Shown here piece by piece: positions 1-64,000 of a stretch of DNA of 64,000 bases. The DNA is from Hyperoplus lanceolatus (Eukaryota > Chordata > Actinopteri > Uranoscopiformes > Ammodytidae), in assembly GCA_026929865.2 (NCBI GenBank), contig CM049396.1, positions 27,670,501 to 27,734,500 of the forward strand, written 5' to 3'. The translations under genes were made by a program, and so were the position numbers. The notes beneath the pieces are model-generated. The model was not told the origin of the DNA. It saw only the letters and a list, made by a program, of their open reading frames with translations, and searched no databases. Each line of letters begins with the position of its first letter. Positions within the stretch are counted from its first letter, which is position 1.

Positions 1-3000
1 AAAAACAACAGAGCCACAGGGTACTTAGAGGAGGAACAATAACATCTCCCTGTCTGGGAAATAACACATGCAGGTTGGACGCTTATAACAGAATCCGATT
101 TAACAAACAAGTATCATCAAAAACTTTAAAGATGATGTTATAACTCCAAAACTGTATTTGACACACAACATAAAGGATGATAAAGCATCTGATTTCTTTC
201 CGAATTACATTTTGACACAGTATGTCTATGTGGAGCTTTTAAATGAAAGTTTTTGAAATAATTTCGAAAACATTACAGAGCACGGTTTATGAAATTTTGA
301 ATTGTCATTAAACACACCCGTACTTAACAGTGTGTACACCCCTTGTCTCTTCCTGTTATTTAGTACCTGCCCTGACGCACATCCTATTAAACCCTGTGTG
401 CACTCTGGTTATCTCTGAGTGTTCTCTCTCTCTCTAGACATCTTATATGATTTTTTTTTCTAAGAAATTGCCCTTCCTTGCCTTCCTATTACTTTCAGTC
501 CACACTTATGCATATTTGTTCTCTATTATCATCAACACACTCTTTCTTTTTTTAAATAATTAAATGTTCATTAGCTACTCAGAGCCTCCTTGAAGGACCC
601 AACACAGGATGTCCATGGGGGAAAGGACATTAACAGCATGGCCCCCCATAACTCTTCCATTAACCTCTCTAGGACTACAGATTTACACAAAACAAATGGA
701 CTTCCTTTTCGTCATTCTTCCCCAATTATCACGAAACACTGCCTCACACAGAAGCAGAAACACACACATACAGTACTCTAGCACACACACTTTTTTTGTT
801 GCTGAACAGGTCCTTAGAGTGCGTCAAAGAACAATAAAACCGGGAGAGAAAACAAGGATCCCTGTCTGACAAAGTACCCGACTGCGAACAACAGGATATG
901 AATTATGCAGCAAGAATTCATTTACAACAAATGTTTGAAAAAACAAAGGAAGAGATAGACACTGGGACCTTGGCTGTGCCAAACTCACAGGATATGATTT
1001 TAGACTATGTTCTCATCATGAAATGTCAGCCATCAAGTCTTAAAAACTGTCTAAAATTCAAAGGCTGTACAATTAAGTATATTATTTCTAAAATTAAATA
1101 GAAATACTTCACAGGGGCCTTTTTCTACCTTTAAAAAAATGAATACATGTATTGGAGACTGCACTTGCAAGGCAGGTGACCATCTGTATACAGAACAAAT
1201 CATAATCCTATAATCTAAACATATAAACCTACTCATCCTAACAGATAATTTCCCCACTGATACAACTGTATCCATAAGTATGGATTTAAACTAATTCATA
1301 TATTGTATTCATCTCACTTGCATTGTCATTATGCTGAAACAGAATCATTTAAATGAAGATTGTTCATATTCCATTAACTGCCAATGAACTGGAATAACTC
1401 ACTTCAAGCACTACAACAGGGTGAATCAAGTTGCATAAAATATCACTAGCTTTGTAGCGTAAATTAGGCTATATGTGTTAAATTAACAGGTGAAATATGT
1501 TTCCCGGCAGAAATAACCAATTATGAATTAACACCACCGGCCCCATCCCTCATACGTCATGTTCACACGATTACACACTGTCGTGAACGACTTTGTTTGC
1601 TATAAATCATTTAAAGTGTGGTTTCTTAACTCTTGAAATGAACAAATGTTTTAAAAATATAAAAAAGTAGAACCAACCTGTGTTCATTGTGGGACATCAT
1701 CATCCACAGGAACCGACAGTTTTCCTCATGTTTTCCCCACAGCACGGTGTCCCTCGAAATGACGCGGAAACTTAATCCAAATACAAACACATTACGGGAA
1801 AAATCAGTTGCAGAGCATTTCTTCTTGTTTATTTTTCCAGTGAAAGTGTACTTGTGTTAGACGCCTGTGTTCGCAGAGTGGCAGCTGAGCTTTCAGCGGG
1901 CGTGCATCTCCAGTGCTGATACTACAGTAAACTGGTGCGCTCTTGTGTGGAGACGGGAGGTGCAGCTGGGCGCTTCCTGAGGCAGGACTATAGCAGCACG
2001 CGGACACGGAGCGCGAACCATACATATTGCGTTTGCAATGCACAGCGTTATATCCCAGTTACAGCAAGTAAGTGTTTGCACAGAGAACATCAGTGGGTTA
2101 TGACATCCACATTTGATCATCTTTTTTTTAAAACACATAGATGTGTGAAACGCTGCCATATTCTAGAGGCAGCAGGGCATAGAAAAGAAAACCAAATCCA
2201 CTTAGTAGCCTATAAGAGATGCAGAATAAAAATATAAGACTTTAAGCAGCAAATTGTGTTTCATTGTGCAGATGGAGAGCTTTAAATCTGCAGCTACAGT
2301 TTCAGGGCAAACAGTTCAAATTTTCATAACACATCTGCCCATGTTTTGGTGCATGGTAGGCACACTTCCCTTTATTGACATTCAGTTGACAGTCGTTAGA
2401 TAGTTAAGACCCACACAGTTACATGAGCTGCTAAAATTTGTCATAACATACTTTTCAGGTTCGAAATGACAAGAACATGCATTTTTAGAGAGGATTGCGC
2501 ATATATCAGACACTCAGGCATAGATTCATCTCAGTGTTTTCTGCAGCATGTTCCTGAACTACAACAAGTGCATAAAGGTTCCTAAAAGCAGTTTCCAAAT
2601 GCAGTTTCTCTAGGACAACCAAGGCTTTTGCTATTGGCCAGGCTTCCTGGCCCGGCATCTGTTGCATGATTGAATGAATGCAAGCCTTTAAAAACCTCTC
2701 TTCATAACAGGAAACCGCTCTCCCTGTTTCCTGCACAACAGGCAACACTTCCTTAGCAACAGATGGGAAAGGTTGGCGATGTTAACCCCTTAGGTAACCT
2801 CTAACAAAGCTGATTGACTGACTGGTGCTGTGCAGAGCCTGTCGATTCGAGAAACAGACAAACTTTAACCATTCACGCTATGACACTTACACAGTGGGCT
2901 TTCAAGGACAGAGGCACCTTGGGCAACACAGGGAGAAGGCAGGCTGGGATCGTCGCCCTCTTGGGGTCTTTGATTTGACAGCTCCTGTTGCTGGTTTAAC

Positions 3001-4922
3001 ATACACACCTTGAAGGTCAAACAATGTAGCAGACTTCTGGGATTTACACAGCGGAGTTGAATTGGACACTGATAGAGGAGAAAAGCACAATAAAATAATT
3101 AGCAGTGCCATATCACCGCAGGGCTCTGGTTCGGACTGCTGCAGCGCCATACAGACTCATACATTACACACACAGCAAAATTCCCATTCCAGATGGTTTG
3201 GTTCAGGAAGGATTTCAACACTTCTGCAGGTGCAAAGCTCTATCAGACTTGAAAGAGCTATACTTAGAGTGTTGATGTAATAACCAACGTGTGTAATAAT
3301 TGCATTTGCATAAGTGTTAACTCATTACACAATGAATATGTATGTGTGTACAGTTTCTGAATTAAAGCATCTCACGATCATTAAATATGAAATAATTTAA
3401 TTTGAAGATGCAACTATTGTCTTCTGTGCTTCGGTATAAGCTGTGTATTTGCGTAAATAGGATGCTGAGTAATATATTTTTCAATAGGTTACAACAGCAC
3501 CAAAACAAGTCAATCACTGTGACTCAGTTGTTTTGCTCAGCCTTGTTACTGTAATAACCATTATGGAGTGTTGAATCCAAGACCATTTTTTTAATGTGTC
3601 AGTAGTAGCACATTTATAGCTGCCATAAAGTAACCTTTTGTTTTTCAAATTGGATGACTAAAGATAGCTCCGCTCTGGTCTTTTGGCAGTGCCAAGTTTA
3701 CCCTCTCAAGAGTATTCTACTCACAATTGCTTCACTGGACTTTGTTTTGTTTTTACTTTCGTTTGAGCAAAATATGTTTTGCTTTTGCCGGGTGTGCAAA
3801 TAGAACCTGTCAAGAGTATTGTGTCATGTGGCTGCAGAAAAGAATGGCTTTCGGAGTAAATATCCCTCCAGATGTGGAACAGACGGTCAAAACATGTTTT
3901 TGGACGGGGGACACAAATTTCCTGGACCGCCTGTGGCTGCGTGCTGCGATCTGTCCCCCCACCTGGAACACGACCTGACTGCAAGAGAAAAGGGGAATGG
4001 AGACATAAGGGAAAAACACGCCGTAGTAAGAGGAGGGAACAAACCGACCCATATCTCCCCTCCACGCCACGGCACACACAACGCCAAACAGGAAAGGGAT
4101 CAGGGAAAGGGGTCAGCAACTTGTTCCCAGAGCTGAGACAATCCATAACACCTGCTTTGCCAGCGACTGAACACTGGTCTGACTGGATGTGCTGAGTGTT
4201 TTTATTCCCCTCTGAGACTACATCTATAGTGACATCACATTTTAATGCAGCAGATTACTAGAAAGCACATGCTTTCCTTTTAAAATGGTGCAGTGTGTTC
4301 CTTAATGTGTGCCAGTGGCAGCTTGCTACAGAGTTAATTTCTTAGCAATGAAGCCACCTAATCATGCCGTTTATGCAAACTAGCTGTAGTGTATGAAGTA
4401 CATTTATTGATTTATGTGATACTCAAGTGCAATCAGGCTTAGGTCTTTCTCTCTTCAAAGTGACCCAAACAACTTTGTAATTAGATGGCAAAGCATTTTA
4501 CTGCTATAAAGGATCGAATCATTATTGACATTTTCTATTGATTCCCAATCGTGCACAACCTGTAAAGACCACAAGGCTCAACTGAGACTTGTGTATTTGC
4601 CCCAAGCTTTAAATTCTGATTGAGGGACTTGATAGCAAAGGATATGTATAAAACAGGAGAACAGACTTTATTAAAATGTCAAAAAAACCGAAGAGTGCAG
4701 AGATTATTTTAGGAATAACACATCTTGGTTGTTTTATACAAATAACTGTGACAAGATAGATGATGCAGAACCACATAAACTGCTGCTGCCCGAGAAACTC
4801 AGGTGTCTTTATACACAAAGGTAGTTTTGTGTAACCTGAAAGTAATAATAAAACCCTGCTGTCAGCAAAGTATACTCCACTCTCGCAGTCCAAACAATAA
4901 AAACCCAGGACCCACTTTCAAC

Positions 4923-4924
<2 letters not shown>
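1..4924. other. Intergenic, no gene recognised
   Basis: I see no coding region with a recognisable domain, no tRNA and no clear transposon here. The open frames are short, overlap on both strands and lack convincing splice sites. A moderately GC-rich patch at about 1850-2030 could be a promoter or non-coding first exon, but nothing in the sequence proves it. Confidence 0.5.

Positions 4925-4988
<64 letters not shown>
4925..4988. repeat. (AC)n microsatellite
   Basis: An uninterrupted CA/AC dinucleotide run of about 64 bp. It creates apparent histidine-threonine reading frames that are not genes. Confidence 0.97.
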
Positions 4989-4990
<2 letters not shown>

Positions 4991-5722
4991 GATAAGCATT
5001 AACTACGCATTAACTAAACGTTAATTAATGTACCCTTATGGTAAAGTGTTACTTCATTGGTTTAACATTTAAAGAAGGGCAAGTTATGCTATTGTTACAC
5101 GCTGCAGTCATCACAATGTTTTAGCACTTTTTATAAATGACATGTAACGTGTCATCATAATGACTAAGTGGTGTTTCCGTGGCTCATTAGGTCTCATTAC
5201 CTTGTAATTTCACAAGGGTTGTTTGTGTTTCATCTTTCAGTCTCGCCTACTTTCAGATAAAGTGGCAGCACAGCCACCATTACAAATAACAAAGTATTAT
5301 TGCTCTGTAGTAAAAGGCCATGGCTACCACACAATAGCTGTCACATGGCCGTTAATTAGCCTGAGGCCATGAGAGTAGGTCAGACTGATAACAGATGAAT
5401 TTGTTATTCTTTTTCTCTATTGCTGCAGAGACAATCCTCCACGCTATACTGTAAAAACAATGATTTACTGGTCCAAAATAGTGTTTTTAAAGAGACCTAT
5501 AAAAGACACATTTAAATAAAGTACAATAGCACAGTCAAAACATTAAAACCTGGCTTTTGGCGTCACAGATTAACGAGCAATGTCGAGCCCTTTCATTGTG
5601 TCTCTGTAGGTTTTCACTACAGTATGTTTTTGTTGATCATTATAATTGCCTTGAACATTCTTGTCTCTTGTGGCAATATAACTGCTGGAATTCCCTGCAT
5701 GGGATCTGCTCTCAGTATGTAT

Positions 5723-5763
<41 letters not shown>

Positions 5764-7084
5764 ATTTGTATTCTTGCAGCTGCGTGCTGTGAATGCCTAT
5801 AAGAGTGTACGTAAAGCATGTGTGTATGCTGTCCACTAGCACCATTCTGAATGTGTAAGGCACTAAAGGATCTAGAGGGAAAACAATAGGGTTGTAAAAA
5901 AAGCCCTAAGTCAGAACTTACTCTTTCTGTGAGTGTGAGACTGGGAGATGGCAAATACTCCTGCTTGCGAAGCACACAACTTTGGCAGAGCTTTTATCCG
6001 GTCTCTCACAAGTGGAGCTGTAGGGAAAAGCCTATTGTATGACCTAACATGCATCCGCAGAATGTTTGTAATTGAATTTGTGAGTTACCAAAATATGTCA
6101 GTTACAAAATAAAATATTGTCCTTGAAGGTTTGGCACATCAGTATTTTTTTGCACAATACCACCACACTCCCGAAGTCTAAACCTCTGATAAATCAGTAC
6201 TATCAATTCCAAGCAAAAGCCTGTTTCATAAAATGTGTGCGCTACAAAAACAATTATAGTCCTATGCTCACATCACAAGAAGGAAAACACATCTGGGGGG
6301 TTTCCAACTCCTTCTGACAATGCATCTTTCATTGTGCGACACACACGCACAGATATGAGTGAGCGATGTGATGCCTGTGAGCATGAGTGTGTGCGTGTTG
6401 TGTGTTCTCTCTGCCCTTCCACTGTCTAGATAGCTGCACCAGAGTGTGTGGAAAACACAGATGGTTGTTGCTTTTGCTTCTTCCGCCAGACCTGTGTGAC
6501 CCTTCGCACAAAGATAACAGGGCGGGCTCTTATCCCCAGAACCCCCCGCCCAAAAAACAGCCTGGCCTGGCAGCTCAGACAGAGGACTTCCTCTCTTCGA
6601 GCTGTCTGATAGAACAATATCAACAGCCCAACACCGCAACCTCCCCTTTTGTGTCTCCGCCAGGCTTTTGTTTTGGATAAATTATAAAAAGTCCTCTATA
6701 ATCAAGACGGCTCCCCAACAGACAGGAAATGAGATCTCCGCATTAAAATAAGATGATGTTTTTAGTAATCTTTGCAACAACATGAGGCCCCTTGTATTCG
6801 ATAAAGGTATTCACAAGCATACAAATGGTAAGCTGCTGAGCTTCCAGTGTGGATCATTGTGCTGATTTGTTACTATTAAAAGTCTGTTTATCAACTTTCA
6901 ATTCAAGATGAAGTGCAATCCATGTGCTTTCAAACTCTATAGGCATAAAACCATGCTGCTCTTCAATACCAATGTCAACCCTGTTAGCCACAAGCCCATT
7001 GGTTCTTACTGTAAATGTAAATCCTATATATTTTTTATGAGCAAATGTGACTCAAAGACTCAACTCAACTATGAATCAAATCAA
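4989..7084. other. Intergenic, no gene recognised
   Basis: AT-rich sequence without a supportable gene. The only structured piece is the GT run listed separately. A GC-richer patch at 6370-6680 has open frames on both strands but nothing that resembles a known protein. Confidence 0.5.
5724..5761. repeat. (GT)n microsatellite
   Basis: Uninterrupted GT repeat of about 38 bp. Confidence 0.95.
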
Positions 7085-7350
7085 ATAAAATCAGTTTTAT
7101 TTGTATAGCCCAAAATCACAAACACATTTGTCTCAGTGGGCTTTACATTCCATACAATATGACACCCTGCCCTTACACCCTTAGCTCGGCTGAGAAAAAA
7201 CTCCCAGTAAAAACCCTTTACCGGGAATAAAAAAAATAAAAATGAAGAAATCTCAGGGAGAGTCGACAGAGTAAGGGATCCCTCTCCCAGGACGGACATG
7301 CTGCAATAGATGTCATAAGTAGAGAAATCACGAAGGAATTTGATCATTGA
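7085..7350. repeat. Interspersed teleost repeat, copy 1
   Basis: The block starts with a TTTTATTTGTATAGCCCAAA-like segment. It continues through a 'gtgggctttacattccata' segment, a run resembling 'ctcggctgagaaaaaactcc', and 'ccctctcccaggacggaca'. A second, shorter copy lies in tmf1 intron 9 at about 41223-41430 with the same ordered blocks. I recognise this as a dispersed family common in percomorph fish, but I cannot assign it to a class. It may extend to about 7530. Confidence 0.65.
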
Positions 7351-7874
7351 CCAGGTGATTACATGGTTATACTAAGTAAAGTGTGAATAGTGTGGATGCA
7401 GGAAGACTTCAGATGCTGCCAGAGGATCCACACCGTCTCGTCTCCACCAGGGAAAACTAAGGTTTCCATCGCCGGGATTACATCCCACGTCTCCAGGTGG
7501 CATCCTTAACCACTGCAACATCTTTCACGTTGATGGTCCATTTTCTCAGATGGTACCGGAGGGGGGGACCATGTAACTCAATGCACTACACATACCCATT
7601 GGGTTCTCTATATTTACAGCACGTGTGGTATTGCGTCCTTTCTGAATGTTCACTGTGCTAATTATTAGCTTGGTTTCACTTCAATTCATTGTTGAGTTTC
7701 CTTTGGGAAGACACTTTTTCCCTGGACATTCCTGTCTATTATGTGAACACAAGGTGACCCTGCAGGGGGTTGTTATGGCAGGATGTTGACGCTTATTTCA
7801 ATAAATTTGACCGCTAATATCTATTTTTTTTCTCTACCTCAGTCACATCCTCATTCTTGTTGTTTTCCTTTATA

Positions 7875-11878
<4,004 letters not shown>

Positions 11879-12386
11879 CAGGCATTTTGTGAGAAAATAT
11901 GGATGGACCTCTCAAAAATTGCAACAGAAACCATTTCAACTGTTTTTGACTCATGAATATGTAATTAATAACATACTAAAAGTCTTAAGGAATCCATGTG
12001 GTGGAAAGTTATTTTCTAAGGGTTTTCTTAACCATACCTTTATGCCAATTTTCGGCTTCCTAAAGTACTGTTTTATAGTTGAGGGGATATGTGCAAAATT
12101 GTTAACCTTTTCAGAAAAGCTTGAAATTTGGTACACTTATACAGTTTGGGGCTCTGAAAATGTTTTGATATTAAGCCATCGCAAAATCGAATCATGGTTC
12201 CCATGGCGACCATTATACTTTCCGCCATAGCCTAATTATGCATTTTTCATCATAACTCTTGAACAAAACATAAAAACACATAACTAGTGATTTCTACCCC
12301 TATGTTTTCATGGTCAGGGAATACTATGACACCACATACAACATTAGAATCAGTTAAGGTCAACAGTTAAGGGTGAATCCAATGTT
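11879..12386 (+). repeat. Left terminal inverted repeat of the 4.1-kb element
   Basis: About 508 bp, matched in inverted orientation by 15471-15969. The inner boundary is where the 'gggtgaatccaatgtt' block ends. The outermost ~30 bp after CAGGCATT differ between arms, then near-identity begins at 'gacctctcaaaa'. Confidence 0.85.
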
Positions 12387-12599
12387 AAAAAAACTGTACA
12401 TTATTTTCTGATATCCACACAAATCGTTCATTACTGTCCAAATCAACCGACAACTTTGTTTAAATGGTACAATGCATGTGCAAATAAATGCTTAACTATG
12501 AAGTAATAACATTGATTTGATTTAATTTTCTTGCCATAAATTTATGAAACATTTTCAAGATAACAATGTCAAGTTATTTTTGGGTAATTTTTGCCTTTA

Positions 12600-15000
12600 T
12601 TAGTTAGAGAGAGAGATCAGAACCATATGACCCGACAGCAGACCTGAAACTCATATGGAAAACTGCCATTCTGTTTGTCTCACAAAGGCCAGCATGGTCT
12701 AGTATGATGCAATTTGCACAGCATGGCAATCATCCGGGGAAAACATCCTTTGTGTTTGCCCCATTGGTTGAAATGAGACGTAGTGACCCTACATGCATCT
12801 ACTCTGCATCTAAGTTCCTATGTGAACATGCCCAGCACCACAATTCCACCCCAATCATCACATTTTATCAACCACTGGTGGAAGGCATTTCTTTAGAGGT
12901 TAAATGACTTGGGGGCTTCCACACTGATATTAGTTGTTGGGGTCCATTGGGCATGTTATGGTTGATGCTGGGAAGAGGAAGTGATGGAGATTTTCTATGC
13001 AGCCGTTGTGCACATTATGACAAATTATGGGAAGATGTTTGGATGGGCTTTGCAGTGATGGAGTCCTCAATTGCCTGATTCTGCCTGATGCACTTGTTGT
13101 GACTCCCCATTAGCTGCAAGGAGATCCAAAATACTATGATGCAGAGATGTCATCAGCAGATGATACCGGCTGGAGATCGGTTAGAAAACTCTGGTGTCAA
13201 TGAAGTTGCTGCAATCTATGCAAAGCCCATGGAGGGATGTCTGCAGAGAAGGCTTGCCATTCTGATTTTATTCCAGAATAAGATGACTTCTCAAATGCAA
13301 AACTGAATCCTTAAAATCCATTGGTAGGCATATTTTGCAATTTTCTGAGAATTGGGAACTTCACTCTGAAACAATATCAGAAATGCTTCCTTTCATGGCA
13401 GTATCAGGGCATAATCTCTACACAAAATCAGCTCACATCTACAGTATGTGCAGAGGATGTGCAAGGTCCATTAGCACCATCCAGATATTAACCAGAGATC
13501 TGAAGGGGGATTCCATGTGGAGTGATCGCCTATGGGCTGGCATGTCCATGGATCTTGAGCAGGTTCTAATGGCAGTATGAAAACCAGTGGTGGCATCACA
13601 CGATTGCAAGGTATGACATGGCTGCAACATCTGACATGGCTTCTTTCCATGCCAGTTTGTGCTGAAGTTAACAACGCACACAGTTCTGAACTATCTCCAA
13701 GAAAGACACAATTACAGGGGGTCCTCATGGCACAGTGGTTATCCCGCAGAGGACCCGGGTTCAAATCCAGCCTGGTTAAGTTCTCTGCATGTCTTCCCCT
13801 CTTTGCCCCATTTGAACTCTGTCTCTCCGAATCTAATGAAGAAAACAAATATTAGAAAGACACAATTACTGCTTGGATCCAAGCTTGTGCAGTGTCTCCC
13901 ACCTTTCTTTGAATTTTGACAGGGCAAAAGCCATCAGAAACACCATTTTGGTTAGCATGGATGGACAAACTACTGCTGAGAACACATTCAAGAAGAGGGA
14001 TTGAGTAATCACCATCAGTACAAAGATCCTCAGTGAAGATTGATTGTGAAGCAGTGCAGGTGGATCTTCACCTACTTTTCAAGCCACACATAATTGCTGC
14101 AAAAGGTTCACAAGAACTGGGATCTAGGTAAGGTATGAACTCCGTCCAGCCCTGTTGGAGACCTTCTTACTGCTTCGACAGCCACATAAGCCACTATTAG
14201 CAGATGCCATTTGGGCGCTCCACACACCTGTCCTTCCAGGAGGGTAAGGTCATATTTAGTATGTGCTGGATGGTGGAGCACTTCTTATGCGCATTGCCTG
14301 GACACCTTGATATACATACAAAGACAAAGCAGCCGATGTCATAGGTGAGAACATGCTGGTTACCTTGAAGAAAAACAAGTTCCTTTCCAATTCCAGTTCA
14401 TCAACATGCTCAGTGGTCACCAACAGAAAAGGAACTGTCAGAAGTACCATGCCACAAGTGATGCTGATTGGCTCATAGAACAGAAAGCAGTGGAGTTTGC
14501 CACACAACAAACGCTGTGCTGATTAGGAAAGGAGCTCCCCTCCAGAAATTAGCTACCAGTTTGTTTTAAGCCCTTTTGTGCGAAGCTGGCCTCTATAACC
14601 TTCTCATGTACAGTATAGCTACTGGGTCCACCACCTACATCAGCAGGAGCAAAGTATCACAGTCAGCGTTTGTACTACAAGGTCCAGCAGTGGAAGGGAA
14701 CAATAGATAAACAAACTCCTGCCTCACAAATATGGATTGTGGGGTGCTTGTCCATATCAAAACTGTCCTACCAACATCTCCACAGATACTCTTATGGGTC
14801 ATCTGATGCACATGCAAGACGGACTGTAACAACCAAAAGTGCACATGCAAGAGGCATGCCATTGAGTGCTCTGTTGCATGTGGTACCTGCAAAGGATCTG
14901 GGGGTGCAAAATCATCTCAGGTTGGAGATGATGATGAGGAAGATGATGAGGAAAACCAGACTATGTTTGAGAAAACTTGCTCCAATGCTTCATACAACTA
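12600..15000 (+). pseudogene. Decayed gene of an unnamed element-borne protein family, CXC-like C-terminus
   Basis: Pieces of one protein can be followed through several frames, broken by stops and frameshifts. In order they are: a segment with 'PIITFYQPLVEG' then 'LGGFHTDIS' (about 12840-12960); 'MLPFMAVSGHNLYTKSAH' and 'SDRLWAGMS' (13385-13560); 'GGITRLQGMT' and 'LLSMPVCAEVNNA' (13586-13680); 'KPLLADAIWAL' (about 14190-14220); 'SDADWLIEQKAVEFA' (about 14455-14505); and 'RLYYKVQQWKG' (about 14665-14700). A cysteine cluster follows at about 14810-14905, spaced C-x3-C-x4-C-x-C-x6-C-x3-C-x2-C. From memory these blocks occur in this order in long uncharacterised proteins that are abundant in fish and marine invertebrates. 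The spacing resembles half of a tesmin/TSO1 CXC zinc-binding domain. The DADxLIxQKA block is reminiscent of FEN/PIN-like nuclease cores. The family match and the functional reading are inference. Confidence 0.6.
13716..13853 (+). mobile_element. tRNA-derived SINE nested in the 4.1-kb element
   Basis: A 138-bp insert is flanked by a perfect 16-bp direct repeat, agaaagacacaattac, at 13700-13715 and 13854-13869. The body has an A-box-like 'tggcacagtggtta' and a B box 'ggttcaaatcc' at tRNA-like spacing. It is followed by the 'gcatgtcttcccc' type 3' segment common in fish tRNA-SINEs. The clear duplication shows insertion by retroposition into the already present gene remnant. Confidence 0.85.
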
Positions 15001-15470
15001 TTAAATAAAACGTAAAAGTCGATCTGAATACTAAGTTGAGTTTTTTTATTGGTCAATTACAAAAGGCTACATTGAAATATGTCTTTTCACATATCCTCTC
15101 TCAAGTTACCACACTCCAGAGGGGGTCAGAGGGCAATGCATATTCATGGTATGCATTGATTTACCCCATTCACATTGCATTAGTACTGCTCAGGCAGCAC
15201 TTTGAATTAGTAGTAGCCTACTTCTGTGCACCAAAATACTTTCATATTAAAATGTATGTTTATCAGTGCAACAATTTATGTTCATTTGTGCTAGTTTAGC
15301 ATTCACAATATTTGTGTTTTTTTATATTGTTATAGTATTTTACAAACATTTAAGCCTAAGTCTTTGTTGGAGAACAAAATTAAAACTTGATACTCAATGT
15401 TTATGCAACATAGGCCCCAATTATAAAGTCACAGCGATGTTTTCGGATACTAGGCTTTTATTTTCGGAAA

Positions 15471-15969
15471 AACATTGGATTCACCCTTAACTATTGACTT
15501 TAACTGTTTCTGATGTTGTATGTGGTATCATAGTAATCCCTGACCATGAAAACATAGGGGTAGACATCACTAGTTATGTGGTATTATGTTTTGTTCAGGA
15601 GTTATGATGAAAAATGCACAATTAGGCTATGGCGGAAAGTAAAATGGTCGCCATAGCAACCATGATTTGATTTTGCGATGGCTTAATATCTGAAAATGTT
15701 CAGAGACCCAAACTGTATAAGTGTACCAAGTTTCAAGCTTTTCTGAAAAGGTTAACAATTTTGCACATATCCCCTCTACCATAAAACAGTACTTTAGGAA
15801 GCCGAAAATTGGCATAAAAGGTGTGGTTAAGAAAACCCTTAGAAAATAGCTTTCCACCACATGGATTCCTTAAGACTTTTAGTATGTTATTACTTACATA
15901 TTCATGAGTCAAAAACAGTTGAAATGGTTTCTGTTGCAATTTTTGAGAGGTCAGGTTATGTAATGCCTG
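15471..15969 (-). repeat. Right terminal inverted repeat of the 4.1-kb element
   Basis: Inverted copy of 11879-12386, ending in AATGCCTG at 15962-15969. A 113-codon frame in the left arm is split by a frameshift here, so the arms are unlikely to encode a maintained protein. Confidence 0.85.
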
Positions 15970-17424
15970 GACTATTACCACTCTATTCAAAATTACACAG
16001 CGTTTGATGCATGTTCTATTCCCCTGTTAGCAACTTTGTCTTCTGCTCCTCTTTTCATCTGTTAATTGCTACAATTTAATCTGTCTCTCACCTATTTCTC
16101 TCAACACACAAAACCTTTTGCTGTGTGGAAATGATGAAAGAATGTACTGCTTCTTTGCAGTGTTGGATTATAGCAATTTGGCTGCTTTGAATCAGGAGAC
16201 AAAGCCTACCTTGCACTGGCTCACCTGAGGCTGGACCATAGGGCTGGACCCACAAACGGCCTCCCACTTGAGATTACTTTATAAATGTTTCTTCTCAACT
16301 ATCGCCGATATCTCTTGGGGTATCTCTATTTATGTTACTGGTTTCAGGCAATATGAAAATTCCGAACCCACAATAAACAATCTCTTCTTTTTTTCACAAC
16401 CATGTTTTTATTGCTGTCCCTGTATTGTGTGGCGGGATTTTTCCAACCTTAGTATCCCCATGGGAAGAATATAACCAAGACAAATCTATGGCTCTTATCA
16501 AACAGTAGCTTAAGGGTCCACATATTTCAGCAAGGGTCCTGCACACACAGATATACACTTTGCTTTATCACATTATGAAAAATATGGGATTGGAATACAT
16601 GTTCTTATGGGATTTCATGACATGTAACGTATGTAGCTCTTCCTATATAGTGGCAGATGATGCATTATTTCAACACTCACTTAAATCAAGGCAGTGATAT
16701 GGAGCTGATAATAGGTAAGGCCTGAGATATTTTGCAACAGATTGACCCGAGCTGGGTTACTGTGGTGTGTATGTGATTACATCCAAAGTGTAAAAAATGG
16801 ATCCTTTGTTTATATCTTAAGCCCCTGGACTCCAGTGTGTGTGTTAGTTTGGTTCGTTCATGAACATCATAAAGTGGTGAATGGTTTTTGTTTATTAGCA
16901 GTGAGAGGTCAGCTTAGCTGAGATGGAGTTGTATTGATTCTTCCATCAACACCTCCCATACTAAATCCTCATTCTGACAACTGTGATTCAACACTTAACA
17001 GACATTTGCCTGTGGGCTGTGTGTGATAAAGCACAAATTGTCAGTGATGGCACAGGTTTCAAATTCTCCAAAAATCCCACTTGCACAAACAAAAACTGTG
17101 ATACTTTGTCAAATTCAAGTTTGATTGTTTTTCTTAAATTTACCTACACACACAGCAGCATAGTTACTACAGCATACATGTGGTTAAACAGTTCAAATGA
17201 AAGACCAGCGCACCAGTTTGTTGCCAAGGCAGTTTGCTTGATTTTGCTGATGGGTATTCTGGACTAGGAGCTTCACACTTTTGACTGCCTGCTGAGTATC
17301 ATGTGTTAAAACTTTATAGTGTGCATTGGTGCACATATTTTGAAAAAAATAAAGGATTTTCAAACTTCTGAGGTTAATTAATTTGTCCTCTTCTGTGTCA
17401 AAAGATATAACTGGAACTACCTAG
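15970..17424. other. Intergenic, no gene recognised
   Basis: AT-rich sequence with no supportable gene, RNA or repeat structure. Confidence 0.5.
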
Positions 17425-17895
17425 CAATTGTATGCCTCTGCGAGGCATATAATTGCTGAACAGTGAAAGTACAGTGATGGTAGGCAATGCTTTAAAGAAG
17501 GTAAAGCTCATAAGAAGCTTCACAATATGGTACAAGGTCACTGCGACCACACAATATGTAAGGTTGCAGTGACATTTGACTCCCAAAATCTAATCTGCTC
17601 ATCTTTAAACCCAAGTGTAAATTAGTCCCAAATTTGACAAAAAAAACTTAAAGCATTTTTGAGATATCACATTCATGAGGCATGAGGTCACCGTGACCTT
17701 AACCTTTGACCTATGATTACCAACATCTAACCAGTTCACCATTGAGTCAGTCTGCGTTTGAGCAAAGTTAGAAGAAAATCCCTCAAAACATTCATGAGAT
17801 ATTGAGTTGACAAGAATGGCCCGGACAGACGGACAGATGTACATGCGGACTGACGGACAACCCAAAAACATAAGGCCTCCAGCCATCGGCTATTG
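17425..17895. repeat. Dispersed repeat of the 'tgagatatcacattcatgag' type
   Basis: The block contains 'tttttgagatatcacattca', 'aggtcaccgtgacct', 'gacagacggacagatgtaca' and 'cccaaaaacataaggcctcc'. I know this combination as an abundant, probably non-autonomous repeat in teleosts. It begins near 'gcctctgcgaggcatat' and ends near 'ggcctccagccatcggc', giving loosely inverted ends. The class is uncertain. Confidence 0.6.
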
Positions 17896-18807
17896 ATTGC
17901 GCAGATGAAAAAAAACTGCAATTTCTATCAACTGTGGGAAGAAGATACTGTGTAAATTAATTTAATAGCTTTTTGTTAAGAAGACAGAAAGGAAACATAG
18001 GTAAAGAGATAGGGGCAGACATGCAACAAAGGTCACTGGCTTAAATTGAAGAAGCAACGTCGAAATTATGCATCATGCACAGTAACCCATAGGCTACCAA
18101 GGCACTGCCATATACACTCTTTTAATAAATGTAAGCAGATGAAATGAAAATCATTAATAGATTGTCTATCTGTCATGGTTCATTTTAGCTGAGTTATCTG
18201 ATTATCCCTTTAACTTTTAAAAATATTGTTTTTGTTTTGCTACTTTCTCTTATAAAAGTCAAACAACTGTTGGTAACTCATAAACTGACTCTGCCCTTTG
18301 ATTAAAAAGGAAAAAATAAGCCATCTAGCCCCCAGAAGTGTAAGATTTCAAGGGCTTCATTCATAATCAAGCATTCTGGTGACTTTGTGCAAACAGTTAT
18401 GATCACTGGCAGAACCATAATCCACTTCTTCAGAGAGTTATGAATTTAATGACTCAGCATAATCTCATTTCCTTCTTCATTATTAATCTGTTCCTCGGCA
18501 GCTGCTATCAAGAGGGAAAACCTGTTCAATATAAATGGTTTCATCATGTTTGGTTGCAGTCGCTGTGCAAGCTGTTCATACTGCTTCACTGGCCAGTACG
18601 CAACGGTGATGGGTATAATGACAAATATGAAAATGACATTAGCCTACTGTGATGAAACATAACATAAAGATTCAAAAACATAAAGTTTTAAACACCACGG
18701 TGAGCTTTAATGATGTGAAGAGACCGTTGATTTTAACAGACTATATCCCGTATGTACCCAACTTAAAGACAAAGCCAACATGTCATGTGAACAGAGTAGC
18801 AGGACTA
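17896..18807. other. Intergenic, no gene recognised
   Basis: No gene or clear repeat seen. Confidence 0.45.
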
Positions 18808-19153
18808 TAAAGGGATAGTTCAGTATTTTTGAAATGGGGGTATGAGGTACTTATGCATATTTACATTGCTATGGAGATGGCGGTCGGCGCAGTCACTTTA
18901 AGAAGTTTGGGGGAGATGTCGCTGTAGCAGAGGGGGCCAGAAGAAAAAGGTTTTTTTCCACAAATATAAATGCTAACCTAAGACCTAAATCTTGTTCGAT
19001 TGTACGCTAAACTGAGATAATTTGCTGCTATAGCGACGTCTCCCTCAAACTCCTCATAGTGACTGTGCTGACCGCCATCTCTATAAGGTAACAGAATAAC
19101 TATGCATAAGTACCCCATAAAACCACACTCCAAAATTACTGAACTAAACTTTG
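18808..19153. mobile_element. Fold-back MITE
   Basis: The left half (starting aaagggatagttcagta) and the right half (ending tactgaactaaactttg) are inverted copies along almost their full length. They share 'gaggtacttatgcat', 'gagatggcggtc' and 'gtcgct...tagcag' blocks in mirror order. There is no coding capacity. The structure is that of a fold-back MITE; I know similar sequences as common in fish. Confidence 0.75.
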
Positions 19154-19548
19154 ACCACATTCATGCATGGAAGTCATGAGTCAATCTGTGTCCCCCCCCC
19201 CCACACACACACACACACACTAACACACAGCACAGGCTAAAGCTATAGCTGTAGGCTAGGCGTTTTTTGGAAAGGCAGTAAATCCCCACTTGATGAGGTG
19301 TAATGAGGGAGTGCTGGGCTGTGATCTTTTCCGCACCGGGCTTAACATGGTAATACCTGCCCCCACAACATCCCCGGCCGTCGGCTGAGAACACTACCAG
19401 GATTTACTCTCTTTATTACCTCGGCCGAGCATTTAATTTCCAGGGCATTTTGGTGGGTTATTGGTACGAGCAGGTGGGTGTCAGGACTGGCAATCACTCA
19501 GGGTGATGCTGGGAGACAGTGACATACGACAGAGTCATCACTTCGGGC

Positions 19549-19591
<43 letters not shown>

Positions 19592-20379
19592 ATCCTTTGC
19601 ATGTGGATGAATGGGACCCCACCTGGTCTGGATTGAGAAACTGAATGTGTGCAACAGACATTTGCAAGTGTTACACAGTATTGTGTGGAAGTCTCTCCAC
19701 TTTTTATTATACAGTACATTCAGTATGCTAAGTCATGTGACAGCCATTACTTCACTGAGTGGCCCACAGGAGCAGATAAACACCACTTGGCCACCACCTT
19801 AATAAATAAGTTATCACCCAAATTGTTTTTAATCAAGATCTCATTTTAGTTGCGCTCTAATGAATTCCTTACGGTGGGTAGGGGAGAACACTGAGCTCAA
19901 CATTGGCAGGCGAGCTGCTTGCATCTGCACTAGGGGCTCCACAAACAGCTGAATCTGTGACTATCACAAATCACACCTTATGAAACTGTATGAATCTTTC
20001 CGACAGTTATAGGATAATTACATTTTTTAATATCTTTTTATTTTGTTTTATTCTTTATAGCTTTAGCAATATTTTCTTTCAGTTATGACAACATTGCCCT
20101 CAGAGTTCTTTGTGAAGTTCTGGGCACACTGTGACATTGCCACAGCAAATCTCAAACACTTCATTTAGATAGTACAGGTTTGTTGAAAGCACGTATGATC
20201 GATTCACTGCTCAGCTTTCTGTCTTCATTCTATTGACATCTGCACATTCCCACATTACAACAATTAATTAGGTGAACATAACATTATAATAACCAGATGA
20301 ACATAATACAGAAACAGCAAAAAAAAAAAAAGAAGCTGACTCTTTATAAACTGGAATTATGATATGATCTGCGTTGCTC
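19154..20379. other. Intergenic with small simple repeats; possible conserved element
   Basis: A C-run and CA-run lie at 19192-19220. The block 19255-19480 is GC-richer, unique-looking and free of repeat structure, so it is a candidate conserved non-coding element (impression only). No gene is seen. Confidence 0.4.
19553..19589. repeat. (GA)n microsatellite
   Basis: Uninterrupted GA repeat of about 37 bp. Confidence 0.95.
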
Positions 20380-20384
20380 TTGTC

Positions 20385-20676
20385 AACAGCAGCTGGTTGG
20401 AGGGTGGCTGGTTCAAGTCCAACACAAGACCAGTCACATGAAGTGTGGAGTGTGACTGATAGCTAGAGAGGTACCAGTTCAACTCCTGGGCACTGACACG
20501 GTGCCCTTGAACAAGGCACCGAACCCCCAACTGCCTGGCTCGCTATCCGATTTGGGGCAGCCCCGTTTCTCTACATGCAGCCTACCTTGTAAAGAGTCAT
20601 AATTTAATTAATGCATGGGTACAAGTCCTGTTTATGCATGTGTTTTGGCCTGTCTGTTTGTGCGTGTGTGTTTTGG

Positions 20677-20722
<46 letters not shown>

Positions 20723-20785
20723 AAAAATACTACCCAGTGAAAATATTGTATTTCCCCTCTCAGGACAAATAAAGATTCTTCTTCT
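20385..20785 (+). mobile_element. SINE-like retroelement ending in a simple repeat
   Basis: The block contains a B-box-like 'ggttcaagtcc', then 'aggtaccagttcaactcctg', 'ggtgcccttgaacaaggcac' and 'cgaacccccaactgc'. I know these in this order as the body of an abundant teleost SINE. A GT microsatellite (20679-20719) and a terminal 'aataaagattcttcttcttc' tail follow. No target duplication was identified, so the boundaries are approximate. Confidence 0.7.
20679..20719. repeat. (GT)n microsatellite inside SINE
   Basis: About 41 bp of TG repeat within the 3' half of the SINE-like element. Confidence 0.95.
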
Positions 20786-23700
20786 TCTATTTATGCGAGG
20801 TATAAATTCAAACAGGCTCAAGTGACTCCACCACTGAGGGACGTTAACAAGCAAACAGTCACATTAATGTCATTATGCTTGTTTTAATGGGGTGATACAT
20901 TTGTAAGTGTGTTCAAGGATTAAATTATGACTCTTCACAATGCAGGCTGCATGCAAATATAGACAACATAAGATTCAAATTTGAGAGGACACACATAAGA
21001 ATAATCTTATGATGCATTAATGGGTGATATTTCAACATGAGTAATACTGTGCATGATGTTCTAACAACTGACAGTCTCTGCACTAATAATTATATATATT
21101 ATAGGCTTGTCACTTTGTATGAAACATATACAAAGTTCCTGTTTTCATTGCATTATATAATAAATCATAAATACCTTTTGGAATGCATGTAAAAATGACT
21201 TGCTGTTTCAGTGGATGAAACAATTCATCACACTGATCCAGTCATAGAGCAGCAAAATATTACAAGGGTGAAACACTTTCAATACACATTGCTGCCTGCA
21301 ATGAAGTTGCTCTGACAGACGAGCATGTTTCTTCTTAGATGTCACTTTTACAATGCAAATCTCACAGGCAATTTAACTCTAAGGGCTGCCGCGTTGCCAG
21401 GTACACTGCTGTTTATCACTTGGATAGTGAAAGAGAAGATGAAATTTAAGTTGCTAGAACACCAGTCATCCAAGCCTCCAGTCATGTTCTCAGTGGAAGG
21501 AAGGATATACCCCACTTCCTAAAGCTCCACCCTGGCCCGTGTTCTGCAGAGGAAGGAGGAGAACATAAAATGCAAGGCTGAGGAATTTCCCAGGGTTTGA
21601 ACCATAAGATGGGAACAGCGCAGACAGCCCCTCTATCATACATCATGGTTGTTTATATGGTATCCCAGGGTGTGGGACCTGTCATGCCACGCCTTAACCT
21701 TAGAGTAAGTTCAGGTTTGGATTTTGTTACTGTGATTGCTGTATTTACTTGTTTGGATTGAGTCAAGGCCAAAGCCGGCAACAATAATGGTGTCAGAGGA
21801 AATGTTTGAAGCCATAACACGGTTCTACTTTGTTGAACCAAAATTAACTGATTCAAAGAGAGGTCTGAGGTTTTGAGGGAAAAGAAAACCCCCATTCCTT
21901 GCACCACAGACACAGACATTCATTCCTGTCATGGGCAGGCATGAAACATTGACTCTTGAGTTCTGGTTTTGGTCATTTTTGCACTAAGCTTACATCAGAG
22001 TGGCACTTGGTGACCATAGAGATATTTTGGCTGACAAAGCGCTACTGAAGTGCACTTCTTGCATTGTATGTCCTCTATTCACATGCTTCACTTAACTGAT
22101 GCCCACGCCTGAAAAACATTTCAGGACAAGGAAAGCTTACAGTATATGACATGTACACCTGCTCTATCACATTCGGCAACCTGCTTGGATGGAAAAATAC
22201 TTGTAGCATCTGTGGTTTTCCACTTGATTTCTTTCTAGTTGTGTTTTGCTGCTGTGTGGAAATTCTTGGGTGACTGCTGACAGACTGGATGTTGTCTCCA
22301 CAATGCACAATGTCTCTTTTTAGCAAGGAGGGGACAATAGTGATGGAGGAACAGTAGGAATGGCAGAGCAGGAAGCATGCCGAGGACCACAGGAAATAGG
22401 AAGCGCAAGCAGGAATAAACCATGTTGAAATAGCCGGAGGGAAATTTCCGTTCCACTGTCTTGAGGTTCTCCTACAAGTGATTTCTCTGCTGTCCTTGAA
22501 AGACACAGATAGCAAGCCGCTACCAAACATGGCATATTTGATATCAAAGGAATAAGCAATTAACACATTTCCCAAAATACACATTTCTTTCATCTTGAAT
22601 GATGAAGCTTACAATAAGATATATTTCATTTGTCTTTATGGGGATTGGGACTCAGATTTGAGATACTATTGTTGCAGGCCCAATTTGTATATTCAGGTTT
22701 GCTTTTATATAGTTTCAGGTTGCAATATGTAACCAATCTGAGATCAAATATAAATGAATAATGTGTCAAAGTGCTCTGTTTCCTCATTTGTAAAATGTCT
22801 GTGCTTCTAGAGTTTCAAATACAACAATTTAGCTTAATTTTGGTCATAGAGGGAGTCATTCATATTATATCATACCACCATCAAGACTTATGATAACCTA
22901 TATCGTAAAAAGTATATTGCCTTCAAAATCACATTAAATTAAACTATTGTTACTACGTAATGAGAATGTATTAATGTAAAATATAACCGCAGGTTTAGGA
23001 TCAGACAGTATAGCCTAAGACACACATTAATGCAGTGATGCCATTTCAAAATCCTCTCTACATTGACTTACTACTAGCATAGTGTGTGTGTGTCCATTTG
23101 ATTCAAAGCCACCAAGTGATCAACACTTTTTGGTTTCAATCCTCTGCTTTGCCTCAATCTTAGACCTAACTCTTGGGGACCAGATGGAGGGGGGAAAAAA
23201 ACTGTGCAGCAAGATCATGGCCGGTCCTCCACCCCTGTTGGCAGGAAGAGCAGAGCGCAAATCGTCTGTGGGCCTCTGCCCATCAGAAACAGGAAGAACA
23301 AAGTGCAAACCAGCAAAGCCGCCGCACCCCTCACGCTAGGAAGATGGATTGTTGAACACCTTGGTGATGTTGTATCAACTGAATGTAACATCTGGTCCAG
23401 CCTCTTGTTTTTGGGTCATCTTCCAATGGGGACATTGCCATGTGGAACCAACATAATGTAAGGAATTTCATTCTTCATGGGGGGAAAAACGCCACACAAA
23501 GCCTGCATTATTTTAAAATAAACACATCTCAAATTAAGATTCTACCCTCTGCTATCTGCTCATATTTTCCCTCTTGTTCATTCAAACTTAAGAGACCAAG
23601 ACAAACCCACTTGGTTGTATAGAAGTGAACACACTCTATGCAATTTCATCTAAAAGGTAAACACATCAATCACATATTAAATAATTTAATAAATACCTCA

Positions 23701-24742
23701 CGTACAACATATTTCCTGCTTATATTTCCTGGTTTAATAGAGAAGTGAACACAGGGAATTGTTTTTTCTTCTTCCTGGGAGTCTGTAAGAACATACTTGG
23801 GATTCATTGAGATGCACTCAACCACAATAAAATGCAATAATACAGTATATGAAGATACCACACAACACATTCACACATACTGGAATCTTTTGGCAAGCCA
23901 ACACTGTTTTTTGGACGTATATGAAAAAGTCTAATTACACTGTGAGCAGTGGCGATAAATCACTGGATTCTTAATCAAAGCACTACAATAGAGAGAGTCA
24001 TCAATCACTTAATACAGCAGCACAACACAACATACACAGCCTGTAGTGTCTCGTCTTGTCTTATGGCTGGCAGCCCCGCTCTGTGCCTAACATGGGGCAT
24101 ATCACTGTGACACATTATCATTAGCGCAATCAACACTGCTTTGGATGTCCTGACGGAGAGCCATCAAGTGGCAAATGGATATGGAGATATATAGGGCCAT
24201 GAAGCTGCCAAACTCTGATTCCCAATGCGTGGAAAAGGACAGGGGCCAAGGAAAAAGAGGAATTTCTTCTTTCCTGACGAAGAAACAGACAAAATATCAT
24301 GGGCTCCTCTAAGGGCTCTCCCTTCTGTCATCGTGTCACAACGCTGATAGCCTGCTATGATCAAGTGTTTCAAGTAATGCTCTATCCAACACTGGAGTCT
24401 TCAACCTCTGCATGGGCACGTTGACTGTAGTTGGCTGTGATGGATGGCAGGGAGCTGGGTCACCTCAAAGGCACAGTAGTGACATTAAGAACGTCCCTGC
24501 TTAAGGTGCAGGAATGACAGATGGCATTTCAAAATTGGAATCTATAAAAATGTGTCACCACTAGAAGATGTTTTGACTTCTAGTCCTCAGTCTGCTGCCC
24601 TACTTTAGATCCATTCAATAACACTCAATGCTTTAAGGACCTTCAAAATAGTGCTGCAGGCAAAACCAATAGAAGAGGCTATAGATCTGGGCAAAATCAG
24701 ACCTACCGGGCAAAACTCCCACAGCAATGATCCTCATTCATA
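20786..24742. other. Intergenic, no gene recognised
   Basis: The region includes a 172-codon minus-strand frame (22075-22593) without any recognisable domain. I do not call it a gene. Segments such as 24050-24330 look unique and may be conserved non-coding DNA. Confidence 0.45.
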
Positions 24743-24750
24743 GTATAATG

Positions 24751-25562
24751 CATCGGTTTTCAAACTGTGGGCGCGGATGAATATGTAAAAAAAATAAAAA
24801 CTAAAAAAAAAAAAAAAAAAAAAATTTTTTTTTTTTTTTTTTTAGTTTTTCTTTTTTATACTAAGATCACGGCATAGCTGGACACAAGTTCTTCTGCTTC
24901 GTTCCCCTCACTGCATTTAAATGCATTCAGTAAATTAGAGAAATAGGTCTCGTTAAAGAAAAAGAGCACCAAGCCCAACCCAGAGGACCCTGCATACATT
25001 TTGTTTATTTTAAATTAATATTTTTATGGAAAATCCATGTGTCCTTCTTCAATAGCTTCTAATTCATCAGACCCAGTGTCTCCAAATTATTTGTTCACAC
25101 AAAATTCCTCATATTTAGCCTCTTAATTGTCCTCTCAAAGTGCACCAGATTCATGCATTTCACTTTAAAAAGGTGAAAAAAAATCTCCCGGGGGGGCATA
25201 CCCCCGGACCCCCCTAGGAGGGTCTGGTTCTCCACTGGCCACTATTCTCCTCCAGCAGGACATTGGAGGCACTAGCGAAAAAACACTGGGTGTGTGACTG
25301 ACATTTAACTAGTCAATAATTTGGGCAAGTCTGTCTGCCTATCTTTCTCACTCCGATGCACACTCAGTCAGTATTATCCATGCTCAAAGGAAGCAGGATT
25401 AAAACACTGGATTATGTGTTTAAAAACGCACAAAAATGTTTAGAATGTTTCAAAAACATGTTTAAATTTGTAAAATAATTAAAAAAAAATTGGGGGGGGG
25501 GGGCTCCGCTGAAATTTGTTCTCTGAGGGGGGGCTCACTTTCTCACACTTTGAAAACCCCTG
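24751..25562. mobile_element. Non-autonomous hAT-type element, 812 bp
   Basis: Flanked by a perfect 8-bp direct repeat, gtataatg, at 24743-24750 and 25563-25570. The termini are inverted: the left reads catcggttttcaaactgtgg and the right, reverse complemented, cagggttt-like followed by tcaaagtgtgag. An 8-bp duplication with CA..TG-type ends is the hAT signature. The inside has no transposase. It holds a 22-A/19-T palindromic tract (24803-24843) and G-rich runs (25191-25197, 25493-25503). Confidence 0.85.
24803..24843. repeat. A(22)T(19) palindromic homopolymer
   Basis: A run of 22 A is followed directly by 19 T, flanked by 'act' and 'agt', so the tract can fold on itself. Run lengths in such tracts are prone to sequencing error. 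Confidence 0.85.
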
Positions 25563-25916
25563 GTATAATGGATTTGTTTTAAGTGTCTTGTGGGATTCCA
25601 CCTTCCACCCTTTTTGATGATATAGCCTATGTCATCACGCTTACCTGCTGTTTAAGAGAATAGGCTAAAGAGGACAAGACTGACGGAACAAATAGAAAAA
25701 AAGAGAGCGGAGTGGAGGGCCGGGATGGCAGCCAGTCAGCTATGAAGGACATGGCCGCAGCAGTTATTTTTAGTTATCAGTTATCAGTCATTCGGAAAAT
25801 CTCATTAAAAATCTGAAAGAAATCTTGATGCTCCATCAAACCATTCAAATCAGGAAAACTCAAAGGAAAATAAGCTCTCTGTCTCTCTCTCTCTTTCTCT
25901 CTCACACACGCACATG

Positions 25917-27250
<1,334 letters not shown>

Positions 27251-27260
<10 letters not shown>

Positions 27261-27275
27261 ATGGCGGACACGGAT
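27251..27275 (+). promoter_or_regulatory. uba3: YY1/TISU-like motif over the uba3 start codon
   Basis: The start codon sits in 'gccaaacATGGCGGAC'. This matches the core ATGGCGG of the YY1 site and, with mismatches at the outer positions, the TISU element (SAASATGGCGGC) that serves very short 5' leaders. It would imply transcription starting close upstream. This is a sequence match only; no transcript start is known here. Confidence 0.5.
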
Positions 27276-30200
27276 GAGCCGTAAGTAGCTGCCGAAGGAT
27301 CAAGCAAGAAACACAGTCATTAACTGCCCGAAAGATGCTTTTAAATCTCATTAACCTACGAAAGCACAGCATGAATGAACCTTCTTTTATTCTCTCTTTT
27401 TAGGGAGAAGAAAAGAAGGAGAGTAGTGGAGCTGACTGAGAAGTTAGTGATGAATTGGTAGAAGTGGCGGCAGGTTTGAGGTTACGAGACAGGAAGGTTT
27501 ACGTTAGCTAGCTGAAGAAGCTACACTGATAATGGTTGTTAACAGTACACTGACATATTGCCTACTTAATTCAGTACTGATCGGTTGGCCGCGAGTAGCT
27601 CACACGTCCAACGTTTTACAATAAAATCATGTGGTATTATTCACCTATACAGAAGGTAGAGGTGTTTTCTGTACATTTCTCACAGTTGACATGCTAGCTA
27701 TTCACCTTACCTAGCTACAGGGAGCTGTCCAGCCAGGGAAGAGCGTAATGCTAGGGAACCCACACTATGCCAGAGGTTCAGAAACATCCAGCTGAACGAG
27801 TATGCAGTTTAACTTTATTGTCACAGACTGGTTAATCATATAGACATTCGTTGCATTGACATTGAGCAGACAAGTGGATGATAGTACAGAAGCTAATCCT
27901 AGTTAGTTTCTTGAACATTTTAAATGCATGCATGCATGTATCTGAACTGTAAATAGCACATTTTACATTTGGTAGTCAATATCAGTAATAAGTTTAAGGT
28001 TTTGATTTACTTTTGTTGTTGTTGTTGTTGCATGGTTTCAGAAGACTTACTGCTAAATTGTGTGTGATGTCAACCCATACAGTATTATGTCTTCCATCTG
28101 CCATTAGAAAATACTTTTAGATGAGGGGAGATGATCCTGATGACATCCTAAATGTAAATATTGTCGTCTTCAGGATGGTGATTGATGGAGGCAATGGTCG
28201 CACCTGTGAGTGGGAGGGGCGATGGAACCATATCAAAAAGTTTCTGGAAAGATCGGGCCCCTTTACGCATCCTGACTTTGAACCCAGCACAGAGGTAACA
28301 GTCACACAGGGAGCAGAATGATGCAAGCCTTTTATCATTGAAGCTATGGTGGACCCTCTTCTGCTGCTCTAATATAAAATGTATTTTATCACATATCACC
28401 ACAGTCGTTGCAGTTTATGCTAGAAACCTGCAAAATCCTGGTCATTGGTGCCGGTGGTCTGGGATGTGAGCTGTTGAAAGACCTGGTATGGTTACTGTTA
28501 TTATATACAGTATTTGTATGAATATGTAGAATGTATAGTTTGTGCTTTAATGAATGGCCAATATTTTTTGGTTTGTTTTTGTACTTGTTTGTGGCTCAGG
28601 CCTTATCAGGCTTTCGGAACATCCAGGTTGTCGACATGGACACCATTGATGTTTCCAACTTGAATCGACAGTTCCTCTTCAGGTCAGTATTTAATAGACC
28701 CATATTATCAGTGAATGTTATGTTGGAATAAAGCACATGTGTTCTTTTAATGTGTGTGTCATTTTGTCCAGGCAAAAAGATGTAGGTCGGCCCAAGGCAG
28801 ATGTGGCAGCTGATTTCATCAACAGCCGCATTCCTGGATGCTGTGTAGTGCCGTATCCTTTTGAGTAACCAACTATTGCAAGATTTTAGATGCTTAATAC
28901 TAAAACATGAATCACATGAATCAACTGTAAAAATGTTGCCAGCGGATAATCCACTTCTAAAAAAATCACAATTTGTGAATGCAAACATGGACACCATACC
29001 TTATTCTTAGGTAATGATGGTGAGGGAACATTCTGTCTTAAAATGAACTTCTCCTTAACGCTTTTTGCAGACATTTTAAGAAAATTCAAGACTTAGATGA
29101 AGCCTTCTACAGACGTGAGTATCATGGGGAGTTTTAATTCCCACTGTTTCTATTGTAGGCTTGGAAGGAATGTTACGATTCAGCCAGTTTACCAGTCAGT
29201 TTGATGCACAATACAGTGATTGTCACATTTAAATTCTTATGCTGTTACGAATAAAGTCAATGATTCAATTCACTTGCATCTTTATAGTTATTTTGGCGAA
29301 CACTGTATCCCTGACTGAAAAGCTGATTCACAGCACTCCCTTACCTCACATGTGGCAATTGATAAGATTTTAAATAAAACTTTATTATATTTTTAAACTC
29401 TATAATGCAAATCATTATGTCTTTGATTCATGACATTTTGTTACACCCTTACTATTAGGACTATGTCATTATGAGCCTTTGAATTCATTCATCTTTCCTT
29501 TTTTATATTTTTTATCCAGAATTCCACATAATTGTTTGTGGATTGGACTCTATAGTTGCCAGGAGGTGGATGAATGGTATGCTGGTAAGTTGTTCCTCAC
29601 CATTGCAAATTTAGTCACAGTACTTTTCTCAACTGTATTTGCAAACATTTATCTGCTTAATGCAATATGCCAAAAGGAACAATTAGTCTGCCTTTCTTTG
29701 CAGCTGTCTTTGCTGGTGTATGAAGATGGTGTCTTGGACCCTGGTTCCATCATTCCTTTAATTGATGGTGGGACCGAAGGCTTTAAAGGAAATGCGAGAG
29801 TGATTCTCCCTGGCATGACCGCCTGCATCGACTGTACTCTTGAGCTTTACCCTCCTCAGGTGAGGTGGTAAAAATATGGTCTCAAATAGCGTTTACAACC
29901 AACACTATTTTGTGGTCTTACAGAAACAGTAGCTAGTTTGTTGTTGCTTAAACGTGCCTGTATTTTTAGGTCAACTTCCCCATGTGTACAATAGCCTCCA
30001 TGCCTCGTTTGCCAGAACATTGTGTTGAGTATGTGCGGATGTTGCTGTGGCCAAAAGAGACACCCTTTGGAGGTATGAAATCATACTGCTACTACACTTA
30101 CTGCACACTGCTAGTTATTGTTGATCATTTGAAATGACTTAAAAATCACTTTCTCTCTTACAAGACTTGTCCAAATAAATAAACGTAAGTTCTCGTGTTG

Positions 30201-32041
30201 TGTGTGTGTGTGTGTGTGTATGTATTAGATGGTGTGGTCCTGGATGGGGATGACCCAGAGCATATCCAGTGGGTGTACCAGAGATCCCTGCAGAGGGCAG
30301 CAGAGTTCAGCATTACAGGAGTCACATACAGACTAACCCAGGGTGAGCAAACATAGCACATCTATGTGTCACCACCAGAACAGAGCTACGATTCTTGCAA
30401 CTGTTCTGGGAGATGAGTCAAAGAAGCAAGCACACGGAAAACTGTTGCTGTTTGAAGCATTTGGGAAGTTTGGTATCTTGCTACAACAAGCTACTGTACT
30501 GATTTTGAAGTTACTGAACGGTCTGGTCAGAAGATTTAGATAGCTTTTGATTGATTGATTGATTGATTTTATTTGACCATTTTGATATAAAATATAAACA
30601 GTAGTCTGTGTCAAACATTAAAATACATAACTAGTCAGGGATGACACAAAAAAGCCCAAAGGCTTATTTACATTGTGGTCCCTGCTTACATCTTTGATTT
30701 CCCATTTTATAAGCAAGCTAAACACATTTTCCTATTGGAATGTTGCAGGCGTTGTAAAGAGGATAATCCCAGCTGTAGCCTCTACAAATGCTGTCATAGC
30801 TGGTAAGTAGCAGAGACTGTCAAGGTGCTTTTAGTAGAGACCTGTGGACCTGATGCCTTCATGAAAGACTGTACGCCTTGCCAAATAAGAGTTAATCATT
30901 TCCAAACAATTGAGTACTATATTGACTTTATGTAAACAGAACTTTCTACCCGGACATAACACTTTTTTTCTCCCTGATTTATTTGACCCAGCTGCTTGCG
31001 CAACAGAGGTTTTCAAAATAGCATCAAGGTGAGTGTACAGGTGCTGGAGCCATATGCACATAGTGACAATGTTTATAATAAACCACAGGTGCCTTTGACT
31101 GTTTCTCATGAAATTACCTTTTGCATCTGCAGTGCCTATATACCTCTCAATAATTACATGGTCTTCAATGATGTCGACGGCCTGTATACCTACACTTTTG
31201 AAGCAGAACGGAAGGTTTGTCCCTGAATTTCAACTGTCGTTTCATGATTGCCACAGTGATAAAGTTGCCTTTTTGTATAGCACATGTTTCTGTTCACTTC
31301 TGATGCAGGATAACTGTTTAGCCTGTAGCCAAGTACCTCTGGACCTGCACTTTTCTCCATCTTCCAAACTCCAGGAGGTTTTGGACTACTTAACTGAAAG
31401 TGCTTCCCTGTAAGTTGGCTTTTATTACGAATTAATTACTAGACTGTATCACCCTTCCTAAATTCTGCTCACGGTCAGATTTACTTGTGTGATTCTTAGA
31501 TGTACTCATTGCACATTGTCTTCAATAACCAAACATATTTTTTTATTTTATTTTTTAGACAAATGAAATCACCTGCTATAACAGCAACAGTGGAAGGAAA
31601 GAACAAAACATTATATTTACCGGTAATAAACCCCACCCTGGGTTCACACTGTTTTGTGCTTTCAGTTCGGTCTCATGTTAATGACTGAGGTTTGTCGTGA
31701 TGAAATTATTAATCAGCATGCAATCATGTACGTTTTTGTTTGAGCTGGCATGAATTGGTATTTTGTTTTACAGTCTGTCGCTTCAATTGAGCAGAGGACG
31801 CGGCCAAATCTGTCCAAAACTCTGAAGGGTGAGGTGCTTTCTTTACTGAATAGGTTTCCTAGAAATGGCAATGCCTACACTCTGAACGAATGTCCAGACG
31901 AATAGACGGTGCATATGCTGACTCACCTATGTTATGAATATGTTTTTTCCAGAGTTGGGGCTAAATGACGGACAAGAGCTGGCTGTAGCTGATGTCACCA
32001 CACCTCAAACCATGTTGTTCAGACTCGACTTTACCTCATAG
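27261..32041 (+). CDS. uba3: NEDD8-activating enzyme E1 catalytic subunit (UBA3), 18 exons, complete
   Basis: UBA3 pairs with NAE1 to adenylate NEDD8, form a thioester and pass NEDD8 to UBE2M/UBE2F for cullin activation. Coding exons: 27261-27280, 27404-27442, 28174-28294, 28405-28485, 28600-28682, 28772-28852, 29071-29114, 29520-29584, 29704-29859, 29970-30072, 30229-30342, 30749-30802, 30992-31028, 31133-31214, 31309-31409, 31559-31622, 31774-31828, 31953-32041. They total 1389 nt, or 462 aa against 463 in human as I recall. Visible features are the N-terminal EKKRRR, the nucleotide loop [10 protein letters not shown] (residues 73-82), [16 protein letters not shown], the catalytic cysteine in [17 protein letters not shown] (about residue 236), and the C-terminal ubiquitin-fold domain ending LDFTS. 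Introns are short, 80-1000 bp. Exon 2 uses donor GTTAGT, and intron 6 is U12-type (separate entry). All key residues are intact. Confidence 0.97.
28853..29070 (+). other. uba3: U12-type (minor spliceosome) intron 6 of uba3
   Basis: The donor reads GTATCCTTTT, matching the U12 consensus RTATCCTTT exactly. CTCCTTAAC at 29051-29059 matches the U12 branch site TTCCTTAAC in 8 of 9 positions. The likely branch adenosine at 29058 lies 12 nt before the end of the intron, inside the usual U12 window. The intron ends in AG. The reading frame (VVP|HFKKIQ) confirms that this donor is the one used. All other uba3, tmf1 and eogt introns that I placed look U2-type. Confidence 0.92.
30200..30221. repeat. Short (GT)n in uba3 intron 10
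   Basis: About 20 bp of TG repeat just upstream of exon 11; it may serve as part of the pyrimidine/GU-rich acceptor context. Confidence 0.8.
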
Positions 32042-32501
32042 GATGAACTCAACACTCCCACAACCATCTGATGTCATTTTTGTTTTTTTTGGCCAACTAT
32101 GACTTGATGAAGAACATTTAAAATGGCCTAAAAACTAGGAACAGTTTACAGTGTATTCAGTCACAGTGTAAATGGCTATTGCTCATTGCATTGTTTTAAA
32201 GTACTTATTGACAAAAGTTATTGTTTTGCACTGAAAAGCCAAATCATAGTTTATAACTTGTCATGTTTTGGTGATACACGGTCTGCAAATGTTGAGGATT
32301 TCTGCATTAATGTATAATCTGCACTACAACCTAGTGAGCATGGTGCAAACCAAGAGACAGGCATCGGTTACTTTGGAAAATATTATTCTGTATTTGTTCT
32401 GGTTTTGGATATTTTGAATATTTATTTATTCCAACAGTTTTTTAGTTTCAGTACCCACTGCAGTGGTAATCAATAGGCACTGATAATATTGTGTGAACTG
32501 G

Positions 32502-32507
32502 AATAAA
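32502..32507 (+). terminator. uba3: uba3 polyadenylation signal AATAAA
   Basis: Canonical AATAAA about 460 bp after the uba3 stop codon, followed by a T-rich/GT-rich stretch (tgtctgttttctttatg). It is the best 3' end candidate before tmf1. Confidence 0.7.
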
Positions 32508-33370
32508 ATGTTTTTCTTACAAACTGTCTGTTTTCTTTATGTTCTTACATATATTTCTGGAAGTGCAATAAGACTTACTCAAAGGTGTTAAGCATCTAGG
32601 ATAGAGGTCTAAAGGCAATATCTACTTTGCTTTAGAGGTGTTTGTTTACATGTATCAATACAGAGCCTTTAATTTCCAAGCTACGAGCTAACAATCGTTA
32701 GATCAAATATTAAAATTAATAAAGATGAAAGGTTGGTTGGCATGCATGCAAGAAGTTGGTGGACTTTGCAGGATCTCCCTATACCAAATGGACCGTCTCT
32801 CAGTTTTTCTGGCCCAGACAACCCGGATCATGACGTCATGGTGCTACGTGGAAAGGAAGTAGCGAGCAGGCTAATGCAAGCTTGGCTACAAGTTGAGAGC
32901 GATCAAAACAAACGATGACTGCGGAGCGAAGGAGCCGAAAAAAGCTTGGATTTACCTTGGGAATGCGTTTGCTTTGATAGCCTTTGTAGAGTTGTGGACG
33001 CAGTATTAGCGATAGCTGTGTTTGTACATAACTGACCCGTAGATATTATGGTATTTTGAGTGCAGAGCGGCCAGCTGAGCGAGCTGTACCTAGGTCTGGG
33101 ATATTTAAATGCTGCCACTCTATACTTACGTTATGCTTTAGCTAACGTACAGCTGGGCTAACTAGCCAAGTGGTAGCTAGCTGTCAACATAGATTTTCTG
33201 GACGGAACAACATTTCTTATTGCGAGATATTGTTCGCACCAAGTTATCGTTGATAAGGGAAAATTCAGATACATTTAAAGTGACTATCTTTGTGTGGGCA
33301 CGCCAATTTTCCTTCAAGTTCCGCGTGACAGTTTCTATACTTGGTCAAGCTTGCTAGCTTTATAGTCAAA
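32508..33370 (+). promoter_or_regulatory. tmf1: uba3-tmf1 spacer with probable tmf1 promoter and 5' UTR
   Basis: About 860 bp separate the uba3 poly(A) signal from the tmf1 start codon. The spacer contains a full palindromic cAMP-response element, TGACGTCA, at 32831-32838, and an ETS-type GGAAGT about 20 bp downstream. The sequence after this becomes GC-richer and reads like a 5' leader. The transcription start was not determined. Confidence 0.5.
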
Positions 33371-36300
33371 ATGAGTTGGTTCAACACGTCTCACCTTTCC
33401 AGCTTCGCTAAACAAGCTTTAAATACAGCTCAGAAGTCAATCGACCGAGTTCTGGATATCCAAGAAGAGGACCAATGGGGTGACACAGTCGTAATGCCCT
33501 TCGATGGTAGGTACTGCAACATAGGGCGTTAATAGCTAATGTTGCCATATGCACAATTTTGAATTACTGTTAAAACCGGTACCATTTCTTTCCTCCCAGA
33601 TACATTGCCTGGAAAGCTGTCATTAAGTGGAGGATGGGGAATGGCACAGTGGGAGGCACCCCCAGAAGAAAGGAGCACCACTCCTCCTCCTTCCTCTGAG
33701 GCCATCACCACTCCTGTCACCCGCACAGTTGTGGACGAATCTGCAAACTTCTTCAGTGCCTTTTTGTTACCCGGAGACGTACAAGGTGTCACCAACGACC
33801 AGGTGGTGTCCGTACCCCCTGCTAAGTCTCAGAGGAGGCCCCGGGAGAAGGGAAAGAAAAATAAAGAGGCTGTGGTTCAAAAAGAAGAGGAGACTCAAGA
33901 GCCAGCACCTTTTGATGAGAGTTATGAGGATCAGACGTTTGATGAGAGTGAATCAGTGGAGTCCTCTCCGGCAGCACCTTATGCAGACACTATCCTCCTG
34001 GTGCCGCTTTCTCCTGATTCGTCTCCCACCACAGATCTTCCTTGTAACCCTGACAATAGCCAAACGAGCACTGTAAAAACAGATGAAGGATCAACGGATC
34101 CTTTTGACCCAAAAACAGATCTGTCTCAGACTCCATCAGATGAACAGGTTGGGCAGGATACCACGGATTCATCTGAGCCTCCTGCTGTCACTTGTGAACC
34201 TGAGAGCTCTACCCCTTCAGATCCTTCGCCCTCTCCTTCGCCCAAAGAAGCTCTCGCTGAGCAAAAAGACTCCAAATCTGAGGACCGTCAAACTGATACC
34301 CCCTCTCCTCCAGTCAGTGCTTTCTCCTCGGGAACCTCTACCACCAGTGACATTGAAGTGCTCGACCACGAGTCTGTGCTCAGCGAGAGCTCGGCCAGCT
34401 CCCGACAGGAAACAGGGGAGAGCAAGTCTGGCCTTCACCTGATGCAGGGCTCCTTCCAGCTTCTCTCTGCCTCCACCTGTGGAGACTTCCCCCGTCTGGA
34501 GGACTACTCCAAACTCACAGAGAGCTGCGGCTCTTCCTCGGACGCATTTGAGCGCATAGATTCCTTCAGCGTGCAGTCACTGGATAGCCGGAGTGTGAGC
34601 GAGGTCAACTCGGACGATGACAGCCCCGGCAGTCGGACACTAGCGTCAGTCACGGCGGGCTCAGCTCCTTTAATTGAGTCCTCAGCTGGATCTCAGAACA
34701 AGCAGGAACATGGAGCGCTGGAGAAGGAAGGAGAGGAGGAAAGAGAGGGATTGGAGGATGAGGAGGAAGAAGAAGGCTTTACTGAAACGATGAGGGAGCA
34801 GTCGCCGGATGAGATGGAGGAGAGTGGAAGAAGTGCCACGCCTGTTAATAGTGAGCAGCCCGAAGAGTTGCTGGACTTGCAAGATCAGGAATCTGAGGCT
34901 AATGTCACACTGGGTGATCCCCTAACCTGCACAGCTGAAGAGCAGAACACTCCACCAATCACAGAAGAGATGAAAAGTTTCTCGACAGTTCAGATTTTGG
35001 AGCTACAAAAGGTAACTGTTGCTAGTGTATTACTATGAAGATGCTAGTACAATGTAACAATCTCAAAAGTACAAGAACAATGTTTATCCTAAGTCTAAGT
35101 CATTCATCAAAAATGACATATATAACTATGTAGTTATCACAAAGCAACATCCATACATTTTCAAAAGTAACAACAAAGGCCCTTAAGCTAACTCAGTAGT
35201 TTTTGCATAGCCTTCTGTAGAATGCAAAATAGCCTAGAGGTTAATAGCTTTGCTAGACTCTTGTGTTATATTTCCATTTCAGCTTTGTATTTTTCCTAGC
35301 TTGCTTTACAGAGCAACACTTGTGTTTTTCCTGATAGCTTGTATCCCAACTTTGCCCGGTGGTTGACAGCCATTGGACACTATTGTATTTTAAATGCACA
35401 TATTTGATTTTTTGTTCTAAAATATCAGAATTTCCCTAGCCTGACATTGCCCACCTACCTACTTCCGCTCAATTTTCATTTCACTTCAGTAGTCAGTCGG
35501 GGGCTGCGGTGCATTCATTTGTTCCTGCTTGTCCAGATTTTTGGATGTCCAATCAGCGAACCGAGGGAGCGGCTGAGAACGATGACGTCGAAGTCGCGCT
35601 CCTTCATATTCGGAACTCAGAAATTTCCGACTTTGTAGTTCCGAGTTCCGACCTGTCTGTGTTTCAGTGCATCTGCTCGGGAAAGTATGGACGCCTACAA
35701 CCTTTCTCATCCAAATAACTAAACAAATAAAGTACGATGGTCTGGTTGGACCAAGCTATAATCCCCCCCCCCCCCTCCATAAGTCCCAAAATGTGTTATG
35801 CTATATGAAGAAGGTAATCGTTAAACTCTTTAAACAATACCACTCTGCTTTCCTTATAAATAAGTTTGGTGCTCAAATAAAAATGCAAAAATTCTTTGTT
35901 GACATGTTGTAGGTGATTGATGAGCTGTCAGGCCGCCTGGAGAAGAGAGAAGCCCAGCTGCTGGCAGTCAGCAAAGGAAAGGCCAAGCTGGAAGAGGAGT
36001 GTGACAATCTGAAAGAGTAAGCACATGGCACACACATCTAGGTCACAATGGCGCTGTAGATATTTTCATAATAAAGCTGTTTTCCAGGTCAGATGAGGCT
36101 ACATTACACTGTATAATGTTGTTTTCTATGAAACTATCAAATGGCATGATTATGTTGAACTGTACATTAAGCTATGTTGAAGCCTCTTTCTGTCTAATAA
36201 AGCATCAAAAATGACATAATGTAATACTTTTTTCAGTTTTTAATGTAATGTGCTTTTGTTACATTAAAAACTGAAAAATGATAACGTTATTGGCAGTTAT

Positions 36301-39300
36301 TGCACGTTATCGGTGGTTATAACACAACTGGTTGCAACAATAACATTTCAAATTTTTATTTATATACATTTAGTTAGTTAGTTAGTTTTAGTTATTTAGT
36401 TAGTTAGTTTTATTATTTGTCACATACGCAATTGCACAGGGCAATGCATAGTGAAATTCTTGTGTACGAGTCCGGCTGTCATTCAACTAAAGTGCAAGAT
36501 TTGATTATAAAAATGATTGGGTGGTCACTGGGTGGTGGGCTAAGTGACATTGTCAGTCTGGTTTAACAGTCTGATGGCCTGAGGAAAGAAACTCCTCCTC
36601 ATCCTCTCTGTGTTGGCCTTCAGCAGAAAACAGACTGTTGTTGGGGTGGCTGGCAACAACAGTCTTTTTACCCAGGGAGATACTACCGTCTGCTTTATAA
36701 ACTTATGTAATAATTTATTTCACTACAAGAAAGAAATACTGTTTAAAACTGCAAGTCCTTTTTTCATTCATTCATGTCACTCTGATTGTTGAGAGCAGAA
36801 AATAGTTTAGTTGCACCATCTTGGCCTTGGTTGTGTACATTTCGACAAGGAGCTCTTGCACTAATGAGTCTGTTTGTCTTCCAGTGAAGTGGTCAGCCTG
36901 AAGGAGGAGACCTCCACTGTCCAGTCCCTGAAGGAAGAGTTCACCCAGCGCATAGCAGATACAGAGAGGAAGGCTCAGCTGGCCTGCAAAGAAAGAGACA
37001 TAGCCAAGAAGGTAACTTCCCCAAAGCTTTATTTGTACTATTAGTATGAAGTTTTTTTTAAGACTAAGCCATATTTATCTACTTCAATGTTAAATTCTCA
37101 AATCTAACATGTATAGTAAAAGATTGGTGTCACAGAGGACATTTTTCAATGTTACAGGAAATAAAGGGCTTGCGAGAAGAGCTTTCTACAAGGCTCCATC
37201 CCAGTGATACAATGGAGATCATCAAAGAGAAGGAAGAGCAGATCCGAGGGCTGCTGGAAGAAGGTAAGACTAATTCAAAGTAGCAGCTTATATTTTGTCA
37301 CCTGTGCACAGTCAAGAAAATATGAAACATAAATCCAGTCCATAGAAAATTATTTACAAGTGTCTCGAGATATAAACATAAATAATGCATATGTCAATCT
37401 TTATACCTTGTCACTGAAGTATACAATAACATCCTATCACTTTTAGGTGAAAAGCTGTCCAAGCAGCAGCTACAGCACAGTAACATCATCAAGAAGCTGC
37501 GTTCCAAGGAGAAGGATAGCGACACCAGGATCACCAAGCAACAGAAGAAAGTCCAGGAGCAGGAGGAGGAGCTCCGCCAACTGCAGCAGGTCAGTGAAAC
37601 CTCTTGCCCTCTAGTCTAAAACTAGAGACTAATAGCAGCACTTTTAACAGAGAACTTAAACAACAGCTCAAATCAAATCAACAGTGCTCACACAAATAAT
37701 TTACAACTGGTGTATTGTTTGATCATGCTGCCTTTGTTTTACTCTACGTAGCCTATATATATATATTTGACTTATTATATTGCTGCTCTGTACTCCATTG
37801 TATACTGCATTTTTACTCTTTTAATTGTCAGTTTTTATCAGTATTTTGATCTTGTTTTTGTTTTGACTTGTTTATTGTGTTGTTTTTAAAAGCCTCCTGT
37901 GGACAGGGGCCTATTGCATAAAACTAGGATAAGGGATTAACCTAGGATATTTCGGTTAGCCTGGCTTGCGTTAGCCATGATCCGGTTGCATAAAAGCGGA
38001 GGGACATAAATTACCCTGGAGATTTATCCTTTACGTTTAGCCTGGTCGGGACCAGGCTAAACGTAAAGGATAAACTTATTCTGTTGCCTGATTGGCTCAG
38101 TCAGCTGTCACTCCGATCTGATATCAAGGTGTTTAACAGTTATTCCATGATCTTCTGTGTATTGCTTTATTTTCATTAGCCTGTTTTAAGGTACCACATA
38201 AAAGACTGCATTGTCATTTAGTTAAATAGTCCTTTTTTATTTATTTAACCTGAACCATTTATAATTAACTTAATTATAATTAGATTAAGATGCAATGATA
38301 TAAATTATAATAATTGATGTTCAATATTGCAGGCTATATTTATACAATTGATTATCGATGGCAGATGACATTGCAAGTGTGGGTCAAATAAATTCACTTT
38401 GTACTTATCACTATATCGAGGTGCATCTAAAACAAAATTCAATATCAATGAAAAATTCCTTTTTTCTGTAATTGAATTCAGAAAGTGAAACTTAAATATA
38501 TTATAGAAATTCATTACACATGGAGTGAAATTAATCTAGAATAAACATACTTTTCAGAAGGTCGACATTTCTGTATTATAAATCCTTTTTCTGATTGTAT
38601 GTAACATCCATGATCAATCAATCATCCAAAAAAAAGGCCTGACATATTTCACTTTGTGTAATGAATCTATGAAAGTTTAACTTTTTGAATGGACTTTCCA
38701 TGATATTCAATTTTTTAGATGCACCTGCAGACTGCTCACTGTCAACTATTTTATCATAAAACAACGCAGGGACATCAAGAACAGTTGGCAGAGAATACAT
38801 CTCCTGTATGAAATGAACTGCCCCCTCACTTACGGTTTATACTAGCAAGGCATTGAGGGAAAATGGTCCGTCTTTTCCATTTTTCCATCAGTAAATCTGT
38901 GTTCGATCTTTGGGTCTACTTCTGAAAGCTGTGGGCTGGCACTTAACAGAATTACTTAAACCTGGCTTGACAAAGCAGCCCCTTTACATCCTGGATTGGC
39001 ATTTATGCAATTGACTTATCCAAAGTGCCCAGGCTAGACTTTGTCAAGGCTGGCTTTATCAATCATCCTGGATGTCTTTATTCCACTTTTATGCAATAGG
39101 CCCCTGGTGTTGTAAACTAGCATTTATGCTAATACACTGAAAACATTGCATCTGGTTCGTCCAATGTCATTGTCATGTCCATACACAAATAAAATCAAAT
39201 CAAATCAATAAATAAACAAAGTGGAGTTGACCGGTCAAGGTTTAATGTTAAAAAATAATGGTTTGCAAATTGACTCCCAAATGCACTCAGACCTATCTTA

Positions 39301-42300
39301 TTGCTGCTGGTGCTAGTTTTCTTAGGGATTATGGTACCTTGCAGGTTTAGCATAATGGTGGAATAAGCAGAATGGGTTGTTTTAAAGTCATTTGTTGGTT
39401 GAAGTTTTACAGTGAATAAGACATTTAGTAAAGGGTTTGTTGAAAAAGAAAACCCTCAACAAACAACGTAATAACATCTCTTAACAATACTGCGTGGGCT
39501 GACAAATGCATGGAATGCTTTATTTTATTGATTTAGGGCCTCTGAATGTCATGCACTGGGTATTGGTTTACCACGAGTCATTACTGTTATGTCTGATGTC
39601 CTCCACTCCACCATATAAACCTATTTCAAATATAATTTGTTTATTCTAAAGACTTACCATGTGTTCCTCAGTTACTTTTTAGGATTATGTTGAGTATAAG
39701 CATGGTTGTAATCATGGCCATGCCGCATGTGTTTAGTTTGTAGAGGGGAAGGAGGAGGTGGAGAAACAGCACAGGGAGAACATCAAGAAGCTGAACGCTG
39801 TGGTGGAGCGGCAGGAGAAGGAGCTGAGCAGGCTGCAGATAGACTCTGAGGAGCTGCAGGAGAAGAACAGGAGCGTCCAGGCTGCTCTGGACAAAACATA
39901 TAAGTAAACACTGACACACCCTGCCTTGTACACAGAATATGATCAAACAGAGCTCTTATTGTAAACACAACCTCACTAGCCCACCTATTGTATTGTACTT
40001 CACATTTCACATTATATTATTTTATGTTTCGTGTAAGTGCGTACCAAGTAGTTTGAAAGTGACATATTTATTGTGTGTTACTAAAAACTGTTTATTGGAT
40101 TTTAAATGACTTAAAAAAAAACTAAATTTAGGTTAATTTGTCCACTTCCCGGTGCCCTGCCAGATCATCGGTATAGCACGTACTATTAAGGCAAAAGTCC
40201 TTGTCCCAGCGGGCCCTGGTTCAACTCCGGCCCGGGCTGTTTACTTGATGTCCTCCCCCTATCTCTCCCCATTTAAACCAAGTGCTTAATAGTATCCAAT
40301 AAAGGTGAAAACTACAAAATAGAAATATATATTTGAAAATAAATGTATAAACTAGTTTTAAGGGGATAGAAAGTAATCATGGAAATGAACATAAACTTAA
40401 TTTATATATCAATACCCCATTGTATTGTAATTCTAAATTGTTTCATTTTAAACCCAAGTACAGGGCCAAACAACAACAAATCTTTCACTGTGCTTTGCAA
40501 ATATAGATGGCACTGTGAAGGGTTTTGACATTCCACTTCTACATCTTTGTTGTCAGGGAGCTGGCAGAACTTCACAAGTCGAATGCCAGCAGAGCCAGCA
40601 AGGCAGAAGAAGCAGCTCAGAGCAGGGATTCACAGGTGAAGGAGCAGCTGGGCCTGGCTCTTGAGAAGGCCCAGGAGGAGGCCAGGATGCAGCAGGAGGC
40701 CCTGGCTGATCAGGTAACACAGGCTAATGCTGTAGACACACACAATGGAACAATGTGTCTGCTTTGCTTGTAAGTAAAGTGTTGAAAATCACTAGGGCAT
40801 TTTGTAGATCATTTTGTTGGAGATGCTATGCAGGCCATGAATAAACGTGAGGCAACAATTTCGATACATTTTTTTCTTGTATTTACACATCTATGATAAT
40901 TTGGTTCATTTAGCAAATAGATTAAAGTAAGCAAAGTCAGACCATTTTGTGATTGATATTCCTAACAGTGTTTTATTTTTTCTACACTACACAATTTCTA
41001 TAATCACTGCCCATTTAAACAGGACATGCTTTATTAACTATTTCTAATGTTGTGTACAGGTGGCCGACCTGAGAGTGGCTCTGCAGAGGGCTGAGCAACA
41101 GCAAGCAAGGAAAGAAGATTATTTGAAGGAGGAAATCAGTGAGCTGCAGCAGGTAACACAATGTAATGGTTAGAAGGTGTCCAACCTAGCTGATTCCTTT
41201 TGAGGCAAACAGACAACTGTTTTTTTTATATAGCTCAATATCACAAATAGCCATTTTCCCCAGTGGGCTTCACAGTCCATATACAATATGACACCCCCTG
41301 CTCTTAGACCCTTGACTCGACTGAGAGAACGATTCCCAAAAAAGAACCCCTCTCTCAGGACGAACAGACATGCAATAGATGTACAGAACAGACCAACAGA
41401 AAAATCTCAAAGGAACACAAATGTTAATAATCTTTATTAAATGAATAGTCATAGTCAATTGGCAGGGAGAGGATTTATTCAATGCTTGCCATTTTTTTCC
41501 ATATTGTCTTCCACAGAGGCTTCAGGAGGCAGAGGCTAGGAACCAGGAGCTCAGTCAGAGTGTTACCTCGGCAACAAGGCCCCTCCTGCGACAGATTGAG
41601 AACTTACAGGCCTCATTGGGCGGCCAGACAGCATCCTGGGAAAAACTGGAGAAGAGCATCTCTGATAGGCTAGGTAAGAGGCAGGAGTTGGACTGTATCT
41701 GTAAAACAATTAAGAGCGTGCAGAATGCACAAAGTCGGTTCTTTCTCATCCTTAATCCCCCTTTTCTTTTTCACAGTGGATGCCCAGGCACAGCTGGCTG
41801 TTGCCGTGGAGAAGGAGAGATCAGCAACAGAAGAACTGCTGAACATCAAGTCCCAGCTGACCTCTCTGGACTCCCAGAATTCCCTGCTGCGACAGGAGAA
41901 GGCCCGAATCCAGGCTCAGCTGGAGACTGAGAAAAACAAGAGAGACAAACTGGAGGACGATAGCAGCAGGTAACAAAAGATAAAATGAAGGTCTGCACAG
42001 TTAAAGCTGCAGTTGAGAGTTTTTTTACTGTAATATTTGGCAAAACTGTCATAATAGCCATTCAGCTATATGTAGGTGAAGTGGTCTGAAAATATTTTTT
42101 TATCACTTTGCTCCCCCCTGCCTCTGTGTGCTCCCCCCCAAAATTGCCACCGCTCATGTTAATTTTGACCAATCAGAGCGAGGTCAGATTCTCCGTCCTT
42201 ATTGGCTGTGGGACCTTGGCAACGACATTGATGCGTCAGTTGCGTGAGCGTTCACGACCCTAGCAGTCTGACACTAGCCTACTGTTTGGTACTAGGCTAC

Positions 42301-45300
42301 TACAGAGGCCAGTGAGTAGCAATGTCTTCACAAACGAACCCTCAATTTACCATTCCCAGGATACCAACAAATAACACCGCTAAGACAGCAAAAAACGAGG
42401 AAAGACGAATGTTGAAAAGTTAACTGCTGAAAGGGAGACGGAGAGAGCTCGAAAAAAAGTACACCGGCCATGTCTTCTTGCCCTATCACATCAAGACCTC
42501 TCCGATCGTGACCTCGTCCCCTTCCTCTGCCCCTAGGCTGCCTGCCGCTAGCAGCAGGACGTCCGCTGGCCCTATATAGCCCTCGTCCTGTGCTCAGTGT
42601 TGCCAACTCAAAGCGATTTTGTCGCTATATTTAGTGACTTTTCAGCCCCCCTGGCGACTTTTTTTTTCAAAACAGCGACAAGCGACAAATCTAGCTTTTT
42701 TTCTGGTGTTATTGGTGACTTTTTTCGCCAAAGCAAGTATCACCTCTTCTCAACGAGCAGCGGGAGCACTGACACGCAGCCCGCTCCTCGCGCAGCAGCC
42801 CCGAGCAGCCCCTCCCAGCTGCGGTCAGAGCAGGAGCATAGATGGTAGGAGATACACACACACCTCTCCGCTCTGTTACAATTAGTTTGCTATCTTGCCT
42901 GGCTGTTACAGCTACTTTTGTTAGGCCTACCAGCTCACTTACAATGATTTTAAGCTAACATACATGGCATGTCTGTGATTAAAATGTATGCTCAATATGT
43001 ACGTATGTAGTTATCATTACTAATGTTTAATCACCTCGGAATCGGACATGGTGTTTGTCTCCTGTCAATGTAACTGAATTCACATGAATGCGCATAGAGC
43101 TGTTAAGTGGAAGTGACTAACTTCCGGGACATGGGACCTCTCGGCTCGAAAAATTACAACGGTAGTCAATGGAAAGAAATTTATTATTTTCTGGTCCCAG
43201 TCATGAAATGCCTTCGATTACACATATGTTTTGTATGGATTTAGATGGTATTTTTTCATGCAAAGAATGGAAAAATTTAGCGAGTAGAAGCTGGATACGG
43301 TCAGGTTTTGGGCAGAGCTCTTTTGTGGACTACAGCTCTTCGCTGCTCTTGACACTTATGATATACGTCACCACCACTCCCACCCGCTTAGCTCAGAAAC
43401 ATGGCTGTGTCTTTAATGCACTTTACCGCCTTCTTTCAATGACAAGACTAAAGTCTTCAGCTTGGCGAAAACCACTACACAAGTGGACATGTGGAGAGTT
43501 TCAATTTCTCGAGTGGGGATATTGTTGGCGTTGTCCACGCCAGCCATTAGCATTAGCATTAGCACTGTCAGTCGAGAAGTGGAGGGAATGTGTTGAGGTG
43601 ACGTCACAGAGGCGACAAGACTTGTAGTTGTTCTCGTAACATTTTTTCAAAAGCCGTTAGACGAATAATCATACAACATACCGTCAAACTCTTCACATGA
43701 AAAATTATCATTTAGCCCCATACAAAACATATATGTAATCCAAGGCATTTAATGACTGGGACCAGAAAATAGTAGATTACTTTCCATAGACTCCCATTCA
43801 TTTTTTTTCAGCCGAGAGGTCCCATGCCCCGTAATTCCGCCACTTCCGCTTAACAGCTCTATAGCTGTCGTTCGGAGAGAGGAGCTACAGCAGGTAGAGC
43901 GTTGGGAAAACAGCCATTGGGATCCCAACGGCTGAAACTCTCAACTGCAGCTTTAACTGATAAGGAACATCCAGCCGTCATTGTCACTGCTACTGTCTAT
44001 TCGCCATGTATGTCTTTTATGCATCTGGAATGTGCAGGGTTGGATGGATGAATAAATGTATTGCCTTAGTGGGTTTATTTTGAACTCTGACATGGCTTTC
44101 AAAGGCTGTTCCTACTAAATTCTATATTAACCACTAAACCCTCAATAAAGTGTGTTGCAGGACAGAGAGACAGAGCTAACCATCAATAAGTACTCTAAAA
44201 CAAGTTTGTTGTTCTCCAAATAGCAGTCTTTCTGGCTTTTCTGCAGTATTTTTAGCATTGTTTCCACAAACTTTAAGAAGTCAATAAAGCTTAAGATATA
44301 CTGTATTCAATTCCTTCCTGTTACCTGGATTTCTGCATTAAAATATCTTACTTTAGCTGGAAAATGTTGCCAACACATCTCCCCTTGTAATGCTAATGAT
44401 TCCTGGGGAGAGTATTTGTGAGTCAGTGTGAAGCAGAGGCCAGGGGGGTTCCCCCTTACAGAAGCAGTCATGCATTATCAGCACATGGCCTTTAGTCACA
44501 TGGTTACGTAATAGCTGCAGCAGGGCTAGTGGCGCAATGGATAACGCGTCTGACTACGGATCAGAAGATTCTAGGTTCGACTCCTGGCTAGCTCGGCATG
44601 CTTTTAGCTCATGCTGAAGGGGTACATTATGCACTGTGCAGGTGTTTTTTGACATAAAGTAGGGAAAATGTATCTTGATATAACAAAATGCCTCTATTGA
44701 AATGCTGAAAAAGTCTATTTAAGCTGCTTTTGTACTTTACAGCTTGTGGCTGCTGAAATAACCATGTAGCTCCTTCAGTGAAAAGGCGCACAGAGGATTT
44801 TCTGCATATTTCCTACCATTATACATTATACACTATACATTATACTTAAAAGTATTTGATTTAATTATAAGGATGTCAGAGGGTTATTTTTAGGGCCCGA
44901 GCACCGAGTGTGCGAAGCCCTATTGAAATGGAAATCAAACCACTGCTCAAGTACTCAAGACGCTTGCCCGATGTTAAATTGCGGAAAGATTTCAAATTCA
45001 CATTAGTACCAGGGAGTTAAAGGGGGTCAAAGTTGACGTACACATCACAAAATACCGACCTCATGAAACTTTAATCCATCATAACTCAGGCTGTGTAATA
45101 CCTAGCTGCACCAAATTTAAACCCCAAATGTATCTTTGCAGGCCCCACAAAAAAGCCTCTTGAAGCCCCGCCCCAAAATCAACAGGAAGTCTTTTAATTT
45201 GAAATATTCGCCAAAAAAACAGGAAGTTGGCCCAACTCCACCATACTCTGTCTCATCTTCTCCAAATGTGCTATGCTCAATGACACCCAAGGCCTGAGGA

Positions 45301-47297
45301 AGCCCAAACACTAATATTAATAGAAAGTGAGAGCGCCACCTGTCAAAACGCCTTCGCCGTAGGTTGGCGTCTTCGCCAGTGAACAGGAAGTAGCTGTAAC
45401 TCCACTATACTCAGTCTGATCTTCTCAACATTTGATATGCTTAATGAGACCCAAGGCCTAAGTAAGCCCACACAATAATATTAAGAAAAAGTGAGTGCGC
45501 CAACTGCTGGGTCAAGTAAATATTGCATGCTACTTATTTACCTCCACGTCCTACAGACTTGATCAAATCAACCTCAAAGCAGCTCAGGGAGGTCTAGAGA
45601 CAATGATAACACGGGAAGCCGGTTCTATCGGCTCCGTGGCCTTCGTAGTTTCTCGGCATCATTGCCACGAAACAGGAAGTCACTGTAATTTCGCTCTGCA
45701 CTGTCCCATGTGCTCCAAACTTCACCCGCCTGGTAAGAGCCCAGGCCTGAGGTCGTCCTCCCGTCCGTATGAAGCGCGTCGCGGCAACTTCCACGCTTCC
45801 GGTGACAGGTATTAATGTGCCGCGCGCTCCAAAGAGGAGGAGAGCGCGGCGCGTTCTCTCGCCCGGAGCGCCGAGGCCGGCCGGGACGGCGTCCAGCACT
45901 AGGGACCGTTCATCACTGCTTGCAGTTTTGATTTATTATTGAATCTTTGATACTGCTGATTGTTTGTAGTCACTTATTGCTTGTTCTCTCAATGTAGGGA
46001 GCATGTTGAGCTGGAAAATCTGCGAGGAGAACACACTCGGATGCGAGAAGATGCAAAGAAAGAAAAGGTACCATAATGCTCTTTCCTACTCCCATTGTTA
46101 TCCTCTATGAAACAACTTTACCATGTGCATCATCTTGCCTCTTCCACCAGCTGCTGCTGACCAATCAATTAGAGATGGAGAAGATGAAGGTGGAGCAGGA
46201 GAAGAAGAAATGCTACTTGGCACAAGAGGCCCTCAAGGAAAAGGTTTAGGATAATTTTAGACATCGTTAACAGCAAATTAAATCTTTAATCTGTTCTCTT
46301 CGATGAAAATAGTGTTCTTTTAATTCTGTTATCTTATAGTTGTGATTTATTTTTCATATCAGGAGCGGAAAGCCATGACTCATTCTGTGGGAGAGCCCCC
46401 AGCCTCCTCCACACCTTCTCTGTCCCGCTCTAGCTCCATTAGTGGGGCAGACAATGGTGGTCTACACACATCTATTTATTCTCAGGTAGACACATGAAAA
46501 CAAAGTTAATAATATAGATGTGATTATTTTGTACATGCTTTTTTTTAACACATGGATTTGTTTTGTTTGACTTGTCCACAGGATGACTCTTTAGACCACT
46601 CACTGAGTACCATGACCATGTCCATGTCCATGAGCGGCACCAACCTGTACGAGGCCGCCAGGCTGTCTGGAGGCTCCAGCATCATGGAGAACCTCCAGTC
46701 TCAGCTCAAACTGAGAGAGGGGGAGATTGCACAGCTGCAGGTAACTATTCAGAACAAACCGTCATAAAGCTACTGACAATGGGTCTGCTATAAGTCACAT
46801 TAACATTTTGATCAAAATAAATTAGTCACCCCCCAGCACTAAAAGGCAGCCATGTACCAGCGGCTTTGGACTACCCTCTTTGTTTCACCCTGTTGTTGCA
46901 GCTTGAGATCTCCAGTCTGGAGAGGAGTCGTTCTGTGATGGCTGAAGAGCTGGTCAGACTCACCAATCTAAACGATGAGATGGAGGAGCAGGTGCAGGAG
47001 ATCCCACAGTTAAAAATTCTACTCAAGGTACGGGCTATATAAGCATGTAGATAGGGTAGGGATACTTTAATATAAGTTGTAAACCTGAACATTCCTATTG
47101 AGAAGTGTTGTATTAGCGGAGGTTCTTTTCTAATTGGTTGTGTCCCTGCATTTCAGGATCTGGAGCAGAGGCACAACACCATCCTGCAGATGTATGGAGA
47201 AAAGGCTGAGGAGGCGGAGGAGCTGAAACTGGACCTTGAAGATGTCAAGAACATGTACAAAACCCAGATTGATGAACTGTTGAAGAACCAGAAATGA
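33371..47297 (+). CDS. tmf1: TATA element modulatory factor 1 (TMF1/ARA160), 17 coding exons, complete
   Basis: TMF1 is a Golgi-associated coiled-coil tether that binds Rab6 and was also described as a transcription and androgen-receptor cofactor. Exons: 33371-33506, 33600-35011, 35913-36016, 36885-37011, 37158-37263, 37447-37589, 39737-39903, 40557-40713, 41060-41152, 41517-41673, 41777-41969, 45998-46067, 46151-46243, 46363-46485, 46582-46740, 46902-47027, 47157-47297. They total 3507 nt, or 1168 aa against about 1093 in human. The start (caaaATGAGTTGG) gives the family N-terminus MSWFNTSHLSSFAKQAL. The 1412-nt exon 2 encodes a Ser/Pro/Glu-rich region to about residue 516 with the conserved SDIEVLDHESV and DAFERIDSFSVQSLDSRS and an acidic run. 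Coiled coil then follows to the C-terminal TMF domain (MYGEKAEEAEEL, KNMYKTQIDELL). The extra length over human lies mainly in exon 2. Intron 11 (4.0 kb) holds a tRNA gene and nested MITEs. Confidence 0.97.
36228..36278. repeat. 20-bp hairpin in tmf1 intron 3
   Basis: Perfect inverted arms at about 36229-36248 and 36259-36278 (TTACATTAAAAACTGAAAAA and its complement) around a 10-nt loop. It may be the core of a small fold-back element. Confidence 0.8.
36373..36650. repeat. Dispersed repeat in tmf1 intron 3
   Basis: A TTAG tandem tract is followed by 'tgtcacatacgcaattgcac' and 'cagtctgatggcctgaggaa', then 'ctcctcctcatcctctctgt'. I know these segments as part of an abundant teleost repeat. Class and borders are uncertain. 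Confidence 0.5.
37904..39106. mobile_element. Non-autonomous TIR element in tmf1 intron 6
   Basis: The ends are inverted: the left reads CAGGGGCCTATTGCATAAAA and the right is its reverse complement, ending at 39106. A second GTTGCATAAAA-type copy lies about 80 bp inside the left end, with a partner inside the right end, so subterminal repeats are present. No transposase was recognised. A target duplication could not be fixed because the ends are palindromic. The class is uncertain; the ends resemble some Harbinger-type elements. Confidence 0.7.
38023..38074. repeat. Perfect 25-bp palindrome with 2-nt loop
   Basis: Arms 38023-38047 and 38050-38074 are exact reverse complements separated by GG. 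The hairpin lies inside the 37904-39106 element and is formed from its 'tttacgtttagcctggtc' segment. Confidence 0.95.
40144..40315 (+). mobile_element. tRNA-derived SINE-like copy in tmf1 intron 7
   Basis: The block contains 'gatcatcggtatagcacg' (degenerate A box), 'ccagcgggccctggttcaac' with B box GGTTCAACTCC, and the 3' part 'gatgtcctccccctatctct' then 'ccaataaaggtgaaaact'. The layout parallels the SINE at 13716-13853. No target duplication was recognised. Confidence 0.65.
41223..41430. repeat. Interspersed teleost repeat, copy 2
   Basis: Shorter relative of 7085-7350, sharing 'tatagctcaatatcaca', 'cagtgggcttcacagtccat', 'caatatgacaccccctgc' and 'ctctctcaggacgaacagac' in the same order. 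It lies between tmf1 exons 9 and 10. Confidence 0.65.
41998..43959. mobile_element. Outer TIR element in tmf1 intron 11
   Basis: A perfect 22-bp inverted repeat lies at 41998-42019 and 43938-43959, beginning CAGTTAAAGCTGCAG. The arms begin 28 bp after the exon 11 donor. The 1.96-kb interval contains a smaller complete MITE (43097-43859) and no transposase. The arms diverge immediately inside the 22 bp, so this could be a short-TIR element or two solo ends. Confidence 0.6.
43097..43859. mobile_element. Inner MITE with TA target duplication, 763 bp
   Basis: The termini GAGCTGTTAAG...CTTAACAGCTC are flanked by TA on both sides (43095-43096, 43860-43861). Inverted arms of about 145 bp share 'catgggacctctcggct', 'attttctggtcccagtcat' and 'catatatgttttgtatgg'-type blocks. 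A TA duplication fits the Tc1/mariner superfamily. No transposase is present. The element is nested inside 41998-43959. Confidence 0.85.
44523..44595 (+). tRNA. tRNA-Arg(ACG)
   Basis: A 73-nt cloverleaf with acceptor stem GGGCTAG/CTAGCTC, D arm with A box TGGCGCAATGG, anticodon stem TCTGA/TCAGA and loop CTACGGA (anticodon ACG). The T arm is CTAGG/CCTGG around TTCGACT, and the discriminator is G. Relative to the vertebrate consensus GGGCCAG/CTGGCTC, acceptor pair 5-68 is changed C-G to T-A on both sides. That compensated change argues for a functional gene. A TTTT terminator follows 6 nt after the end. It lies on the sense strand of tmf1 intron 11. Confidence 0.95.
44890..45905. repeat. Dispersed 'gggcccgagcaccgag' teleost repeat
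   Basis: The block begins 'agggcccgagcaccgagtgt' and 'gcgaagccctattgaaat' and carries repeated 'caggaagt' segments, 'cccaaggcctgag' twice, and a CpG-rich end (45770-45900). I recognise the opening and the repeated sub-blocks as a common fish repeat of unsettled class. Open frames here (45495-45815, 45594-45899) are not genes. Confidence 0.6.
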
Positions 47298-47847
47298 ACA
47301 GTTTTTCTTGGGCTGTCTTCCTTCTCAGAAACAAACCAATCGACCATCTTAGCCAAACCTGCATTGTAAGGAAAATATATGGTAGAGAATTTAAGTTTAA
47401 TCACTGTGTTAAAACGCATCTTTTACTTTATTTTAATAATTCATCAGATACTTTATTTAAATTTGAATGTTGGGATTATGCATAACATGAAATGTATTAC
47501 AGAATCAGTATGAAGGATAACCACATTTTGTGATTTGGGTGTTCATTTGAATTCTTTGGGTCTTAGTACTAACTTCGCTATAGACATAATGTCTTATTGC
47601 CGAACCTCACATGATATTGTATAGACAGTCTAGAACTGTAGAAGGTGGTGAAGGTTTTTTTGCGCTAAACAAATTCATCCATGTTTATTTCTTAATCCAT
47701 AATCAGAATAGTTTAAGAAATATATAAAAATATTGTACAGAGAAATGTATTTACTTAACTTCTTTCAAATCACAAAATGTGGTGTAGACCTGAGAGTAGT
47801 GTGTGATTGCAATCCTGGTAATGGATTTTAAATCGTATAAATATGTA

Positions 47848-47989
47848 AATAAATGAACATTTATTTGGGTGGTGAAAAGGACTGGGGTTTAATTTAAAGT
47901 ATGTCATTACGCATAGCAAGCCAGGATTTCCTTTGATTTGACAGACAACGCACAATTATATCAATGCTATACACAACTCTACAAATAAA
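47848..47989 (+). terminator. tmf1: tmf1 polyadenylation signal candidates
   Basis: AATAAA occurs at 47848-47853 and again at 47984-47989, about 550 and 690 bp after the tmf1 stop. Either could be used. About 250 bp then separate this from the probable eogt first exon. Confidence 0.55.
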
Positions 47990-48179
47990 TAAATAAACTA
48001 TTTCATACAATTGTCCAAATTTAAGCCTATTTGTTTGCAATACTAGCCAAACTTGTAAGAAATGTGATTATAACAAAATATTTTTAGGTGCCACATGCTA
48101 CAGAACATTAAATACAGGAGCAGGTGTGCTTGTTTTGATGTCAACATTTTCTGCAAAATATTAGGGATTTAGTGTAATT

Positions 48180-48318
48180 TAGGGGAAAAGTGTGGTACAC
48201 AGCGCCACCCCGTGGCTGTCTCTATACCTTACACGCCGGTACAAGATTTCCGGTGTTATGGCGACCACCGCGGCTACATCATCGCTTCAGTCTGGAGGAT
48301 AGCAGGCTGTGCATTCAG
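48180..48318 (+). promoter_or_regulatory. eogt: Probable eogt promoter and non-coding first exon
   Basis: A CpG-containing block has an ETS-type 'tttccggtg', then 'ATGGCGACCACC' resembling a YY1 core. A splice donor CAG|GTAAAC at 48318/48319 is the natural partner for the eogt acceptor at 50937-50938. The ATG in this exon does not open a frame into eogt, so I treat the exon as 5' UTR. The start site is inferred. Confidence 0.5.
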
Positions 48319-49277
48319 GTAAACTGCTTCTCAGTCACTTAAGCTCATATCAAACCAAATGTGGACGACCAGTGACGTTGGGTTCCGAGCCCGTGGCACG
48401 TTGTTGCAACGTGGAAATGTTTTTCTTTTTTCCCGTCCATTTCTCTTGCTGCCACATCGGTACAGATTAAATCAATGCAAGGGATTTCTTTGTCAAGAAC
48501 TAACGCTATATATGTTAGCCAACAAATACACATTTTACGCATTGATAATGAATTTCAATCTCTCTTATAGAGGTCCATGCATTTCACCCCCTAACAAAGA
48601 TAAGAGTAAGTAACGTGTTATAACTTCCACTTGCCCTTTATATTTATCCCACGCGTGTCAGTGTTTCTGGCGGGCTGTAACGTTAACATTATCTTAAAGC
48701 TTAACTTCTTAACTTTAGTCAATGGACGCTATCTGAAAGTTTGATAATTAGGCCTACACGTAAGACGTAAGCGATAATTAGCTAGCTAAAATTAAGTTTG
48801 CTTCTAGCTTGAGGGCGCACGCGCGAAAAGCGGGTGAGTAAACATATGTGCTCGTAGAAGACTCAAACACAAACAATTTAAATCACAGTTACGATAATTG
48901 GCTTCAATTGATTATATCAAAAGAAAACGTAAAGCTTTTCAGCGCCATGTTTCACATGCGGCTTTACTCGTGAGATAGGCTACTTGTGGAGCCGCTGTTT
49001 TGATGGAGCACAGTAGTTTCAGGCATCCTCAGGAAAATGCCCCTTATCAGTGACTTTTCACCGTCACTTGAATGGGCCCTTTGAAATGATGTGTAATTAT
49101 TGAATGGTTGTACAAAACCTACTGTAGGCCTATAGAAAGTTCTGCGACATCAGGTCTCAGCTCTGCCACTTGTGCAGTGCAGACATTGTTATTGTGGTAA
49201 CTCTAATAACAGCATTACTACTATTTGCTTTGGTCATTTATTTGGAGAGTAAGGCATGCCAGTGGCTGTGAGATATA

Positions 49278-50581
49278 CACTCAACAAAAATATAAACGCA
49301 ACACTTTTGTTTTTGCTCCCATTTTTCATGAGATGGACTTAAAGATCTAAAATTCATTCCAGATACACAATATTACCATTTCTCTCAAACATTGTTCACA
49401 AATCTGTCTAAATGTGTGATAGTGAGCACTTCTGCTTTGCTGAGATAATCCATCCCACCTCACAGGTGTGCCACATCAAGATGCTGATCTGACATCATGA
49501 TTAGTGCACAGGTGTGCCTTAGACTGTCCACAATAAAACAATTTCTGCACAAACTGTCAGAAACCGTCTCAGGGAAGCTCAACTGCATGCTCGTTGTCCT
49601 CATCGGGTCTTGACCTGACTCCAGCTCGTCGCCGTAACAGACTTGAGTGGGCAAATGCTCACATTCGATGGCGTCTGGCACGTTGGAGAGGTGTTCTCTT
49701 CACGGATGAATCTCGGTTTACATTGTTCAGGGCAGATGGCAGACAGCATGTGTGGCGTTGTGTGGGTGAGCGCTTTGCTGATGTCAATGTTGTGGATCGA
49801 GTGGCCCATGGTGGTAGTGGGGTTATGGTATGGGCAGGCATCTGTTATGGACGAAGAACACAGGTGCATTTTATTGATGGCATTTTGAATGCACAGGGAT
49901 ACCGTGATGAGATTCTGAGGCCCATTGTTGTGCCATACATCCATGAACATCACCTCACGTTTCAGCAAGATAATGCATGTTGCAAGGATCTGTACACAAT
50001 TCTTGGAAGCTGAAAATGTCCCAGTTCTTGCATGGCCAGCATACTCACCGGACATGTCACCCAATGAGCATGTTTGGGATGTGCTTGACCGGCGTATATA
50101 CGACAGCGTGCACCACTTCCCACTAATATCCAGCAACTTTGCACAGCCATTGAAGAGGAGTGGACCAACATTCCACAGGCCACAATTGACAATCTGATAA
50201 ACTCTATGCGAAGAAGATGTGTTGCACTGCATGAGGCAAATGGTGGTCACACCAGATACTGACTGGTTCTGAGTCCCCAGACCCCCAATAAAGCAAAAAA
50301 ATGCACATTTCAGAGTGGCCTTTTATTGTGGACAGTCTAAGGCACACCTGTGCACTAATCATGATGTCAGATCAGCATCTTGATGTGACACACCTGTGAG
50401 GTGGGATGGATTATCTCAGCAAAGCAGAAGTGCTCACTATCACACATTTAGACAGATTTGTGAACAATGTTTGAGAGAAATGGTAATATTGTGTATCTGG
50501 AATGAATTTTAGATCTTTAAGTCCATCTCATGAAAAATGGGAGCAAAAACAAAAGTGTTGCGTTTATATTTTTGTTGAGTG
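49278..50581 (+). mobile_element. Tc1-like transposon with 261-bp TIRs, internally deleted
   Basis: A complete insertion of 1304 bp with TA target duplication (49276-49277, 50582-50583). The TIRs, 49278-49538 and 50321-50581, are each 261 bp and differ at about one base by my alignment. The interior holds a shortened DD34E transposase remnant (separate entry). It is inserted in eogt intron 1. The long, almost identical arms suggest a recent insertion. The broken transposase suggests mobilisation by an enzyme supplied elsewhere. Confidence 0.95.
49555..50263 (+). pseudogene. Broken Tc1-family transposase (DD34E catalytic part)
   Basis: Readable blocks are VRNRLREAQLHAR, then after a frameshift near 49605 LTPARRRNRLEWA, LFTDESRFTLF (first catalytic D), GVMVWAGI, LTFQQDNA (second D), and after a second frameshift near 49980 ARICTQFLEAENVPVLAW and SPDMSPNEHVWDVLD (catalytic E). 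The second break is a small deletion where the family normally has ARPH. Almost all of the N-terminal paired-like DNA-binding domain is missing, since only about 20 bp separate the TIR from the first block. It cannot make an active transposase. Confidence 0.9.
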
Positions 50582-50987
50582 TAAGAACATGCATACACTG
50601 GACTGAACAAAATAACGTGCATTGTGTGCAAATCTGGTTTGGCCAGCTGGAACTTTGTAGGTCACATTATTTATTACCAGCCAACCAGCAGTTTCCGTTT
50701 GCCCCTTCAGCCTCAGTTATGATTGCTCAGACTACAAAAGGAAACAGGGTCAGTATAATACTTCCTGCGACTGGACCTTTCCTTATGTGGAGCTCAGATC
50801 TGCCTGGAGCTAAGCTCCCACACACTTGCTTATGTCCGCAGGCTTGTTTACTGTGGTTCTAGGCTTTCCACCAAGATTACAGAGGGCAACTCTGAGATGT
50901 GTCTCTGTCTCTCCTCTTCTTCTTTTTCTTTACTTCAGGGTGCTGCAAAGAGAGACAGCTATCTCACATGTCAGTGTAATTCTGACT

Positions 50988-61712
<10,725 letters not shown>

Positions 61713-62946
61713 GTAAGTTAACCCCTCATGTATTATGTGTTTGTGTGTGTGTAGCCACAAACCTGATGTATTTTAGATATGTATTTGCTCTGAATAATGT
61801 GCAGTGCAGTGTCTCATACTTTTACAGCTCCCTTGTTTGTGTCTTCATTTATGTTTTTATCTCACACTTTGTGATCGATTTTTTAAATCATTAATTTAGC
61901 TTATTTATTTGTTTCCTCCATCCCTACATGCACAAAGATATCCACTTTGGTCATAAACATTCAGTTCAGGTTATATATGTATGTGATGCATTCTAGAGCT
62001 CAGCAAGTGCTTAGTTATTTAAATGATAATTTCAAGGAGATTACTATAAAGAAGATCTGATGTAAATATGTGTTGCCCTGTGGTTCCAGCCTTGAGGTGT
62101 GATATATTGATAGGTCGGCCTCAAGCTGATGCTTTTGATTGCCCCTGCACCACACGTCATGTTTATATTCATGTGCTCACATTTACAGCTGCAGTTCAGT
62201 GGTCTATGTGTGAGATTCTTGACAAGTGCATATGTTCATTTGATATTCATTCAGGGGAGATTGGGAAATATAACAGCAATCTTCTTCATATTCCCAGTTT
62301 GTTACATATTTTTCATCAAATCCAAGTGCACTAGTGTGGCCGAGATTTAATTAGCCTTTAATTGATTTCAAACCACAGTTATCTTTTCTTAGAATACAAA
62401 TGTTGCAGGACTATGTACAACCTTTAACACAATGATAATTTTCATACAATATTTTTTAATTGAATGGGTGATGACTTGTTTATGGATGTGAAGTGGGTAG
62501 AACCTTACTGTCTGTAATCCAGGTCTTTGGGTCAATAATGCGGCTAGATTGCAGAGGACCTTCTACTCATGATGAGTTTCATCGGGGAACCTTCAGCCAG
62601 ATGAAAAAAACAAAACACTCACAGTTATACAATAGCACCAACCTGCACCCACATGACTTTTTGGTTATTTTCGAGCTAGTCTCTAGAAAAACTTGACCAG
62701 ATTCTTGTAAAAACATGGTTTCAGCAGCCAGAAATGGGTTGGATGGCATTTAGTGGACTTGTGTCCTCTGATTGGTCGGTCTCAGTCTGTTAAATGTTAT
62801 AATCATGTTGTGGTGTTCAAGAATGAATCTCAGGTTCAATCGTAAAAACCAGTAGGGGATTGTAACGGTTAACAGTCTGAAACCGTCCAATCGGAACACA
62901 AGCCATATATGACTGCTCTAAATACTCATGAGGGCCTGCACATGGC

Positions 62947-63018
62947 TCCCTGGTAGTCTAGTGGTTAGGATTCGGCGCTCTCACCGCCGCGGCCGGGGTT
63001 CGATTCCCCGTCAGGGAA
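62947..63018 (+). tRNA. tRNA-Glu(CTC), copy 1
   Basis: A 72-nt cloverleaf with acceptor TCCCTGG/TCAGGGA, A box TAGTCTAGTGG, anticodon loop CTCTCAC with anticodon CTC, T stem CGGGG/CCCCG around TTCGATT, and discriminator A. The T stem differs from the human sequence (CCGGG/CCCGG) by paired changes, so it is still fully matched. No run of four T occurs in the next 100 bp. Confidence 0.95.
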
Positions 63019-63360
63019 GAAGTTATTTATGTGTATGAAGTGGGTCCTAGAACCTTAGTATCGCTAACTAGTTGCGTTCTATGAAAGAATGTCAGGTTTA
63101 ACAAAACAAACCCGGGGGAAACTTGTTATTATCCAAATGAAAAAGGAAACCCCGCTTTCCTTCACTTTTTTTGTGATTTTAATGAAGATGATATAATTCA
63201 AAAGCTTAAGCTCAGCCTGCAGTTGTACTTTTGAAATGAAGTAGCATTTTGTCATTTGGGAAATTAAAAAAGGAAAGTCAATTTTGCATTCATTTTCATT
63301 ATAAATAATGCAGGGTTAGATTCTTAAAACCCGCAGACCATTTCTTTTTTCAGTAAAATG

Positions 63361-63695
63361 TGTCACTTCAATTGGAATCTTTGTCAGCAATGGTGCCTTA
63401 TCAAAAATAGGACTTGAAACACTTTTCAATCTACATTTACAAATGCACATTATTTACTCACAACTGGAAGATCAACTGTACATTTGACTGAATGATAGAC
63501 ATTCCTGGACTTCCATACTTGTCCATATTTGTCATTTCAATTGGAATTTTGGTCAGCAATGGTGCCTTATCAAAAATAGGACATAGAACATTTTTCAATT
63601 TACATTTACAAATGTACATCGTTCACTCACAAATGGTAAATAAATTGTAATTTTGACTGAATGATAGACAGTCCTGGACTTCCACACTTTCATAT
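63361..63695 (+). repeat. 169-bp tandem duplication between the tRNA-Glu genes
   Basis: Two units begin at 63361 and 63530 (period 169). They share 'attggaat', 'gtcagcaatggtgcctta' and 'tcaaaaataggac', then 'tttacaaatg', 'gactgaatgatagaca' and 'tcctggacttcca'. The second unit is somewhat diverged. Confidence 0.9.
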
Positions 63696-63819
63696 ACGTA
63701 TGGCAAGACCTTCATTTGAACCTATGCATCGGAATACTGTTTTAACTTTAAATATAATGTAACTGAGAAAACAAGCCATATCTGATTGCCGTTAATACTC
63801 ACGAAGGCCTGTGCATGGC

Positions 63820-63891
63820 TCCCTGGTAGTCTAGTGGTTAGGATTCGGCGCTCTCACCGCCGCGGCCGGGGTTCGATTCCCCGTCAGGGAA
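63820..63891 (+). tRNA. tRNA-Glu(CTC), copy 2
   Basis: Identical to copy 1 over all 72 bases while the flanks have diverged. That is consistent with functional constraint or recent conversion. As in copy 1, no T4 terminator is seen before the window ends. Confidence 0.95.
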
Positions 63892-64000
63892 GAACTTGTT
63901 TATGGTGTGAAGTGGGTAGAACCTTACTGTCTGTAATCCAGGTCTTTGGGTCAATAATGCGGCTAGATTGCAGAGGACCTTCTACTCATGATGAGTTTCA

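Follow-up and report, generated by a model that had tools for sequence, protein, structure and literature searches.

Structure of the element

The window, a 64,000-nucleotide stretch of the Hyperoplus lanceolatus genome (C2:27670501-27734500), contains an element in which two long inverted arms enclose the remnants of a gene. Its features, including the target site duplication (TSD) at each end, are as follows.

11871..11873, no strand: left TSD, TTA, identical to 15975-15977
11874..12390, + strand: left inverted arm with terminus TAGTACAGGCATT, from arm comparison and end alignment
12608..12904, + strand: putative transposase remnant, middle of the DDE domain, from translation against relatives
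13287..13577, + strand: putative transposase remnant ending in the third-acidic-residue helix (GHNLYTKSAH ... DLEQVLM)
13559..13699, + strand: gene remnant in another frame (GGITR..GMT ... LLSMPVCAEVNNA), from translation
13700..13869, + strand: SINE-like insert splitting the gene, body 13716-13853 (138 bp)
13870..14524, + strand: gene remnant toward the predicted nuclease domain (KPLLADAIWAL, DADWLIEQKA), with several frame breaks
14525..14567, no strand: site of a net deletion of about 344 bp (43 bp, against 387 bp in relative L032)
14568..15004, + strand: C-terminal gene remnant, from translation
14807..14911, + strand: Cys-rich, CXC-like tail, from translation and a sub-threshold TCR/CXC match in relative L070
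15471..15974, - strand: right inverted arm with terminus TAGTCCAGGCATT read inward from 15974, from arm comparison
15975..15977, no strand: right TSD, TTA, identical to 11871-11873

An earlier note on this DNA had described two inverted arms of about 500 bp, and these are present as paired blocks of 348 nt (93%) and 136 nt (98%). An end-to-end alignment of the arms (11874-12390 against 15460-15974) has 475 matches and 32 mismatches, with gaps in 18 columns. The borders first proposed, 11879 and 15969, had to be moved, as the real ends lie 5 bp further out at 11874 and 15974. The first ~20 nt of the left arm past CAGGCATT are unlike the opposite arm. In each of the three families seen, the two ends are unlike one another over the ~20 nt inward of the terminal CAGGCA, and the arms beyond are nearly identical (window 11874-11907 against 15951-15974, and the ends of L030-L037); the letters in family B, described below, are different.

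All of the protein blocks quoted in the earlier note were found, distributed over three frames: GHNLYTKSAH and DADWLIEQKA share one, GGITR..GMT, LLSMPVCAEVNNA and the Cys cluster share a second, and KPLLADAIWAL lies in the third. The gene is indeed broken, by frame changes, an insert and a deletion, and the second Asp of the putative DDE domain has become Tyr (TFYQPL in the window, TFDQPL in relatives).

Copies and families in the genome

In a search of the 806.7-Mb genome (527 contigs), the left arm had at least 40 matches (40 of 348 candidates scored) and the GHNLYTKSAH block at least 138 (150 of 153 candidates scored), the window included in each case. With both the arm and the protein block recurring genome-wide, the feature is not due to chance. 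The closest ~18 places, with blocks 90-100% identical, make up the window group. A second group has window-type arms and more divergent blocks (e.g., L027 and L028) and also takes in arm matches ending at query position ~510. Its C4 copy, L028, contains the SINE-like insert and ~545 bp of extra sequence inside the GHNLYTKSAH block.

Two further families were recognised. Family A (L032, L033, L034, L035 and L042; L032 is at C2:17181500-17191499) has arms that in four copies are 89.5-90.9% identical over 505 bp to the left arm of the window element, with L035 matching in two pieces of 89.8 and 93.0%. Arm-to-arm identity is 97.7-99.6% over 566 bp in L032-L034, 98-99% in two pieces in L035, and 89% in L042, where the second arm is cut by the locus end. 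In L032-L035, L042 and L068, the family A gene starts directly inside the arm and lacks the region of the first Asp; its nuclease-CXC half still forms an open frame in some copies (725 aa in L032, 492 aa in L068) and is broken in others. In family B (L030, L031, L036, L037 and others), the arms of the four named copies measure roughly 330-420 bp and have only stretches of 29-46 bp in common with those of the window element. A distant relative, L065/L073 (C14:6565700-6573499), retains an uninterrupted 1353-aa frame across the putative DDE domain, the nuclease and the CXC tail.

Left flanks of eight window-group loci (window included) and both flanks of four family A and four family B copies were compared, and only scattered matches of 97-190 bp were found between copies. 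Copies without common flanks are separate insertions, not one duplicated segment, and insertion was independent wherever it was checked.

We also observed a rearranged fragment, at C24:1788148-1788904 and in dozens of similar places, in which a transposase piece of ~100 aa lies ~100 bp from a nuclease piece on the opposite strand. The former corresponds to query residues 118-220, often in stop-free frames of 147 aa, and the latter to 78-189 or 81-166, the pairing by coordinates having been checked for a few. It has the appearance of a distinct non-autonomous element derived from family B.

Target site duplications

Aligning the borders of copies, as the earlier note had proposed, gave a target duplication of 3 bp. 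Both ends were available for 16 elements (seven of the window group, five of family A and four of family B); in every one the 3 bp just outside them are identical, and in none do the flanks agree at 4 bp. When the pairing was shuffled 10,000 times, agreement at 3 bp reached at most 7/16. Five of the 16, the window copy and L032-L035, served to set the register by eye, and it then held in the other 11. The count leaves out copies for which only one end was available, namely C5 (L002/L047), C10 (L006/L051), C7 (L008) and C6 (L010/L053), together with C10 (L058/L057), C9 (L061/L062), C9 (L056), C23 (L020), C4 (L026), C4 (L028) and family B L029 and L040.

Duplications of 3 bp also occur in PIF/Harbinger, CACTA/EnSpm and Zator elements, and membership in one of these superfamilies would account for their length. 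PIF/Harbinger elements duplicate TWA, whereas the duplications here vary (TTA, GTA, TCT, GAA, TCA, TAT, ATA, ACA, CTC and others) and are TTA or TAA in only 3/16 elements and something else in 13. CACTA termini read CACT(A/G), unlike the TAG(T/G)(A/C)CAGGC found here. No Pfam transposase model is among the matches listed for the relatives at E≤1 or E≤0.1, and taken together this makes such a membership extremely improbable.

The encoded protein

The earlier note had suggested a gene family without standard annotation, and in this it was right: no Pfam model claims the window pieces or their relatives above the cut-offs shown. The six window pieces had no match at E≤1. At the same threshold, relatives gave weak matches, mainly to DUF6589, below the cut-off wherever bit scores were shown; at E≤0.1, four of 12 rows matched DUF6589, with a best E of 1.8e-5, and each of five further families had a single matching row. 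A literature search on DUF6589 found nothing, and no description of the gene family was noticed among the papers listed.

A putative DDE domain of the RNase H fold can be read in relatives L030, L065, L076 and L077; the window copy has lost the region of the first Asp. The fold is supported by a low-confidence model (pLDDT 54.9, pTM 0.52), for which the best Foldseek match had E 0.25, which is not significant, and models this weak may match meaninglessly. Against a query bearing the first Asp at about residue 82, matches at places assigned to the window group and family A start only at residue 147 (150 of 214 candidates scored, some of them unassigned).

A predicted FEN/EXO1/XPG-type nuclease fold with its catalytic acids is present in L032 and in the alignment of relatives, where the first acid is Q in one of eight aligned letters (row L030, out of frame there). 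The putative nuclease and DDE domains lie in one frame in L065/L073. Known FEN1/EXO1/XPG nucleases are 10-14% identical among the 50 matches listed, and the domain here differs from them in its fusion partners, a DDE domain and a CXC tail. When L032 (725 aa) was searched against PDB sequences, its residues ~268-339 matched designed armadillo repeat proteins (best E 5.9e-7), and its Cys-rich tail had weak matches, EHMT2 among them; the single match for L030 had E 0.28. Viral contigs scanned with two nuclease proteins held no relative. Runs of N account for a 3696-aa frame at C22:21736349, which is an artefact.

Loss of the gene and spread of the window subfamily

The insert that splits the gene is flanked by 16-bp duplications, AGAAAGACACAATTAC, at 13700-13715 and 13854-13869. 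Of the 20 loci L009-L028, 18 contain it, among them that of the window; L024 stops short of it, with the junction found just past that locus, and L027 has no match there. The gene-insert junction occurs at 61 genomic places (≤3 mismatches), against none for the reversed pattern. Rfam gave no match to the insert at E≤1, and we call it SINE-like because of its length and 16-bp duplication, the 1698 loose candidates in the genome (40 of them scored) and four partial copies elsewhere among the examined loci (L035, L038, L063 and L066).

The deletion of about 344 bp took the core of the predicted nuclease, including its DDTD and GCD catalytic motifs. It is spanned and carried by 15 of the 20 loci, including the window's own L009; L014 ends inside it, and L021, L024, L026 and L027 have no match at the site. 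All six family A-type loci (L032-L035, L042 and L068) keep the segment.

These lesions are common to copies with different flanks and TSDs, and therefore the window subfamily multiplied after its gene had died. The enzyme must then have come from another element, in trans. No element with window-subfamily arms and a complete gene was recognised among the 150 of 214 candidates scored. The gene in this subfamily is a dead passenger, and the insert provides a clean genetic marker that the subfamily spread after the death of its own gene.

The earlier note had left it between cargo and mobilising enzyme. A host or foreign gene carried by a transposon whose transposase lies elsewhere would fit a gene that is dead in the window subfamily and takes no part in its own movement. 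Yet this gene lies between the arms in the window group and in families A and B alike, all three having related termini and 3-bp TSDs, and in relatives a DDE-type domain shares its reading frame. Cargo is thus very unlikely, and the family's mobilising enzyme is the half of the proposal that stands.

Relationship to Academ transposons

P-element transposases are not known to contain a FEN-type nuclease, whereas the protein here appears to contain one. The P superfamily was also set aside on its 7-8-bp TSD, as given in PMC5199201, against 3 bp here, and the resemblance lies in fold only.

The nuclease of Academ and AcademX transposons is of the XPG type. In published accounts, AcademX is tied to a nuclease and a 3-4-bp TSD (PMC10045372), Academ has a TSD of 3 bp (PMC5199201), and Academ is among the DNA transposons of Repbase (PMC4455052). 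A DDE-type transposase joined to a FEN/XPG-type nuclease, together with a 3-bp TSD, leads us to read the element, with a probability of about 0.85, as a decayed, non-autonomous cut-and-paste copy of the AcademX lineage of the Academ superfamily, a likeness judged from published descriptions. The TSD is 3 bp in 16/16 elements; the predicted nuclease is seen in L032 and the alignment, and in one frame with the transposase in L065/L073; the DDE domain is seen in L030, L065, L076 and L077, although its low-confidence model was not significant in Foldseek alone. The window copy itself differs from AcademX in lacking the transposase start and the nuclease core. AcademH, which shares the superfamily name, has a helicase and a TSD of 9-10 bp according to PMC10045372, and was rejected on a predicted nuclease fold and 3 bp here.

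The features thus fit a lineage of a listed superfamily, and the suggestion of a transposon class outside the standard list was not supported. The earlier note had also envisaged that the arms might belong to a known superfamily with its own transposase and the inner gene be missing from other copies. The arms do appear to be those of a known superfamily, its transposase being this very gene; gene remnants are present in other copies with these arms.

Alternatively, a P-like DDE transposase with a FEN1-type nuclease, a CXC tail and a 3-bp TSD might define an undescribed superfamily that only resembles AcademX. In its favour, Pfam matches stay below the cut-off wherever bit scores are given, and the AcademX likeness comes from published descriptions, for which reason the idea keeps a little weight. 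Both the TSD length and the nuclease partner fit the AcademX features printed in PMC10045372, and we consider unlikely a separate unlisted superfamily, with P-element-like DDE, FEN1/EXO1-like nuclease and CXC parts in one transposase, and a 5'-truncated family A, its nuclease-CXC half still open in some copies, spreading as a half-element on the DDE protein of others.

Possible mechanism and significance

Under the AcademX reading, a single protein in full-length relatives would bind the arms, possibly via its CXC tail. The RNase H-type DDE domain might cut the element out and join its ends to the target with a 3-nt stagger, and the fused FEN/EXO1/XPG-type nuclease may trim or resolve branched or flapped ends, or the non-transferred strand. 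The window copy has lost its nuclease core and the region of the first catalytic Asp and has gained the SINE-like insert; its subfamily then multiplied on enzyme supplied in trans. Insertion with a 3-bp duplication, the joining of the domains in one frame in a relative and the multiplication of a dead subfamily are observed; DNA binding by the tail and the nuclease's part in transposition we infer.

The window element is real and readable, and probably not a new class of mobile DNA. An unnamed multicopy protein can now be read as a transposase, with a putative P-like DDE domain and a complete-looking FEN/EXO1/XPG nuclease. This would give the nuclease a concrete, testable role in Academ transposition, and it offers a start for annotating proteins that have no Pfam name.
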